From assembly GCF_038594945.1 (NCBI RefSeq), contig NZ_JBCFYD010000001.1, positions 186,001 through 250,000 on the forward strand: a stretch of DNA of 64,000 nucleotides, in the 5' to 3' direction. Position numbers and translations under genes: made by a program. This stretch comes from Fodinibius sp. Rm-B-1B1-1 (lineage in GTDB: Bacteria > Bacteroidota > Rhodothermia > Balneolales > Balneolaceae). Numbering within the stretch: position 1 is the first letter of the stretch; each line of letters starts with the position of its first letter. Shown here piece after piece: positions 1-64,000 of this stretch. A model generated the notes under the pieces. That model was not told where the DNA came from. It searched no databases and was given only the letters and a program-made list of their open reading frames with translations.

Positions 1-800
1 GCTATAAAGGTAATGCCACGGTTATGGATTTTGGAGAGTCCATCGAAACTGATGGAGCACGAGTTACACTCTATCCAGCCGGACATATTTTAGGTTCAGC
101 AATGGTGTACGTAGAATCGGATGAAGGGTCGGTACTATACACCGGCGACTATCGCACGCCGCCGTCTCCCGCTTCAGAGGGATTTTCCATTCCCAACCAA
201 GTCGATCATTTTATTACCGAAGCTACTTTTGGGCTACCTATCTACAAATGGGACTCCTATAAAAAACTCGGCCGGGAAATACGTTCGTTTGCTGCCAATA
301 CCCTGAGCGACGAATGTACTCCTGTTTTTCTGGCATATAACCTTGGCAAAGCACAGGAAGTGATGCACTTGTTGGCTCCACTTGGACATAAAGTGCAAAT
401 TCACGGAGCGGGATATAAAATGTGTGATGTATACGAAGAGGCGGGTATTAACTTGGGAGATTATGAATCCTACAATCGCGATACTTGTGAGGGAAAAATC
501 CTTATCACTACGAATTCAACCCTCAACAACGGCTTTGCTTCTAACATCCGCAACAAACGCATTGCTTACTGTTCGGGATGGGCTACCCGAGAAGCAACGC
601 GAAGCCAACTAACAGTCCATAAACTGATCCCACTATCCGACCATCTCGACTTTTTTGAGCTGATACGCCTATGCGAAGAACTAAATCCTCAGAAAGTGCA
701 TATTACACATACCCCCAATGCTGATGTTGTCCGGCATTACCTCAACGAACGAAATATTGAATCCCGCTTTTTAGATATGGAGATCGAAGAAGATGATTAG
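1..800 (+). CDS. Ligase-associated DNA exonuclease (MBL/beta-CASP-like), 5' partial
   Basis: The frame is already open at base 3, so the gene starts before the window; at least 266 codons are visible. The protein belongs to the metallo-beta-lactamase nuclease family found next to ATP-dependent ligases (ligase-associated exonuclease). Visible features are the AGHILGSAM segment with a probable metal-ligand His, the YTGDYR segment with a probable metal-ligand Asp, and a C-terminal LSDHLDF/ITHTP region typical of mRNA 3'-processing/SNM1-like nucleases. The N-terminal HxHxDH metal motif must lie upstream of base 1. An ATP-dependent DNA ligase follows 72 bp downstream on the same strand, the family's usual partner, which suggests a joint role in DNA end processing and repair. 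The family call is confident; the substrate is inferred. Confidence 0.85.
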   Translation, partial: YKGNATVMDFGESIETDGARVTLYPAGHILGSAMVYVESDEGSVLYTGDYRTPPSPASEGFSIPNQVDHFITEATFGLPIYKWDSYKKLGREIRSFAANTLSDECTPVFLAYNLGKAQEVMHLLAPLGHKVQIHGAGYKMCDVYEEAGINLGDYESYNRDTCEGKILITTNSTLNNGFASNIRNKRIAYCSGWATREATRSQLTVHKLIPLSDHLDFFELIRLCEELNPQKVHITHTPNADVVRHYLNERNIESRFLDMEIEEDD

Positions 801-872
801 CAAAAAATATGGCACTCATTGTAAGGGCTTAATGCCTTAAGCCCTTAGAGTTCAAAAGCTTTTAATATTAAT

Positions 873-2588
873 ATGACAAAAACAGACATTTCATCTTTTC
901 AACAACTTGCTGAGACAGCCCAACAGATCAACGAAATGCGCAGTACCAATGCTAAAATTTCGTTGTGTGCTGATTATTTTTGCTCTCTTGAAGATATGGA
1001 TTTACGTCTGGCTGCTCGTTTTTTAGGAGAAGGAGCTTTCTCATCCATCTCGGGAAAGCGAGCCACAATAGGCAGCCATACCTATTCTACCTGCGCAGCC
1101 GACTTCTGCGAAATAGATTACGAAAAAGTATTTAAACCGTGTAAAACAGCATTAGGCAGTGCTTCGGAAGCTATCGAAAAGCTAATGAATAATATTGAAG
1201 CTGCACGTACCAAACGTCAACCCAACCAACTGACTCTTCATCAAATAGAGAGCTTATACGAAGATATCCACCAAGTTTCGTCACGGGATGATAAGCAAGA
1301 AATTCTTTGTGAAGCGTGGCGGCAAATGACTCCAGTCGAAATAAAGTTTTTTATCCGGATCATGACGCGGGGCTCACTACGGATCGGCTTCGAAACTAAA
1401 AGCGTGATATCGGCTTTGGCTCAGGCTTTTGCTAAAGAACTGGATTCCGTTCGCTATGCCCACATGATTACTGGCAGCATCGGCAAAACGGCCGTACTTT
1501 GTAAAAACGATCGGCTGGCTGAAGCCTCTTTTCGTCTATTTCATCCCCTCTCATTCATGCTGGCTTCGCCCATCGAAAGTCGTACCGTCAAAAACCTTGA
1601 TGATTACATCGCCGAAGAAAAATTTGATGGCATGCGAGCACAAGTGCATGTCAGCGGACAACAGGTTGAAATTTATTCTCGGGATCTCAATAATGTCACG
1701 CACTCATTTCCCGAGATTAAACAGGTCTTCTTGAAAAAGAATACGCCGGATTTAGTTCTGGATGGCGAAATATGTGTATTCAAGAATGATGAAATCCTGC
1801 CATTTCAACTGCTACAAAAGCGAATGGGACGCAAGAAACCAAGTAAAAAAGTGCTGGAGCAATATCCTGTCCTGTTTATTGCTTACGACCTGCTCTATCA
1901 TCAAAATAAACCTACCTTTGAACATACGCTGATCGAGCGCCGTCAACTATTAGAGCAACTATCCAATCAGTATAAAATCCCTATTACAAACCAGCTTGAA
2001 GTTCGGGATTCTAATCACGTCGAAAAGCTCTTTGGTCGGGCACTGGCCCATGGCAACGAAGGACTTATGCTCAAAAAGAAAGACAGCACCTACGAGTACG
2101 GGGAACGTCGCAAATCGTGGCTCAAAGTTAAAAAGCCGGGCGGCACGCTCGACACGGTACTGATGTATGCTCATGCCGGATCCGGTAAACGGAGAGGCTA
2201 TTATTCCGATTTCACCTTGGGTATTCGAGTGGCCGAAGACGAACGTTACGAAGAAGAATTCATCCCTATTGGCAAAGCCTATGGCGGTTATACCGATAAA
2301 GAAATGAAACGGCTGAACGAGCGTATCAAAGATCTGACGGTCGAAAAGTACGGTCCCACACTTGGACTTATCCCCAAAATTGTAGTGGAGCTGGAGTTTG
2401 ATGGTATCCAGCAAAACAAACGCACCAAGGCGAAATACTCGTTACGACTACCTCGATTCAAGGCTATTCGTTGGGATTTATCGCCCAAGGATACCGATAC
2501 ACTCAAAGATGTAGAGCGGATGTACCAAGAAAAGATCAATCGGGATCGATTAAAACAAGACGAAAATCCATCGTTTTTATTTAAGTAA
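873..2588 (+). CDS. ATP-dependent DNA ligase
   Basis: 571 residues, a full-length ATP-dependent DNA ligase of the archaeal/eukaryal LigI-like type, with an N-terminal helical DNA-binding domain (about 1-215), a nucleotidyltransferase domain (about 220-430) and an OB-fold (about 435-560). The adenylated lysine is K250 in the KFDGMR motif. Other nucleotidyltransferase motifs are DGEICVF, EGLMLKKKDS and WLKVKK. It seals nicks using ATP, unlike the essential NAD-dependent LigA, so it is probably a repair ligase. The upstream exonuclease gene of the ligase-associated family supports this. The ATG at 873 is the only sensible start. A hairpin terminator follows. Confidence 0.95.
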   Translation: MTKTDISSFQQLAETAQQINEMRSTNAKISLCADYFCSLEDMDLRLAARFLGEGAFSSISGKRATIGSHTYSTCAADFCEIDYEKVFKPCKTALGSASEAIEKLMNNIEAARTKRQPNQLTLHQIESLYEDIHQVSSRDDKQEILCEAWRQMTPVEIKFFIRIMTRGSLRIGFETKSVISALAQAFAKELDSVRYAHMITGSIGKTAVLCKNDRLAEASFRLFHPLSFMLASPIESRTVKNLDDYIAEEKFDGMRAQVHVSGQQVEIYSRDLNNVTHSFPEIKQVFLKKNTPDLVLDGEICVFKNDEILPFQLLQKRMGRKKPSKKVLEQYPVLFIAYDLLYHQNKPTFEHTLIERRQLLEQLSNQYKIPITNQLEVRDSNHVEKLFGRALAHGNEGLMLKKKDSTYEYGERRKSWLKVKKPGGTLDTVLMYAHAGSGKRRGYYSDFTLGIRVAEDERYEEEFIPIGKAYGGYTDKEMKRLNERIKDLTVEKYGPTLGLIPKIVVELEFDGIQQNKRTKAKYSLRLPRFKAIRWDLSPKDTDTLKDVERMYQEKINRDRLKQDENPSFLFK

Positions 2589-2619
2589 GCTAATGGAACT
2601 ACACCCATCTGAAAACAGA

Positions 2620-2653
2620 AAAGGCCTGGCGAAATAAAAACCGCCAGACCTTT
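2620..2653. terminator. Bidirectional hairpin terminator
   Basis: Arms AAAGGCCTGGCG and CGCCAGACCTTT pair over 11 of 12 positions around an A-rich loop. It sits between the convergent ligase and S9 peptidase genes and could end transcription from both sides. Confidence 0.75.
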
Positions 2654-2674
2654 AAATTTCTAAATTACTCTATT

Positions 2675-4669
2675 TTATTCCCCACGTTTCAGATGCATGT
2701 CAAACCATTTTAGAATGCGCTCAGATACATCGGCCGTAAACTTCGGTTCCCGTGGACCATGCGGTGTTCGGGGATACATGATCATCTCTGTGGGAATATC
2801 AATCTCTTGCAATGCCCGGTAAAACTCTTTCCCCTGTGATGGTGGTACGCGATCATCTTCAGCACCATGGATAATTTGTACGGGAGTTTCCACTTGGTCC
2901 ATATGATAGATAGCTGAATGGCGCTCATATACTTCTTTCAAACCTTCTTCCCACCAGTTTCCACCCATGTGTGCTCTCAGGTATGTAGGAATATCGGTCG
3001 TTCCCGTCATGCTGATCAGGTTGGACAATCCCGCCCCCATACTTACGGCCTTAAAACGATCGGTTTTTGTAACAATGAATGAGGTCATATAACCACCATA
3101 ACTCCATCCCATTTCGACCAGTTGGTCAGCATCTGCTACGCCCATATCAATGACCTTGTCAACGCCGCTTATGAGATCCTGGTAGTCGCCAAATCCCCAA
3201 TCCTGGAAATTATCGTACCGAAATTCTTTGCCGTAACCCGTACTGCCCCGGGGATTAGGTCGTAAAATGGCGTATCCTTGATCTGCAAAATACTGCAGGG
3301 CATAAATAGATCCCGCTCCTGTGAAACGTTGATTATAAACACCAGCCGGACCGCCATGAACATTCAAAATAAGTGGATATTCTTCCCCTTCTTCATAATC
3401 AACGGGGTAGGTCAACAGGCCTTCAATCTCTTTACCGTCTTTTGACTCCCACTGAACAAGCTCGGTCTTACCCATTTTGGGGAAATCCATTTCCTCATAC
3501 ACACTGGAAAGCTGTTCTTTTCCAAAATCCGCAAGAGATGAGTGGTACACCTCCCGGGGCGTATCAGAGTTTTCATAGCCAAACGCGAGGTTTCCGTTTG
3601 AGGCAGAAAAACTGCGATACACACCATCTTCCGGAGTAAGGCGCTCGACATTGTCATCTGAATATACCGGAACACGATACAACGAAGTCACCGTTCTGTT
3701 ACTTTCAGAAATTAATACCGACCTACTGTCTTCAGTAATATCCACAATATTGGCATTACGGTCGGGTGTTTGGGGAAGTGCTTCAATGGAACGACCATCA
3801 ACAGAAACACGATATAAATCGCTTAATCCAATGGGCTCTTTTGAACCACCGTGCGAAGTAAAGACAACAGTTTCTCCATTGGGAGTAAAATGTGGATTGC
3901 CATCAACCCCTTCTCGTTCAACCAATGTTGTAACAGCCCCGCTATCGGCCGGAACCAACGCAATATCCTTGGTAGCAAAATTGTCATCTATCTTGGGCGT
4001 AGGACCATAATCATACACCAGCTGATCGCCATCCGGAGACCAGTCAAAGGTCGAAACATGTTGTTCACCGACCGTCAACTGGGTAGACGAATCCTCCTGA
4101 ATATCATAGACATACAATCGGGAAAATTTGTAATCTTCATCAACCAAAATAACATCGCGTTTTTCTTTCTCCCGCTTCTTATCTTCTTCGGTGGGTGGAT
4201 CGGTCATCGTATAGGCAATGCGATCTCCATCGGGTGACCACTGATAACGGGCAATACCATTTTCGGTTTGGGTTAATTGCTCTGCTTCTCCGCCATCCAA
4301 TGGCATACGATACAATTGAGGCTTTTCCCCATCCCGGGTAGATGTAAAAGAAAGATATTTTCCATCAGGCGTAAAAGCAGGACTTCCCACCGACTGCTGC
4401 CCCCGCGTAAATTGCCGATTCATAGAACCGTCGGTTTTAGCAACCCAAATATGTGTTAGATACTCCGATTTTTCACCTTCCATCAGCGTTTCTCTTACCG
4501 AGTATGCCACATACTGGCCATCTGGAGAGATAGCCGTTTCGCCCACCACCGGAAGGCTAACCATGTCAGTTGGCGTCCATTCAAAGTCATCCGGTACGTC
4601 CTGGGCATCAGCAAAAGAAGTTCCAAGCAAAAGCAGGAACAACAGAACAGGTATTCTTAATATTTTCAT
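2675..4669 (-). CDS. Secreted S9-family (prolyl oligopeptidase-like) serine peptidase
   Basis: 664 residues with a cleavable signal peptide (hydrophobic core about residues 6-20, ending near FADAQ). An N-terminal seven-bladed beta-propeller follows with repeated WSPDG/FTPDGK blades (about 40-390). The C-terminal alpha/beta hydrolase domain (about 400-660) carries the expected triad: S523 in GWSYGGY, D605 in GAEDDRVP and H637 in TPHGPR. Such enzymes cleave acyl-peptides, dipeptides or prolyl bonds in the periplasm or outside the cell; the exact specificity cannot be read from the sequence. The gene stands alone, with a terminator shared with the ligase gene at its 3' end. Confidence 0.93.
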   Translation of the reverse strand: MKILRIPVLLFLLLLGTSFADAQDVPDDFEWTPTDMVSLPVVGETAISPDGQYVAYSVRETLMEGEKSEYLTHIWVAKTDGSMNRQFTRGQQSVGSPAFTPDGKYLSFTSTRDGEKPQLYRMPLDGGEAEQLTQTENGIARYQWSPDGDRIAYTMTDPPTEEDKKREKEKRDVILVDEDYKFSRLYVYDIQEDSSTQLTVGEQHVSTFDWSPDGDQLVYDYGPTPKIDDNFATKDIALVPADSGAVTTLVEREGVDGNPHFTPNGETVVFTSHGGSKEPIGLSDLYRVSVDGRSIEALPQTPDRNANIVDITEDSRSVLISESNRTVTSLYRVPVYSDDNVERLTPEDGVYRSFSASNGNLAFGYENSDTPREVYHSSLADFGKEQLSSVYEEMDFPKMGKTELVQWESKDGKEIEGLLTYPVDYEEGEEYPLILNVHGGPAGVYNQRFTGAGSIYALQYFADQGYAILRPNPRGSTGYGKEFRYDNFQDWGFGDYQDLISGVDKVIDMGVADADQLVEMGWSYGGYMTSFIVTKTDRFKAVSMGAGLSNLISMTGTTDIPTYLRAHMGGNWWEEGLKEVYERHSAIYHMDQVETPVQIIHGAEDDRVPPSQGKEFYRALQEIDIPTEMIMYPRTPHGPREPKFTADVSERILKWFDMHLKRGE

Positions 4670-4830
4670 AGCAAAAGTCTTATGTTAAGATCAAAATTGA
4701 TTGGTCAGAATAAGAATCTGGCCTTTAAAATAACATGAGCCTGCTCAATGACAAATCGCTTACATTTGAGCATTCATATCCGATTGAACCTTTTAGCTGT
4801 AACAGCCTGGAACCAACCACATAAAAGTTT

Positions 4831-5784
4831 ATGAGCAACTGGACCCTCACATCAACACCGCCGCACGACTGGTTTCTTTGCCTCGATATCGACCAGTATT
4901 TTGATCACGAACACGATCCCGAACTTATTTTTGAAGACGGATTTACCCGCCCCATTCCATTAGACGATCGCGATGTTTTGGTTACTACTTTTTTTAATGG
5001 GGATCCGGAAAATCCCGAGTTTCACTTCGAAAGCTCGGAATCGCTAAGCAAAGACGAAATTGAACAGGCCAACAAAAGCTTAGCCCGTATTTTGGGTACC
5101 AACATTGACCTCCGCCCCTTCTATGATCAAGCGGGGGACGATCCCGTATTAGGTCCGCTACTCAGCGAGTACTATGGATTCAAACGCATGGCCCGGGCCA
5201 ACCTTTTTGAGGATACGATCAATCGCATTATACAGATGCGGCTTTCGCATAAACCCACCGCTAAAAAGATGGTTTATAATGTGCGCAAAAGCTATGGCTC
5301 GCTTATCAATACCGGATCAGAAAATATCCCGGCCTGGCCACGGCCCCATCAGCTTATTAAGGCCACCCCCATGAGTATCCGGCAACTCGATCCCGGTCCC
5401 ACGAAGCGAAAAGGAGAATTCATCATCGGTTTTGCCGAAGACCTGCTTTCCGGGGAGCAGGATCTGCAGCATTTGGAAACGTGTGCACCGGATGAATTTT
5501 ATGATACCATCTCAAACGTGCGCGGCGTAGGCCCCACCTCGGCCCAGCAGCTGATGCTCTTCCGCGAGCGTCCCGATGCGGTATTCCCCAGCAACAAAAA
5601 GAAGGGCAAAGAAAAGGGGCACCGCCGATGGATTATCCTGAACTACGGCGGCGATCCCGATAATACCAGCGAGGAAGACTTTCAGGAGATGATCAAAGAC
5701 TGGGATGGATACGAGGCCGCCGGGTTGGAGTTTATGTTCATTAACTGGGTGATGAGTGAGAAGGAAAAACAGCAGAATAGTTAA
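4831..5784 (+). CDS. AlkA-like HhH-GPD DNA glycosylase family protein, catalytic Asp apparently replaced
   Basis: 317 residues resembling 3-methyladenine DNA glycosylase II (AlkA): an AlkA_N-like beta domain (about 1-95), the DPVLGPLLSEYYG helix and LFEDTINRII segment, and a helix-hairpin-helix at RGVGPTSAQQ (residues 231-240). In AlkA the catalytic Asp lies just after the HhH in the PDVFLPDD segment. Here the matching stretch is PDAVFPSN, so N255 occupies the Asp position and a Lys-rich run KKKGKEK follows. The enzyme may therefore be a lesion binder, use another residue, or be a divergent subfamily. The fold call is solid; activity is uncertain. It is a single gene, divergent from the S9 peptidase. 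Confidence 0.75.
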   Translation: MSNWTLTSTPPHDWFLCLDIDQYFDHEHDPELIFEDGFTRPIPLDDRDVLVTTFFNGDPENPEFHFESSESLSKDEIEQANKSLARILGTNIDLRPFYDQAGDDPVLGPLLSEYYGFKRMARANLFEDTINRIIQMRLSHKPTAKKMVYNVRKSYGSLINTGSENIPAWPRPHQLIKATPMSIRQLDPGPTKRKGEFIIGFAEDLLSGEQDLQHLETCAPDEFYDTISNVRGVGPTSAQQLMLFRERPDAVFPSNKKKGKEKGHRRWIILNYGGDPDNTSEEDFQEMIKDWDGYEAAGLEFMFINWVMSEKEKQQNS

Positions 5785-6234
5785 TTCTGAAAGATTAAGT
5801 AGTTAAAAAGCGATCTTTGTGTCATCCTGTATTCAGCCTACATAGTCTGGAAGTGGGCCTTAATTTAGCATCTCCTATAACATTTTCAGATAAATCAGAA
5901 CCTAACATTACGCTTAAACGCTATAACAATACTCAATATGTTGTTGTCCATTTTTTGTCAGCAAAAAATAGACGAAAAAACTGTTGGGGGAATCGTAGAT
6001 ATATTTCTTTTTAGAATTAATAACCTAATTATTGCTCTAAACCGTGCATTGCTTTTACGAGATTCTTTCCCGCGATTCGCCCCAAACCCCCATTTTTTAA
6101 ATCATTAGTTCCAATAGTTCGAGTGTCTGCTCGGACTATTCAGTTAATGGCTACCCCCAGCATTCGGTAGATTCGCACCATTCCAGCTCTGAATTCGGGA
6201 TGACTTTATACAATCTCACAGCTTGAAGTTCAGA
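5785..6234. other. 450-bp gene-free interval between convergent genes
   Basis: Short open frames here lack a convincing start, RBS or family resemblance. The only clear structure is an inverted repeat at 6113-6140. Nothing else was recognised. Confidence 0.6.
6113..6140. repeat. 11-bp inverted repeat (hairpin)
   Basis: Arms AATAGTTCGAG and CTCGGACTATT pair with one G-T wobble around a six-base loop. No T-tract follows on either strand, so it is not a classic terminator. It lies about 95 bp beyond the GH43 stop codon and could be a 3' stabilising hairpin. Confidence 0.5.
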
Positions 6235-7218
6235 TCATTTATCCTGCTCCAAACGCTGTTGTTCTACGCCCTCAAACGTAATAGTTACCGGTTCAATATA
6301 CCCATCTTCATCGAAGGTCATCTTATCGATACTGGTTACCCGGTGGTTGGCATCTGTTTCACCCAGCGGCCGGCGATGATAAACAATATACCATTCCTCT
6401 TTCTCTGGCACTTCAATTACGGAATGATGTCCGGCACCGGTAGCTACCGATGAATCTTGCTCGAGCACCACACCAATACGCTCGAAAGGCCCCAGTGGCG
6501 AATCGGCCATGGCATAGGCTACGCGGTAATCGGGACCACCCCACCCGCCTTCGGACCACATAAAGTAGTATTTATCGTTTCGGGTAAACATAAACGATCC
6601 TTCCACATATCCTTCCGGTGTTATTTCCTTAAATACCGTACCATCCTCAAAAGGTTCAAAACCCGTAAAATCATCATTGAGTTTTGTGATGTTGCAGTGG
6701 CCCCATCCCCCATAAATCATGTAGTGCTGCCCGTCCTTATCCTCAAACACAAACTGATCGATGGGTTGCGCACCATTATGAAATTTGCCCAGCAACGGTT
6801 CTCCCAGGTGATCTTTATAGGGGCCTCCGGGTTCATCCGAAACCCCAATACCTATTCCCCCCATCTGCTCATCTTTTTGAATATCATTTGCGGCAAAAAA
6901 GAGAAAATACTTATCATCTTTCTGGATAATTGACGGCGCCCACATGGCACTGTCAGCCCAGGCCACGGCAGCCGTATCAATAATTCGTTCATGCTTCTGC
7001 CAGTTAACCAGATCCGGAGACGAGAAGGCATCCATAAAAACCTGCTCCGCATAAGGAGCCGAAAAGGTGGGAAAGATCCAGTACTTATCACCAAACACAG
7101 CGCCCTCGGGATCGGCATACCACCCCTCAAATACCGGGTTGCCGGAAGTTTCAACATCCTGAGCACACAATGGAGCTGCACAAAGAAAAACTATACTAAT
7201 GAGTAATATTTTTCTCAT
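6235..7218 (-). CDS. Secreted glycoside hydrolase family 43-like protein
   Basis: 327 residues from the ATG at 7218, chosen because it places a clean signal peptide (MRKILLISIVFLCAAPLCAQ) at the N terminus; an upstream in-frame ATG would bury it. The rest is a five-bladed beta-propeller as in GH43 arabinofuranosidases/xylosidases. The likely catalytic set is D36 in GWYADP (general base), D154 in QPIDQFVF (pKa modulator) and E206 in VEGSFMF (general acid). It probably releases arabinose or xylose from plant- or alga-derived polysaccharide in the periplasm or outside. The substrate is not determinable, and no SusCD pair or other polysaccharide-utilisation gene lies beside it. Confidence 0.88.
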   Translation of the reverse strand: MRKILLISIVFLCAAPLCAQDVETSGNPVFEGWYADPEGAVFGDKYWIFPTFSAPYAEQVFMDAFSSPDLVNWQKHERIIDTAAVAWADSAMWAPSIIQKDDKYFLFFAANDIQKDEQMGGIGIGVSDEPGGPYKDHLGEPLLGKFHNGAQPIDQFVFEDKDGQHYMIYGGWGHCNITKLNDDFTGFEPFEDGTVFKEITPEGYVEGSFMFTRNDKYYFMWSEGGWGGPDYRVAYAMADSPLGPFERIGVVLEQDSSVATGAGHHSVIEVPEKEEWYIVYHRRPLGETDANHRVTSIDKMTFDEDGYIEPVTITFEGVEQQRLEQDK

Positions 7219-7403
7219 AATTCCTGATATTGATTTCAAAAGGACTTCGAAAAGTTGTCCAGGCATAAAACCTTATTCAAGGGTAATCTATAACTGTGGC
7301 TATAATCGGCAGATGGTTGGAATACTGCAAACACAATTAGCATAAGCTTACGCAGATCACGCCTGACAAGGCTACACTTGGATCACTCTGACAAAAGGAT
7401 TTG

Positions 7404-7518
7404 CTATCCTCCACCTGTGGGAACGTCCTTCCTCTTAGGGGAGGCAATATTCACCTCCTATAAGAGGTGATCGTATCCTCCTATGGGAGGTAAATAAATC
7501 CTTTCATGGGAAGCACCA
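7404..7518. repeat. Array of five phased palindromes (about 23-bp period)
   Basis: Five short hairpins are centred near 7415, 7437, 7460, 7483 and 7507, spacing 22-24 bp. Cores are CCACCTGTGG; CCTC-N6-GAGG; TCACCTC-N6-GAGGTGA; CCTCC-TATG-GGAGG; CTTTC-ATG-GGAAG. The units look like degenerate copies of one ATCCTCC-N4-GGAGG sequence. The array is in the intergenic region upstream of the GH43 gene and downstream of the HU-like gene. Function is unknown. Confidence 0.65.
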
Positions 7519-7616
7519 GTTCATACCTATTTTACTTCCACTGATTGAGTAGCTACTCTTTGCTACCGGACGAACATGGTGTGGCAAGTATATCTCCATC
7601 ACATTGCATAAAGAGC

Positions 7617-8315
7617 TTATAGAACTACTAAGGCGTCATTGAGTTTTGAACTGCGTATTTTCGACGAGTTCTTTACAGCGGCAAAGACTTCTATGTGGTA
7701 GCTGCCGCTGGTCAGCGTGTCGGGAATCATAAACATAAGATTAGAGGGCTTGGTGCGGATATAGACTTCGGCCCGCGTTCTGGAACCATCGGAAGCGATG
7801 AAAAACACGCCCTGGTTGCTATCATCGGGATCTACCTTCAGGCGACTGCCCCGCAGTTCACCAACGCCACCCGGGGTGAGTGTCTCATTAGTGGTACCCG
7901 AAGCTATATCTTTACATGTCTGCGGAGAAGGCTTGGGAAGAGTGGACGGAACACGCTCTGCGGATATGTCATCAGCAATTTGTCTGATGCGTGCTCCGGC
8001 ATTTACATTCAAGCTTACAGAGTGACGTTCTGGATCGAATGGATCTAATTCATCTTTGAATACCCCTTGTATCGAGGCCCTGATACGTATCAGCGGAGTT
8101 TTAATGCTGTCCCCGTCTCTAAGTACTTTCTCAATAGCTGATTCATACTCCTCTATGACAGATAGTGCATCGGCTTTTGTCACTGTAGATCCACGACTAA
8201 TCATTATATCAATGATATCCTCGATGGTTCGACTTTTTTGATCCTGAACAATAGCCAGATGATCATCGGGATCGTCGGTTAAGTGATTGGGATATAATGC
8301 GTATTTAATAGACAT
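7617..8315 (-). CDS. HU-like DNA-binding domain protein with DUF4469
   Basis: 232 residues from the ATG at 8315, preceded by an AGAGGT ribosome-binding site five bases upstream, which decides this start over the in-frame ATG at 8348. The N-terminal half (about 1-120) resembles the HU-like DNA-binding fold of Bacteroidota proteins (segments SRTIEDIIDIMISRG and IRIRASIQGVF). The C-terminal half (about 135-230) resembles DUF4469, a beta-rich domain often paired with it. The presumed role is nucleoid binding or chromosome structuring; family members are mostly uncharacterised. No signal peptide. A single gene. Confidence 0.72.
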   Translation of the reverse strand: MSIKYALYPNHLTDDPDDHLAIVQDQKSRTIEDIIDIMISRGSTVTKADALSVIEEYESAIEKVLRDGDSIKTPLIRIRASIQGVFKDELDPFDPERHSVSLNVNAGARIRQIADDISAERVPSTLPKPSPQTCKDIASGTTNETLTPGGVGELRGSRLKVDPDDSNQGVFFIASDGSRTRAEVYIRTKPSNLMFMIPDTLTSGSYHIEVFAAVKNSSKIRSSKLNDALVVL

Positions 8316-8551
8316 ATTTACCTCTCTTATTACGCTGATATTTAGCATAGACCAGTTTTGCTCTCCTGATCGGTTATTAGTAAGACCGCTTGTGGGGATA
8401 AACCTTACAGTTTTACAGGGATTTTTTGCCGCCTAAGTGGTCATCTGGCTGTATCCTTAAAATATTGGTGTAGGCGGAAAAGTCACACGAAAGAAAAAAT
8501 CACGAATATTAATATCCGTTCTACTGGAAGAAGCAGAACGGTTAAAGTTGA

Positions 8552-9388
8552 CTATTTATGTAAGACTAAGCGCGTTACAACCGGCAGATGATCGGAATAA
8601 GGCAGGTTAGGCGTTCGGTGTGACAGTACCTCCCATCGTTGAGAAGGTGAGACAAAAACGTAATCAATGCGACGGGCCGGATCGTTAGCAGGATAGGTAA
8701 AAGCCGGGGCGTTCACTGCCTCTATAGCGGTATCCCTCCAATATTCCTGCATCATGTCATACTCCTCAGAGCTCGGCTCAAAGTTAAAATCCCCGGCCAA
8801 GATTACCGGTAATTCTTTCTTTTCCCGGAGAAGTTTATGGATAGCTTCTACCTGCTGCAGACGATTCTCTTGATACTGATGATCGAAATGAGTGGCAGCA
8901 AAAACGAGAGAGTTTCCTGAATCGGCACTAAATTTAGCGGTAAGCAGTACGCGAGGTTCTCCGGCTTTGGGGTTGGGCAGCTGAACTTTTTGAGTGTTTA
9001 TAGGCTTGCGACTCAACACCGCAATGCCGTACCCTCCTCCATCAAAATCGAGCGCCTTACCAAAAGTGGCATGCATTTCGGTACGCTTAGCCAGGCTATC
9101 TGCCAAACTGAAATAGCGTCCCCCATTTAGTTTTGCAAGGCGGTGCGTAGCGCTATCCACTTCTTGCAGGGCTACAAAATCAGGATCTACTTCTGAGATA
9201 AAATCGGTAATATCAGCCAAGGTACTTTCTCCCCTGTTGTCGGGATGCTGGGCATTGAAAATATTGTAAGAAACAACTTTTAACGTATCCTGTGCAATAA
9301 CCTCTGAAAAGGCGGATAGCAAGAATATCCCCAAACACAGGAGAGCACTATTCCTCAATCTGCCCCTCTTCTTTGAAAAGTTCTTCAT
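8552..9388 (-). CDS. Secreted endonuclease/exonuclease/phosphatase (EEP) family hydrolase
   Basis: 278 residues. An N-terminal signal sequence (hydrophobic stretch about 14-30, ending SEVIAQ) is followed by a complete EEP fold. Metal and catalytic motifs are SYNIFNAQ, LQEVDS (metal-binding Glu), GDFNFEP (Asp/Asn pair), RRIDYVFV and the terminal SDHLPVV His. EEP enzymes cut phosphodiester bonds in nucleic acids, sphingomyelin or inositol phosphates; a secreted form may scavenge phosphate or nucleic acid. The start overlaps the end of the upstream symporter gene by 41 bp in another frame, implying translational coupling. Confidence 0.85.
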   Translation of the reverse strand: MKNFSKKRGRLRNSALLCLGIFLLSAFSEVIAQDTLKVVSYNIFNAQHPDNRGESTLADITDFISEVDPDFVALQEVDSATHRLAKLNGGRYFSLADSLAKRTEMHATFGKALDFDGGGYGIAVLSRKPINTQKVQLPNPKAGEPRVLLTAKFSADSGNSLVFAATHFDHQYQENRLQQVEAIHKLLREKKELPVILAGDFNFEPSSEEYDMMQEYWRDTAIEAVNAPAFTYPANDPARRIDYVFVSPSQRWEVLSHRTPNLPYSDHLPVVTRLVLHK

Positions 9389-11183
9389 CCGGCTGAATTT
9401 TAATCAGTTTGCGCCACGCCTTGTAGAGCAGCACAGATGCCGTAAGTGCTACCATAGTAATAACAGAAGCCAACACCCACTTGCCATAAATCCAGTAGCC
9501 GGTGGCAAAGAGCGCGCCGTACACGGCAATACAGGCTAACACCATACAAAGCAGACCCTGGGGAACGCGCCAGGCTTCATCTTCGAGCGGCTCGGTATCT
9601 TTCCCTTCATCACGAGCTTGCTCAATAACTTTTTGCCAACCGGGTCCGCCGGGACGAGCCACCTTACAAAAGTTAATAAGCGTTTCTTTATCGGTGGGAC
9701 GCGTAGCAAAGGTAACAGCCAGCCAACCAATAGTCGTGACAATCACCCCGATAATTAATTCTTCCCAACCAGTAACTTCAGGCAACCCTGTATGAGCATG
9801 CGCAAACTGAAAATAGAGTGCCACGGCAAATGCTATAAACATGGCCGCAATTTCGCTTCCCGCATTAATGCGCCACCAGAACCAGCGCAGGATAAACAAC
9901 AAGCCCGTGCCCGCTCCAATCTGCAGGATAATCTGAAAACTTTCCAACGCATTTTGCAACGCCAGTGCCAGTGCACCGGCTACAATCATCAGTACAACCG
10001 TTGAAATTCTTCCCACCTGAACCAGTTCCTTTTCAGAACTTTCGGGACGAATAAATCGCTTATAAAAATCATTAACCAGATACGAAGATCCCCAGTTTAA
10101 GTGGGTTGAAATCGTTGACATATAAGCTGCTGTTAGTGAAGCTACGACCAATCCAAGCCATCCTGTGGGGATAAAAGTGAGCATGGCCGGATATCCCATG
10201 TCATCATCGGCTACATTTGCAGCATCCGGAAAAGCCTCCTGCATAGAAGCCACATCAGGGAAAACAATGATAGAAGCTAACCCAACTATAATCCACGGCC
10301 ATGGACGCAGGGCGTAGTGTGCAGCATTGAAAAAGAAGACCGCTGCAATGGAGTTGTTTTCATCCTTGGCTGCAAACATACGCTGAGCAATATATCCCCC
10401 GCCCCCGGGTTCTGCGCCGGGATAATAAACGCTCCACCACTGTACCAGCAGCGGAATCAGAAAAATACCGATAGCTTGCGATGGATCAGAAAAATCAGGC
10501 AGAATATTAAGCTGACTTACTACTTCTTTGTGAGAAAGCAGTCCTTCAAGTCCACCGACCTGGGGATGATCCAATGCTACATAAGCAGCAATAAGACTTC
10601 CTCCAATGGCCAAGAAAAACTGGAAGAAATCTGTGAGCAATACTCCGCGCAGCCCACCCAGTGAACTATAAACCACAGTGACTGCACCTGCAATAACGAC
10701 CGTTTGCACCGGCGATAATCCCATTAACACACCGCTAATTTTAATAGCCGCAAGAGATACCGTGGCTATCACCACGACGTTGAAAATAAAGCCAAGATAT
10801 ATAGCGCGAAATCCACGCAGAAATGCTGCCATCTTACCGCTGTAGCGAAGCTCATAAAACTCTACGTCCGTAAGTACTCCAGATCGCTTCCAAAGATTGG
10901 CGTATACAAATACGGTGAGCATTCCCGTAAGCAAAAAAGCCCACCAGACCCAGTTACCAACAACACCATCTGTACGAACAATGTTGGATACCAAGTTTGG
11001 GGTATCTGTAGAAAAGGTGGTCGCTACCATTGAAATTCCCAACAGCCACCACGGCATATTTTTACCCGCTGCAAAAAACTGCTCTGAGTTCTTACCGGCT
11101 TTGCGCATTACCCACACACCGATGATCAAAGAAAACACTAAATAGGCACCAATAATGGCCCAATCAATGGGTTCAAGGAGCAT
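9348..11183 (-). CDS. Sodium:solute symporter (SSS) family transporter
   Basis: 611 residues, almost entirely transmembrane, with about 13-15 predicted helices. The first helix (DWAIIGAYLVFSLIIGVWV) and the following FFAAGKNMPWWLLG and STDTPNLVSN segments match the SSS (LeuT-fold) family, which couples inward Na+ to uptake of sugars, myo-inositol, sialic acid or other solutes. The C terminus has a soluble linker and an extra pair of helices. The transported solute is not evident; co-transcription with a secreted EEP hydrolase suggests uptake of something that enzyme releases. Confidence 0.9.
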   Translation of the reverse strand: MLLEPIDWAIIGAYLVFSLIIGVWVMRKAGKNSEQFFAAGKNMPWWLLGISMVATTFSTDTPNLVSNIVRTDGVVGNWVWWAFLLTGMLTVFVYANLWKRSGVLTDVEFYELRYSGKMAAFLRGFRAIYLGFIFNVVVIATVSLAAIKISGVLMGLSPVQTVVIAGAVTVVYSSLGGLRGVLLTDFFQFFLAIGGSLIAAYVALDHPQVGGLEGLLSHKEVVSQLNILPDFSDPSQAIGIFLIPLLVQWWSVYYPGAEPGGGGYIAQRMFAAKDENNSIAAVFFFNAAHYALRPWPWIIVGLASIIVFPDVASMQEAFPDAANVADDDMGYPAMLTFIPTGWLGLVVASLTAAYMSTISTHLNWGSSYLVNDFYKRFIRPESSEKELVQVGRISTVVLMIVAGALALALQNALESFQIILQIGAGTGLLFILRWFWWRINAGSEIAAMFIAFAVALYFQFAHAHTGLPEVTGWEELIIGVIVTTIGWLAVTFATRPTDKETLINFCKVARPGGPGWQKVIEQARDEGKDTEPLEDEAWRVPQGLLCMVLACIAVYGALFATGYWIYGKWVLASVITMVALTASVLLYKAWRKLIKIQPDEELFKEEGQIEE

Positions 11184-11531
11184 AAAACATTAATTCATTT
11201 TGTTTTAAAAGAGCGTATATCCATTTAACTCTCGCTCATAAAAGCAGTTAACAATTCATCCAATATCATAAAAGATGACATTTGATCCAATCAATTAAAG
11301 AATGAGATATATACTAATATTACGATTGAGCTTAAACAGTAAGAAAAGTCTGGAATCGCTTCCAAAGTGGGGACCTCCAACCTATCATCCTCACCTTATA
11401 CAAGTAACAGCATAAATTAAGAGCTATTTTGCATTTAGAAATAAGACAAATAGCTTTTGCATCATTTCTAATAAAAAAGTTTCCGCCAACCAACCGGGGA
11501 CTCCCAACTTATATTTATACTAAAATTCTTC
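11184..11531. other. 348-bp gene-free interval
   Basis: Upstream of the symporter gene and downstream of the PQQ-repeat lipoprotein gene, both on the minus strand. Two similar short stretches, GGGGACCTCCAACCTAT near 11370 and GGGGACTCCCAACTTAT near 11500, are noted. No ORF, RNA gene or confident promoter was recognised. Confidence 0.5.
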
Positions 11532-13400
11532 TTACAGCTGAAACGCCTTTATCCCATTCTCATTAATTGTTAGCACTTTTCTAAAATTATCAACCGCGAT
11601 ATAACCACGGGCAGCCAAATCTCCATATACTTTTTTACTTGGGAACGTTAAGGTCAAATCTGTAATAAGTGTGTTATCATTTAAATCGAAAACATATAAC
11701 GTTTCGCGGCTGGATAGTACTTTTTCACCTTTTATTAACAATCTGCTATCATTGCCCACCCAGTCTCTAACACGACCATCAATATCGCCATAATAGACCG
11801 AATCGGGCATTTCACTGTCTAACAACCCCATTCCCTTTGAGCCAATGAGAGCAAGCTCGTTCCGGGCTGTTTTCTGAATCACACTGATATTACCCAGATC
11901 ATATTCATCAAACTGGTGATCAGTTATCAACTCACCATTTTCCATATTCAATTTATACAATGCATTATCGCCCCCCGTCCATATATGGCTTTCAACCGGC
12001 AACATATTCGGAATATATTTTTTCCCTAACTGATCACCAAAATGCCAATGCGGCTTACCCGATTCTTTATCAAAAGCATATAAGCCGGCTTGTTTAGATC
12101 CCCCAACGACATTTCCTCCACCGGGAATCGTAATAATAACGGATTTATTGGTCAGGTGGATATCATGTACATCAGGGGTCTTTTCAAGGACCGGTGACGT
12201 CCACAGGAGTTCACCGGTTTTGTAATTAAATTTGGTGACCACTTTATCATCCAGGGCAAAAGAATTCATCTTCCCCGTTGGGTTAATAGCATAAACCTCA
12301 TTTCCGTCAATAACCGGCATGGCCGTTTTAACTGTTTCTAAGGTATTGGTTGATGATACAGCACTGGCAACTTTGGCATCTCCCATCCCAAATTCATCAC
12401 GTGTTCCAAATAGGCGCGTCCCGTCTTTTACATTAAAAAATTCCAGTGAGCCACCACTAAAATAAAGCAAAGCTAATTGGTCCCGTAACTCCAAATATGC
12501 TAACTGATCTTCACGTCCCTTATATTTTGAAGCCCATTTCATTGCTCCACTCTCGGCATCAATACGATGTAACTGCTTTACCGTTTCGTTTGAATCTATC
12601 GTCTTAATAAGGTCCTTCAGGTTCCCCATATCCCCGGCTACTAATAAATCATCACTCTGTTTAAGATATTGAACGGCAGCTACCCCGGTACTGCTAAATT
12701 GACCTGTTTTCCATAACAAACTGCCAGTTTTCGAATTAAGCAGATGCAAAGCGCCATCTACTGTTCTAAACAAAAATGCGTCCTTTTCAGGAACTTCCAT
12801 GATCATACTTTGAATGGCCCGGGTCTGTAATAATACTTCAGATGCAATACCAGCCGTAGCACCACTGCCAAGCGATACTTTCGCCGCTAATTCCGTAATC
12901 CCTTCTGCCAGATTCCGATACTCCTCAAGATTCCATTGTAAATTTTGGTTGTTCCAAAGCTCCCTACCTGATTCCAGATCGATAGCCCGAACCCCTCCTT
13001 CATCATCGGAACGATCAAACAATAACAATACTTTTGAATCGGGAAGCGTATAGTGCCAGTACTTAATCTCGACATTATTTTTAGTTGAAAGCCCCCCCAG
13101 CGCCTGCTCTTTTAGGTGATCGCCGAACTGCCCCAGCAATCCTTTTTTCTCTTTTATATCGCTAAAAACTTCTTGTCCTGTTTTAGCATCATAAATAAGA
13201 ATATCCGTTTTGTTTTGCACAATAACATGCTCGGTCTCTGTAACTTCTGCACTATTATAGTTTTCCCAATCAAAATTATTTTGCCATGATATAGGTATCC
13301 CTGCTTTTTGAGTAGATGCACAGCTACTAATAAACAATCCAACTGCACATATTAATACTAAAATTAGGCTATTATCAGTTCTCTTAATTAAATATTTCAT
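11532..13400 (-). CDS. PQQ-like beta-propeller lipoprotein
   Basis: 622 residues from the ATG at 13400; a GTG one codon upstream is a less likely start. A type II signal with lipobox ISSC gives lipid-anchored C27. The mature protein consists of PQQ/WD-like beta-propeller blades, with repeated patterns of the form AxxGxxLW (LESGRELWNN, NSKTGSLLWK, DAESGAMKWA, YKTGELLWTS, DKESGKPHWH). This resembles BamB-like and other quinoprotein-type propeller lipoproteins that act as periplasmic scaffolds. No metal or PQQ-binding residues are obvious. It is not a clear BamB orthologue (too long, and no outer-membrane assembly neighbours), so the role is open. Confidence 0.8.
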   Translation of the reverse strand: MKYLIKRTDNSLILVLICAVGLFISSCASTQKAGIPISWQNNFDWENYNSAEVTETEHVIVQNKTDILIYDAKTGQEVFSDIKEKKGLLGQFGDHLKEQALGGLSTKNNVEIKYWHYTLPDSKVLLLFDRSDDEGGVRAIDLESGRELWNNQNLQWNLEEYRNLAEGITELAAKVSLGSGATAGIASEVLLQTRAIQSMIMEVPEKDAFLFRTVDGALHLLNSKTGSLLWKTGQFSSTGVAAVQYLKQSDDLLVAGDMGNLKDLIKTIDSNETVKQLHRIDAESGAMKWASKYKGREDQLAYLELRDQLALLYFSGGSLEFFNVKDGTRLFGTRDEFGMGDAKVASAVSSTNTLETVKTAMPVIDGNEVYAINPTGKMNSFALDDKVVTKFNYKTGELLWTSPVLEKTPDVHDIHLTNKSVIITIPGGGNVVGGSKQAGLYAFDKESGKPHWHFGDQLGKKYIPNMLPVESHIWTGGDNALYKLNMENGELITDHQFDEYDLGNISVIQKTARNELALIGSKGMGLLDSEMPDSVYYGDIDGRVRDWVGNDSRLLIKGEKVLSSRETLYVFDLNDNTLITDLTLTFPSKKVYGDLAARGYIAVDNFRKVLTINENGIKAFQL

Positions 13401-13470
13401 CACCCTATTCTTTTGGTATTATTCTTTGGATAAGTAATACGAAAGGCATGACAAAAACAGCTCAAATAAA

Positions 13471-13504
13471 AAAGCCCCGCTTGCCAAAAGGCAAACGAGG
13501 CTTT
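13471..13504 (-). terminator. Rho-independent terminator of groES-groEL
   Basis: AAAGCCCCGCTTGCC pairs with GGCAAACGAGGCTTT around a four-base loop, with two or three mismatches. On the minus strand the stem is followed by a T-rich run. It lies 40 bp past the groEL stop. Confidence 0.85.
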
Positions 13505-13544
13505 AAATCGTCTTAAGAAAGACGGTTTGTCAAGAACGGTTGGC

Positions 13545-15233
13545 TTACATCATGCCACCCATTCCGCCCATTCCGCCGGGCATACCGCCTCCCATACCGC
13601 CGCCGGGCATTCCACCGCCGCCAGCAGGTCCGTCATCATCATCGTCGCCTTCAGAAGGCTTGTCAGAGATGAGTGCTTCGGTTGTCAACATTAATCCAGC
13701 AACAGAAGCTGCATTTTCAAGTGCAGTACGTGTTACTTTTGTAGGATCAATTACACCGGCCTCAATAAGATCTTCATACTTCTCAGTACGAGCATTGTAG
13801 CCGAATCCGTCTTTTCCTTCAAGCACTTTCTGTACAACGATAGAACCTTCAGCACCGGCATTGTTAGCAATGCATCGCAGTGGTGCTTCAAGTGCACGGC
13901 TTACAATATCGAAGCCTACTTTCTGATCATTATTATCAGCTTCGAGGCTTTCAAGTGCTTTACGAGCACGGAGCAACGCAACGCCACCACCAGCTACGAT
14001 ACCTTCTTCTACAGCGGCACGAGTAGCGTGAAGTGCGTCTTCAACACGGGCTTTCTTCTCTTTCATTTCTACTTCAGAAGCAGCTCCAATGTTGAGTACT
14101 GCAACACCGCCGCTCAATTTAGCTAAGCGCTCTTGCAGTTTTTCACGATCATAATCAGAAGTGCTGGACTCAATTTGTCCCTTAATCTGATTTACACGCG
14201 CTTTAATATCGTCGTCTTGTCCTTGTCCGCCAACGATAGTTGTATCGTCTTTAGTGATGTTGACGCGATCAGCAGTACCTAAGAAATCAAGCGTAGCATT
14301 TTCAAGCTTGTATCCACGCTCTTCAGAAATAACGGTACCGTCTGTCAAGATCGCGATGTCTTCCAACATCTGCTTACGACGATCACCAAATCCGGGCGCC
14401 TTAACAGCTGCAATCTTGAGCGATCCGCGCAGCTTGTTAACAACCAATGTAGCCAGTGCTTCGCCTTCAATATCTTCAGCGATGATAAGCAGCGGCTTAC
14501 CGGTTTGAATTACTTTTTCAAGGATAGGCAGCAGATCCTTCATGTTGCTAATCTTCTTGTCGAAGATCAGGATGTAAGGTTCTTCCATTTCTGCTACCAT
14601 ATTCTCGGAATCAGTCACAAAATAAGGTGACAGATATCCGCGGTCGAACTGCATACCTTCAACCGTTTCGAGGTAAGTTTCAGTACCTTTGGCTTCTTCA
14701 ACAGTGATAACACCGTCTTGGCCAACTTTTTCCATTGCATCCGCAATGTTCTGACCAATTTCTTCGTCACCATTTGCAGAAATAGTACCAATTTGCTTAA
14801 TACTTTCAAGGCTATCACCAACGGGCTTCGTCATGTTGCGGAGTTCAGCAACAATAGCTTTTACAGCTTTGTCGATGCCTCGCTTAAGTTCCATTGGGTT
14901 AGCACCGGCTGTAACGTTCTTCAGTCCCGTTTGGATAATAGACTGAGCAAGAACGGTAGCCGTTGTTGTACCGTCACCGGCATTGTCACTGGTTTTGGAA
15001 GCAACTTCCTTCACCATCTGAGCACCCATATTTTGTCGCTTGTTGGACAGCTCAATCTCTTTTGCTACAGTAACACCATCTTTCGTTACCGTTGGTGCAC
15101 CAAATGATTTTTCGATTACTACGTTTCGTCCACGCGGTCCCAAGGTAACCTTGACAGCATTCGCAAGCTTGTCAACGCCCTGCTTGAGAGCATCGCGCGC
15201 TTCCATATCGTAATGAACTAATTTTGCAGACAT
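13545..15233 (-). CDS. groEL: Chaperonin GroEL (60 kDa)
   Basis: 562 residues, slightly longer than the usual 545 because of an acidic run and a long Gly-Met tail (GDDDDDGP followed by GGMPGG-type repeats). Family hallmarks are [15 protein letters not shown], the ATP-site [13 protein letters not shown] and [16 protein letters not shown]. It forms the double-ring ATPase that folds cytosolic proteins with GroES. It is the second gene of a groES-groEL operon (56-bp gap). No CIRCE inverted repeat was found upstream of the operon, so heat-shock control is probably sigma-factor based. Confidence 0.99.
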
Positions 15234-15289
15234 AATTGCCTATTTAATTTTTTTGAGTTGTTGTTTGAAAAAATGTTGAAAGAATTGCT

Positions 15290-15583
15290 TTAGTCAACGA
15301 TTCCAAGAATGTCGGATTCTCGCATAATCAGATACTCTTCGCCATCCAGCGTAACTTCAGTGCCAGAATACTTTCCATAAAGCACTTTGTCGCCTTCTGC
15401 TACCGACATATCAATCTTGTTACCGTTTTCTACCTTGCCAGGACCTGCAGCAACTACAGTTCCTTCCTGAGGTTTTTCTTTTGCAGAATCAGGAATAATG
15501 ATTCCAGATTCAGTCTTCTCTTCCGCAGGTGCTGGCTGAACCAGAACACGATCGCTTAACGGTTTAATTTTAGATTTAGCCAT
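15290..15583 (-). CDS. groES: Co-chaperonin GroES (10 kDa)
   Basis: 97 residues with the complete GroES beta-barrel, including LSDRVLVQP at the N terminus, the mobile loop around [16 protein letters not shown] and the [12 protein letters not shown] segment. It caps the GroEL ring. First gene of the operon. The start ATG at 15583 has a strong AGGAGT site upstream (15591-15596), unusually good for this genome, as expected for an abundant protein. Confidence 0.99.
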
Positions 15584-15590
15584 AAGTATG

Positions 15591-15596
15591 ACTCCT
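15591..15596 (-). promoter_or_regulatory. Strong Shine-Dalgarno site of groES
   Basis: AGGAGT on the minus strand, seven bases before the groES ATG. Most genes in the window have weak or no such site. Confidence 0.7.
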
Positions 15597-15838
15597 AATT
15601 TTAAGTTATTAGTTGAAGTTTAAAATTCTTGAATGCAGCAAAGCTGCTACAAATACTTTTGAAAATCTTCCTGTCAAAATCGCTCCAGATCAACAGGGTA
15701 TAAGGTGAGCAAGTTTTGTACCAAACTTTTTGGAGAGGGGAAATTAATTACAAAAGACGGGTATAAAGCTTTAAATAGGCTCAGATAAACCAATCTTAAT
15801 GTTTATCACTGAAAACTGATTTTCTGGTAGTCGAAATT

Positions 15839-16615
15839 TCAGGTCAAAATGCCATCATCAACCAGACGTGCTGTCAACTTTTCATATTCGGATGGCTCCC
15901 AGGCCTCGGCTCGTTTGTCAAAGTCAAAACCACTGGGCTGCTTATCTTTACTAACCACTGGCTTTAGCGCATTACTCAACTTTTTACGCCGCTGATTAAA
16001 AGCCGTCCGAACTACCGTCTTCAAATTTTTATCCGAACAGTTTAGTGCTCCTTTATCGAAAGTCAGCTTTACGATGGCACTTTCCACATTGGGCTGCGGG
16101 CTAAAACAGTGTCGTGATACGGGGAACAGAATTTCGGGGGTACACATCAGCTGCGTCTGAACACTGAGAATGCCGTAATCTTTCGTTCGGATATCAGACA
16201 CTAACCGCTCAGCTACCTCTTTCTGCATCATCAGCAAGGCATCAGTCAACAAGTGACGGTTTTCAAGAAGCGAAAACAAGATCTGGCTGGTAATGTAATA
16301 GGGCAGATTCCCTACCACATGCGTTTTCTCTTTTCCGATAGATAACTCCTCCCAATTAACATCCAACACGTTTTCGTGATGGATTTCCAAATCATCAAAT
16401 TTTTGCTCCAATACCTCTATCGCCCGCTGGTCCAGCTCCACGGCAACCAGATCTTCAAAACGATCTAACAACGCTCCTGTCAATGCCCCCGTCCCGGGAC
16501 CGATCTCAATAACACGCTCTCCTTCATCCGCAGGAATGGCATCTGCAATCTTTTGGATAATATTTTCATCGGTTAAGAAATGCTGTCCTAAACTTTTTTT
16601 CGGGCGTATACTCAT
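15839..16615 (-). CDS. rsmA: 16S rRNA dimethyladenosine transferase RsmA (KsgA)
   Basis: 258 residues from the ATG at 16615; the frame also has a TTG two codons upstream. It dimethylates the two adjacent adenosines in the 3'-terminal helix 45 loop of 16S rRNA during 30S maturation. Motifs: KKSLGQHFLTDENI at the N terminus, the SAM-binding IGPGTGALTGALL, and NLPYYITSQIL (motif IV, NxPY). The C-terminal helical domain has FNQRRKKLSNAL. Normal length. Divergently oriented to ald across a 185-bp gap that holds a palindromic repeat. Confidence 0.97.
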   Translation of the reverse strand: MSIRPKKSLGQHFLTDENIIQKIADAIPADEGERVIEIGPGTGALTGALLDRFEDLVAVELDQRAIEVLEQKFDDLEIHHENVLDVNWEELSIGKEKTHVVGNLPYYITSQILFSLLENRHLLTDALLMMQKEVAERLVSDIRTKDYGILSVQTQLMCTPEILFPVSRHCFSPQPNVESAIVKLTFDKGALNCSDKNLKTVVRTAFNQRRKKLSNALKPVVSKDKQPSGFDFDKRAEAWEPSEYEKLTARLVDDGILT

Positions 16616-16638
16616 TATCAAAATTATTTAATACGTTC

Positions 16639-16709
16639 AGACCCGCAAAGTTTCTCAAAGAACCACTTATTCAATGCATTTCGAAACCTTTGTAAAACCC
16701 TGCGGGTCT
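16639..16709. repeat. REP-like imperfect palindrome
   Basis: The ends AGACCCGCA and TGCGGGTCT are perfectly complementary, and the pairing continues inward imperfectly (GTTTCTCAAAG versus CCTTTGTAAAACCC), giving arms of about 21 bp around a central loop. It resembles interspersed intergenic palindromes common in Bacteroidota. It lies in the divergent rsmA-ald intergenic region. Confidence 0.55.
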
Positions 16710-16800
16710 AAATAAAAGATTTAAACTTTAATTGTCTTTTTGCTTACTGCCAACAGGTAAATTAAATTAACCGTTAATCCTTATTCCTAAACAGTTCAAT

Positions 16801-18015
16801 ATGGATATTAATCCCCTGGAAACAGAACAAATTGGCATTCAGACGCTGGAAAAACGGCTGATGAAATCGGAATCCAATATTTCCTTAAAGATAGGGGTCC
16901 CAAAGGAAGTCTCCAACGACGAACGACGATTATGTTTAACGCCGGGAGGAGTATCCGTATTAACAGCCAATGGTCACGAGGTTTTTGTTGAACAAGATGC
17001 CGGAGAAGAAGCAAATTTTACGGATGATGAATTTGCCGATGCCGGTGCTGAAATAGCCTTTAATATTGATGAAGTCTATCAGAAATCAGATATGATCGTT
17101 AAAGTAGCTCCACCTTCAAAATCAGAACTGGAGCTTCTCGAGCAGGATCAAACATTACTTTCTGCGCTGCATCTCGGCAACGCTACAGAAGAATTTATTG
17201 ATCTCCTGATCCAAAAAAATATCACTGCTATTGGCTTTGAATTTATTAAAGGTGATGACAAAGAGTTCCCCATTGTGCGCATGATGCACGAGATTACCGG
17301 ATCAATGTCGGTACAAATTGGGGCCCACTATCTCGAGAAAAATGAAGGTGGCCAGGGTATTATGCTTGGAGGTATTTCGGGCATCCCTCCGGCTACGGTA
17401 CTCATTTTGGGAGCTGGTATCACGGCCGAATATGCAGCACGCACAGCCCTCGGATATGGCGCACAGGTTTTTGTAATGGATAATGACTTGGCGCGACTCC
17501 GTCATCTCGAAAATGCCCTCGACCGTCGCATCATCACGGCTACTGCAAACTATCAATACTTATCGTCGGCAATCCAATCGGCCGATGTTGTTATTGGGGC
17601 TGCTATGTTCGAAGGCGAACGTGCCCCGTGCCTGGTTACTGACCCCATGGTAACCTCCATGAAACCGGGTAGTGTTATTGTTGATACGGTGATAGATCAG
17701 GGGGGATGTATTGCTACCAGCCGGTCCACAACACACTCCAAACCTACCTTCATAAAGCATGATGTTATTCATTACTGCGTGCCCAATATTCCATCTAATG
17801 TTGCTCGTACAGCAACCTATGCGTTGAACAATGTCATTGTCCCCTATCTGCTTGCGATTGGGGATGCTGGAGGAATCCGGGAATGTCTGTGGACCAACAC
17901 AGCACTGCGCAACGGTACGTATGTCTATAAAAAACACCTCACCAAAAAGTCGCTTTCTAAAATATTCGATATGCCTTACCGCGAAATAGAGATGCTCATT
18001 GCCAGCCAAATTTAG
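16801..18015 (+). CDS. ald: Alanine dehydrogenase
   Basis: 404 residues. It catalyses NAD-dependent oxidative deamination of L-alanine to pyruvate, or the reverse. An N-terminal extension of about 30 residues precedes the canonical start IGVPKE, as in Bacteroidota-type enzymes. Family motifs are RLCLTPGGV, the MIVKVAPPS segment, LHLGNA, the Rossmann loop LGAGITAEYAARTALGYGA, and C-terminal VPNIPSNVARTATYALNN. Ends with its own stop; a short membrane-protein gene follows 13 bp later, so co-transcription is likely. Confidence 0.95.
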   Translation: MDINPLETEQIGIQTLEKRLMKSESNISLKIGVPKEVSNDERRLCLTPGGVSVLTANGHEVFVEQDAGEEANFTDDEFADAGAEIAFNIDEVYQKSDMIVKVAPPSKSELELLEQDQTLLSALHLGNATEEFIDLLIQKNITAIGFEFIKGDDKEFPIVRMMHEITGSMSVQIGAHYLEKNEGGQGIMLGGISGIPPATVLILGAGITAEYAARTALGYGAQVFVMDNDLARLRHLENALDRRIITATANYQYLSSAIQSADVVIGAAMFEGERAPCLVTDPMVTSMKPGSVIVDTVIDQGGCIATSRSTTHSKPTFIKHDVIHYCVPNIPSNVARTATYALNNVIVPYLLAIGDAGGIRECLWTNTALRNGTYVYKKHLTKKSLSKIFDMPYREIEMLIASQI

Positions 18016-18028
18016 ATACAATGCATTT

Positions 18029-18439
18029 ATGAACTTAAATAAACCCGGCAAAATTATTTTGGGGATACTAACCTTTCTGCCCCTGCTCTTTGCTGTTAGT
18101 ATTCTTGGCCTTATCATTTTCAATTTCTTCTCCATGTTCTTTACTCAAGAACCGGCAATGCCTTTGATGTATTTTTCATATCTGGGCTATATACTTCCTT
18201 ATATCTTTCCTGCTATCTTACTTTCGCTGGGGCTATTTGTCTTTTATATCGTCCACCTTGTTCAAAATTCATCGCTGGATACGGAAAAGCGAATTTTATG
18301 GAGCGTTGTCATGTTTTTAGTATTTGGGGTTGCCACACCTATTTACTGGTACTTCCATATCTGGAAGAAAGACTCCAAAAATGATGTGCAATTTACTCCA
18401 TCAGCCGACAAAAACCATGAACCAAGAACTAACTCCTAG
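18029..18439 (+). CDS. Small hypothetical membrane protein
   Basis: 136 residues from the ATG at 18029, just after ald. An earlier in-frame start would overlap ald and put polar residues before the first helix. Three hydrophobic segments are visible (about 8-32, 42-72 and 86-108), ending in a polar tail. No known domain was recognised. It overlaps the next small membrane-protein gene by 23 bp, so the pair is probably co-translated and may form a complex. Confidence 0.65.
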   Translation: MNLNKPGKIILGILTFLPLLFAVSILGLIIFNFFSMFFTQEPAMPLMYFSYLGYILPYIFPAILLSLGLFVFYIVHLVQNSSLDTEKRILWSVVMFLVFGVATPIYWYFHIWKKDSKNDVQFTPSADKNHEPRTNS

Positions 18440-18785
18440 AAATTTTAAACGCATAAGTATCATCAACTGGATACTGAGCGTCCCCTTTTTTATTCTTTTT
18501 GCATGGCCCTATTGGTTTATCGCTAACTTTTTGGGATTAGACCAAACGCTTATTTTTATTGGCTCGTCCCTCTTTTCCATTCCCTTTATGATCACTATCC
18601 TGCACGGCCATGTTACCGTAGCATTGGGCGAAGCCCATCGTCATCATTATTACGATTGGCTCATTGATCACCCCCTCACCTATGGCCTATTCTTTCACCC
18701 TGTCATCATCCGTACCCGCTTTCGGTTGATATTTCTCGTAATTAGCCTGCTGGTATTCATTTTGGGATATATTTTGCCGATTTAA
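18417..18785 (+). CDS. Small hypothetical membrane protein
   Basis: 122 residues from the ATG at 18417, with three hydrophobic helices (about 17-37, 42-62 and 99-119). Between helices 2 and 3 lies a His-rich, soluble-looking loop (EAHRHHYYDW). No family was recognised. The overlap with the preceding membrane-protein gene and the terminator directly downstream suggest it ends the ald transcription unit. Confidence 0.62.
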   Translation: MNQELTPRNFKRISIINWILSVPFFILFAWPYWFIANFLGLDQTLIFIGSSLFSIPFMITILHGHVTVALGEAHRHHYYDWLIDHPLTYGLFFHPVIIRTRFRLIFLVISLLVFILGYILPI

Positions 18786-18802
18786 ATCTCTGCCCAATAA
18801 AA

Positions 18803-18830
18803 AAGCACCGCTGCGCAAACAACGGTGCTT
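18803..18830. terminator. Bidirectional terminator between convergent genes
   Basis: Perfect 8-bp stem AAGCACCG / CGGTGCTT with a 12-base loop. On the minus strand a run of T follows, fitting acs termination. Confidence 0.8.
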
Positions 18831-18856
18831 ACATTTAGTTACTAAAAAACTGTAGC

Positions 18857-20755
18857 CTAATAGGCCTTTCCATCAATGATCTCCTCAACCACTGTAGGAT
18901 CGAGCAGTGTAGACGTGTCCCCCATATCATCGGTTTCTCCGGCTGCTACCTTACGTAAGATACGTCGCATAATTTTTCCAGACCGTGTTTTGGGTAATCC
19001 CTCTACAATCTGAATTTTATCCGGCTTGGCAATAGGGCTAATAATTTTAGAAACCAGATCATGGATCTCCTTCTTAAATCCTTCCGGGTCAGAAATCCCC
19101 TCCTCGCATGTCATAAAAGCAAAAATCCCTTCTCCTTTTACATCATGCGGATACCCGACAATAGCCGCTTCTACTACTTTGGGATGCTCGTCAATAGCAT
19201 TCTCGATTTCTGCCGTACCCAACCGGTGCCCCGAAACATTAAGAACATCATCGACGCGTCCGGTAATACGATAATAGCCATCTTCATCGCGACGACAACC
19301 ATCACCAGTAAAATAGAATCCAGGATAACCTTCAAAATAGGTTTCCATATAACGTTCCTGATTTCCCCAAATTCCGCGTGTCATCCCAGGCCAAGGCTGC
19401 TTAATCACAAGATTTCCTTTCACACCATTGCCTTGAATTTCTTTCCCGTCATCATCCATCAAGGCCGGCTCAACACCAGGTAGCGGCAACGTAGCAAATC
19501 CGGGCTTTGTTGGCGTAACTCCGGCAAGTGGCGAAATCATAATGCCCCCTGTTTCGGTTTGCCACCAAGTATCTACAATCGGACATTTTCCATTGCCGAT
19601 TTTATCATGGTACCAGTGCCAAGCCTCTTCGTTGATCGGCTCACCTACTGAACCAAGAACTTCCAAAGAACTGAGGTCATACTTATTTACATACTCAATA
19701 TCTTCTTTCATCAACGCACGGATAGCCGTGGGCGATGTATAGAAATGAGTCACGTTATATTTCTCACAAACCTCCCAAAGTCTACCGGGGTCGGGATAGG
19801 TTGGAGTACCTTCAAAAATGATTCCTGTGGCACCATTCAACAACGGACCATATAAAATGTAGGAGTGTCCCGTAATCCATCCCGCATCGGCCGTACACCA
19901 GTACACGGAATCTTCTTCAACCTGGAACACATTGCGGAAGGTATAGCTGGTATAAACCATATAGCCACCACAAGTATGAACTTGTCCTTTGGGCTTCCCC
20001 GTAGAACCGGATGTATAGAGAATAAAGAGCGGATCCTCAGCATCCATTTCTACCGCTTCATGTTCTTTGGAAGCATTGCGAATGAGTAGGTGCCACCATT
20101 CGTCACGTCCTTCCTCCCAGTTGATATCACGGTTCGTACGCTGACAAACAATTACCTTCTCTACAGTGGGACAATCTTCCAGCGCTTCGTCCGAAATATC
20201 TTTAAGTGGAACATGTTTCTCACCGCGACGCAGACCATCATTGGTAATCAACATTTTGGCATCACAATCCTGAATGCGTTCGGCTAACGATTGGGCAGAA
20301 AAACCCGCAAAAACAATAGAGTGCACCGCTCCAATCCGTGCACAAGCCAACGCGGCAATCATCAACTCTGGCGTCATCGCCATATAAATAGCAACACGAT
20401 CGCCTTTTTCAATGCCCTTGGATTCGAGCACATTCGCAAATCGACACACATCTTCATGCAACTGACGGTAGGTGATCGTCCGGCGAAAAGAGTCTGGGTG
20501 ATTGGGCTCAAAAATAAAAGCCGTTTTATTCCCGATAGTATTCAGGTGGCGATCCAAGCAGTTTTCGGTAATGTTCATCTTACCGCCTTCGAACCATTTT
20601 ACATTGCCCTTTTCAAAACTCCCACTATGTGTTTCATCCCACCGTTCACGCCAATAAAACGTTCCTGCTTCATGCTCCCAAAACTTTTCGGGGTTTTTGA
20701 TGCTATCGTTATACACTTCTTTATATTCCTCGAATGAATCAATATTTAGCCACAT
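18857..20755 (-). CDS. acs: Acetyl-CoA synthetase (AMP-forming)
   Basis: 632 residues, near the standard 650. Converts acetate, ATP and CoA to acetyl-CoA through acetyl-AMP. Adenylating motifs: LYTSGSTGKPKG (P-loop-like), WWQTETGG, YFTGDGCRRDEDGYYRITGRVDD and the C-terminal PKTRSGKIMRR whose last Lys is the usual regulatory acetylation site. The N terminus begins directly in the Acs-specific FWEHEAGTFYWRE region. A single transcription unit with a terminator; upstream is a 349-bp gene-free region. Confidence 0.97.
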   Translation of the reverse strand: MWLNIDSFEEYKEVYNDSIKNPEKFWEHEAGTFYWRERWDETHSGSFEKGNVKWFEGGKMNITENCLDRHLNTIGNKTAFIFEPNHPDSFRRTITYRQLHEDVCRFANVLESKGIEKGDRVAIYMAMTPELMIAALACARIGAVHSIVFAGFSAQSLAERIQDCDAKMLITNDGLRRGEKHVPLKDISDEALEDCPTVEKVIVCQRTNRDINWEEGRDEWWHLLIRNASKEHEAVEMDAEDPLFILYTSGSTGKPKGQVHTCGGYMVYTSYTFRNVFQVEEDSVYWCTADAGWITGHSYILYGPLLNGATGIIFEGTPTYPDPGRLWEVCEKYNVTHFYTSPTAIRALMKEDIEYVNKYDLSSLEVLGSVGEPINEEAWHWYHDKIGNGKCPIVDTWWQTETGGIMISPLAGVTPTKPGFATLPLPGVEPALMDDDGKEIQGNGVKGNLVIKQPWPGMTRGIWGNQERYMETYFEGYPGFYFTGDGCRRDEDGYYRITGRVDDVLNVSGHRLGTAEIENAIDEHPKVVEAAIVGYPHDVKGEGIFAFMTCEEGISDPEGFKKEIHDLVSKIISPIAKPDKIQIVEGLPKTRSGKIMRRILRKVAAGETDDMGDTSTLLDPTVVEEIIDGKAY

Positions 20756-21104
20756 AGCAGTAAAAAATTTGAGTTATAAATATTTTGTCAGGAAAAGACT
20801 CATATTAAATAAATTAATCAGATCATACTCTTGCCGTTAGAAGTAAATTATTCTCCGATCAACTCCGTTAATACTTTTTGTTTGAATAGCAATAAACAAG
20901 ATTTCGACCGCAATGAAAAGTGACGGCTATCGTAAAATTGTAAAATAGCTTAACCACCGTGGGTGGAAGCCCTTCCATTATCAACGAAACACTTGGGATA
21001 CCTTACTGACACTTACGCCATCAAAGACAAAGAATAACAATACCTTTTTAATGGTTATTTTTAGATATACCAAAACAGCAGCTGAAAATTTAGATATGCC
21101 TCAC
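20756..21104. other. 349-bp gene-free interval upstream of acs
   Basis: Separates the acs start from the sigma factor stop, both on the minus strand. It has AT-rich stretches and one small palindrome, CCACCGTGGGTGG, near 20952. No ORF or RNA gene was recognised. It presumably holds the acs promoter. Confidence 0.5.
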
Positions 21105-21671
21105 TTACTGTCTCCACTTTCTCTTAAAACAGTGGTGTAACCTACTTAGAATGCGAGACTTTTTGGTCCTTACATTAGCCCCTGAAATATCAAAGTGGGC
21201 TGCAGCTTCCTTGGTCGTTGCATCCGGCTTATCAATAAAATACTCAATGAACCTTCGAGATTTATCACGCAGCTCTTTAAGACAGGCTTCTAAAATAGCC
21301 TGTCGATCTTTGTCCATCAGGTTTTGAAACTGCTCCGCCGGATCAACCAAGTGATCTTGGTGATCCTCAACCGGATTATTGAAGCGGTGTTGCTCTTTAG
21401 AATAACGAAAATATTCATGCCTACAAGCTCGTATCAGGTAACTAAATATATACTTTTCGTTACGGATATTATCCTTTTTAATCTGCTCATACACATTTAA
21501 AAAAGCTTGCTGCGTACACTCTTCAGCATCTTTCTCATTCGCATTTAGCACTACCTGTAAATAGTCTTTCAACCTATACATCACTTCTTTAAGAAGCTCA
21601 TTAGCCTTTCCCTCCCTATTTTGCTGAAGAGCATAGACTAATTCCGAATAATCAACTCTGGAGTTACTCAA
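21105..21671 (-). CDS. ECF-type RNA polymerase sigma factor
   Basis: 188 residues with the two-domain ECF layout. Region 2 (about 25-95) includes DAEECTQQAFLNVYEQI and the promoter-melting FSYLIRACRHEYFRY. Region 4 (about 125-185) has a helix-turn-helix of the form TTKEAAAHFDISGANVRTKKSRIL. The start is a TTG at 21671; reading back from there the frame reaches a stop with no ATG, so TTG is the best choice. It is divergent from a lipoprotein/CHAT gene block and probably directs its transcription. No dedicated zinc-finger anti-sigma gene is adjacent; the TPR membrane protein at 26168-26908 is the candidate partner. Confidence 0.88.
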   Translation of the reverse strand: MSNSRVDYSELVYALQQNREGKANELLKEVMYRLKDYLQVVLNANEKDAEECTQQAFLNVYEQIKKDNIRNEKYIFSYLIRACRHEYFRYSKEQHRFNNPVEDHQDHLVDPAEQFQNLMDKDRQAILEACLKELRDKSRRFIEYFIDKPDATTKEAAAHFDISGANVRTKKSRILSRLHHCFKRKWRQ

Positions 21672-21857
21672 GGTAGTGTGTAAACCTAAATTTAGTGAAC
21701 CATCTTATTCACGAAAATGCAACCATAAAAAGCCGTCCGTAATATTTGTGCTCACTAATATATAATTATTGAAGAAGCATGCAAATATTATAATATAGTG
21801 TAATATTGAAGTTATTTTAATTAGTGATAAATAATATTTATTTAGAATAATAATATT

Positions 21858-21886
21858 TTGTAACAAATAAAGTAAAAATACTCTTG
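21858..21886 (+). promoter_or_regulatory. Putative ECF promoter/operator, copy A
   Basis: TTGTAACAA, 12 bases, then TACTCTTG, followed by TAATCA. The spacing fits -35 and -10 elements of an ECF promoter. It is about 230 bp upstream of the first lipoprotein ATG. Confidence 0.6.
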
Positions 21887-21938
21887 TAATCAGGAGTTGA
21901 ATATACTTAAATATTAAAATTTAAATTATAATATACTT

Positions 21939-21947
21939 TTGTTACAA
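21939..21947. promoter_or_regulatory. Half site TTGTTACAA
   Basis: The inverted form of the first box of the shared motif, lying between copies A and B and embedded in the palindrome TTTTGTTACAAAA. No matching TACTCTTG follows on the minus strand, so it is not a full site. It might serve the divergent sigma factor gene. Confidence 0.35.
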
Positions 21948-21986
21948 AATAATAATATACACTGTGGCGAATAAACGCAGCTTATT

Positions 21987-22016
21987 TTGTAACAAATCAA
22001 AGTTTGAGTACTCTTG
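21987..22016 (+). promoter_or_regulatory. Putative ECF promoter/operator, copy B
   Basis: TTGTAACAA, 13 bases, then TACTCTTG and again TAATCA. It ends about 100 bp before the first lipoprotein ATG and is the more likely transcription start for the cluster. The conserved part shared with copy A spans about 36 bp. Confidence 0.62.
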
Positions 22017-22118
22017 TAATCAACTATCAGTATGTTCAAAGAGCGCTGATATAGCGTTTGCCGCATGCACATAATCAAAACGTTACAACATTTACCTTAA
22101 TCTAAAAACCTACCAATT

Positions 22119-22298
22119 ATGAAATCTTTTACTCACAAACTCTTAGCTATCATCTTTTCTGTTGCACTGTTCACCGGCTGTGCTTCGGTCACCGATTCTG
22201 GCATCGACCAGCAGCCCGAGCAACCTACATCTACAATCGAAAATCCTGACTTTGGCTCTGAATCTACTATGGATCCCATTGTTGATCGTCCTGAGTAA
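22119..22298 (+). CDS. Small lipoprotein, tandem copy 1
   Basis: 59 residues. An N-terminal MKSFTHKLL segment and hydrophobic core lead to lipobox FTGC, so the mature chain is lipidated at C21 and only 39 residues long. The mature part is acidic and Pro-rich, with SGIDQQPEQP, ENPDFGSES and MDPIVDRPE. No known domain. First of three near-identical genes, downstream of two ECF-type promoter motifs and upstream of the CHAT gene. It could be a structural peptide, a signal, or a protease substrate. Real gene status is supported by the lipobox and by conservation of the frame through the repeat. Confidence 0.82.
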   Translation: MKSFTHKLLAIIFSVALFTGCASVTDSGIDQQPEQPTSTIENPDFGSESTMDPIVDRPE

Positions 22299-22347
22299 GC
22301 AAAGCCTTTTTCCCAATATTCTCTCTTAATTCAAAACTCTCTCTATT

Positions 22348-22527
22348 ATGAAATCTTTTACTCACAAACTCTTGGCTATCATCTTTTCTGTTGCACTGTT
22401 CACCGGCTGTGCTTCGATCACCGATTCTGGCATCGACCAGCAGCCCGAGCAACCTACACCTACAATCGAAAATCCTGACTTTGGCTCTGAATCTACTATG
22501 GATCCCATTGTTGATCGTCCTGAGTAA
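22348..22527 (+). CDS. Small lipoprotein, tandem copy 2
   Basis: 59 residues with the same lipobox FTGC at C21. Relative to copy 1 it has a Val-to-Ile change at residue 24 and Ser-to-Pro at residue 38. The spacer before it carries no new promoter motif, so it is probably co-transcribed with copy 1. Confidence 0.82.
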   Translation: MKSFTHKLLAIIFSVALFTGCASITDSGIDQQPEQPTPTIENPDFGSESTMDPIVDRPE

Positions 22528-22576
22528 GCAAAGCCTTTTTCCCAATATTCTCTCTTAATTCAAAACTCTCTCTATT

Positions 22577-22756
22577 ATGAAATCTTTTACTCACAAACTC
22601 TTGGCTATCATCTTTTCTGTTGCACTGTTCACCAGCTGCGCTTCGGTCACCGATTCTGGCATCGACCAGCAGCCCGAGCAACCTACTCCCACGGTCGAAA
22701 ATCCTGACTTTGGCTCTGAATCTACTATGGATCCCATTGTTGATCGTCCCGAGTAA
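22577..22756 (+). CDS. Small lipoprotein, tandem copy 3
   Basis: 59 residues. The lipobox here reads FTSC (Gly-to-Ser at position 20), still acceptable for lipidation at C21. Other differences from copy 1 are Ser-to-Pro at residue 38 and Ile-to-Val at 40. It is followed by 98 bp and then the CHAT gene on the same strand, with no terminator seen between. Confidence 0.82.
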   Translation: MKSFTHKLLAIIFSVALFTSCASVTDSGIDQQPEQPTPTVENPDFGSESTMDPIVDRPE

Positions 22757-22854
22757 GCAAAGCCTTAACTAATTTACTTTGTTATGGATTTTCTATTTAA
22801 ATATAATAGCTTTGATTATCCTTAGACTATTAACCTCAGTCCTAACTTTAGGAT

Positions 22855-25800
22855 ATGTATCTACTTTTACTATTAGGTTTTCTACAATTCAGTGCATCGG
22901 CCGATAGTAATTTAGTCCAACAATCACAGGCTCAAGCTAATCACTATATCCAAAATATTGATCAGGAGAGAAATATCGAGGAAAACCTTTGGGCGTTAAC
23001 AGTATTAGTTTCTGAACATCCCAAAATCAAAGAATCCGTTGAGCAATCAGTCCAAAAAGGAGACAAGAGTAATGAAGTTCTAAAACTTTTTGAAAGTATT
23101 GAACCAACTTACAGCCAGCAGCTCGAAAAAATTGTCTTTAAAACGGGTTCTAACAAGCTTTTTATTGACCTACTCTTAGTCACCGAAAAAGATAGAACAA
23201 CCCTGTATCAACAATTCACATCCTCATTCAGTTGGGAGGGTGGCCAAGCAAGCTTCAATTATGAATTACTTGCCCAAAACATTATAAAAGATGAAACGAT
23301 CGGGGATGATATCATTCAAAATGAATCATTTAGTTTACCTCACCTCTTTCTTCTCTACCGAGCACACAAACAACTAAAAGATTCATACACTAGTCGAATT
23401 TTAGACAACTGGTCAAGTCGAGGAAACTCATCTAATACTCTTTATTCTGCTCTCTATCATGCTTCGTATTTAAGGGCTTTGTATCTGAAGTATGACTATA
23501 GTAAAACTACTGATATATTTAACCCCCTTTTAAGTGACAGTCTCTTTCCTAATTCGAACTTAAAACTTAAGCTCTATCAGTATCTTGACTATTCTATGTA
23601 CCGGCTGGGATACTATGATCGAAGCTTAAAAATCGTCCGTCAACACTCTTTACCACTCACTAATTATCTTGAAAAAGAAGAAGAACGAATTCAAACGAGA
23701 CAATTACAAGGAGTTTATCTTTATAGCATAGGTAAAATTAAAAAAGCAAAAGAAATTTATGAACAAGTACTTAATGATGTTATTAAAAATAATATTAACA
23801 TTTCTAAATCATCCCTATATAATAATTTAGCCTTAGCTTATTATAGGTTAGGAAATTATGACAAATATTTAGACCTACAATTACAAGCTTTAGAAACAGC
23901 AAAAAAAAATAATAATTACTCTCACCAATTAAGTGTTTTTAACAATCTATTCATTTTTTACAGATCAAATAAAGATTTTGACAATGCTCTTAGATATTTA
24001 AATAAAGCCGAAGATTTAGCACAAGAAAAAAATAAAAGAGAGCAACTCGGTAAAATATTCACTCTTTACGGTTCATTTTACGCAAAATTTAAAAAGAATT
24101 ACAAACAAGCACATAATTATTTTGCTAAAGCTAAGGAAATATTAAATAGTAAAAGTAATGCTAAGTATTACATCGACCTTCTAAAAGACCAAGCTGATAC
24201 TTACGAAGAACAGAATCTCTTTTTAGAAGCACTTAAAAAACATAACCAAATAATCAAACTAACTCCTGATCAAAATAGTCCTAATTATATAGATGCAATT
24301 GTAAATAAATCTTTAGTAAATATTAAAACTGGTGACTTAAATACTGCTAATAAAAATATCCGGAAATTTAAATCTCTTAATCTTAACACTCTCGAATTTC
24401 AGCAAATCATTAAAGCCAAAACGGTAGAGGCAGAATATTTAACTGAAACAGGTAGTAAAAATAAAGCGCTAAAAATCCTTGAACCGGCCCTCAATCAAGT
24501 TGTAGTCCGTGCCCAAGGAAGCACTGATTTAAAGTCCGGCTTTTGGCATGTTGAAGACGAGTACCTTGATGCCTTTGAACTTGCTGCTTCTATTTATATC
24601 GCCACCAATAAGCCTGGCAAGGCCGTTGAAAAACTGGATCAGCTTAAAACAATCAACGATGCTTCGCTCTATCAGAATCCTTTGGTTAAATCAAGTCTGC
24701 TTAATGAATCCGAACTAACCGAATATAAACAGTTAACAAACCAACTTGATGCGGTTCGAAAAAAGCTTCTTACCGCTTCTGAGGGTCAACAGTTTCAACT
24801 TCGCCAACAGATTAATCAGCTTAATACCAAGAAGCGTAAATATGATCGTAAGCTAACCAAGAATATTGACCTCAATCCCACCTCTATTCGAGATGTTCAA
24901 AACAAGCTGTCAGCTAAAGAACTGTTATTTCATATTACCGAGCTTAATGATCAATTTTATATTGCCAAAATATCCCGATCTGATGTTACCTTAGATACCA
25001 TAACACTCAATAACGAGCTTAGGGATTTATTTACATCTACCGTTGAACAAATTTCGACTGGTGAAACAGACCTCATTTCTCTTCACAAGATATCCTCACT
25101 CTTAGAACTCCAGGAGATTCCGGACCGAATTGAACAAATAACTCTTGTCCCGGATAGCTATTTCTATCAGTTACCATTAGATATTCTACCGCTCGAAAGT
25201 CCATCTACCAGTTATAGCTATGGAGAAGTAACCTACGCTATTGAAAAATTTAACACCCAATACCTTACAACTCTCGAAGAGTTTACCAATCCAAATACGT
25301 CGTCTCCCTCACAAAATCCTATAAATTATACTGGCTACGGGATTTCTGACTTTAGCAACTATCGAAACCCATCGTTAGTTCCTCTTCCCTATGCCCAGTC
25401 AGAAGTCAATCAGATTGCAACCAAACTCACTCATTTGTCCCAAAATGAGACTTATATAAATGAGCAATCAACAAAATCTACTTTTCAGCAGACCGCACCA
25501 AATTCTCAAATCATCCACCTCGCTACCCATAGTGAGGTCTCGGATCGCGACCCTATGTTTTCAACCGTCTATTTCAGCAAAAACCATGCTGGTCAGGACA
25601 GCACCTTCGATGACCGAATTTTTGCCTATGAACTGTTTGAACTTGATCTGAGCAATGAAATGATTATGCTCAATTCATGTGAGTCTGGATCAGGCTCATA
25701 TATACAGGGAACCGGGGTGATGGGGATTAGCCGAGCACTTCAATATGCCGGTGCTCGATCACTGGTATTAAACCTATGGTCTGTTAATGATATGCTTGCC

Positions 25801-26073
25801 TCAGATTTTGCAGTTCATTTCTACTCCCAATTAAACGAAGGAAAGTCTAAAGCAGAGGCATTACGAGATACCAAACAGTACTTCTTAAATACAAAAAATG
25901 CCGACCCACATTTCTGGGGACCCTATATGCTTATAGGAAACACGGACCCCATCGTTAAACCACAACAAAATGCAAACCTGGCAATGGCCGGTGCTTTTAT
26001 CTTCTATTTTCTTTTTATGATTGGCTTATCATTTCTCACCCAACGAGGAATAATTTTTTCAAGGGGTAAGTAA
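22855..26073 (+). CDS. Periplasmic, membrane-anchored TPR-CHAT (caspase-like) protein
   Basis: 1072 residues. A short signal peptide (MYLLLLLGFLQFSASA) is followed by a helical region with TPR repeats (about 225-560, for example LALAYYRLGNYDKY) and a coiled-coil-like stretch near 620-690. The C-terminal CHAT domain (about 700-1035) has the expected caspase-type dyad: H892 in HLATHSE and C942 in LNSCESG. A final hydrophobic helix (about 1043-1062) and basic tail anchor it in the inner membrane, so the TPR and CHAT parts face the periplasm. An in-frame stop at 22849 fixes this start. It probably cleaves a partner protein on a signal. The middle of the gene is very AT-rich (Lys/Asn-rich repeats), unlike its ends. 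Confidence 0.88.
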   Translation: MYLLLLLGFLQFSASADSNLVQQSQAQANHYIQNIDQERNIEENLWALTVLVSEHPKIKESVEQSVQKGDKSNEVLKLFESIEPTYSQQLEKIVFKTGSNKLFIDLLLVTEKDRTTLYQQFTSSFSWEGGQASFNYELLAQNIIKDETIGDDIIQNESFSLPHLFLLYRAHKQLKDSYTSRILDNWSSRGNSSNTLYSALYHASYLRALYLKYDYSKTTDIFNPLLSDSLFPNSNLKLKLYQYLDYSMYRLGYYDRSLKIVRQHSLPLTNYLEKEEERIQTRQLQGVYLYSIGKIKKAKEIYEQVLNDVIKNNINISKSSLYNNLALAYYRLGNYDKYLDLQLQALETAKKNNNYSHQLSVFNNLFIFYRSNKDFDNALRYLNKAEDLAQEKNKREQLGKIFTLYGSFYAKFKKNYKQAHNYFAKAKEILNSKSNAKYYIDLLKDQADTYEEQNLFLEALKKHNQIIKLTPDQNSPNYIDAIVNKSLVNIKTGDLNTANKNIRKFKSLNLNTLEFQQIIKAKTVEAEYLTETGSKNKALKILEPALNQVVVRAQGSTDLKSGFWHVEDEYLDAFELAASIYIATNKPGKAVEKLDQLKTINDASLYQNPLVKSSLLNESELTEYKQLTNQLDAVRKKLLTASEGQQFQLRQQINQLNTKKRKYDRKLTKNIDLNPTSIRDVQNKLSAKELLFHITELNDQFYIAKISRSDVTLDTITLNNELRDLFTSTVEQISTGETDLISLHKISSLLELQEIPDRIEQITLVPDSYFYQLPLDILPLESPSTSYSYGEVTYAIEKFNTQYLTTLEEFTNPNTSSPSQNPINYTGYGISDFSNYRNPSLVPLPYAQSEVNQIATKLTHLSQNETYINEQSTKSTFQQTAPNSQIIHLATHSEVSDRDPMFSTVYFSKNHAGQDSTFDDRIFAYELFELDLSNEMIMLNSCESGSGSYIQGTGVMGISRALQYAGARSLVLNLWSVNDMLASDFAVHFYSQLNEGKSKAEALRDTKQYFLNTKNADPHFWGPYMLIGNTDPIVKPQQNANLAMAGAFIFYFLFMIGLSFLTQRGIIFSRGK

Positions 26074-26120
26074 CTCTTCTCACTTAAAGAATAAGAGAAT
26101 ATCTTTTTTGGCTGCATAGA

Positions 26121-26144
26121 TCTGTCTAAAAAAATTCAGACAGA
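26121..26144. terminator. Possible hairpin between convergent genes
   Basis: TCTGTCT and AGACAGA form a 7-bp stem with a 10-base loop, between the ends of the CHAT and TPR genes. It has no strong T-tract, so it is a weak candidate. Confidence 0.4.
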
Positions 26145-26167
26145 CAAGACAAAACCATTGATGCCTG

Positions 26168-26908
26168 CTAATCAGACAGGGCATTCAAATAACTTTTAGC
26201 AACACGGCGATACGCTCCATTTAGTTCATAAGCCTTCTCAATATTGGCTCTTGCATCAACCAGCTGATCCAAGTGGAAGTGAGCATTACCGATATACCAG
26301 TAAGCTTTTTCTAACATTAACGCATCAACTTGATCATTCTCCTGATGTTCAATAACCTGCTTATAATAAGCAATTGCCTCATTATAAGCTCCCTGGTTAT
26401 AATACAAGGATCCTATATTAAGACTCAACTCTGCAATCCATTCTGGTTGGGTAGCCTTATTAAGTTCATTCTGAAGTAATGATATCGCTTCTGCATCGCG
26501 CCCCGTATTTGCTAATCGAATAGCATTCTGTATTACTTCCTTATCAGATGTTTGAGACGTTATAGTACCATCACCAGACCGATAATAATCAAGCTCAATA
26601 CTCGAAATAGGTTGGATTGCTGACTGTTGCTGATTGTTAATATTCATAAAAGCCAATACTCCAATCAACAAAGCAATGACCGCAGCTGCAGCATAATACC
26701 AATATTTTCGTGCACTTGTACGCTTCTGCTCTTCTCTGCGTTGCTTTACTACAGCTTTGAGATTCGCTACGCTCTTAAGATAATCCAGATGGTAACCATC
26801 CTGAATTAACTCAGCCCACAGCTCATCAACTTCTTGGGCAGAGAGCTGACCATTGACATATTGATCAATCTTTTCTTCCAGCTCTTTCTTATTAAAACTT
26901 TCAATCAT
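26168..26908 (-). CDS. Single-pass TPR protein, anti-sigma-factor-like
   Basis: 246 residues from the ATG at 26908 (a TTG lies four codons upstream). The N-terminal cytosolic part (1-69) contains IDQYVNGQLSAQEVDELW, the pattern seen at the start of many Bacteroidota anti-sigma or FecR-like proteins, but without the His/Cys of zinc-binding ZAS domains. A transmembrane helix spans about 70-89. The outside part (about 130-240) has two or more TPRs (IGSLYYNQGAYNEAIAYYKQ and the next, YIGNAHFHLDQLVDA). Its promoter region carries the motif also found before the lipoprotein genes. Inferred role: membrane sensor that holds the ECF sigma factor. Confidence 0.72.
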   Translation of the reverse strand: MIESFNKKELEEKIDQYVNGQLSAQEVDELWAELIQDGYHLDYLKSVANLKAVVKQRREEQKRTSARKYWYYAAAAVIALLIGVLAFMNINNQQQSAIQPISSIELDYYRSGDGTITSQTSDKEVIQNAIRLANTGRDAEAISLLQNELNKATQPEWIAELSLNIGSLYYNQGAYNEAIAYYKQVIEHQENDQVDALMLEKAYWYIGNAHFHLDQLVDARANIEKAYELNGAYRRVAKSYLNALSD

Positions 26909-27240
26909 GACTTTATCCAATGTTTAAATCGTAAACAAATACACTTATTTACGATAGCTAATAGTTTTTAACTCTTCTAAGTTCATTCCTCAAGAGTATT
27001 TTATCTCCCACTTGTTACAAGAGATTTCAACAAAAATCTTCCAATTAATAGTCTCATACTATAAAAGGTTAGTTCACGGACAATCAAGAGGTGAAACCTC
27101 AATAATATTAGAATTTTTTAATATTCTAAAGGTCTAAAACACACACCGATTTTACCACTACTAAACGTTATGCATTCTTTTCGGTTATAAGTAACTTTGG
27201 ACGAGCTATCCCCAAAACTTTGTTATCCACCATTACTGTC
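26909..27240. other. Intergenic region with divergent promoters
   Basis: About 330 bp. Holds copy C of the ECF-type motif for the TPR gene, an inverted repeat at 27108-27129 (TTAGAAT / ATTCTAA), and a TAACTTTG box at 27191-27198 that resembles the Bacteroidota -7 element and may serve the GH3 gene. Confidence 0.5.
26991..27020 (-). promoter_or_regulatory. Putative ECF promoter/operator, copy C
   Basis: On the minus strand TTGTAACAA, 13 bases, TACTCTTG: the same two boxes and spacing as copy B. It ends about 80 bp before the ATG of the TPR membrane protein, linking that gene to the lipoprotein/CHAT block. Confidence 0.62.
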
Positions 27241-28365
27241 ATGAACCGTATAACCTTTTCGATCTTATTACTGCTCCTTTACCCCTTAACCATAGAGGCT
27301 CAAACTCTTCAAGAGAAAACAAAAACGCAACCATCTCTGGATGAAAAAATTGGTCAAATGTTATTGGTTGGATTCCGCGGAACTTCTGTTGCAGATACTA
27401 ATCATATAAAACGGGATTTAACCAACTATCACGTAGGGGGAGTAGTTTTATTTGACTATGACGTTCCAACAAAATCCACCACCCGAAATATTGAATCGCC
27501 TTCACAGCTCCAAAAATTAATTCAAGATCTAAAACAATTAGGTGGTACCCGTTTAATTGTCTCTATTGACCAAGAAGGAGGTAAAGTAGCTCGACTTAAA
27601 CCTGAAAAAGGATTCTCTAAAACTGTCTCGGCGGCCTATTTAGGTCAACTTGACAATGCTGACAGCACTCGACATTATGCCCGAAAGTCAGCCGAAACGT
27701 TGGCTAACCTTGGCATTAACATGAATTTTGCTCCCGTTGTGGATCTTAATGTTAACCCCGACAACCCCATTATTGGGGGCATAGATCGCAGCTTTTCTGC
27801 TGATCCTCAAACGGTAACAAAGCATGCATCTATCTATATCCAAACATTTGATAACCATGGAGTATGGACCGTTCTCAAACACTTTCCCGGGCATGGAAGC
27901 TCCAAAAATGATTCGCATTTAGGCGTAGTAGATGTGACAGATACCTGGTCGGAGCAGGAGCTGATCCCCTACAAAAAACTTATCGACAGAGATTTGGTTG
28001 ATGCTATAATGACAGCCCACATTTTTAATCGAAATATAGATCCAGACTTTCCTGCCACATTATCCAAACCTGCAATTGAAGGTTTATTACGAAATGATCT
28101 AAAATATAAAGGACTCGTTATTTCTGACGATTTGATGATGGGAGCAATACGCAATGAATATGGCCTAAAAACAACCATCAAAAATGCCTTAACCGCCGGT
28201 GTAGATATTTTGACCTTTGGGAACAATTCAATATATGATCCTAATATCGTCCCAAAAGCGCATCAGATTATTAAGGAACTTGTTCAAGAGGGAACAATTT
28301 CAAAACAACGGATTACTGAATCGTATAATAAAATCATGGAATTAAAATCGAATGCTGATATGTAA
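27241..28365 (+). CDS. Secreted glycoside hydrolase family 3 (beta-N-acetylhexosaminidase-like)
   Basis: 374 residues from the ATG at 27241, which places the signal peptide (NRITFSILLLLLYPLTIEAQ) at the start; a TTG 21 bases upstream is less likely. It is the NagZ-type single-domain GH3 fold. Signatures: KHFPGHG at 213-219, followed by D224 and H226 (the NagZ Asp-His acid/base pair), and the nucleophile D296 in VISDDLMM. The enzyme probably removes N-acetylglucosamine from peptidoglycan fragments or chitin-like glycans outside the cytosol. Convergent with the downstream membrane-protein gene, with an 8-bp gap. Confidence 0.92.
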   Translation: MNRITFSILLLLLYPLTIEAQTLQEKTKTQPSLDEKIGQMLLVGFRGTSVADTNHIKRDLTNYHVGGVVLFDYDVPTKSTTRNIESPSQLQKLIQDLKQLGGTRLIVSIDQEGGKVARLKPEKGFSKTVSAAYLGQLDNADSTRHYARKSAETLANLGINMNFAPVVDLNVNPDNPIIGGIDRSFSADPQTVTKHASIYIQTFDNHGVWTVLKHFPGHGSSKNDSHLGVVDVTDTWSEQELIPYKKLIDRDLVDAIMTAHIFNRNIDPDFPATLSKPAIEGLLRNDLKYKGLVISDDLMMGAIRNEYGLKTTIKNALTAGVDILTFGNNSIYDPNIVPKAHQIIKELVQEGTISKQRITESYNKIMELKSNADM

Positions 28366-28373
28366 TTCCTCTC

Positions 28374-29267
28374 CTATGAGGAATGCTGCCAATAATGTTC
28401 AATATCATCTCCAAACTTTTGGGTATACACACGAGTAAAAATAGCTCCCACAAGCACTACCTGGATATTGTAGTAAATCCACACTAAAAATACGACAAAA
28501 GATCCTGCAGCTTTGTACATTGGCTGTAGAGCCAGTGATCCCAAATACCAATCAACCAACGATTTACCCGCTATTACCAAAATAGTGGTTACAGCAGCCC
28601 CCACTAAAATATCTCTCCACCGAACATTTAGATCTGGTAAAATCCGAAACAATACCGCAAAAAAGGTGATTGCCAATACTACATTTACAATAGACGTGCC
28701 CCACTTCAGAAAAAATAAATTGCTATCACCAACAATAGGGATCAACAAGTCTTGCAAACTGTAAATAATACTTTCGGATATCAGTCCCGCTAAAAAGAGT
28801 AAACTTAACGCCCCGATAAAAAGTAATGATACCAGCCGATCCCACAGAAATTGCCAAAATGAATTTAACCCGGTTTCCTCTAATCCCCAGATTAGATTCA
28901 AGGTGTATTTTATTTGGGATAACAGCGTAGTTGCCCCAAAAAGTAACGTTGCAATAGCAATCAGCGATGACCAAAACCCGGATGCCCCTTGAGCAGTTGA
29001 CACCACGATTTCATCGATTGATGCTGTAAGTTCAGGACCTGCAATCGTTTCAATGGTTTGTTCGAATCCGGCTTCTCCCAGCTGGCTCCCTAATACCATA
29101 CTGACAATCCACACAGTAATAATTGCTAATGGTGCTGTCGAAAATATAGCATAAAATGCAATAGCTGCACCATGTAATCCAATATTAACTTCCCAAATTT
29201 GCTGATACGTTTCGGTTAATAACTCTTTTATATTCGTTAGTAATTTCACAATTGTCTTTTGCTTCAA
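28374..29267 (-). CDS. YihY/BrkB family inner-membrane protein
   Basis: 297 residues with six hydrophobic helices, matching the YihY/virulence factor BrkB family. Recognisable segments are GAAIAFYAIFSTAPL, GATTLLSQIKYTLNLIWG and the C-terminal AGSFVVFLVWIYYNIQVVLVG. The start codon is TTG at 29267: reading upstream the frame meets a stop after two codons and there is no in-frame ATG nearby. A TAGGAT-like site lies about 10 bases before it. The family's biochemical role is unresolved (once taken for RNase BN in error). Confidence 0.88.
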   Translation of the reverse strand: MKQKTIVKLLTNIKELLTETYQQIWEVNIGLHGAAIAFYAIFSTAPLAIITVWIVSMVLGSQLGEAGFEQTIETIAGPELTASIDEIVVSTAQGASGFWSSLIAIATLLFGATTLLSQIKYTLNLIWGLEETGLNSFWQFLWDRLVSLLFIGALSLLFLAGLISESIIYSLQDLLIPIVGDSNLFFLKWGTSIVNVVLAITFFAVLFRILPDLNVRWRDILVGAAVTTILVIAGKSLVDWYLGSLALQPMYKAAGSFVVFLVWIYYNIQVVLVGAIFTRVYTQKFGDDIEHYWQHSS

Positions 29268-29355
29268 GATGTGTTAATCCTACATTAAAAATGTGGGCAA
29301 CATTCATTTGCCCACAAATTATCCGATATATTGATTAAAACAAGTTATAAACATT

Positions 29356-29934
29356 ATGCCAGAACAGTATAGCTACGACTGGTTTATCCAACAATTTGAG
29401 AATACCAAAGATTCTGCTGAACAATTTGTTACATCAATTGATGAAACGCTTTTTCTGCAACCACCTGCTGAAGGTCGGTGGAGTATTGCTGAATGTTACA
29501 ATCACTTGATAAACTATGGTGATTTATATTTTGATAACATCACTGGTGCCATAACTGAATCTTCGCACACTATCCAAGCTGGTACCATAACCTTTCCACC
29601 GCGTTGGCTTGCTCAAAAGGTTATCAGCTTTTTTGAACCGCCCTATCGGATTAAACTAAAAACCATCAAACCAATGAAACCCGTCGATACTTCGGAATAT
29701 AACCGCACGGAGCTTCTGAACGAGTACCTTCACTTGCAAGATCAACTTATCGTGCAACTCAAAAAAGCTCGTACAAAACAGCTGGATCTAAGACGAAAAA
29801 AGGTGCCTCACCCCATTTTTCCCCTGCTCTCAATGACACTCTCCGAATGCTTCCTTCTGCTTGAAGCTCATCAACGTCGACACCAGTGGCAAGCTGAACA
29901 AACACTAAAAGTACTTGAAAATAATTCTACATAA
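29356..29934 (+). CDS. DinB-family protein
   Basis: 192 residues forming the DinB/YfiT four-helix bundle. An N-terminal WSIAECYNHLINYGDLYF helix carries one metal-ligand His, and the C-terminal FLLLEAHQRRHQWQAEQ helix carries the others (HxxxH). Members bind a divalent metal and include thiol-dependent transferases; the substrate is unknown here. Divergent from BrkB across an 88-bp gap and convergent with crtZ across four bases. Confidence 0.83.
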   Translation: MPEQYSYDWFIQQFENTKDSAEQFVTSIDETLFLQPPAEGRWSIAECYNHLINYGDLYFDNITGAITESSHTIQAGTITFPPRWLAQKVISFFEPPYRIKLKTIKPMKPVDTSEYNRTELLNEYLHLQDQLIVQLKKARTKQLDLRRKKVPHPIFPLLSMTLSECFLLLEAHQRRHQWQAEQTLKVLENNST

Positions 29935-29938
29935 TCCC

Positions 29939-30385
29939 CTACTTCTGATATTTGTCATATGGAAATAAAAACAGACCGTATGGCTCCTGCCCCTCTTTAT
30001 TAATAGACTGATGATGCCGTTGGTGCGCATACCTAATCAACCGCATGACTTTACTGTCACTTTTAAAAGGCATGAACCGCTTGTGTGCAAACAGGTCGTG
30101 AATAATAAAGTAAAGCATTCCATATACGGCGATGCCCACCCCTACTGCAAAGCTGATCGATTCTATGGGAGCCATACGTCCACGATACATTAGATATACC
30201 GAAATGCATGCAAAAAACACTGAAAAAAGATCATTAAGCTCAAATAACCCGTGCGTCGGCTCATGGTGTGAGCGATGAATATCCCACAACAAACCGTGGA
30301 AAATGAATCGATGAACCAAGTAGGAGATTATTTCCATCCCTGCAAAACCCAACAGCAGCCAGCCAAAAAATACCAACATTTGCAT
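29939..30385 (-). CDS. crtZ: Beta-carotene hydroxylase (CrtZ type)
   Basis: 148 residues, a small membrane di-iron hydroxylase of the sterol desaturase/CrtZ superfamily. The four His clusters are complete: H25-H30, H37/H40/H41 (HRSHH), H96-H101 (HDLFAH) and H121/H124/H125 (HQRHH). The segment HEPTHGLFELNDLF is diagnostic of CrtZ. It adds 3-hydroxyl groups to beta-ionone rings, making zeaxanthin-type xanthophylls. No other carotenoid gene is adjacent; a CrtI-like desaturase is encoded 27 kb away in this window. Confidence 0.9.
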   Translation of the reverse strand: MQMLVFFGWLLLGFAGMEIISYLVHRFIFHGLLWDIHRSHHEPTHGLFELNDLFSVFFACISVYLMYRGRMAPIESISFAVGVGIAVYGMLYFIIHDLFAHKRFMPFKSDSKVMRLIRYAHQRHHQSINKEGQEPYGLFLFPYDKYQK

Positions 30386-30493
30386 GACAATATGTATTCA
30401 GTTCTTGTATATAATTTTTGCCATAAATATTAAAATCGGGACTTAATACCAAGCAGTCCTTGTTATTAATAAATGAACTTAAACAGATAGGTT

Positions 30494-30931
30494 ATGGAAG
30501 ATTTTAGAATCACAGACATTTACTCTGGTGATATCGATCGGCAACCCGAACGAGACGATAACCGATTTCGCAAAGAAACGGGATTCCCTTCCCCTGCCCG
30601 CGATCACTTTGAAAAACCCTTGTCGCTTGATGATTATATCATAAAACGTCCCGCGGCAACGTTCTTTATGCGCGTTAAAGGAGATGGACTGAATGGCATT
30701 GGAATTTTTTCGGATGATATTCTCGTTATAGACCGGTCAATAAAGCCTACAGCCAAACACGTAATTGTTGCCATACTGGAAGGTGAAATGGTGGTTCGCA
30801 AACTGATTAAAAAAGCACGTTCAATGTATTTGGCAACAGATAAAACCAATGAGCAACTGCAAAAAATTACAAAAGAGATCGATTTTGAAATCTGGGGTGT
30901 TGTCACACACACCATCCACAAATTTATATAA
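30494..30931 (+). CDS. UmuD/LexA-like S24 protein with both catalytic residues replaced
   Basis: 145 residues aligning over its length with UmuD (GFPSPA near the N terminus, PAATFFMRVKGDG, DDILVIDRS, FEIWGVVTH). In UmuD the self-cleavage dyad is Ser in GDSM and Lys in TVKKL. Here these are G65 (GDGL) and R102 (VVRKL), and the Cys-Gly cleavage site is T29-G30. The protein therefore should not cleave itself, so it may be a fixed UmuD'-like or structural protein. No umuC lies nearby. It starts an apparent operon with a TetR-like regulator (2-bp gap) and an ABC1 kinase (3-bp gap). Confidence 0.82.
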   Translation: MEDFRITDIYSGDIDRQPERDDNRFRKETGFPSPARDHFEKPLSLDDYIIKRPAATFFMRVKGDGLNGIGIFSDDILVIDRSIKPTAKHVIVAILEGEMVVRKLIKKARSMYLATDKTNEQLQKITKEIDFEIWGVVTHTIHKFI

Positions 30932-30933
30932 CC

Positions 30934-31632
30934 ATGGATAGATTTGATCCCGATACATTTGAAATGAAGTTTATGATCGCCAATGCTGCAACTGATTTAT
31001 ACATCCAGGGCGATGGCGAATTTTATATTAAAGATGTAGCAAAAAAAGTGGATATCACTCCTGCTGAGGTATTCAATTACTTTCCGAATAAAAAAGCCAT
31101 TTTAGAATTCTATTATGCTTCGCTTATTATTCGCTATGAGATGATGATTGATGAAATTGATAATTTTGAATCCTATACCCTGAGCGAGAAACTATCAAAT
31201 TTTGCATTTACCAATTTTGATATGCTTCGTGAAAAAGAGGGATTCGTAGAAGCCACGCTCGAAGATTATATCTTAAACAGTTTCTGTAAAACGGATTTTG
31301 AAAAGGAGCTTGAACGGTTAGCAAAACAATTTTTACAGAATGATGATCGCGTCTCGATCGCTTCTACCCTGGTGCTAAACCAATATGCCTACTCTCTGCT
31401 ACGTCGGCAGTACCTGGAACTATTGCGCTTTTGGATCAACGATACCAGCGAAGACAAAGAACTTACCATGGAGCTGACCGATAAAGCTACTGCTGTATTA
31501 CAAGAGGCTGTTTACAATCCAGTACTCGACAAAAGTTTTGATCTATTCAAATTCATAAATGCTAATCGAAAGGCATTTATCAACAATATCCCCATTGTAA
31601 AAAAACTCTGTTCTAAAATTGAAATACGATAA
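30934..31632 (+). CDS. TetR-family transcriptional regulator
   Basis: 232 residues. The N-terminal helix-turn-helix (about 10-60) reads FYIKDVAKKVDITPAEVFNYFPNKKAILEFYY, typical of TetR. The C-terminal ligand-binding helices are divergent, so the effector is unknown. It lies between the UmuD-like gene and an ABC1-kinase gene with gaps of 2 and 3 bp. Such a spacing suggests one transcript, possibly autoregulated. Confidence 0.85.
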   Translation: MDRFDPDTFEMKFMIANAATDLYIQGDGEFYIKDVAKKVDITPAEVFNYFPNKKAILEFYYASLIIRYEMMIDEIDNFESYTLSEKLSNFAFTNFDMLREKEGFVEATLEDYILNSFCKTDFEKELERLAKQFLQNDDRVSIASTLVLNQYAYSLLRRQYLELLRFWINDTSEDKELTMELTDKATAVLQEAVYNPVLDKSFDLFKFINANRKAFINNIPIVKKLCSKIEIR

Positions 31633-31635
31633 TAT

Positions 31636-32961
31636 ATGAGTAACGATTTTCCATCCTCTAAGCTTGAGCGCGGTAAAATTTTTGCAAAAACGGGCCTTAA
31701 GGTAGGCACAAACTATGCAAAACGATATCTCAAAAAATCTGCAGGTAAAAAAGAAAGTGAAGAAGAGGGCAAAAAATTTCATGCCGATAATGCCCGCCAG
31801 GTTTTCAATGAATTCACCAAACTTCGCGGCACTGCACTAAAAATTGCCCAATCATTAAGTATGGATGACGGTATGCTGCCCGAAGAATTTGCTGAGGTAA
31901 TGAGCGAATCGCAATACAGCGTACCACCTATCAACAAAGCGTTGGCCCGATCAATTATACGAAAGGAACTCGGGGATTATCCCGAAAACCTATTCGCCCA
32001 TTTTAATACTGAAGCTATTGCTGCTGCATCTATCGGACAAGTTCACGAGGCTGAGCTTAAAAACGGGCAAAAAGTTGCAGTTAAAATTCAGTACCCGAAT
32101 GTTCGCAATACCATTCATTCCGATTTATCGATGGCTAAAACACTTATGAAACGTATCGTTAATCGAAATGGGAATTTTGACGAATATTTTGAAGAAATTG
32201 AAGATACGCTGATAGAGGAAACCGATTATCACCAAGAAGGTAAATACCTACAATATTTTAACAAGCGATTTTCGGAAGGTGATGTTATAACCCCCAAATA
32301 CATAGCGGAGTTTTCGACCGGTAAAGTACTAACTATGTCTTTCATAGAAGGGCGACATCTAAAAGAATTTTTAGCCTCCAACCCCAGCCAAGAAGAACGT
32401 AATCATTTCGGACAACTGCTCTGGGACTTCTTTCACGATCAGGTAGAGCAACGTAATTTTATTCATGCCGATACCCACCCCGGCAATTTTTTCTTCCGTG
32501 AAGATGGTAAATTAGGTGTTATCGATTTTGGATGCGTAAAGAAGTTCTCAGAAGAGTTTACCCACAATTATATGAAACTGCTACCTAAGCATTTAAAACA
32601 AAATGAACAAGAAATCAGGGAGCTATATCTGAAGCTGGATATTATTAAGGCGAATCCTAAAAATCCCGAAAAAGAAGAAGAATTTTTCCAATTTTGTAAA
32701 GCCTATGGAGATACATTTGCCAAACCATATATGGGCAATGAGTTTGATTTTAGTGATCCTGAATTTAAGGAAAAAATCACGCACTTCGCCCGCGAATTAC
32801 CTATCAAAAACGAACCGCGTGGCGACAAAAACTTTATCTATAGTACCAAAGTCCATATTGGGCTATACAACATGCTAATGAAATTGGGAGCGCAAATTGA
32901 CACCGAACGGAGTAAAAAACTTACTCACAATATGATTGAAACTATGGATAAAGGAACGTAA
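31636..32961 (+). CDS. ABC1/UbiB/AarF-family atypical kinase
   Basis: 441 residues. The family-specific KxGQ-like segment appears as LRGTALKIAQSLSMD. The A-rich nucleotide loop is AAASIGQVHEAEL (the ABC1 equivalent of the glycine-rich loop), followed by the catalytic-lysine motif VAVKIQYP. The catalytic loop is HADTHPGNFF and the metal-binding DFG is VIDFGCVKKF. Relatives act in isoprenoid/quinone biosynthesis or lipid homeostasis. No C-terminal transmembrane pair is visible, unlike UbiB. Last gene of the three-gene operon, followed by a terminator. Confidence 0.92.
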   Translation: MSNDFPSSKLERGKIFAKTGLKVGTNYAKRYLKKSAGKKESEEEGKKFHADNARQVFNEFTKLRGTALKIAQSLSMDDGMLPEEFAEVMSESQYSVPPINKALARSIIRKELGDYPENLFAHFNTEAIAAASIGQVHEAELKNGQKVAVKIQYPNVRNTIHSDLSMAKTLMKRIVNRNGNFDEYFEEIEDTLIEETDYHQEGKYLQYFNKRFSEGDVITPKYIAEFSTGKVLTMSFIEGRHLKEFLASNPSQEERNHFGQLLWDFFHDQVEQRNFIHADTHPGNFFFREDGKLGVIDFGCVKKFSEEFTHNYMKLLPKHLKQNEQEIRELYLKLDIIKANPKNPEKEEEFFQFCKAYGDTFAKPYMGNEFDFSDPEFKEKITHFARELPIKNEPRGDKNFIYSTKVHIGLYNMLMKLGAQIDTERSKKLTHNMIETMDKGT

Positions 32962-32973
32962 ACAACCTATAAC

Positions 32974-33009
32974 TAAAAATAGCCCAAGGGTTACCCCCGG
33001 GCTATTTTT
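32974..33009. terminator. Bidirectional hairpin terminator
   Basis: AAAAATAGCCCaaGGG pairs with CCCGGGCTATTTTT: a strong GC core with flanking A and T runs usable from both strands, between convergent ABC1 kinase and hflC genes. Confidence 0.85.
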
Positions 33010-33031
33010 ATACGTTAAAACTCCTTTCTTT

Positions 33032-33979
33032 TTAATTTTCCATATCACGCAAAAACCGGAAGAATTCACTATCCGTTGACAGAATAACAGAAGTCTCTTT
33101 ATCTAAAGACTTCCCATACGACTCCAGCGTTCGTGTAAAGTTATAGAGCTCACGCGCTGTATTACTTTGGTTATAGGCATCTGCGTAAATGGCTGTGGCC
33201 TGTGCATCAGCCTCACCCCTAATTTCCTCGGCTCGGCGGAATGCTTCCGACTCTATCGACTGCAGCTCTCGCTCTTTCTCACCATTAATACGAGCCGCTT
33301 CCCCTTCTCCTTCGGAACGAAACTTATCAGCAATGCGATTACGCTCACTTATCATTCGGTCATAGACAGTTTGGCGCACATCTTCTACATAGTTAATCCG
33401 CTTAAACCGAAAGTCAAGTACTTTTAATCCAAGATCTGAAGCCCGCTCGTTGGCTAACCCTTGTATCATTGTTTGGATAGAATCACGGCCCACAGAGATA
33501 TCGGCCAGCGTATCTTCTACGATTTCAGTGATCGTAGCATCTGATTTTGGATCACGATTAGATGATCGAACCACCTCTACCAGGTCATGCGAGGCAACAG
33601 CATTACGCGTTTCCCCATCTAAAATATCATCCAGCCGCGATTGGGCCCCTCGCTCATCACGCAATCGCTTAAAAAATTGTAATGGGTCCGTTATCTGCCA
33701 TCGAGCGTACGTATCCACAAAAATAAACTTTTTATCCTTGGTTGGCACCTGGTTTCGGTCGCCATCCCATTCGAGATAGCGCTCATCAAAATAGTGTGCT
33801 CGCTGTATAAACGGGACCTTCATATTTAAGCCGGGATCGGTTACTGTTTCTCCAATTGGCTCACCAAATTGCGTAATAATAACCTGCTCCGTTTCATCGA
33901 CGGTATAAAACCCATCCAAAGCTACCAACACCAAGATCCCCAGAACTACAAGTAATGAAATACCTTTCCAATTCTTCAT
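33032..33979 (-). CDS. hflC: FtsH protease modulator HflC
   Basis: 315 residues: one N-terminal transmembrane helix (about 6-24), an SPFH/prohibitin domain (VDETEQVIITQFGEPI onward) and a coiled-coil region with ERNRIADKFRSEGEGEAARINGE-like composition. HflC pairs with HflK in a large periplasm-facing membrane complex that restrains FtsH. Second gene of hflK-hflC, separated by two bases. Confidence 0.95.
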   Translation of the reverse strand: MKNWKGISLLVVLGILVLVALDGFYTVDETEQVIITQFGEPIGETVTDPGLNMKVPFIQRAHYFDERYLEWDGDRNQVPTKDKKFIFVDTYARWQITDPLQFFKRLRDERGAQSRLDDILDGETRNAVASHDLVEVVRSSNRDPKSDATITEIVEDTLADISVGRDSIQTMIQGLANERASDLGLKVLDFRFKRINYVEDVRQTVYDRMISERNRIADKFRSEGEGEAARINGEKERELQSIESEAFRRAEEIRGEADAQATAIYADAYNQSNTARELYNFTRTLESYGKSLDKETSVILSTDSEFFRFLRDMEN

Positions 33980-33981
33980 CG

Positions 33982-35001
33982 CTAATTCTCCTGTTGATTT
34001 GAATTCGTATTCGGTTGATCAATATTTACTCCATCCATCTGCATCTGCAGCAACGGAAGCACGTTATTTCCATTTTGATCCGTTATAATCTTTTTGCCCA
34101 GCTTGGGAATTACATCCTCCAGGGTTTCGAGATACAGTCTGCGCTTGGTAACTTCGGGCGCTTTTATATATTCTCGGTACAACTGATTAAAACGCGAAGC
34201 TTCACCTTCAGCACGATTCACCCGATTCACAGCATATCCTTCTGCTCGTTGAATAGTTTCTTGTGCGCGTCCCTTGGCCCGTGGAATAACTTTATTAAAC
34301 TCTGATTTTGCCTGATTTATCAGGGTCTCTTTTCGCTGTTGAGCCTCATTAACGGCATTAAACGAAGGTTTTACAGGATCTGGGGGATTAATATCTTGCA
34401 ACACAATCTGCTCTATCTGGATACCCGATTCATATTCATCGCAAATTTTTTGGACCATTTCCTGTGCCTTGGCAGCAACTTCGGCACGACCAACGGTTAA
34501 TACCTCGTTTACGGTCCGATCTCCAACAATTTGCCGCATGGCCGATTCTGATATATCGCGCAAGGTTTGCTCGGGATTCCGAATTTTAAACAAAAAGTTA
34601 TAGGGATCATCCACACGATATTGCACAACCCACTCCACATCAGCCAGATTAAGATCTCCGGAAAGCATCAATGATTCATCGCCATACCCCTCTTCCTGAT
34701 ATGACGAACGCACATCAGCTGAAGTTGTTCGATAGCCAAATTCATGCTTTAGTTGTCGTTCAACGGGAACGTACTGTACATCTTCAACGAAGGGTGCTTT
34801 AAAGTTCAGTCCCGGATAGGCCGTTCGGGTATATTCCCCAAAACGAGTTACAATACCTACTTCTTCGGGATTTACCGTAAAAAAAGATGAAAATGCCACC
34901 ACCAATATTAAAGCACCCAATATAATGTATTGGATATTGTTGCTTAAGTTTTTGATTTGGGGCGGCACATTCATTCCAGAAAAATTATCCTCTTGTGCCA
35001 T
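33982..35001 (-). CDS. hflK: FtsH protease modulator HflK
   Basis: 339 residues: a short N-terminal cytosolic segment, one transmembrane helix (about 24-44), then an SPFH domain (VNPEEVGIVTRFGEYTRTAYPGLNFKAPF). A coiled-coil tail includes PRAKGRAQETIQRAEGYAVNRVNRA. Partner of HflC, which follows in the same operon. The Gln/Asn-rich C-terminal end is typical. Confidence 0.95.
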   Translation of the reverse strand: MAQEDNFSGMNVPPQIKNLSNNIQYIILGALILVVAFSSFFTVNPEEVGIVTRFGEYTRTAYPGLNFKAPFVEDVQYVPVERQLKHEFGYRTTSADVRSSYQEEGYGDESLMLSGDLNLADVEWVVQYRVDDPYNFLFKIRNPEQTLRDISESAMRQIVGDRTVNEVLTVGRAEVAAKAQEMVQKICDEYESGIQIEQIVLQDINPPDPVKPSFNAVNEAQQRKETLINQAKSEFNKVIPRAKGRAQETIQRAEGYAVNRVNRAEGEASRFNQLYREYIKAPEVTKRRLYLETLEDVIPKLGKKIITDQNGNNVLPLLQMQMDGVNIDQPNTNSNQQEN

Positions 35002-35064
35002 ATATAAAAAGGATTGATTTCAAATTAGAAATTAAAATTTTAACAAGATACGTAATAACAGTCT

Positions 35065-37599
35065 TTACACTTTTAAACAAATAATAGTTGTATCATCAGC
35101 TAATTGATAATCACTGAACTTCTGTACCTTTCGCTTTATATCCATGGCAATTTCATTACTCGGTCGCTGCTGGGTATCCAACTCTTCAACTAACCTCAGC
35201 AAACTCTCAAATCCAAAGCGCTCACCTTGTGGATTCACTGCTTCTGGCAGACCATCAGAATATAGTAGTAAAAAATCCCCTTGCTGCATTTGTAATTCAT
35301 AGGGTTGATAGTCTACGGTAGAACGCAATCCCAATGGAAATTTGGGGGCTGGCGTGTTAATAAATTCTGCCTTTCCATCTCTTTTTAAAATCGGTAAACA
35401 ATGTCCTGCGTTAGCAAGCTTCAATATTTGATTTTCAAAATGATACTGTGCAATGATACAGGTGATAAATGTCTGCCGATCAGTGCGGCTGTGCAATGTG
35501 GGAGCAATTTCCCGTAAAATTGAATCGGGGGCATCCTTATGCAGACGAGAAAGCAATAGTCCACTGGTAAAAACTGCGTGCATAGCAGCTTTCATCGCTT
35601 TCCCAGACACATCCGCAATTGTCATATTCAAGACTTGACTATCAGCCGTACTATTTGTGCCCAAAATATAATCGAAATAATCACCCCCTACTTCGAATGA
35701 CGGCATAAAAAAGCCATACACGTCGATTCCCTGTGCCGAAGGGGGACGCAGCGGCATCAATTTAAACTGACTTTCGCGAGCAATTTCAATCTCTTTTTCA
35801 ACTCGCAAATGGTTAGCCATCCGCTCTTGGTATTCAGGAATATATCCTCCCATTTCTGAAACCGAGTTTCCATATTTGTAAGCGATAAATCCATAAATAA
35901 GGGGCGCCCCCAGGATAAAGAATTGTGTCCATGCTACGTACGCTACATTCATACTTTGCGATCCCCAATACGGCATTATTAACAAAATGGACATAAATAC
36001 CCACCATCCTGCTGCAAAGGAAACCAAGCCTGAGTTATGGAAAGTTAATAGGACAATAACAGCTAATGCTGTATACACAATCAAGTCATACCATTCTGCT
36101 CCTACAAGTTCGAATAACATTCCTGATCCGGAAAATAAGAACCCAAGCAACAAAATACCGGATCCGTAATATATCCAGCGATTATTAATTTTAGACTGTA
36201 AAAAGCCCGTACTTACGGCTATGTGTCCCAGCACTACCAAACATGTATTTACCCAAATTGCTAAATTTATAGTCAATAGTTTTGGGGTCATCCCCGCTTC
36301 AGTAAACCCAAACTGGCTGTCATACTGATAATAAACAGTGCCGGCCAAATAAAGTGCGACCGCAAATATCCCTAATAACATACCCCCAATGGCATATCCC
36401 CGTAACAATCCTTCTCCTGTTTCTCGAAAGAAAAAACGTTTCCGCCAATAAGCATCCAGCAGATGCAACTGCTGCTCATTTCGATTTCTGGCCATTGCTT
36501 CCCAGCCGATATAGGCTAAGGCCCCATACAATCCTAAAATGGCTGCAAAGATAAGGTTGTTGAGAATAAACAGGGCTTCACTGGTTTGATTCCAAAAGCC
36601 GCTCATGGTATTCATCAGGTATAGCACCCGCCATCCTAAAATACCCAAAGTAATCGTTACTAATATAAACAGGGCGCGCCGCCATTCTACCTGTCCTTTA
36701 TTAATATATTTGATCCCAAAGAAAACGACGATTATTGCTAAAAAGGCAAGAGAGCCAAAGGTGGTCGCCAAATCGATAGTACTGATACTCTCTGGTGTAT
36801 CAAGTGCTTCGGGTTCATATTGATCCATAGCTTTAAACTCTTCGACAGCCACTCCATATCGAATATTGGCCATATTGGGCGTATTATTCTCCCTGATGAT
36901 TGGCTTTACCTCAAGCGACATTGTATGGGGGCCATCAGCACTAACGTTACTCTTAACCCAGTTGAAAACCATATTATTTCCCACTCGCGTTTGGGAAAGT
37001 TCTAACGGTTGTTGTTTGGATACTGGCTCTGATGTAAAAACCGTATCCCGTACATCCACATAATCTAAACGGTAGTTCTGTAAATTATATCCCAAAACGT
37101 CTCGTACAATGCGATTGGCAATGGCAAAAAGAGAATCCCCAGAAACAAAAGTAGGATTAGGGTTACCATTATAGGAAGAAATTCTACGGACATTACCCTG
37201 CTGATCATATCGAATACCTAATCGGCCAAGCGTACTTAAAAAGTCGTTACTTTCACGGGAGTAACCATCCCCCTCGTCTTGGGCTGTGCCAAGATTGACC
37301 TCCCAACCGGTAAGATGAATGCCCGATCGATTTAAATCAGCTGTTGATTGGAGACTACTATCAGCACTATCTTTTAAGGTTTTATAGTAATTCAAATGCT
37401 GACTCCTCTTTGTCATCATCTGAAGGCTATCAGTCGAAAAACCCAACTGCTGGGCAATACTTGCTGTTTGCTGCTCTATAGCTGATTTGCTTAGCTGGAT
37501 CGGTGCCCCCGCATTAAAAGCTATCTTCGAATGCAATACAAAAAAAACCGCCAACCCAATGACGCCTAAAAACAACCAATATATTAATTGTCGCCCCAT
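35065..37599 (-). CDS. Membrane-bound SpoIIE-type PP2C phosphatase
   Basis: 844 residues: an N-terminal transmembrane helix (about 6-22), a large extracytoplasmic domain (about 25-270), then about nine to ten hydrophobic helices (275-600). The C-terminal SpoIIE/RsbU phosphatase domain (about 625-844) has metal-binding D640 in GGDYFD, D663 in IADVSGK, and LLLYSDGLPEA and LADDTTIICL near the end. Such enzymes dephosphorylate anti-anti-sigma factors in partner-switching systems. No anti-sigma or STAS gene is adjacent. It is likely to sense an external cue via the N-terminal domain. Confidence 0.9.
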   Translation of the reverse strand: MGRQLIYWLFLGVIGLAVFFVLHSKIAFNAGAPIQLSKSAIEQQTASIAQQLGFSTDSLQMMTKRSQHLNYYKTLKDSADSSLQSTADLNRSGIHLTGWEVNLGTAQDEGDGYSRESNDFLSTLGRLGIRYDQQGNVRRISSYNGNPNPTFVSGDSLFAIANRIVRDVLGYNLQNYRLDYVDVRDTVFTSEPVSKQQPLELSQTRVGNNMVFNWVKSNVSADGPHTMSLEVKPIIRENNTPNMANIRYGVAVEEFKAMDQYEPEALDTPESISTIDLATTFGSLAFLAIIVVFFGIKYINKGQVEWRRALFILVTITLGILGWRVLYLMNTMSGFWNQTSEALFILNNLIFAAILGLYGALAYIGWEAMARNRNEQQLHLLDAYWRKRFFFRETGEGLLRGYAIGGMLLGIFAVALYLAGTVYYQYDSQFGFTEAGMTPKLLTINLAIWVNTCLVVLGHIAVSTGFLQSKINNRWIYYGSGILLLGFLFSGSGMLFELVGAEWYDLIVYTALAVIVLLTFHNSGLVSFAAGWWVFMSILLIMPYWGSQSMNVAYVAWTQFFILGAPLIYGFIAYKYGNSVSEMGGYIPEYQERMANHLRVEKEIEIARESQFKLMPLRPPSAQGIDVYGFFMPSFEVGGDYFDYILGTNSTADSQVLNMTIADVSGKAMKAAMHAVFTSGLLLSRLHKDAPDSILREIAPTLHSRTDRQTFITCIIAQYHFENQILKLANAGHCLPILKRDGKAEFINTPAPKFPLGLRSTVDYQPYELQMQQGDFLLLYSDGLPEAVNPQGERFGFESLLRLVEELDTQQRPSNEIAMDIKRKVQKFSDYQLADDTTIICLKV

Positions 37600-37857
37600 A
37601 TATTATGTTTTAAAAGCAGCTTTAAACCCCTCTTTTACAACGGATTTTTAAGGATATAAATAGTTCAATTGAGATTAAATATACGATCATCCATAAGAAT
37701 ACCCTACGAAAATTCTCGATCTAAGTTTCTTTCAATATTCATTTATTGAATGATAACTTTGAGCACAAATTCTTACCCTATTTGGCTGGATATTGCTTTT
37801 ACAAAAGTGGATTAGTATATATAGGATAAGATATCAATAAATTTAATGGTCCCTGTT

Positions 37858-38175
37858 ATGAAATATTTTTCCTATTTATTCATCGTCACTCTCACAGTTT
37901 TAATGTCGTGCTCATTAGAATCGACCGACGAACCCTTATCAACCATCAATGAACAAAATATTGATCTACATATATTACCGGATGGGGCTATAGAATTCGA
38001 AGGGGAGCAAATGTCTATTGAAGATTTTAAGAATACGTTTGAGAATTATGACCTTTCCGAAGAAGCTATTGTTCAACTCAAAGTTGATGGGAATGCAACC
38101 TTTGGAAAAGTAACAGATATTCAAACAATCTTACGAGAAAAGGGCGTATTAAAAATCAATTATAAAAGACTCTAA
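37858..38175 (+). CDS. Orphan lipoprotein with an ExbD/TolR-like periplasmic domain
   Basis: 105 residues from the ATG at 37858; an ATG four codons upstream would push the signal peptide inward. The lipobox LMSC gives lipidated C18. The mature portion resembles the periplasmic domain of ExbD/TolR: IDLHILPDGAIEFEGEQ (strand-turn with DG), then VQLKVDGNATFGKVTDI and LREKGVLKI. It lacks the transmembrane helix and the cytosolic Asp that ExbD needs for proton use; a lipid anchor replaces them. No ExbB or TonB gene is near (TonB is 13 kb away). The resemblance is moderate and the function unknown. Confidence 0.68.
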   Translation: MKYFSYLFIVTLTVLMSCSLESTDEPLSTINEQNIDLHILPDGAIEFEGEQMSIEDFKNTFENYDLSEEAIVQLKVDGNATFGKVTDIQTILREKGVLKINYKRL

Positions 38176-38202
38176 CTTCCTTTTAGAGAAAAGGTCTTAT
38201 AT

Positions 38203-38239
38203 AAAAAAGCCGATGAGTTTATACCTCATCGGCTTTTTA
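38203..38239. terminator. Bidirectional hairpin terminator
   Basis: AAAAAAGCCGATGAG pairs with CTCATCGGCTTTTT around a seven-base loop. It lies between the ExbD-like lipoprotein and bacilliredoxin genes, which converge. Confidence 0.9.
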
Positions 38240-38268
38240 TTTCAATAACTGTAAACAGATCTAATTAA

Positions 38269-38730
38269 TCAGCTTTCTGCTTCTTCAGTTTCTTCCTCAC
38301 CGTCAAATGCTTTGAAAACCATCTTTAAATCGTCAGCGATCTCAACTTTTGTTCGTCCCTCAATACGATGGCGGGGAATCATCGCTTTAATTTCACCATC
38401 CTTAAAATAAGCAAAAGCCGGCGACGACGGAGGATATTCGCTAAAATATTCACGTGCACGAGCAGTTGCCTCTTTATCCTGACCAGCAAAAACAGTCACC
38501 ATGTGATCAGGCTTAATCTCCGATTCATCAAGCGCAATTTTCACACCGGGTCGTGCATTTCCTGCCGCACAACCGCACACCGAATTAATTACCATTAGCA
38601 TCGTGCCTTCATCGTATTCATCCATGGCACGGTCTACGTCTTCAACCGTCTCAAGTTCCTCAATACCCAAATCGGTTAATTCTTCACGCATCCAAGAAAC
38701 GTCGGGGCCTGCTCCAAGTCCAAATTGCAT
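38269..38730 (-). CDS. BrxA/BrxB-family bacilliredoxin
   Basis: 153 residues with a thioredoxin-like fold. The CGC active site is C52-G53-C54 in VINSVCGCAAGNARP. It removes bacillithiol or related thiols from oxidised proteins; related Bacteroidota and Balneolota proteins are commonly annotated as such. Directly beside superoxide dismutase, consistent with an oxidative-stress role. The tail is acidic (EEETEEAES). Confidence 0.93.
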   Translation of the reverse strand: MQFGLGAGPDVSWMREELTDLGIEELETVEDVDRAMDEYDEGTMLMVINSVCGCAAGNARPGVKIALDESEIKPDHMVTVFAGQDKEATARAREYFSEYPPSSPAFAYFKDGEIKAMIPRHRIEGRTKVEIADDLKMVFKAFDGEEETEEAES

Positions 38731-38807
38731 AATTATCTAAATTTATTCTTGCTTTGTGTTAAACCCTAAAATATAAGGGTCAAATATGAAGTATGTAAGA
38801 AGAAAAA

Positions 38808-38830
38808 GCACTCCACAAAAAATGGAGTGC
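38808..38830 (-). terminator. Rho-independent terminator of sod
   Basis: GCACTCCA / TGGAGTGC stem with a seven-base loop, followed on the minus strand by TTTTTCTTCTT. Confidence 0.88.
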
Positions 38831-38857
38831 CTTCCCTTATCTTACAATATCTGCCAA

Positions 38858-39466
38858 CTACTTAGCATCGTTGTAATACTCATTCACCTGATCCCAATTG
38901 ACCAAGTTCCAGAAATTGCTGACATACTTACCACGTTCGTTTTGATAATGCAGATAGTAAGCATGCTCCCAAACATCAACGCCAAGAATAGGTGTTAGGC
39001 CATTCATATACGGACTGTTTTGATTGGCCGTAGAAATAACTTCGAGTCCACCGTCTTTCGTTACACACAACCAACCCCATCCAGAACCAAACTGGCCGGT
39101 AGCAGCATTATTAAATGCTTCTTTAAAACTTTTAAAATCGCCAAATTCTTCATTAATGGCATCAGCAATATCTCCAGTTGGAGCACCACCGCCATTGGGC
39201 GAAAGTATCGTCCAAAACAACTTGTGATTGGCATAACCACCACCGTTATTAATTACAGCCTGTCGAATATCTTCGGGGACTTCAGTAATGCGTTGCAAAA
39301 CCTCTTCAATAGGCAGATCGGCAAACTCCGAACCTTTCAGGGCTGCATTTACTTTATTGGTATATCCCTGATGGTGTTTACCGTGATGGATCTTCATTGT
39401 GCGCTCATCAATATGTGGTTCAAGCGCATCATAATCGTAGGGTAGATCAGGTAATTCGTAAGCCAT
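38858..39466 (-). CDS. Superoxide dismutase (Fe/Mn type)
   Basis: 202 residues. Converts superoxide to oxygen and hydrogen peroxide. N-terminal metal-ligand His in [11 protein letters not shown], second ligand region [15 protein letters not shown], and the C-terminal [28 protein letters not shown]-like block (here split by ordinary residues) supply Asp and His. No signal peptide, so it acts in the cytosol. Fe or Mn preference cannot be told from the visible residues with certainty. Confidence 0.97.
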
Positions 39467-39704
39467 AATAATTCGTTTTTAGTTTTAAATAGTAGTTAAT
39501 AATATAATTCGGAAATAATGTTATCTCCTTTCAGTGCAATACCTTAAATTTAGCACCTTTAATACACAGTACCAATCATATTTAAGGTGCGAATCGTTCC
39601 ATTTTAGGCTCAACCTTTGTGACAGAGAAAATGGTACATAGATAGCAAATTTACCCTATTTTTAAACAGAAATTTAATCACAGTATTAGTCTTTAGCTTT
39701 CATT

Positions 39705-41165
39705 ATGAGTCGAGATTACGATATCATTATTATCGGCACCGGTCCGGCCGGATTTTCATGCGCTATGCAAAGCTCAAAATTTGATCAGAATGTTCTGGTT
39801 GTCGAATCACACAAAAAGTATTTGGGGGGTACCTGGATCAATACGGGGACAGTCCCCAGTAAGGCATTACGGGAAGCGGCCAAAAACATTCTCGATTTTA
39901 ATGAACAGTTTGGCGATCACGAGCATAAAAAGCCTTATGAACGCTTTCAGATGAGCGATCTTCTGCAATACAAGCAGGATATTCTTGAAAAGGAAAATCA
40001 AAAAGCTAAAAATGACCTTATAAAAAATAAGGTTGATGTAGCTCGTGGTTTTGGTCAGCTCAAAGACGCCCATACGGTTGAGGTGGAAACGCATATCGGT
40101 TCTACAGAAACTTACACCGCCGATTACATCTTACTTAGTACGGGTAGCAACCCGGCAGAACCCCAAAATTTTGAGCTCGACCATGACAAAATTTTGGATT
40201 ATGAATCTATTTTAGAAATTACCCACATTCCACGACGGCTCGTCATTATAGGATCAGGGGTGAATGCGATAGAATATGCTACGATTTTTTCTGCACTGGG
40301 TACACGTGTAACGATGCTCAGTAGTAGAAAAGATTACCTCACTTTCTTAGATCATGAAATTAAGGAGCACTTAGGTGACTCCCTAAACCGAAAAGGTATT
40401 ACAATAAAAACCAATATTGAGATTGAGGATGTAGCCTTTAATGGGTTAAGAAATCATACCGAAGTTAAGTTTAAGTCCAAAGCGGAAGACCAACGACTGC
40501 AAGTTATTGAAACGGAACACGTCCTCTTTTTAGGCGGGCGTAAACCAAATGTAAATGGCCTGAACCTTGAGGCAGCAGGCGTTGAGACTGATGATCATAA
40601 CTTCATCAAAACAGATGACACTTTTAAAACAAATGTTGATAATATTTATGCTGCCGGTGATGTCATTGGATTTCCCCGCTTGGCTTCAGCTTCATTCTCA
40701 CAAGGACGTTTAGCCGCATGCAATATGTTTGGCATTCCCGCGCTTTCGGTACCCGATCAAATTCCCTATGGCATTTATGGCATTCCTGAAATTGCCAATA
40801 TCGGTATTACCGAACAGGATGCCGAAGAGATGGGCTTGGATATCACTGTAGGACGTGCCTACTTTAAAAATATCGCGAAAGCGAATATGAGCAACAATAC
40901 CGAAGGTATCCTCAAGCTGGTTTTTAATACCAATACGCTAAAGCTACTCGGCGTTCATATTTTGGGAAATGATGCACCAAACCTCATCCACTTGGGACAA
41001 TCGGTCATGTCATACGATGGCGATATACGATACTTTATCAACCACGTCATGAATTATCCTACTCTTAGTGAGGCCTATCGTATTGCTGCCTTTAATGGAG
41101 TTAACCGCGTCTATCAAGCCGGTGTTAAGTACAAAAATATTCTTGAGGATAAGAAGGAGAAATAA
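39705..41165 (+). CDS. sthA: Si-specific NAD(P)+ transhydrogenase (soluble pyridine nucleotide transhydrogenase)
   Basis: 486 residues, a FAD flavoprotein of the pyridine nucleotide-disulfide oxidoreductase family. It balances NADPH and NADH pools. Motifs: FAD-binding IIGTGPAGFSCA, the SthA-like GTVPSKALRE, central Rossmann GSGVNAIEYATIFSALG and the C-terminal AAGDVIGFPRLASA. Both redox cysteines of lipoamide dehydrogenases are missing: the active segment reads GGTWINTGTVPSKALR, as expected for a transhydrogenase, which does not use a disulfide (E. coli SthA keeps one Cys). A terminator follows. Single gene. Confidence 0.9.
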   Translation: MSRDYDIIIIGTGPAGFSCAMQSSKFDQNVLVVESHKKYLGGTWINTGTVPSKALREAAKNILDFNEQFGDHEHKKPYERFQMSDLLQYKQDILEKENQKAKNDLIKNKVDVARGFGQLKDAHTVEVETHIGSTETYTADYILLSTGSNPAEPQNFELDHDKILDYESILEITHIPRRLVIIGSGVNAIEYATIFSALGTRVTMLSSRKDYLTFLDHEIKEHLGDSLNRKGITIKTNIEIEDVAFNGLRNHTEVKFKSKAEDQRLQVIETEHVLFLGGRKPNVNGLNLEAAGVETDDHNFIKTDDTFKTNVDNIYAAGDVIGFPRLASASFSQGRLAACNMFGIPALSVPDQIPYGIYGIPEIANIGITEQDAEEMGLDITVGRAYFKNIAKANMSNNTEGILKLVFNTNTLKLLGVHILGNDAPNLIHLGQSVMSYDGDIRYFINHVMNYPTLSEAYRIAAFNGVNRVYQAGVKYKNILEDKKEK

Positions 41166-41172
41166 ATACACA

Positions 41173-41196
41173 TGGAGGATCTCTCCTCCATTTTAA
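41173..41196 (+). terminator. Terminator of sthA
   Basis: ATGGAGGA / TCCTCCAT stem, loop TCTC, followed by TTTT, eight bases after the sthA stop. Confidence 0.78.
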
Positions 41197-41218
41197 TATG
41201 ATGATACCCCTAAAATCC

Positions 41219-41932
41219 TTAAACGTAATGAATAGCCATCGGCAATCCCGTGGAATCAGTTGGTGGCTCCTCAGGTAGGGTCTTCAGCTCTTCTTTTTCG
41301 ACAGACTGTAATGCAAACCAAGCCAGTGCCATCGCATCAACGATATCATCCTCATCCACCTGATTACGTCGATACTCCTCCTTTATGTCCCGAAAAAAGT
41401 CATCGGCATACTTACTGCGATCTTTCAACAGCTTAAGCCGGTGACGCAATCCCTTTTTCGTTGCTTTCTTTTGCAGGATAGAATTATTGCCATTTAAAAT
41501 ACGAAACAGCAACTCGGGATGACTCTCAAAAACCTTTTCTCTAAGCTCTTCATCATCCTGTAAAAACTGATCAATCGTTTTAATATTCGGCGTGATATTC
41601 CATGCCTGAGTAGAAATTTTCTTTCCCGTAATCTCATAACTGGTCATTGAGGCCTCGGCATAAGTCGGCGAATACAATGCTGGACGAATAGGAGGATTAA
41701 ATACACTGGCTTGGTAATCGGGCCCCAAAACATCGCGTAGCTCTTGGTCGCACGTTCTCATATAATCCTCATCGGTTAACCCAATAGGAACATCAATGAA
41801 AATGCGATCAAAGTCCTCTAAATATTGCTTCAATTCTTCATCAGACTCCAACAGCCAGTAACCGGCCCCTTCATCATCCAAACTTATTGCAATCCAGCCT
41901 GCTCGGCAGCCGTCAATTCCTAATGTTTTCAA
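41219..41932 (-). CDS. DUF429-family protein (RNase H-like fold)
   Basis: 237 residues. The N terminus TLGIDGCRAGW and the FDRIFIDVPIGL segment give the Asp residues of an RNase H-like nuclease/resolvase fold typical of DUF429. DEDDIVDAMALAWFA near the C terminus supplies the other acidic ligand. The function of the family is not established. The start codon is TTG at 41932; there is no ATG in a usable place. It begins 15 bp after the aspS stop, so it is co-transcribed with aspS. Confidence 0.82.
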   Translation of the reverse strand: MKTLGIDGCRAGWIAISLDDEGAGYWLLESDEELKQYLEDFDRIFIDVPIGLTDEDYMRTCDQELRDVLGPDYQASVFNPPIRPALYSPTYAEASMTSYEITGKKISTQAWNITPNIKTIDQFLQDDEELREKVFESHPELLFRILNGNNSILQKKATKKGLRHRLKLLKDRSKYADDFFRDIKEEYRRNQVDEDDIVDAMALAWFALQSVEKEELKTLPEEPPTDSTGLPMAIHYV

Positions 41933-41947
41933 TCCTGTAATAAGTTA

Positions 41948-43750
41948 TTATTCAGATTCTTGTTCCTGCGCTTCTCTCGTTGCATAATTTTTCAAATCGA
42001 TATGCAAATCATCCAACTGTTCCTGATCTACAAAATCGGGACTGCTATCCATAAGGCTTTGCGCCTTTTGATTTTTGGGAAATGCAATAACATCACGAAG
42101 ACTCGTTCCTCCTGACAGAATCATTACAATGCGATCTACGCCAAGCGCAATACCTCCGTGCGGTGGCGCGCCATATTTAAATGCATCCAGCAAAAAGCCA
42201 AATCGCTTCTGGGCTTCTGCCTCATCAATACCTAACAACTCAAACATGTGGGTTTGAAGTTCCCGATCGTGAATACGAATGGATCCGCCCCCAATCTCAT
42301 ATCCATTAAGTACTAAATCATAAGCACGCGAACGTACTTCTTCAGGATTGTCCTTAAGCTTATCCAGATCATCGGGATTTGGAGCTGTAAAAGGATGATG
42401 CAATGCATGATAACGATGATCTTCTTTGCTGTATTCTACCAACGGAAAGTCCGTAACCCAAAGAAAGTTATAAGCATCTTCATCAATAAGGTTATGTTCT
42501 TTACCCATCATCAAACGCAACTGCCCCATTTGCTTATATACCTCTGGGGATGGTCCAGCAAGAATCAAGATCAGATCGCCTATCTCAGCTTCTGCCCGCT
42601 CAACCATGGCATCCACCGTTTCATCCGTTAAAAATTTGCCTACGCTACACTTTACGCCATCGTCTTCATTAAGCTTCGTGTAGATAAGTCCGGCGGCTCC
42701 CGTTTCTTTTTGCACGCGTTCAGTCAATCGGTCAATAGCACCACGGCCTATATCTCCCTGTCCGGGTACCGTAATGCCAAGCACCGCGCCGCCTTTGTCA
42801 ACTGTGTTAGAGAAAATTTTGAATTCTGAATCTGCCACCAAATCGGAAAGGTCGGTAAATTCAAGCCCGAACCGCGTATCTGGCTTGTCTGTTCCATAGG
42901 TTTTTATAGCATGATCATATGTCATCCGATCGAACGAGGGTTCAATCTCTTCATCCACGGTATCACTCATAATTTTTTGCATGAGTCCTTCTGTGGCCTC
43001 CATCACATCCTCTTCATCCACAAACGACATTTCTACATCAATCTGAGTAAACTCTGGTTGACGATCTGCGCGAAGATCCTCATCCCGGAAACATTTGACA
43101 ATCTGGAAATAACGATCAAAGCCAGAAACCATTAACAATTGTTTATATGTCTGTGGACTTTGTGGGAGCGCAAAAAATCTACCGGGATTTACGCGACTTG
43201 GTACCAAATAGTCACGCGCCCCCTCGGGAGTGCTCTTCATAAGTACCGGCGTTTCCACTTCCAGAAAATCGTTATCATAGAAATAAGACCGGGTAGACTG
43301 ATAGAAGCTTGATCGCATCATCATATTTTCCTGGATCTCAGGACGACGCAAATCCAGATAGCGATACTTAAGACGTAGCTCCTCACTTGTTTTAATACCA
43401 TCCTTAATTTCGAAAGGCGTTGTTTCCGCTTCAGAGTAAATTTCTAAATCCGTAGCTCGAATTTCTACCTCCCCTGTAGGTAACTCCGGGTTGATGTTAT
43501 CTTCGCCCCGTTTTTCTACAACTCCTTTTATGCCAACCACATATTCTGTTCGCAGAGACTCTGCCTTTTCGTGGAGTTTCTCATCCGTTTCATAAAACAC
43601 AATTTGGGTGATACCGTGCCGATCTCTTAGATCAATAAAAATAACACCGCCCAGATCGCGCCGCGTCGATACCCAGCCATTTAATACAACTTCTTCGTCG
43701 GTATTTTCGAGTGATAGTTCAGAACAGTGATGGGTTCGTTTCCACGTCAT
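41948..43750 (-). CDS. aspS: Aspartate--tRNA ligase
   Basis: 600 residues, the bacterial-type class II synthetase. N-terminal OB-fold anticodon-binding domain (about 1-110, GWVSTRRDLGGVIFIDLRDRHG), catalytic core with motif 2 FRDEDLRADRQPEFTQ and motif 3 GIALGVDRIVM, and a GAD insert (about 290-410). It charges tRNA-Asp, and possibly tRNA-Asn if the cell uses the transamidation route. First gene of an aspS-DUF429 operon. Confidence 0.98.
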   Translation of the reverse strand: MTWKRTHHCSELSLENTDEEVVLNGWVSTRRDLGGVIFIDLRDRHGITQIVFYETDEKLHEKAESLRTEYVVGIKGVVEKRGEDNINPELPTGEVEIRATDLEIYSEAETTPFEIKDGIKTSEELRLKYRYLDLRRPEIQENMMMRSSFYQSTRSYFYDNDFLEVETPVLMKSTPEGARDYLVPSRVNPGRFFALPQSPQTYKQLLMVSGFDRYFQIVKCFRDEDLRADRQPEFTQIDVEMSFVDEEDVMEATEGLMQKIMSDTVDEEIEPSFDRMTYDHAIKTYGTDKPDTRFGLEFTDLSDLVADSEFKIFSNTVDKGGAVLGITVPGQGDIGRGAIDRLTERVQKETGAAGLIYTKLNEDDGVKCSVGKFLTDETVDAMVERAEAEIGDLILILAGPSPEVYKQMGQLRLMMGKEHNLIDEDAYNFLWVTDFPLVEYSKEDHRYHALHHPFTAPNPDDLDKLKDNPEEVRSRAYDLVLNGYEIGGGSIRIHDRELQTHMFELLGIDEAEAQKRFGFLLDAFKYGAPPHGGIALGVDRIVMILSGGTSLRDVIAFPKNQKAQSLMDSSPDFVDQEQLDDLHIDLKNYATREAQEQESE

Positions 43751-43951
43751 AAAAGTTACTACTTTCTATAATTTTGATATCTATTTTTCAGAAGCTATGA
43801 AAATAAGCAATATGAGAACCAATCGCTTACTGTTATTTGCCCCTCGTTCATTAGAAAATAACTATCTATTTCTGAATTAACCCAGCTTTGATTACTTTGG
43901 TTTTATAATAATGGTAAAACCCAATGTATGACGGTGCAGTGAGGCTAACCC

Positions 43952-44605
43952 ATGGCTCCTATATCAGTGCTAATAGCTGATGATCACGAGATAATACGAT
44001 TTGGCATCAGTACATATTTATCATCATCCGAGGATATCGAGATCGTTGGTGAAGCCTCAACAGGAGAAGAGTGTTTACAGTTATTTCAGGAAACGCATCC
44101 AGATATTTGTATTCTTGATATTGGGATGCCTGATAAGGATGGCATCGAAACAGCGAAAGAAATACGAGCATGTGAGCAGGAAACAAAAATTTTAATCCTC
44201 TCCATGCACATTGATAAAGAGATACTTCGCCGCGCCCTATCTGCTGACATTAATGGCTACCTGTTAAAAAACACTGAGAAAAGAGACCTTCTTCATGGCA
44301 TCAGGGCTATTGTAAAAGGACAACAGGTTTTTAGTGATCCCATATCTGAAATGATTAAAGAATCATTTCTAACTAAAACGCCTGATCGTAACAACCACTA
44401 TCAGCAAGACATCACAGAGCGAGAGAGAGAAATTCTACAACTTATTGTTGATGGACTGACAAGCAAAGAAATTGCCGAAAAATTATACATAAGTCCACGT
44501 ACTGTTGACACCCACCGCGCCAACCTTATGGAAAAGCTGCAACTCAATAATATTGCTGAACTTGTGCGATATTCAATCCGCCATCAGCTGGTGAACATTG
44601 AATAA
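43952..44605 (+). CDS. NarL/FixJ-family response regulator
   Basis: 217 residues. Receiver domain (about 1-120) with acidic pocket DDHE and phosphoacceptor D56 in CILDIGMPDKDG. The LuxR-type DNA-binding domain (about 150-215) reads TEREREILQLIVDGLTSKEIAEKL and SPRTVDTHRANL. A histidine kinase gene lies 345 bp downstream on the same strand, but a terminator and an intergenic gap separate them. It is probably the partner, though this is not proven. Confidence 0.92.
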   Translation: MAPISVLIADDHEIIRFGISTYLSSSEDIEIVGEASTGEECLQLFQETHPDICILDIGMPDKDGIETAKEIRACEQETKILILSMHIDKEILRRALSADINGYLLKNTEKRDLLHGIRAIVKGQQVFSDPISEMIKESFLTKTPDRNNHYQQDITEREREILQLIVDGLTSKEIAEKLYISPRTVDTHRANLMEKLQLNNIAELVRYSIRHQLVNIE

Positions 44606-44950
44606 TACAAAATACGTAATTTTACGTAGACAAAATACCAACTTATCGCTATTGATGGTGGTAGCACCATAATGTACTTTATAATTGCAAATGGGGTAAT
44701 AGCCGTCTGTAGATGATATTTAGCAGTTATCTGTGACAGGATAACTGCTAATTTTTTTGCACCTACACCATTGCTGCCTTTCTCATATTCGAAACCTCCC
44801 ACCTGCTGCCTCACAGGCAGTCATCTATTTTTGCTTAAATAAATAACAACCTGCATATTGATTAAAACTACAGACATTACAAATCTTCAACAGATTTATT
44901 GCAAAAAATGATTAGGAACAGCCTCGTTCTAAAAAAGGCTTAAAACAAAA
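44606..44950. other. Intergenic region between regulator and kinase
   Basis: 345 bp. It contains a strong terminator (44721-44758) and a small hairpin CTGCCT-CAC-AGGCAG (44806-44820). No ORF or RNA gene was identified. Confidence 0.5.
44721..44758 (+). terminator. Rho-independent terminator after response regulator
   Basis: TAGCAGTTATC pairs with GATAACTGCTA around TGTGACAG, followed by ATTTTTTTG. It separates the regulator and kinase genes into two transcripts. Confidence 0.92.
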
Positions 44951-46699
44951 ATGTTTAACAAAGGAAACACCAAGAAGACAAATACGGCTATTATTATAAT
45001 TTTTGTGGTAATTGCCGCTTTTACCTTTGTAGCCGGACATTATGGTACTAAAACAACTTCGGCGGTTCGTGCTTACGTTACTGGCGAAGGGCAATGGACA
45101 AAAGCTCAAAAAGAAGCAACACATCAACTCATACTTTACAGTATTCATCAAGACACAAGTTACTACAATAACTTCCGCGAAAAACTGAAACTACACCACA
45201 GTTTTACTGAAGCACGCAAAACACTCCTTTCTGAAAACCCGGATATTTTCCGGGCTACCCAAAAATTTAAAACATCAGATCTGCACTCCGATGACATTGA
45301 TCTTATAATTTGGTTGACTCGGAACTTTAAAGAATTCAGCCACTTTAAAAAAGCTTTAGCTATTTGGGAAGAGGGCGATAAGTACATTGCTAAATTGGAC
45401 AGTCTTGGCTACCAGGTTCATCAAACAATACAAGCTGAGGAGATGAATCAATCCAAACAGTTACAATATCTGACGAAAGTATCCTCGCTTGACAATACAT
45501 TAACAGATCTTGAAACCCGTTTTTCATCCGTTATGGGGGCAACGGCACGCTGGATTCAAACCACCGTCTTTTGGATGATTATCACAGTTGGAGCAATTCT
45601 TATCATTATTGGTTATTTGTTAACCCGTCGCTTTTTCAATCAAATCAATCAGCTCAACAGGCAACTTTACGAGAGCGAGACCAAATTTAAAAAGGTATTA
45701 AGATATTCTCGAGATGTCATTTATCAACTCAACTTTGATACAGCGGACTATGAGTATATGAGTCCCTATGTAGAAAAGATGCTCGGATATACTGTCGAAG
45801 AGATACTTGGACGTGGTAAAGAGTTTATTTTAGACCTTATCCACCCTGATGATCTCGAAAGGCTCAATCGGGAAGTCAAGCAAATGGAAGGGGAACAATT
45901 AGAAGAACAGTTTACTCAAACAACTGAATTCCGAATAAAACGGAAAGACGGTCATTACATCTGGGTAAACAATCAGCGTTCGCTTGTTAAAGACGAAGAG
46001 GGTAACCCCATTGCCATTGTAGGGAGTGTCAGAGATATTTCGGATCGGAAAAATCACGAAGTCGAAATCCAACAAGCTTTAAAAGAGAAAAAAACTCTTT
46101 TAGTAGAAATCCACCATCGTGTTAAAAACAACCTTGCTGTTATTTCGAGCCTTTTGGAATTACAAAAACAAGAATCAGGAGAAGCTGTAGAGACTGTACT
46201 TGAGAAAACACAAACCCGTATACAGTCAATCGCAAAAATTCATGAAAAATTATACCAGACTAAAGATTTATCTAATATCAATATCGATGAATATATTGAT
46301 GAGTTTACATCGGTTATTTTTGATGCCTACAACATTTCGGAAAGAGATATTATAATACACAAAAGGTTGGACTCATTTAAAATAGATATCATTAAGGCTG
46401 TACCACTTGCCTTAATATACAATGAACTCCTTAATAACGCCTTTAAACATGGTTTTGATAATCAAGAAGAAGGGAAAATATCCATTAACTTAACAAAAGG
46501 TGAGAACCAAGCCACATTAACGGTTACCAATGATGGTAATACCCTGCCCGATAACTTCTCACTGGATGAAGATCAATCGTTGGGCATGACACTGGTATTG
46601 ACACTTACCCAGCAACTGGAAGGGGATATAAACTACAGCCAAAATGGTCATACAGCATTTGAGATCACTTTTCCTATAAATAAGGGGGATATAGCTTAG
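44951..46699 (+). CDS. Membrane histidine kinase (sensor, PAS, HisKA_2, HATPase)
   Basis: 582 residues. A transmembrane helix (about 12-31) is followed by a periplasmic sensor of about 165 residues, a second helix (about 197-218), a PAS/PAC module (about 230-365: YSRDVIYQLNF, FRIKRKDGHYIWV, VGSVRDISDRK) and a HisKA_2 phosphoacceptor domain with H389 in IHHRVKNNLAVI. The ATPase domain (about 480-580) has ELLNNAFKHGF and VTNDGNTLPD. HisKA_2 kinases often work with NarL-type regulators, matching the upstream gene. The sensor domain was not recognised. Confidence 0.88.
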   Translation: MFNKGNTKKTNTAIIIIFVVIAAFTFVAGHYGTKTTSAVRAYVTGEGQWTKAQKEATHQLILYSIHQDTSYYNNFREKLKLHHSFTEARKTLLSENPDIFRATQKFKTSDLHSDDIDLIIWLTRNFKEFSHFKKALAIWEEGDKYIAKLDSLGYQVHQTIQAEEMNQSKQLQYLTKVSSLDNTLTDLETRFSSVMGATARWIQTTVFWMIITVGAILIIIGYLLTRRFFNQINQLNRQLYESETKFKKVLRYSRDVIYQLNFDTADYEYMSPYVEKMLGYTVEEILGRGKEFILDLIHPDDLERLNREVKQMEGEQLEEQFTQTTEFRIKRKDGHYIWVNNQRSLVKDEEGNPIAIVGSVRDISDRKNHEVEIQQALKEKKTLLVEIHHRVKNNLAVISSLLELQKQESGEAVETVLEKTQTRIQSIAKIHEKLYQTKDLSNINIDEYIDEFTSVIFDAYNISERDIIIHKRLDSFKIDIIKAVPLALIYNELLNNAFKHGFDNQEEGKISINLTKGENQATLTVTNDGNTLPDNFSLDEDQSLGMTLVLTLTQQLEGDINYSQNGHTAFEITFPINKGDIA

Positions 46700-46713
46700 T
46701 TGCTAATTAAAAA

Positions 46714-46748
46714 ATCCCTAAGCAGTTATTTATAAACCACTTAGGGAT
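46714..46748. terminator. Hairpin terminator between kinase and tRNA-Met
   Basis: ATCCCTAAG pairs with CTTAGGGAT across a 17-base loop, preceded by an A run. It could end both the kinase gene and the tRNA transcript. Confidence 0.65.
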
Positions 46749-46757
46749 ACTAACAAG

Positions 46758-46831
46758 TACCGTGGGGCGGATTCGAACCGCCGACCTCCGGGTTATGAAT
46801 CCGACGCTCTCACCAACTGAGCTACCACGGT
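46758..46831 (-). tRNA. tRNA-Met (CAU)
   Basis: 74 nt cloverleaf: acceptor ACCGTGG/CCACGGT, D arm GCTC..GAGC, anticodon loop TTCATAA with CAT, T arm GGCGG-TTCGAAT-CCGCC, discriminator A. CCA is not encoded. The paired first base pair and absence of a GGG/CCC anticodon stem argue against initiator tRNA, so elongator Met is most likely; tRNA-Ile2 (lysidine) cannot be fully excluded. The pair at 31:39 is a mismatch (A-C). Confidence 0.92.
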
Positions 46832-47015
46832 ATTTCTGACTAAATCAAGAGTTGCCAAATATAAGGGTTTTCGTATTAAATATTAAAACACTTTTTTAGT
46901 CACTTGCTCAACACTTTAAAAAAGCATTTATCTTTTTTGAGGCTCTTCGAAATCGCCTTATTTTCCAGCTTACAAAATTAAATACATAGTTAAGCATTGA
47001 ATCTGTTTATTTCTC

Positions 47016-48482
47016 ATGGCAAAAAAAATAACTGAACAAAACGAAGATTTTTCGCAATGGTATCAAGATGTAATTCGTGAAGGAAAGTTGGCCGACCATT
47101 CTCCTGTGCGCGGCTGCATGGTTATTCGTCCTAACGGCTATGCCCTTTGGGAAAACATGCAAGACTCGCTGGATCAAATGTTTAAAGATACCGGTCATGA
47201 GAATGCCTATTTCCCGTTATTCATTCCTAAATCATTTTTATCAAAAGAAGCCCAGCATGTTGAGGGTTTTGCCAAAGAATGTGCAGTGGTTACCCACAGC
47301 CGTCTAAAAAGCTCAGATGATGGTGTAGAAGTTGATCCCGAATCCGAATTAGAAGAGGAACTTATTGTTCGGCCTACTTCTGAAACAATTATCTGGGATT
47401 CCTACCGAAACTGGATCCAATCGTACCGCGACCTTCCCATCCTTATAAACCAGTGGGCCAATGTCGTTCGCTGGGAGATGCGCACACGGTTGTTTTTGCG
47501 CACAATGGAGTTTCTGTGGCAAGAAGGTCACACGGCACATGCCACAAAGCAAGAAGCCGTTGACGAAACCAAGCAGATGCTTGAGGTCTACCGCACTTTT
47601 GCCGAAGAATATATGGCCATGCCGGTAATTACGGGAGTAAAAACAGAATCCGAACGCTTTGCCGGTGCTGTTGATACCTATTGCATCGAAACGCTGTTAC
47701 AGGATAATAAAGCTCTACAAGCCGGTACCTCGCACTTTCTTGGACAGAATTTTGCCAAAGCTTTTGATGTAAAATTCCAAAGCTCAGAAGGCCAGCACGA
47801 ATATGTTTGGGCAACCAGCTGGGGTGTTTCTACCCGGCTAATTGGTGGCCTGATTATGACCCATTCTGATGACCAGGGATTAGTTCTACCTCCTAAATTA
47901 GCTCCAAATCAAGTGGTTATTGTCCCTATCTGGAAAAGCGATGAACAGCAAGAGCAAGTGCTCGATTACTGCCAAGAAATTATTGATGAACTTAAAGCCT
48001 TAGACATCCGGGTAAAATTAGACGACCGCGAAAATATGAGTCCGGGATGGAAGTTTAACGAGCACGAAGCCGCAGGTATCCCCTTGCGACTCACTATTGG
48101 CCCACGCGACCTTGAAAATAACAATGTGGAATTAGCACGACGTGATACGCTCGATAAAAACATTGTTGATCGTGATGGAATTGCCCAACGAGCTGATAAT
48201 CTGCTCGACACTATTCAGGACGACTTATTCACATCAGCCAAAAAGCGTATCGAAGAAAATACCCATGAGGTTGATTCGTATGATGAGTTTAAGGAAGTCA
48301 TCGAAAATGAAGGCGGATTTATTTATGCCCACTGGGATGGCACTCCCGAGACGGAAGAAAAAATCAAAGACGAAACCAAAGCCACTATCCGATGTATTCC
48401 GCTCGAAGATGGTGAAGAAGGAGAATGTATTGTAACCGGCAAACCGTCCAAACAAAAAGTATTGTTTGCACGCGCCTATTAA
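47016..48482 (+). CDS. proS: Proline--tRNA ligase (archaeal/eukaryote-type ProS)
   Basis: 488 residues, the short ProS without the bacterial editing insert. It starts directly at [17 protein letters not shown], has class II motifs (motif 2 [31 protein letters not shown]-like) and [16 protein letters not shown]. An anticodon-binding domain (about 280-395) and a C-terminal zinc-like domain with [21 protein letters not shown] end the chain. This type is common in Bacteroidota and Balneolota. First of a four-gene operon with very small gaps. Confidence 0.97.
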
Positions 48483-48491
48483 TCAACTGCT

Positions 48492-49169
48492 ATGGAACAA
48501 TCATCCGTAGACAGTACCCTCAATATTTTTGATCGTTTTGCCGAGGAAGGATCTGCCCGACTTATATCCGACCTCGGCAATCCCTTATTTATGCCACCGG
48601 CCATTCTATTAGGTTCCTGCCTCCTGATTAACATATCACTGCTCAATAGCTTATTAATTACCGGTACAGCTGTAATAGGTTTTAGCCTGCTTCCCTTTCT
48701 TCTTACCCTTTACCTTTTCAGAAAAGGGTATATCCATTCCCTTGATTTGCCCATCAGAAAAACTCGGTCGGTGCTGTATGCCTTTTCGATCCTTAGTTCA
48801 ATTATAGCCTATCTCATTATATGGCAACTTATTCAGCCCAATCACAATCTTATTCCTGCTATTATCTTAACGCTTATTGCTAATTTAGCCATTGCCTTCT
48901 TACTAAATTTACGGTGGAAGGTCAGCGTTCATTCAGCTTCCGTAGCAGTAGCCGGTACAATATATAGCCTCATATATCTCTGGGGGATGTCATCTTTGCC
49001 TTATGTCACATTAATTTTATCCTTATTACACCTTTTGCTACTTTTACCTGTAATGATGTGGGCACGATACAAACTAAGCGTCCATTCATTAACAGAATTA
49101 TTTAGTGGAGCTATAGCCGGAATTCTGCTTACAATAATTGAGCTAATTATATTTACAAATCTATGGTAA
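48492..49169 (+). CDS. PAP2-like integral membrane protein
   Basis: 225 residues with about six to seven hydrophobic helices. The pattern KVSVHSASVAVAG and RYKLSVHSLTELFSGAIAG resembles the KxSxH and SGxxxG parts of membrane-bound PAP2 phosphatases, and RKGYIHSLDLPIRKTR may be a substrate-binding segment. If active it would dephosphorylate a lipid such as undecaprenyl diphosphate or phosphatidate. It lies nine bases after proS and overlaps the next gene by seven. Confidence 0.6.
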   Translation: MEQSSVDSTLNIFDRFAEEGSARLISDLGNPLFMPPAILLGSCLLINISLLNSLLITGTAVIGFSLLPFLLTLYLFRKGYIHSLDLPIRKTRSVLYAFSILSSIIAYLIIWQLIQPNHNLIPAIILTLIANLAIAFLLNLRWKVSVHSASVAVAGTIYSLIYLWGMSSLPYVTLILSLLHLLLLLPVMMWARYKLSVHSLTELFSGAIAGILLTIIELIIFTNLW

Positions 49170-50683
49170 CAGAGACTCTTGAGGCGCCTTACTCGCACTA
49201 CCTTTTCGATGCTGATCTGAGCCAGGAAATAGATCAGCGGACTATTGAAGAAATGGGGATCGATGGTTTTACCCTCATGGAAATTGCTGGTTCATCCGCT
49301 GCCAAAATCTTGTTAGAAAAATCCGACCTCAAACACGGCCTATACCTTTGCGGCAAAGGAAACAATGCTGGAGACGCCTTGGTTATAGCACGCTATCTGC
49401 TTCAACATAATGTTGAAGCCACACTCGTTTTTTTGAGCGGTACGGATGACCTTTCACCTGATACTCAAAAAAATTTAGATCTCCTTAAAGAGTTTAATTC
49501 TGAAAATAAATTAACCATCTATGAAAACTGGGCGACCTTTGAATCCCCAGACACACATGATTTTGTTGTTGATGGGATGCTTGGCACAGGCCTTACCAGT
49601 GATGTAAGAAACGACTATGCCAAGGCTGTAACATGGGCTAACAAGCAAACTCAACCCGTTTTTGCAATGGATATCCCCACTGGCCTGCATGCTAACTCAG
49701 GTCAAAAAATGGGACATCTTATCCACGCGAATACGACGTTTTCTTTTGGTGGACGAAAACAAGGTTTATATCTCAATTACGGCCCAAAATCGGCTGGCAA
49801 AATCCATTATTGTGAACTCCCCTTTCCGAACAAATATAAAAACACTTGCAATACCTTTTTACTGGATGAAGAGTGGCTTCGGCCACAACCTCCTTCACCC
49901 GGAGAACATAAATATGATGCTGGTGTACTATATATTATTGCCGGATCAGAGGGGTTAACCGGTGCGGCCATCATGTCTGCCCAAAGTGCCTGGGCAGAAG
50001 GACTTGGTGCAGTAATTTTAGTTTGTCCACACGGACTGCTTAACATTTACGAGCAAACTCTTCCATCCATCATAAAAAAACCGGTAGGCAAAAGAGAAGA
50101 TTATTATTTCCAAAAAGAACATTCCAATCAGGTTATAGAGGTTCTATCAGAAAAAAAGGGAGCGGTACTTTTTGGACCAGGCATAGGCCGTAAAAATACT
50201 ACGATTGAATTCGTTGAGAAGGTTTTGTCCGCCAATAACTATCCCACTGTTATTGATGCCGATGGATTGTGGTGTTTGGCACAACTTGATCATTGGCCTA
50301 AGCCTGACCAATCCGAATGGGTCTTAACGCCCCATCCGGGAGAATTATCAAGGCTTACGAATAACGAGGAGGACGGTCCTCAAAAAGAACGATTATCAAC
50401 CGTTAGAAAATATGCACAACAAAAAGACGTTACGCTACTTTCTAAAGGGATGCCCGGAATTGTTGGAACACCATCGGGCAAATGCTATCTAACAAACTAC
50501 AACACACGTTATTTTGCACGAGCAGGCAGCGGTGATGTCTTAGCCGGAAAAGTAGGGGCGTATTTGGCTATGAATAATAGTCCAGACAAAAGCTGTTGCC
50601 TTGGACTATTAAATGGCAAACAAAAACTTGATCATTATTTAAAAGAGTATACCCAGTTGCCCGAACCAAAAGACTTTATATGA
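49163..50683 (+). CDS. nnr: Bifunctional NAD(P)H-hydrate repair enzyme (epimerase plus ADP-dependent dehydratase)
   Basis: 506 residues. The N-terminal epimerase domain (about 1-220) contains GIDGFTLMEIAGSSAA, LCGKGNNAGDALVIARYL and VDGMLGTGL. The C-terminal ribokinase-like dehydratase (about 235-500) has AGSEGLTGAAIMSAQ, VLTPHPGELSRL and ARAGSGDVLAG. It repairs NADH and NADPH damaged by hydration. Normal fused bacterial architecture. Overlaps both neighbours, implying translational coupling. Confidence 0.96.
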   Translation: MVTETLEAPYSHYLFDADLSQEIDQRTIEEMGIDGFTLMEIAGSSAAKILLEKSDLKHGLYLCGKGNNAGDALVIARYLLQHNVEATLVFLSGTDDLSPDTQKNLDLLKEFNSENKLTIYENWATFESPDTHDFVVDGMLGTGLTSDVRNDYAKAVTWANKQTQPVFAMDIPTGLHANSGQKMGHLIHANTTFSFGGRKQGLYLNYGPKSAGKIHYCELPFPNKYKNTCNTFLLDEEWLRPQPPSPGEHKYDAGVLYIIAGSEGLTGAAIMSAQSAWAEGLGAVILVCPHGLLNIYEQTLPSIIKKPVGKREDYYFQKEHSNQVIEVLSEKKGAVLFGPGIGRKNTTIEFVEKVLSANNYPTVIDADGLWCLAQLDHWPKPDQSEWVLTPHPGELSRLTNNEEDGPQKERLSTVRKYAQQKDVTLLSKGMPGIVGTPSGKCYLTNYNTRYFARAGSGDVLAGKVGAYLAMNNSPDKSCCLGLLNGKQKLDHYLKEYTQLPEPKDFI

Positions 50684-51105
50684 AATCGAACAATTTTGTT
50701 TATTCTTTTCTTTCGAAACACAGTTACCTGTTACCTTTAGGAGTCATAAGCTTAACCATAGGTATGCTGTTACTAACACTCTTACCCTCAAACTATATCG
50801 GAGAAAACCAGTTATGGAGCTTTGATAAATTAGGACATACACTACTTTTTGGGGGATGGAGTTTAGCCTTGGGCCTTTATCTCAATATTTATAAGAACAA
50901 ACATATCAAACCTTGGATCGTTTTTGCGTGTGGCGTGCTTTTTGGATTAATAATTGAAATCCTTCAGTATAGCCTACCCGTAAATAGGCATGCCGATCCC
51001 ATAGATTTCCTTTTTGATGTAATTGGCTGTCTCATTGCCGTTTGGGTATTGAAGCTTGTATTACCTAAAAACGCCGACAAGCCCGTTGAAACAAAAGCCA
51101 TATGA
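50680..51105 (+). CDS. VanZ-like membrane protein
   Basis: 141 residues with four hydrophobic helices. The typical VanZ pattern is visible: FDKLGHTLLFGGWSLALGL, then LFGLIIEILQYSLPVNRHADPIDFLFDVIGC. The family is named for teicoplanin resistance, but most members have unknown roles in the envelope. Start ATGA overlaps the nnr stop. Last gene of the proS operon. Confidence 0.85.
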   Translation: MKSNNFVYSFLSKHSYLLPLGVISLTIGMLLLTLLPSNYIGENQLWSFDKLGHTLLFGGWSLALGLYLNIYKNKHIKPWIVFACGVLFGLIIEILQYSLPVNRHADPIDFLFDVIGCLIAVWVLKLVLPKNADKPVETKAI

Positions 51106-51255
51106 GACCTTTCGGACTTGATTTCTGAAAAGAATTAAAAAAATGAAATAATTTAGCGTTAATTATTGTTATTATATTGGAGATTAATGAGAATAATTTG
51201 TTTACTTACAAAACAAAATTAGTTTATTTCAATCTAACTTGGAGTTAACAGCATT

Positions 51256-51909
51256 ATGGGTTCGAATAAAAGAAAAAAGCCAAAGGCTGATTTAAGAAAT
51301 TACTATACCATCTTCTGGCAGTTAGGGCTGGTTGTTGTTCTGTTGATCTTCATTACTGCCATGAAAGTTGAATGGGTTTCTGAAAAACAAGACGTTGATC
51401 TGACCCAAGAACAAGAAGTGGTCGAGATGGAGGAAATTGAACAAACAAAACAGGAAGAAAAGCCACCACCCCCTCCTCGTCCACAGGTACCCGTTGAAGT
51501 ACCTAATGATGAGATTGTTGAGGATCAAGAAATTAATATTGATGCCGATATCAATATGGATGAACCTCTTCCAGAACCGGAAGAGCCCCAAGAAGAAGAG
51601 GAAGAAGATTTCTTTGTTGCCGTTGAAAATATGCCTGAACTAAAGGGCGGACTTGGAGAACTTCAACAGAAAATAAACTATCCTGATATGGCCCGGAAGG
51701 CGGGAATTGAAGGACGTGTTATTGTCCAGTTTATTGTAAACGAAGATGGACAAGTTGAAGATCCAAGAGTAGTACGTGGAATTGGCGGAGGCTGCGATGA
51801 AGAAGCACTTCGTGTAGTCAAAGAAGCTCAATTTACACCGGGACGCCAGCGTGGAAATCCCGTTCGCGTTCAGTACAGTTTGCCTATTACATTTAGGCTA
51901 CAAAACTAA
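51256..51909 (+). CDS. Energy transducer TonB
   Basis: 217 residues: an N-terminal transmembrane helix (about 22-40), a Pro/Glu-rich spacer (EEKPPPPPRPQVPVEV then many Asp/Glu), and a C-terminal TonB_C domain (about 135-217) with YPDMARKAGIEGRVIVQF, VRGIGGGCDEEALRVV and PVRVQYSLPITFRL. It carries energy from the proton motive force to outer-membrane receptors. ExbB and ExbD genes are not adjacent. A strong terminator follows. A single gene. Confidence 0.93.
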   Translation: MGSNKRKKPKADLRNYYTIFWQLGLVVVLLIFITAMKVEWVSEKQDVDLTQEQEVVEMEEIEQTKQEEKPPPPPRPQVPVEVPNDEIVEDQEINIDADINMDEPLPEPEEPQEEEEEDFFVAVENMPELKGGLGELQQKINYPDMARKAGIEGRVIVQFIVNEDGQVEDPRVVRGIGGGCDEEALRVVKEAQFTPGRQRGNPVRVQYSLPITFRLQN

Positions 51910-51936
51910 GCATTTTACTCACAGCACAGATATTAC

Positions 51937-51966
51937 AAAGGCCTGCTTTTTCAAGCAGGCCTTTTC
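51937..51966. terminator. Bidirectional hairpin terminator
   Basis: AAAGGCCTGCTT pairs with AAGCAGGCCTTT around TTTC (stem 12 bp), between convergent TonB and Nudix genes. One of the strongest in the window. Confidence 0.93.
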
Positions 51967-51971
51967 TATTT

Positions 51972-52436
51972 CTAACTATCACTATTCCCCTTATCTTCTC
52001 GGAACTCCCGATACTTCAACTCGAAGGTATTAAGTACCTCTATTAGATTTTCATATCCTACCAGCGTTTTCGCATCGCTTAACCGTTCCCAGCTTACTTC
52101 TTGAATCCCTTCTTCAGTTTCGGGACGAAAACTAATTTCAGCATCATCCGGGAATTTCATAGCAAACCAATACGTAGTTTTGCCATAATGTATTCCATGG
52201 CGTTCATATTCGTGATAGGTTTCCTGCAGGTCAAAAATGATATTGGGAGATACTGGTGTGCCTACCTCTTCTGAAACTTCCCGAACAGAACACTCCTTAA
52301 TCGTTTCTCCTTCATCAAGCTTCCCTTTTGGCATATCCCATACACCGCGGCGATAAATGAGTAGCACAAAAGGATCACTACTATTACTCTCCTTAACAAC
52401 TACTCCGCCAGCAGCTTTGATAGATTCAACCTCCAT
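51972..52436 (-). CDS. Nudix hydrolase
   Basis: 154 residues from the ATG at 52436, sharing its A with the upstream stop (TGATG); a GTG one codon earlier is possible. The Nudix box is complete: GKLDEGETIKECSVREVSEEVG (GX5EX7REUXEEXG). The family cleaves nucleoside diphosphates linked to X. The substrate here is not clear. Translationally coupled to the DUF1844 gene. Confidence 0.9.
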   Translation of the reverse strand: MEVESIKAAGGVVVKESNSSDPFVLLIYRRGVWDMPKGKLDEGETIKECSVREVSEEVGTPVSPNIIFDLQETYHEYERHGIHYGKTTYWFAMKFPDDAEISFRPETEEGIQEVSWERLSDAKTLVGYENLIEVLNTFELKYREFREDKGNSDS

Positions 52437-52762
52437 CACTCCTCTTGATCTCCAGAATCTTCACCACCATCCTTTTCTTTTTCATCAGCATAATTCATAC
52501 GTAAATTATTCAGTGTTTCTGTTAAATAACTTTTAAGCTGATCGGGCAAATTACCCTGTGTAAATTCCTCAAGCATCAACAAAGTATCGATTGCAAACTT
52601 TGCTGACTTTAAATCACGTTCCGTATCTCCCGTTTGCGGATTTTCCAGTTTCCCCATTCCCATCATAGCAATCTGTTGATGCTGTTGCACCAACATCATA
52701 AAAAGAAGCTGTTGCTGTTCGTCTTCAGATAAATTATCACCGTTATAATTCTTCTTGTCCAT
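52436..52762 (-). CDS. DUF1844-family protein
   Basis: 108 residues. The LSEDEQQQLLFMMLVQQHQQIAMMGMGKLENP N-terminal helix with Met/Gln runs and the middle AKFAIDTLLMLEEFTQGNL match DUF1844. The C terminus is acidic. Function unknown. Encoded immediately upstream of the Nudix gene. Confidence 0.8.
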   Translation of the reverse strand: MDKKNYNGDNLSEDEQQQLLFMMLVQQHQQIAMMGMGKLENPQTGDTERDLKSAKFAIDTLLMLEEFTQGNLPDQLKSYLTETLNNLRMNYADEKEKDGGEDSGDQEE

Positions 52763-52929
52763 AACTAATAATTTTTATTTAAAATTGACCTTAAAATAAG
52801 TGCTTTTCCGTAAATAATTAACTTTTGAAGTAATCCATCTTATTAAAAAATAATCTTTAAATATTGTTTACATCCAAGTACCTTAGAAGGCGTTAATCAA
52901 TCCAACCCATATAATAAGAGAACCTTTAA

Positions 52930-54138
52930 ATGGCCATTATCAAACCCTTTAAAGCCTGGCATCCAGATCCAAAAAACGTAGAAAAAATCACTTGTGTTCC
53001 CTACGACGTTGTAAGTATTGATGAAGCCCGCACACTTGCCGAAGGAAAACCCAAAAGTTTTTTACATGTTGTTCGACCAGAAATTGATCTGCCCGGCAAT
53101 ACCGACCCCCATGATGATGCAGTTTATGAAAAAGGTGCCGAAAATCTTCATCAGCTTCTTAATAATGGCACGTTAATCCAGGAGGAGAAGCCGCAGATCT
53201 ATGTGTACCAACTCATTAGAAATGGACGACCACAAACAGGTGTTTTTGCCTGCCTTTCTGTTGAAGATTACGATAATGAAGTTATTCTAAAACATGAATT
53301 AACACGTCCAACCAAAGAAGATGACCGTACCCGCCATATTCTAACCCAAGAGGCCCACGCCGAACCGGTTATGATTACCTATAAAGATGATGGAGAAACA
53401 GGCTCTCTAATGGAAAAAGCCATGCAAAATAAGCCACTTTTTGACTTTGAAGCCTCCGATGGGGTTGTCCACAAGTTGTGGAGAGTCAAAAATACCGACG
53501 CTTTTATTAATGCGTTCGACGATATCCCCCACCTTTATATTGCTGACGGCCATCATCGCTGCAAGAGTGCCTCACGCGCAGCGGAACAAAAACGGAAAGA
53601 AAATCCAAACCATACAGGTGATGAAGAATATAACTTCTTTCCGGCCGTCATGTTCCCTATGTCGGATATGAACATCTTACCCTACAATCGCGTGGTCCAT
53701 TCAATCCCTGATAATTTTCTTGATTCACTGCAAGACCACTTCGACCTTTTTGTAGATGCTGATCCTCAACCTTCCCAAAAGGGAATGGTAACTGTCTATA
53801 TCAATGGCACTTGGTATGGACTTAAACTTCCGTTAGATGATAACCCAAACAGCGTTCAAAAGCTGGATGCTCATCGACTGCAAGAGTTTGTACTTTCTCC
53901 CCTGCTCGATATTAATGATCCTCGACGCGATGATAACATTTCATTTGTTGGCGGCATCCGCGGAACCGACGAGCTGAAAAAACTTGTTGATAGTGGTGAG
54001 GTTGAGCTTGCTATCAGCATGTATCCAACAAGTATTGAAGAATTAATAGCAGTCTCTGATGAAGGGTTATTAATGCCTCCGAAATCTACTTGGTTTGAAC
54101 CTAAATTAGGATCAGGTTTGTTAGTTCACACATTTTAA
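52930..54138 (+). CDS. DUF1015-family protein
   Basis: 402 residues, full-length DUF1015: N-terminal IKPFKAWHP and CVPYDVVSIDEAR, central LYIADGHHRCKSA, and YNRVVHSI. The conserved GHHR stretch suggests a nucleotide- or metal-binding role; the biochemical activity is unknown. The gene lies 24 bp upstream of serC, a pairing common in Bacteroidota and Clostridia where it is thought to be linked to serine metabolism. Confidence 0.92.
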   Translation: MAIIKPFKAWHPDPKNVEKITCVPYDVVSIDEARTLAEGKPKSFLHVVRPEIDLPGNTDPHDDAVYEKGAENLHQLLNNGTLIQEEKPQIYVYQLIRNGRPQTGVFACLSVEDYDNEVILKHELTRPTKEDDRTRHILTQEAHAEPVMITYKDDGETGSLMEKAMQNKPLFDFEASDGVVHKLWRVKNTDAFINAFDDIPHLYIADGHHRCKSASRAAEQKRKENPNHTGDEEYNFFPAVMFPMSDMNILPYNRVVHSIPDNFLDSLQDHFDLFVDADPQPSQKGMVTVYINGTWYGLKLPLDDNPNSVQKLDAHRLQEFVLSPLLDINDPRRDDNISFVGGIRGTDELKKLVDSGEVELAISMYPTSIEELIAVSDEGLLMPPKSTWFEPKLGSGLLVHTF

Positions 54139-54162
54139 ATCAAACAATTTAAGGAATTTCGT

Positions 54163-55242
54163 ATGAAACGCGTTCACAACTTTAGTGCAGGTCCCGCAAC
54201 ACTTCCTTTAGAAGTTTTACAAAAAGCCCAGCAAGAACTTTCCAACTTCCAGGATATGGGCAGATCAGTGATGGAGATCAGTCACCGTAGTGCTCAATAC
54301 ACCGAAATCGACCGGCAGGCAAAGGCTCGTTTGCGCGATTTACTGGGGCTTGGCGATGACTTTGAAATCATGTTCTTACAGGGTGGTGCCAGCTCTCAGT
54401 TTATGATGGTTCCCTTTAACTTTTTGGATGAAGGACAAACAGCCGACTATATCGACACTGGCCGTTGGTCAAATAAAGCCATCCGGGAGGCAAGTATTTT
54501 TGGCAATGTGCACCGACCATTCAGCAGCAGCGAATCTGGATATGACCGTGTGCCTACTGATGACGAACTGAATTTCAGCGATGATCCGGCATATGTCCAT
54601 TTTACATCCAACAACACTGTTGCCGGCACTCAGTTCCCTAAAGAGCCCGAGACTAATGGCATACCCCTCGTTTGTGATGCATCTTCAGATTTTCTATCCA
54701 AGCCTATTGATGTCAATCGGTATGGACTAATCTATGCCGGTGCTCAAAAAAATATTGGCCCAGCCGGCGTTACAGTTGTCATTATCCGCAAAGATTTTCT
54801 TAAAAAAGCAGATCCAGAAGGTGTTCCAACGATTTTGCAATATCAAACACACGCAGAAAAAATCTTTAACACTCCCCCCACCTTTAATGTATACATGGTG
54901 AACCTCGTGTTAGAATGGATACAAGATAAAGGCGGACTCGATTATTTTGAATCCTTCAACAAGGAAAAAGCAAAACTGCTTTACGATGAAATTGATCGGG
55001 ATGATTTTTATCGCGGCGCCGTTAAAAAAGAATCCCGCTCTCTCATGAATGCCACCTTTCGATTGCCATCCGAAGAGTTGGAAGCTAAGTTTTTATCTGA
55101 AGCCGAACAACAGGACCTCTATACATTAAAAGGACACCGTAGTGTGGGCGGTATCCGAGCCAGTATGTACAATGCTTGTCCAATGGAAAGTGTAGAAACA
55201 CTGGTTGATTTCATGAAGGATTTCCGCAACAATAATGGATAG
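54163..55242 (+). CDS. serC: Phosphoserine aminotransferase
   Basis: 359 residues, PLP enzyme of fold type I class V. Converts 3-phosphohydroxypyruvate and glutamate to phosphoserine. Signatures: the start VHNFSAGPATLP, FLQGGASSQFMMVP, the PLP-Lys region YAGAQKNIGPAGVT and C-terminal GHRSVGGIRASMYNA. AAGGA lies eight bases before the start. Second gene with DUF1015. Confidence 0.98.
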   Translation: MKRVHNFSAGPATLPLEVLQKAQQELSNFQDMGRSVMEISHRSAQYTEIDRQAKARLRDLLGLGDDFEIMFLQGGASSQFMMVPFNFLDEGQTADYIDTGRWSNKAIREASIFGNVHRPFSSSESGYDRVPTDDELNFSDDPAYVHFTSNNTVAGTQFPKEPETNGIPLVCDASSDFLSKPIDVNRYGLIYAGAQKNIGPAGVTVVIIRKDFLKKADPEGVPTILQYQTHAEKIFNTPPTFNVYMVNLVLEWIQDKGGLDYFESFNKEKAKLLYDEIDRDDFYRGAVKKESRSLMNATFRLPSEELEAKFLSEAEQQDLYTLKGHRSVGGIRASMYNACPMESVETLVDFMKDFRNNNG

Positions 55243-55246
55243 CATA

Positions 55247-55282
55247 GAACACGGATAAAACAGATTTGGCAGATTTCGCTGG
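55247..55282. repeat. Possible remnant of an interspersed AGATT-type repeat
   Basis: Sequence of the form ACACGGATAAAACAGATTT then GGCAGATTTCGCTGG resembles degraded GGATTT-repeat elements found in intergenic regions of Bacteroidota. It is not conserved enough in this window to be sure. Confidence 0.25.
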
Positions 55283-55312
55283 TGTAGATCCGTTGCCTCT
55301 GTACAGTTGGTA

Positions 55313-55930
55313 CTAAATTAAGCCGAATACGGTTAAGAGATGATCAATCGTATTCGGCACAAAAATCACCAGGTATAAAATGCCCCACAACGCACCGGCG
55401 ATGTGTGCTTCGTGATTAATTTTACCTCGCTCCTGCTTGCTGGCATACATGCTGTATATCAAATATAGGATCGCAAACACAAAAGCTGGTATGGGAATGG
55501 GGATGAGCAGGAGATAAATTTTTTCCATTGGAAAAAGGAAAATAAAGGCAAACAGAACTGACCCCACTGCTCCTGATGCGCCCAGCGTGGCATAGTTCGG
55601 ATCATCCTTAAACTTGATTATGGATGGAATACCAGCCACAATCAATCCGGTCAGGTATAATCCTGCGAAATAACTGCTACCCAGCACACGCTCCATTACG
55701 GGACCAAAAAAGTACAGCGTAAACATATTCACAAACAGGTGACCCAAATTGGCGTGTAAAAATCCCGATGTCAGCAATTCATACCATGTGTTTTTCTGCA
55801 CCGTGCGATAGGGTTTCAGGTATCCCTTCTCGATGAGAGTGGGAAACACATAAAGTGCCACAAGCGAAATAATCACATTTGCTGTGACCAAGTAAAAAGT
55901 TGCGGGGTAGTTTGCTATATAATTTTCCAT
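55313..55930 (-). CDS. Rhomboid-family intramembrane serine protease
   Basis: 205 residues with six predicted transmembrane helices. The catalytic Ser is S119 in LGASGAVGS and the catalytic His H176 in HEAHIAGALWG. The HANLGHLFVNMF segment is the family's first loop. It cleaves single-pass membrane proteins in the inner membrane. A single gene. Its substrate is unknown. Confidence 0.93.
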   Translation of the reverse strand: MENYIANYPATFYLVTANVIISLVALYVFPTLIEKGYLKPYRTVQKNTWYELLTSGFLHANLGHLFVNMFTLYFFGPVMERVLGSSYFAGLYLTGLIVAGIPSIIKFKDDPNYATLGASGAVGSVLFAFIFLFPMEKIYLLLIPIPIPAFVFAILYLIYSMYASKQERGKINHEAHIAGALWGILYLVIFVPNTIDHLLTVFGLI

Positions 55931-56043
55931 AGATACATATTTTGATCATCGAAGATAGACAAGAGCAACCTCGATCTCCAATTTTATTTACGAACAAGCT
56001 TGCTTCCCAAGTATCCCAGTGCTTATATTTGACCACTTCAAAA

Positions 56044-56115
56044 GCCGATGTAGCTCAGGGGTAGAGCGATTCTCTCGTAAAGAATAGGTCGCTGGTTCGA
56101 ATCCAGTCATCGGCT
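56044..56115 (+). tRNA. tRNA-Thr (CGU)
   Basis: 72 nt: acceptor GCCGATG/CATCGGC, D arm GCTC..GAGC, anticodon arm ATTCT-CTCGTAA-AGAAT (anticodon CGT), T arm CTGG-TTCGAAT-CCAG, discriminator T, CCA not encoded. A cleanly folded gene. Confidence 0.95.
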
Positions 56116-56292
56116 CTTTTTATTAAACATTCAATCAAAAGAAACAGATTGTCCCCCCACTCACCTACTTTATCTGGAACAATCTGTTTTCAATTCTGTT
56201 TGATCATCTTGATGAATTCCTCAATCCTACTGTAGATTTTCATTACCAGTAAAAATATATTTGATTACACTCTTAACACAAGCCTAACTACC

Positions 56293-56964
56293 TTGCGGAT
56301 ATTTCCAATCCTTGCTTTAGTAATCAGCCTATTCATCACCTCTTGTGGTACCACCTCGCGATATGGAGAACCTGATGATACAAAACCAGCAACTGAAGCA
56401 ACGGGCACAGGCAAAAAAATTGAGGATGGAATAGCCAGCTGGTATGGCCCCAATTTCGATGGGAAACTTACTGCTAATGGCGAAACGTATGATATGTATG
56501 AACTTACGGCTGCCCATCGCACACTGCCTTTTGATACCATTCTAAAAGTAAAAAATCTTGATAATGGAAAATCGGTACAGGTACGTATTAACGACCGTGG
56601 TCCCTATGCAAAAAACAGGATTATTGACCTATCAAAGAAAGCTGCACAGGAAATAGACATGCTGGGTCCGGGCACAGCCAATGTAGAGCTTATTTTGCTG
56701 GAAGGGAATTTGGCAAATTCACGTGTCACAGATCTCAAAGTTCCTACATATACGGTTCAACTTGCATCATTTGAGAACCGGCAACAAGCCGAAAATCACG
56801 CAAAAAAGATACGTGGAGCCCGGGTAGAGAAAATAACAATGGGAGATAATATTTTATATCGGGTGTATCACGGTATTTATACTGACAAAAACAACGCTCG
56901 GAAAAAACAACGTCAACTTAAACGACAAGGGTTCAGCGGATACGTCAAACAGATCGAAAATTAG
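56293..56964 (+). CDS. RlpA-family lytic transglycosylase lipoprotein with SPOR domain
   Basis: 223 residues. A TTG start at 56293 is the best choice: no in-frame ATG exists before the lipobox and the frame is closed by a stop at 56233. The lipobox FITSC puts lipidated C18. The double-psi beta-barrel (about 50-135) has GIASWYGPNFDGKLTANGE and VRINDRGPYAKNRIIDLS, with the catalytic Asp in NDRGP. The C-terminal SPOR domain (about 148-222, YTVQLASFENRQQAENHAKKI) binds septal peptidoglycan. It trims denuded glycan strands at division. Confidence 0.94.
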   Translation: MRIFPILALVISLFITSCGTTSRYGEPDDTKPATEATGTGKKIEDGIASWYGPNFDGKLTANGETYDMYELTAAHRTLPFDTILKVKNLDNGKSVQVRINDRGPYAKNRIIDLSKKAAQEIDMLGPGTANVELILLEGNLANSRVTDLKVPTYTVQLASFENRQQAENHAKKIRGARVEKITMGDNILYRVYHGIYTDKNNARKKQRQLKRQGFSGYVKQIEN

Positions 56965-57050
56965 ATTTTTAAAAAGTTACCTATTCTTGGAATGTAAGCC
57001 CTCCTGTTTGTGGTTGTAGCATCAGCTATAATCCCATATAATGTATACCG

Positions 57051-58526
57051 ATGAAGAAAAAAATTATTGTTATTGGCAGCGGGTTTGGTGGACTTGCAAC
57101 AGCTTCGCGACTTCTATCCCGGGGACATAACGTTGAAATTTTTGAGAAGCGTGACAAGCCCGGAGGTCGTGCTTACGTGTACGAAATAGATGGCTTCAAG
57201 TTTGATGGCGGCCCTACAGTTATCACCGCTCCCTTTCTATTTGATGAAATTTTTGAGGCAGCCGGCAAAAAACGAGAAGAGTATTTTGAGCTTATCCCTT
57301 GTAACCCATTTTACCGTATATTTAATTCAGAAGGGCGAAAATTTGACTATAACGGGGATCATCAATTTGTTTTAAATGAAATCGAGCAGTGGAACCCTGC
57401 CGATAAAGAAGGATACACCAAATTCCTAAAGACAACGAAAGCAATTTTTCAGAAAGGCTTTGTAGAGTTAGCCGACCAACCTTTTCTGAGTTTGTGGGAT
57501 ATGATCAAAGTCGTGCCCGACCTCATTCGACTACAATCCCATAAAACAGTCTATAAATATATTTCTAAGTATATTGAAAATGACTTCCTTCGCAAGGTAT
57601 TTTCTTTCCACCCGCTGCTTGTTGGCGGTAATCCCTTTGATACCACCTCCATCTACGCCATGATTCATTACCTCGAACGCGAATGGGGCGTTCACTATGC
57701 TATGGGAGGCACCGGATCTATTGTCAATGCCTTAGCAAAGCTTATTGAAGAACAGGGCGGCACCTTCCATTATGAGGCTGAAGTAGATGAAATTGCTATT
57801 TCCAATGGAAAGGCAACGGGCATCCGACTTAAGGATGGAACCGAACATTCTGCTGATCAAGTTGTTTCCAATGCTGATGTCGCTTTCACCTATCGAAATA
57901 TGATCCCCGAGGCCGAACGCTCTACGTGGACGAACAAAAAAATTGAGCGTACAAAATACAGCATGTCCCTTTTTGTAATTTATTTTGGGACAAAAAAACG
58001 ATACCTGGACTCAGAACTGGAGCACCATAACATCATTTTAGGGGAACGATATCAAGAACTACTTTCCGACATCTTCCATGACAAAAAGCTATCCGAAGAC
58101 TTTTCTTTATATTTGCATATGCCTACAAAAACGGATCCTTCTCTTGCCCCCGAAGGGTGCGAAGGGTTTTACGTACTTTCTCCGGTCCCGCATTTAGATG
58201 GCGATACTGACTGGACCCAAAAAGCAAAACCCTATCGTGATGCCATTATTTCTTTCCTCGAGGAAAATTACCTTCCAAACTTAGAAGAAAACATTATAGT
58301 TGAGCATCATATTGATCCGCTCCATTTTCAAAACACGCTCAACAGTTACAAAGGATCTGCTTTTTCAGTAGAACCTATCCTCACCCAGTCAGCTTGGTTT
58401 CGTCCTCACAATAAATCCGAAGACGTCGATGATCTTTTCTTTGTAGGAGCAGGAACCCATCCCGGTGCTGGATTACCAGGCGTTCTTTCATCTGCCAAGA
58501 TTGCCGAAGACCTTATTTGTAAATAA
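57051..58526 (+). CDS. crtI: Phytoene desaturase/CrtI-type FAD oxidoreductase
   Basis: 491 residues. N-terminal FAD-binding [37 protein letters not shown]-type segment and C-terminal [20 protein letters not shown] are diagnostic of CrtI. It introduces double bonds into phytoene to give neurosporene or lycopene. No crtB or other carotenoid gene adjoins; crtZ is 27 kb away in the same window, so the pathway is dispersed. The call to CrtI rather than CrtN or a carotenoid ketolase is likely but not certain. Confidence 0.88.
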
Positions 58527-58598
58527 AATTGGTGATCTCATAAATCCATACGATCGCAACCTTAACAATTTGATGGAAAACACACTTTAAAAAATAAA

Positions 58599-58627
58599 GT
58601 CCCGTACACTTCTAAAGTATACGGGAC
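58599..58627. terminator. Bidirectional hairpin terminator
   Basis: GTCCCGTA / TACGGGAC stem with a 13-base loop, between convergent crtI and carboxylase genes. A T-rich run follows on the minus strand. Confidence 0.85.
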
Positions 58628-58653
58628 GTAAACTTTTTTATACCTTATATCCT

Positions 58654-60204
58654 TTACAACGGTAGATTGTCATGCTTTTTCTGTGGAATATTATCCACCT
58701 TGTTTTCTGAAACTTCCAGCGCACGAATTAATTTTTCGCGTGTTTCGCTGGGTAGAATGACATTGTCAATAAAACCACGCTCCGCCGCTTTGTAAGGATG
58801 CGCAAACTCTTCTTTATAATAATCGATGAGTTCCTGCTCTTTAGCTTCGGGATCATCAGCCGCGGCTATTTCTTTGCGGAAAATAATCTCAACAGCTCCT
58901 TTTGGTCCCATTACCGCAATTTCGGCAGTAGGCCATGCTACATTATAATCCGCGCGGATATGCTTGGAATTCATTACATCATAAGCCCCTCCATACGCCT
59001 TACGGGTAATAACGGTCATCTTAGGTACCGTTGCCTCACAAAACGCATACAACAGCTTAGCACCATGCTTGATGATTCCACCCCATTCCTGATCCGTTCC
59101 GGGCAGGAATCCAGGTACATCTTCAAATGTAACCAGCGGGATATTAAAAGCGTCACAAAAACGTACAAACCGAGCACCTTTTAGCGAGGCATCAATATCA
59201 AGCACGCCAGCTAATGACAATGGCTGGTTAGCAACAACGCCCACACTTCGTCCATCGATATGTGCAAAGCCAACTACAAGATTCGTCGCATAATGTTCAT
59301 GGACTTCCATAAACGAATCCTTATCCACAATTCCCTCAATAACATCCTTAATGTCATAGGGCTTATTGGGATTATCCGGGACAATATCATCAAGCTTTTT
59401 GGCTTTAGCAGGATCGGGATCTTTAGCTTCGGCTCGCGGGGGTTTTTCTTCGCAATTCTGTGGCACATACGTCAACAGTTTACGAAGCTCCTGCAAGCAG
59501 ATAGCATCATTTTCTTCGGTAAAGTGCGCTACACCTGATTTCGAACCGTGCGCACTGGCCCCGCCCAATTCTTCAGACGTCACCTCTTCATGAGTTACCG
59601 TTTTCACCACATTGGGTCCCGTAACAAACATATAACTGGTATTTTTAACCATGAACACAAAATCGGTTAATGCAGGACTATATACTGCACCACCTGCACA
59701 AGGTCCCATCACGGCCGAAAACTGCGGCACCACCCCTGAGGCCATACTATTTCGATAGAAGACTTCTGCATACCCCCCCAGCGACGAAACACCTTCCTGG
59801 ATACGAGCACCTCCCGAATCATTGAGACCAATAACAGGCACTCCATTTTTCATGGCCATATCCATGATCTTGCAAATTTTCTCAGCATGGGTCTCCGAAA
59901 GTGACCCGCCGAAAACCGTAAAATCCTGACTGAAAAGGTAAATAGGCCGACCGTGAATTTTAGCAAACCCTGTAACTACACCGTCACCGTCAATCTTCTT
60001 TTCATCCAATCCAAACTTATCACTTCGATGAGTTACAAAAGGGTCTATCTCCTCGAACGATCCCTTATCAACCAATAAATCAATACGTTCGCGCGCCGTC
60101 AACTTGCCCTTATCATGCTGCTTCTTAATGCGTTTTTCGCCACCGCCCTTTTGTGCATCTTCACGTTTCTGTTTCAGTCGCTCTACTTTTTTATCCGAAG
60201 CCAT
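58654..60204 (-). CDS. pccB: Acyl-CoA carboxylase carboxyltransferase subunit (propionyl-CoA carboxylase beta type)
   Basis: 516 residues, full-length biotin-dependent carboxyltransferase. Signature segments are [79 protein letters not shown] and [15 protein letters not shown]. It carries carboxyl groups from carboxybiotin to propionyl-CoA or acetyl-CoA. The alpha (biotin carboxylase) subunit gene is not in this window. Its ATG directly follows the stop of an upstream acidic protein gene, implying coupling. Confidence 0.95.
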
Positions 60205-61803
60205 CTAATTTTCTTGTTTATTGCGATTTTGTTTCTCCAAAAAATAACTCTGCAGCTGATCGGTAAAATCCACCGCTGCCTCAGAGTACATATCAACTAA
60301 ATTACGTTTGAAAATATCTTTCTCAATATACTTGCTGACATCCCGCCAACTATCATATGCAGCAATATCCTCTACAGCCTGATCAAAAGCCCGATCTGAG
60401 CCGCGGAATATCTCGTCCACAAAAAGCTGACGATCCTTTTCAAGGATGTCCATCAATTGCTTGATCTCCTTCTCCGAGGCATCCTCTTGTGTCAAATCAA
60501 TAATCGGCTCATCAATAAACCCATCTTCATCAAGCTCGGCCTCCTGCTCTTTTTGGTACTCCTCAATCTCCTCATCACTCATAAACCGCATCCAGATAGG
60601 CGTTTCGCCGCTATCTTCCTCACCAGATTCGACTCTTTCCTCAAGCTCTATATCATTATTCTGAACCTCATCAGGAGAAGAGACATTCAATTCGGCAGCA
60701 TTCTCTTTCTCCTCTTCTTCATCTTCAGAAACTCCATCAGAATGCTCTTGATCCCCGATATCCTCTTCCTGCTCATCAGACGTATCTACATCATTCTCAT
60801 CTGATATAACCTCCTTTTCTTCATCTGCAAACTCTTGTTTCGAGGTATCCTCATCCTTAAAAACTGTATTTAACGTGTTCTCCTCTTCTTCATGACCGTT
60901 ATTCCCGGGAGAATAATCTTCTGATGGTACATTGTTAGCAGGAGATCCATCGCCATCACTTTCAGAAGAATCATTATTCTCATCCATTTCTTCTATATCA
61001 GCAGTAACAGAAACCTCATTCTTCTCTTCAGCAGGCTGATCTTCAAACAAAGATGACTGATCATCTTCATACCCTTCAAAATTGAGCAGATCGGGTGAGG
61101 AAAGCGTTTCAATAAATTCCGCCCTGCTCAAGGTCGTATTCATCAAATCGATTTTCTTCGCTATCCGAGGCATATTTTTATCCTCATAAAACAAGCGCAA
61201 CAAATTAGTATCAATTCCATCATCCACCAACTGGAAAAGCGGCTCCAGCAACTGTGCCCAATTTAACGGAGAATAGCCAGCTGTAAGTTTTTCATCAGCT
61301 TTGGTTATAATGGATCGACACCGTTTTTTACTCAACGTTTCTAAGTTCTTCTTTTCAAGATACCGAGATATCAAAACGGCAAAATGTCGATATATTACAA
61401 TCCCCTCTAATCGTTCCATGACCTTCGTCGCTGGAAGTTCATCCTTCGTCCCAAAAATTACTTCCGGAACATTCTTTCGAGGCTGCACCAACATCTCTAC
61501 AACATCCGAAACAGCCGTTTCTATCACTGCTTGTCCATAACTGGCTGGCAACCGCGCCTCATCGCGAATAGCATCGATAAACTGTTGCCACGCATCAAGA
61601 ACGGCATCAGCCTGGGTATTAGCCCAATCAGTTTTCGGAATAATCATAGACTCCGAAAGATTACGCTTTAACTCAACCCGGATACGCCGCACAATAAAAG
61701 ATGGGAAACCCCACGACCGAAGTTCTTCCAATCGATAGTATTGATCGTTTTCGGGTAAACGATCAGTCAAATTCTGTGTTATTTGCTGTATAATTTGTCG
61801 CAT
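60205..61803 (-). CDS. Highly acidic protein of unknown function, coupled to pccB
   Basis: 532 residues with no recognised domain. The N-terminal part (about 1-250) is mixed helical (WGFPSFIVRRIRVELKRNL). The centre (about 255-440) is very rich in Glu and Asp with little hydrophobic content, probably unstructured. The C-terminal part (about 445-532) returns to a folded-looking helical segment (EKEIKQLMDILEKDRQLFVDEIFRG and beyond). The gene ends TAG immediately before the carboxylase ATG, so the two are co-translated. Function may concern carboxylase assembly or regulation, but this is only inferred. The acidic bias fits a halophile. Confidence 0.6.
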   Translation of the reverse strand: MRQIIQQITQNLTDRLPENDQYYRLEELRSWGFPSFIVRRIRVELKRNLSESMIIPKTDWANTQADAVLDAWQQFIDAIRDEARLPASYGQAVIETAVSDVVEMLVQPRKNVPEVIFGTKDELPATKVMERLEGIVIYRHFAVLISRYLEKKNLETLSKKRCRSIITKADEKLTAGYSPLNWAQLLEPLFQLVDDGIDTNLLRLFYEDKNMPRIAKKIDLMNTTLSRAEFIETLSSPDLLNFEGYEDDQSSLFEDQPAEEKNEVSVTADIEEMDENNDSSESDGDGSPANNVPSEDYSPGNNGHEEEENTLNTVFKDEDTSKQEFADEEKEVISDENDVDTSDEQEEDIGDQEHSDGVSEDEEEEKENAAELNVSSPDEVQNNDIELEERVESGEEDSGETPIWMRFMSDEEIEEYQKEQEAELDEDGFIDEPIIDLTQEDASEKEIKQLMDILEKDRQLFVDEIFRGSDRAFDQAVEDIAAYDSWRDVSKYIEKDIFKRNLVDMYSEAAVDFTDQLQSYFLEKQNRNKQEN

Positions 61804-61963
61804 AATTTTTGGAAAATATATTGTCTAACGGAAGGCAATACAACCGAAGAACGGCTCAATATGTTAAATCCTGAGAATCTTTTGAAATATGCTTTTATAA
61901 ATGAGTAGTTTTGCCCACAATATTTCATTTCAACTTTTGATTTAGGATTTAAGAATCCATTAT

Positions 61964-61971
61964 TACCTTTG
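61964..61971 (+). promoter_or_regulatory. Possible Bacteroidota-type -7 element
   Basis: TACCTTTG matches the TAnnTTTG consensus and lies four bases before the ATG of the ABC ATPase gene, so the transcript would be nearly leaderless. A TTTTG box lies 24 bases upstream, somewhat too far from the usual -33 position. Confidence 0.35.
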
Positions 61972-61975
61972 ATAT

Positions 61976-62605
61976 ATGATTACGTTATCCGTTAAACAGC
62001 TAAAAAAATCTTTTGGTCCGAAGATAATTTTCTCAAATGTAACGTTCGACCATCAATCTAAGCCACTTGGCATTTCGGGTTCGAACGGTTCAGGCAAATC
62101 AACTTTTTTAAAGTGCCTTTCTGGACTCCTTGCTCCCAGCCGGGGCATGATACAGTGGAAATATAACGGAAGCCCGCTCAAGTCGACAGTACTTAAACAG
62201 AAGCTGGGATATGCTGCGCCCTATATTAATCTTTATAATGAACTAAGCTGCGCAGAGAATCTTCACTTTATTGCAAAAATGCGCCACCAAAATGATATAA
62301 AATCTTCTATCGATTTATGGATTTCCAAAGTGGGATTAGATGCTGTAAGCGACCAACCATTTGGAAAACTATCTACCGGGCAGCAACAGCGATTGCGACT
62401 GGCCTCGTCCCTCTTTTATGATCCAGATATTCTCCTTTTGGATGAACCGGGATCAAACCTGGATGCATCGGGACGTCATTTGATCCAAGAAATTGCTGAA
62501 GCATACGACACGCCAGAGAAACTGCTTATCATTGCTTCCAATAATCCTGATGAGCTCGACCTTTGCGAACGCCAATTTTCAATTGCAGAAGAAACATTCG
62601 TCTGA
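61976..62605 (+). CDS. Lone ABC-type ATPase
   Basis: 209 residues: Walker A GSNGSGKS (35-42, K41), signature LSTGQQQRL, Walker B ILLLDEPGSNLD. The short size and family details recall the CcmA-like/heme or general exporters. No permease gene is adjacent, so either the partner is elsewhere or the gene works alone. The promoter region is described separately. Confidence 0.83.
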   Translation: MITLSVKQLKKSFGPKIIFSNVTFDHQSKPLGISGSNGSGKSTFLKCLSGLLAPSRGMIQWKYNGSPLKSTVLKQKLGYAAPYINLYNELSCAENLHFIAKMRHQNDIKSSIDLWISKVGLDAVSDQPFGKLSTGQQQRLRLASSLFYDPDILLLDEPGSNLDASGRHLIQEIAEAYDTPEKLLIIASNNPDELDLCERQFSIAEETFV

Positions 62606-62614
62606 ATCCGCTTT

Positions 62615-62794
62615 TTACTTTTCTAAATCAACCTGACATGTTTCTCCTTGGCAACACTCCTGTACGTTGATACCACAATTTGCACACTGTCCATGCCCGT
62701 GAACCCACACCAACGGTGCCTCTACGCCACAATAGGTACAACGTCGTTTGTCTTGAGATTTATCTTCTGCCATTAATTGAATCTCATCAGCCAT
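62615..62794 (-). CDS. Small zinc-ribbon protein (59 aa)
   Basis: MADEIQLM... to VDLEK, 59 residues, shorter than ordinary gene-finding cut-offs. It has two CxxC pairs, CTYC and CANC, plus another Cys-rich stretch (ECCQGETC). The pattern suggests one structural zinc ribbon and a possible second metal site. The ATG at 62794 lies five bases after the stop of the upstream MBL gene on the same strand, so it is likely co-expressed. Function unknown. Confidence 0.75.
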   Translation of the reverse strand: MADEIQLMAEDKSQDKRRCTYCGVEAPLVWVHGHGQCANCGINVQECCQGETCQVDLEK

Positions 62795-62799
62795 AACTA

Positions 62800-63693
62800 C
62801 TATTCCATCAATTCTTCGTAGGCTACGCCCAAATTATCCGAAAGTGTCCAAAAGTCAGCATATAAAAAATGCTCAAAATCCGGAAGTTCCTTCATATCCG
62901 TAATTTCTTCTTTACTTTTCCCCTTATCAATACCATTCTGGGCATGCTCTAACACCGCTGATAAGTAATTTTTCATCACCCCAAGGTCTTTCGCTTCTCC
63001 GGTAATACCGTACTCCGGCTTCGCGTGCCCAAAAATATAGATTGCATCAGCAGGATATTTATCCGCCACCGTTGAAAGAATGTTGATCCAATTTTGCATC
63101 GAAGCACCCGAAGGACGATCTGTATAGGGATTCATCCGATTAAACACCAGGTCTCCCATATGAACGACATTGGCTTTCTCAAAATAGATAACCGAATCTC
63201 CGCTGGTATGTCCGGCCCCGTAATATTTAGCATGCACAGTTTCATCCCCCAGATCCATTCGCCAACTTTTAGTATACGTAGTTGTTGGGTAGGCCGTATT
63301 ACCCTCCCCATCACTCTCCTTATTCGCTTTTTTCATCAGCGACGGAACATTTTCATGCCCCACCATCTTTTCAGCTACTCCTTTAAAAGTTGGATTTCCG
63401 CCTGTGTGATCGCCGTGGTGATGGGTATTGATAAGCAGATCCAATGGCTGATCTGTTTTATCGCGTAAACTGTTCAGACAATGCTGAGCCGTTTCGGGAT
63501 ATTGCGAATCGATGACGGCCAAGGCATCATCAGAGGCCAACCAGCCAATGGTTCCTCCACGCTCAGTAAAATACCCCACATTGCGACGAAGACTCGTGAA
63601 ACTGGGCTGGCTATTTGCAAATAATGATTTAAATGGAAGGGCAGTACCAGCTGCCAATAATGAGGAGCGCAGTAAAAATTGACGTCGATCCAT
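62800..63693 (-). CDS. MBL-fold metallohydrolase, Tat-exported
   Basis: 297 residues. The N terminus MDRRQFLLRSSLLAAG is a twin-arginine signal (RRQFLL). The core is a metallo-beta-lactamase fold with the zinc motif H91-H-H93-G-D95-H96 and later His/Asp ligands in GAGHTSGDS and HMGDLVF and IYFGHAK-like segments. The family covers hydrolases such as glyoxalase II or quorum-lactone hydrolases; the substrate is unknown. The upstream gene is the second GroES-like protein and the downstream gene the small zinc-ribbon protein. Confidence 0.9.
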   Translation of the reverse strand: MDRRQFLLRSSLLAAGTALPFKSLFANSQPSFTSLRRNVGYFTERGGTIGWLASDDALAVIDSQYPETAQHCLNSLRDKTDQPLDLLINTHHHGDHTGGNPTFKGVAEKMVGHENVPSLMKKANKESDGEGNTAYPTTTYTKSWRMDLGDETVHAKYYGAGHTSGDSVIYFEKANVVHMGDLVFNRMNPYTDRPSGASMQNWINILSTVADKYPADAIYIFGHAKPEYGITGEAKDLGVMKNYLSAVLEHAQNGIDKGKSKEEITDMKELPDFEHFLYADFWTLSDNLGVAYEELME

Positions 63694-63757
63694 AATTAAA
63701 CGGAGTTTATTAAAAGTAAAAGGTACAGTAATAAACCTAATCGCTACTAAATCATTC

Positions 63758-64000
63758 CTAAACAGTCATATCATCTCTAATCAACAGTAGTATAGCCGCA
63801 TGAGGACAGATCAGGTACTTTTCATTTTCAAACTCAATTTCATGGGTTTGATCCTTAATAAAAATCGCCAGATCCCCTTCCTGAGCCTGCATCCCAATAT
63901 ATTTCGTCTCGCTTGTTTCTTTCCACGCTTCATCTACCTCATTGGATGGAATAGGATAGCCCGGACCTGTTTTTACCACATACCCACTATGAATTTCTTC
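63758..64000 (-). CDS. GroES-like co-chaperonin paralogue, 5' end outside window
   Basis: The C-terminal 80 codons are visible; the frame runs open past base 64000. The text SGYVVKTGPGYPIP followed by GMQAQEGDLAIFIKDQTHEIEFE and HAAILLLIRDD is the co-chaperonin GroES fold found as a second, divergent copy in Bacteroidota and Balneolota. It is separate from the canonical groES-groEL of this window. It may assist GroEL on special clients, but this is not shown. The upstream half of the gene is needed for a firm call. Confidence 0.8.
   Translation of the reverse strand, partial: EEIHSGYVVKTGPGYPIPSNEVDEAWKETSETKYIGMQAQEGDLAIFIKDQTHEIEFENEKYLICPHAAILLLIRDDMTV

Follow-up and report, generated by a model that had tools for sequence, protein, structure and literature searches.

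A conserved sigma factor, lipoprotein, TPR-CHAT protease and TPR protein locus in Fodinibius as a candidate CRISPR-free envelope signalling module

Described systems and the gene set in Fodinibius

A CHAT protease that acts on a sigma-factor inhibitor is already known from Craspase (CASP; type III-E CRISPR), whose components include Csx29, Csx30 and CASP-sigma. According to PMC10028731, Csx29 cuts a sigma-factor inhibitor and copies of the sigma motif lie within the Craspase locus itself, and what the sigma circuit ultimately brings about is still open there; the Csx29 cleavage position is reported either to follow L407 or to lie between 427 and 429, with no conserved Arg at these places. The same text names the DegS-RseA-sigmaE system of E. 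coli, in which a periplasmic protease cuts a membrane anti-sigma factor, while PMC9729208 describes eukaryotic separase as cutting after EXXR, with residue D2151 reading the Arg. In Myxococcus xanthus, the transmembrane anti-sigma factor DdvA is paired with the ECF sigma factor DdvS. DegS is a serine PDZ protease with a C-terminal peptide as its signal, and securin offers separase a residue-Pro pseudosubstrate. Full-text literature searches on the CHAT domain together with ECF sigma factors, anti-sigma factors or separase, and on ECF sigma factors in Balneolaceae, returned Craspase or other CRISPR work, or nothing, in a coverage that mostly excludes subscription journals.

Within the window—the whole 64,000-nucleotide stretch of Fodinibius sp. 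Rm-B-1B1-1 DNA that we analysed—we recovered the following genes, each of them where an initial annotation had placed it:

21105..21671, minus strand: ECF-type sigma factor ("sigma A"), 188 aa, TTG start (Pfam/NCBIfam matches; orthologues in relatives)
22119..22298, plus strand: small lipoprotein 1, 59 aa, lipobox Cys, tail DPIVDRPE (ORF; relatives' alignment)
22348..22527, plus strand: small lipoprotein 2, 59 aa, near-identical copy (ORF; relatives' alignment)
22577..22756, plus strand: small lipoprotein 3, 59 aa, near-identical copy (ORF; alignment; tandem unit)
22855..26073, plus strand: TPR-CHAT caspase/separase-like protease, 1072 aa (Pfam; alignment; fold search)
26168..26908, minus strand: single-pass TPR protein, predicted membrane anti-sigma factor (alignment; model; profile matches)

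Sigma regions 2 and 4 were both recognised in sigma A, in every case below cut-off, with Pfam matches that are weak (region 2 at 0.0079, region 4 at 0.0023) and matches to the NCBIfam sigma-70 subfamilies TIGR02989 (1.6e-11) and TIGR02985 (4.6e-11) that stay under the curated thresholds. The lipoprotein triplet is a 229-bp tandem repeat in 3 copies with 97% matches.

These genes are not a chance cluster. The order ECF sigma factor (−), small lipoproteins (+), TPR-CHAT (+), single-pass TPR protein (−) recurs in 39/39 complete type A loci, comprising the window and 38 loci from relatives picked for the closeness of their sigma and TPR genes. Lipoprotein ORFs occupy the sigma-CHAT gap in all 39 (38/39 by script alone, the remaining locus, L053, containing Ns). 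The initial annotation had called for a search for the four-gene arrangement in other genomes, and we found it repeatedly, in other genera and across families. Within the order the locus is stable and widespread, and a nagZ flank is retained in 16 of the 19 named loci tested. Two genomes of the same genus, G001 and G011 (the latter carrying the sigma-less F. roseus locus, L140), keep the lipoproteins, CHAT and the TPR protein and yield nothing that matches sigma A at E 1e-10. A second locus, module B, has paralogous sigma and TPR genes side by side; a lipobox-filter scan of seven module B stretches for small lipoproteins returned four implausible ORFs, in two of the stretches.

The protease, the membrane TPR protein and the lipoprotein tails

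The large plus-strand protein comprises an N-terminal hydrophobic segment, a TPR superhelix, a CHAT domain with H892/C942 and D979, and a C-terminal hydrophobic helix. Its CHAT domain (PF12770) reaches 172.5 bits where the cut-off is 24, and TPR repeats were recognised by Pfam both here and in the single-pass TPR protein. The dyad H892/C942 of this predicted peptidase, described as intact from the window's copy, proved invariant in 42/42 aligned CHAT proteins (48/49 when partial rows are included, the sole exception, L091, being truncated at a contig end). The downstream D979 is likewise invariant (42/42); from its position and from what is known of separase, it may be the equivalent of D2151.

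The CHAT domain is linked to solved structures by fold search only. With phmmer, the window's CHAT region found no solved sequence relative up to E 10; the CHAT profile (A7) gave three matches at chance level, and the whole-protein profile (A4) gave TPR proteins only. In the fold search, the nearest structure to the TPR-CHAT model was Csx29 (Z 26.1, 574 residues, rmsd 8.2), and the protease domain matched separase 5fby (Z 24.2, 3.6 A over 307 residues). The solved DdvA structure also matched, over model residues 320-1028 (Z 21.0, 519 residues, rmsd 10.4), so an anti-sigma factor with a comparable fold has been described before. In DdvA, however, a single protein combines this fold with the anti-sigma role, whereas here the TPR protein and TPR-CHAT are separate genes, with lipoproteins in addition.

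The single-pass TPR protein starts at an ATG, with a TTG 12 bases upstream as an alternative, and comprises a helical N-terminal domain (1-69), a membrane helix (70-92), a linker and a TPR domain (121-246). The hydrophobic helix, the only one recognised from sequence and model, lies behind a basic flank, and the topology put forward by the initial annotation—CHAT and TPR domains outside, the TPR protein's N-terminus inside—is consistent with the sequences. The linker, periplasmic in this topology and with no predicted helix or strand, carries the following residue:

26579..26581, minus strand: R110 codon of the TPR protein, predicted CHAT cleavage site ELDYYR|S (Arg in 43/43 sequences; cleavage predicted)

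R110 is invariant, and P4 is acidic in 36/43 linkers and non-acidic in 7/43, giving a motif that is mostly [D/E]xxR-S. Arg was also present in 6/6 paralogous TPR proteins read. The site resembles that of separase and may be cut by CHAT; against this, an invariant Arg can also have reasons other than cleavage, the Arg persists at the sigma-less locus L140, and not every P4 is acidic.

That the TPR protein binds the sigma factor is suggested by the paired paralogues of sigma and TPR genes. One common anti-sigma domain family, zf-HC2, has conserved His/Cys zinc ligands. Of 34 members, 8 matched it at the N-terminus, the strongest at E 3.5e-4; the window's own copy gave no match, and the 34 sequences of alignment A8 contain no conserved His or Cys in this domain; none of the known anti-sigma families matched it above cut-off. 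Foldseek with the TPR protein returned TPR folds, with no information on the N-terminal domain. Profile matches of this domain in the PDB, confined to RAP repeats, were set aside as chance, the best (E 4.7e-7) being produced by a short motif that occurs twice.

In the small lipoproteins, the lipobox Cys and the tail Pro are invariant in 28/28 aligned rows. The tail follows the pattern x[K/R]P, with Pro after the basic-residue position in 45/45 aligned copies; the basic residue itself is replaced in L077 and L080 and missing from the tail at sigma-less L140. Clostripain cuts Arg-Pro bonds, so the lipoprotein tail could be a target, and it is possible that CHAT cuts the small lipoproteins. A Pro after the basic position would fit a pseudosubstrate at least equally well, which recalls securin.

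As in Craspase, a TPR-CHAT protease accompanies an ECF sigma factor and a sigma inhibitor, the latter predicted here. Unlike Craspase, this genome has no Cas1 and the window no CRISPR-like array at 11000-37000, both the protease and its candidate cut site lie on the periplasmic side in the topology above, the role of anti-sigma factor is predicted for a membrane TPR protein, and small lipoproteins are present in addition. Craspase also has K670 at the position of separase D2151, against an invariant Asp here, and cuts Csx30 at sites with no conserved Arg, a point against the circuit proposed below. The likeness to separase-securin lies in the protease-domain fold, the EXXR-like candidate site and the possible pseudosubstrate tail; the setting is a bacterial envelope protein beside a sigma factor rather than eukaryotic chromosome segregation. 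DegS resembles the proposed arrangement in cutting a membrane anti-sigma factor from the periplasm and differs from the caspase-like CHAT protease in its serine PDZ class.

A promoter-like element that follows the sigma gene

Beyond the features of the initial annotation, we found a shared promoter-like element in three copies:

21859..21886, plus strand: TGTAACA-N13-TACTCTTG, distal copy (genome match; repeat with the next copy)
21988..22016, plus strand: TGTAACA-N14-TACTCTTG, ~100 bases upstream of the first lipoprotein (pattern search; other loci)
26991..27019, minus strand: TGTAACA-N14-TACTCTTG, upstream of the TPR protein gene (pattern search; other loci)

The two window copies that fit the first pattern compare with a chance expectation of 0.00. 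Across loci the element has the bipartite consensus TGTAAC-N16-ACTCTT. It occurs upstream of the lipoproteins in 35/43 loci at <=200 bases and 37/43 at <=400 (none within 400 bases in 6/43), and upstream of the TPR gene in 30/46 at <=200 bases and 34/46 at <=400 (none in 12/46), with shuffled-sequence means of 0.12 and 0.06, respectively. The spacer was 16 in 34/35 and 29/30 of these cases, with 14-18 permitted. In loci outside the window's family, the element was found upstream of the TPR gene in 0/8, and module B of this genome has none. No copy stands upstream of the sigma gene on its own strand in any of 43 loci, and on this basis we rejected autoregulation of the sigma gene.

Within the window's family, the element is present in 34/37 genomes with sigma A and 1/14 without. 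Family genomes with sigma A hold 134 element matches (vs. 6 for the reversed pattern), and genomes without a close sigma A hold 14 (vs. 7); in G001 and G011 there are 0. A spacing-16 element that tracks the sigma gene bears on the fixed-spacing bipartite promoter of an ECF sigma factor, and because its presence in the family follows the sigma gene, TGTAAC-N16-ACTCTT is probably the promoter used by sigma A. Collectively, the module as a gene set and its regulon element are well supported, and the signalling module of the initial annotation gains backing from the conserved order and from this element.

The Bacteroidota vegetative promoter has the consensus TTTG / TAnnTTTG, which the element in part resembles. 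This likeness counts against the circuit proposed below, as do the loci with no element, its absence before the sigma gene and the 14 matches in genomes without a close sigma A. A purely vegetative promoter is disfavoured, since the element is absent in 13/14 family genomes without sigma A.

A candidate circuit and its competitors

We propose that this locus encodes a CRISPR-free, separase-like protease circuit controlling a cell-envelope regulon, an explanation to which we give, taken as a whole, an even chance of being right. In a resting cell, the TPR protein would use its cytosolic N-terminal domain to tether the ECF sigma factor to the inner membrane. On the periplasmic side, membrane-anchored TPR-CHAT would cut the juxtamembrane linker after R110 ([D/E]xxR-S), and this cut would start sigma factor release. 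The lipoprotein tails, ending near [K/R]-Pro, may lodge in the active site of the protease, or in a TPR groove, and serve as a securin-like pseudosubstrate that resists cutting; alternatively, the lipoproteins may act as sentinels, the protease being triggered when a lipoprotein is misplaced. Once free, the sigma factor would direct transcription of the lipoprotein-CHAT unit, of the TPR protein gene—which would provide negative feedback—and of distant genes, such as one for a receiver-only response regulator, in each case from a TGTAAC-N16-ACTCTT promoter. We infer that the signal comes from the envelope. The initial annotation had already raised control of sigma factor release by the CHAT protease; the invariant linker Arg and the Csx29 precedent sharpen that idea, with release itself remaining a prediction.

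A bolder form of the same explanation, which we regard as speculative and rather improbable, is a bacterial separase-securin analogue at the envelope: a separase-like CHAT would cut a TPR anti-sigma factor at [D/E]xxR-S, the tandemly amplified [K/R]-Pro lipoproteins would be pseudosubstrate inhibitor and envelope sensor in one. The whole would then count among the core regulons of the order; it would also be related to the Craspase sigma circuit while having no CRISPR part, and might serve as a model of that circuit's ancestor.

Through a gene set that is conserved within one bacterial order, the protease, the small lipoproteins and the membrane TPR protein probably govern a single transcription factor from the envelope; this would give bacteria a novel means of sensing extracellular trouble. 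If the circuit is real, a caspase-like protease would enter periplasmic regulated proteolysis of anti-sigma factors, and a small lipoprotein family found in every complete type A locus examined would gain a role. Here the proposed circuit is chromosomal and CRISPR-free, its cut site and promoter are predicted, and some genomes naturally lack the sigma gene, so that its logic can be put to the test in ordinary cultured bacteria.

The competitor that survives best, although we think it somewhat unlikely, makes CHAT and the lipoproteins outputs of the sigma regulon, with the TPR protein alone as anti-sigma sensor and the induced CHAT processing lipoproteins or other envelope proteins. The lipoprotein-CHAT unit has an element before it and would therefore lie downstream of the sigma factor; the lipoproteins sit immediately 5' of CHAT, whose substrates are often encoded close by (PMC9729208); and G001 and G011 keep all components other than sigma A. 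A TPR-only sensor, however, would not need an invariant linker Arg with a mostly acidic P4, and the Pro behind the basic position in every tail also argues against pure outputs.

Less probable again is a sentinel of lipoprotein trafficking, in which, after failed outer-membrane transport, the tails would dock onto a TPR domain, either that of CHAT or that of the TPR protein, and turn the sigma factor on. Such activation has precedents in NlpE, RcsF and the OMP tails at DegS, the invariance of the lipoprotein Cys and tail Pro agrees with it, and the structures that both candidate partners match are TPR folds, whose titles in some cases mention a bound peptide. It is, however, a variant of the protease circuit, with the lipoprotein activating instead of inhibiting.

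A Craspase-related module for programmed cell death or for anti-phage defence, defence being the other half of the initial annotation's proposal, is very unlikely, and we rejected it as the main reading. The protease class is that of Csx29, and DdvS, partner of the DdvA whose fold is matched here, controls a defence island in Myxococcus (PMC12288465). Against this, PADLOC-DB 2.0.0 gave no match for the lipoprotein, CHAT or the TPR protein and one weak LeoB match for the sigma factor (E 0.0067); the genome lacks Cas1; the retained nagZ flank points to a stable chromosomal setting; no viral relative of the TPR protein was found; and among 169 plasmid records with CHAT- or TPR-like stretches, none covered 80% of CHAT. 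Equally hard to credit are independent neighbours held together by slow rearrangement, with the element a general promoter type: the stable, widespread locus would suit them, but the element is missing from nearly all family genomes that lack the sigma gene and always from the sigma gene's own upstream region, and the arrangement persists across families.

Arrangement, conservation and genomic setting of the module

Every gene position that the initial annotation had assigned to this locus (module A) was confirmed:

21105-21671, minus strand, ECF sigma factor (sigma A)
22119-22756, plus strand, three small lipoproteins
22855-26073, plus strand, TPR-CHAT protein
26168-26908, minus strand, single-pass TPR protein

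Its H892/C942 assignment for the CHAT dyad was likewise correct. The CHAT domain scores far over its Pfam cut-off, Pfam also finds TPR repeats in the TPR protein, and a 229-bp tandem repeat (97% matches) corresponds to the three lipoprotein genes. For the sigma factor, Pfam matches are weak, and NCBIfam sigma subfamilies match at ~1e-11, under their cut-offs.

Among 146 relatives, we matched the sigma factor in 115, CHAT in 121 and the TPR protein in 102 (E 1e-10; paralogues counted). We examined 60 stretches from relatives, most of them picked because their sigma and TPR genes are close neighbours on a single contig; counts of gene order therefore show structure, not frequency. The four-gene arrangement, for which a search in other genomes had been proposed, recurred with identical order and orientation in 39/39 whole type A loci (the window, L044-L062 and L064-L082), including L051, where the assembled CHAT frame is broken; L098 (G077) is arranged alike and was left out, its sigma gene being cut at the stretch end. 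Across 38 loci, identities to the window's proteins were correlated (Spearman 0.69 for sigma vs. CHAT and 0.70 for sigma vs. TPR), as expected from shared descent.

In a collection of named genomes we found 47 loci with the TPR protein, 43 of which are titled Balneolaceae/Balneolales or belong to a genus placed there (we take Fodinibius, Aliifodinibius, Gracilimonas, Balneola and Rhodohalobacter to be such genera), the remaining four being MAGs under other titles. As in the window, a nagZ-like gene lies within 2 kb of the start of the TPR gene in 16 of 19 loci tested (identity 43-72% in 13 of them and 34-35% in three), and none was found within this distance in L140, L146 and L147. A search of viral contigs found no relatives of the TPR protein. 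Module A looks like a core chromosomal system rather than a mobile one.

A shared promoter-like element and its candidate regulon

We identified a bipartite promoter-like element, TGTAAC-N16-ACTCTT. The pattern TGTAACA-N14-20-TACTCTTG has two copies in the window (0.00 expected), with a third copy of the element at the same locus having a spacer of 13. Genome-wide, TGTAACAN{11,17}ACTCTTG yields six matches (reversed control, one), three at module A and three intergenic, ahead of a receiver-only response regulator, an HU/DUF4469-type gene and a PAS histidine kinase. A relaxed form (TGTAAC and ACTCTT, the latter with no more than one mismatch, separated by a spacer of 14-18) lies within 200 bases upstream of the first lipoprotein in 35/43 loci and of the TPR gene in 30/46, with shuffled means of 0.12 and 0.06 and opposite-strand counts of 0 and 1, respectively. 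Upstream of the sigma gene it was found in 0/43 loci within 200 bases (shuffled mean 0.04; opposite strand, 1) and in none within 400. The spacer is 16 in 34/35 lipoprotein and 29/30 TPR-gene elements; at a 400-base limit, the element is present at 37 lipoprotein and 34 TPR-gene loci, with a spacer of 16 in 33/37 and 28/34. Outside the window's family, most lipoproteins carry the element (L078-L082 do; L076, L077 and L091 do not), and it precedes the TPR gene in 0/8 loci.

Across 84 genomes scanned, the strict element occurs in 34/37 family genomes with the sigma factor (identity of at least 45%, in G022 over part of its length only) vs. 1/14 without (Fisher p = 1.5e-8, uncorrected for relatedness), and in 6/33 genomes outside the family. 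Genomes with a close sigma A contain 134 hits vs. 6 controls, and all genomes without contain 14 vs. 7. The one sigma-less family genome with the element, G039, has two copies of it; its type A TPR and CHAT genes sit on one small contig (C64; L193), and in this 340-contig assembly the missing sigma gene is probably an assembly gap. Two genomes of the window's genus, G001 and G011, keep lipoproteins, CHAT and TPR protein but have neither a sigma A match nor the element. From these sequence patterns, we read the element as a putative sigma A promoter, and consider it very probable that the genes form a module with a regulon element.

In the locus of G011, which its coordinates identify with L140 (Fodinibius roseus; L140:4208-7211), two lipoproteins with a changed tail, CHAT and the TPR protein remain without a sigma gene, and the 2.3 kb examined past its lipoproteins contained no ORF resembling a sigma factor. 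The TPR gene is directly preceded by one that encodes a TPR-containing histidine kinase, as if a different output took the sigma factor's place.

We also examined 40 stretches around element hits outside module A, many of which showed no convincing gene at the element. In six genomes spanning two genera (G000, G002, G004, G008, G010 and G014), the element lies 47-64 bases ahead of the gene for the receiver-only response regulator, which looks like a fixed regulon member; the genes concerned lie at L010:3819-4181 and in L153, L155, L157, L169 and L175. Other candidate targets encode M23 and C10 peptidases, a MacB/FtsX permease, a ParA-type ATPase and an HU/DUF4469 protein.

Predicted anti-sigma factor and CHAT specificity

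The N-terminal part of the TPR protein is conserved, with L22, L30 and W31 invariant in 34 sequences and a hydrophobic helix following, and is modelled as three helices (mean pLDDT 84.4, pTM 0.59). The commonest Pfam family among these N-termini is zf-HC2 (8/34, best E 3.5e-4); it does not match that of the window's protein, and conserved zinc ligands are missing from the 34 sequences. A paralogous locus (module B) in the window's genome has a sigma gene followed directly by a TPR gene (37% and 33% identity to those of module A):

L013:6556-17302 (contig C1, ~874.6-885.3 kb), sigma gene, then directly TPR anti-sigma-like gene, with two TPR-CHAT genes nearby

Sigma and TPR genes adjoin in this different arrangement in all module B loci (L013, L092-L094, L097). 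At L013 we found neither a plausible small lipoprotein nor the TGTAAC-ACTCTT element, and both TPR-CHAT genes apparently encode no membrane helix at the C-terminus. We consider the TPR protein a likely anti-sigma factor.

In the model, the linker between its membrane helix and TPR domain is without predicted helix or strand. Within this linker R110 is invariant (43/43 sequences; 48/48 before near-duplicates and partial rows were removed), with D/E at P4 in 36/43 and Ser at P1' in 31/43; apart from R110, only R235 is an invariant basic residue in the periplasmic part. Paralogous TPR proteins, read by eye, have Arg at this position in 6/6, with an acidic P4 in four. According to one study, separase cuts after EXXR with D2151 reading the Arg, Craspase has K670 in its place, and Csx30 is cut after L407 (PMC9729208); another places the cut in Csx30 between 427 and 429 (PMC10028731). 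Of the acidic residues downstream of the catalytic Cys, D979 alone is invariant in 42 CHAT proteins (of 49 rows, 7 partial or near-duplicate ones being left out), and we infer that it is the equivalent of separase D2151.

The TPR-CHAT model (mean pLDDT 86.4, pTM 0.77) has fold matches, ranked by Foldseek, to Csx29 (Z 26.1, rmsd 8.2, 574 residues), to a separase (5fby; Z 24.2, rmsd 3.6, 307 residues) and to DdvA, a transmembrane anti-sigma factor (Z 21.0, rmsd 10.4, 519 residues). The DdvA match suggests that elsewhere a fold of this kind is already coupled to an ECF anti-sigma factor. A defence island is said to be under DdvS control (PMC12288465), and the DdvA-inactivating signal was unknown in 2015 (PMC4374960). 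In the mechanism we propose, CHAT would cleave the TPR anti-sigma factor at R110; that CHAT acts on the TPR protein we hold to be about an even chance. The logic of a protease cutting an anti-sigma factor is already known; new here are the periplasmic CHAT protease, the candidate cut site, the lipoprotein array and the independence from CRISPR. In our literature search, which covered only a minority of subscription papers, so that an earlier mention is possible, no publication described a TPR-CHAT/ECF sigma module free of CRISPR, or the lipoproteins of such a module.

Small lipoproteins

One to six short lipoprotein ORFs occupy every sigma-CHAT gap (39/39 type A loci; 38 by script, with L053 interrupted by Ns). 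Contigs end inside or beside the array in G002, G004, G009, G017, G055 and G060, and several other gaps contain Ns, as repeats that break assemblies would lead one to expect; copy numbers are therefore lower bounds, and the true ones may exceed those seen.

The Cys and a tail Pro are invariant (28/28 aligned rows). In a larger set of 45 copies, to which G002 contributes two, K or R precedes this Pro in 43 as read from the alignment (exceptions L077 and L080), and 40/45 fit a motif that puts a hydrophobic residue two positions ahead of the basic one; the sigma-less L140 has GP in place of basic residue-Pro. The tails might serve as a pseudosubstrate or sentinel, and an action on CHAT is a tentative proposal that we rate as somewhat doubtful.

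Strong matches to the lipoproteins in the window's genome are confined to the three at this locus, with two others weak (9.5e-5 and 4.5e-4). Copies within an array share a mean DNA identity of 96% (54 pairs), whereas the window's copy has 19-76% protein identity to those of 27 other genomes, pointing to concerted evolution or recent amplification.
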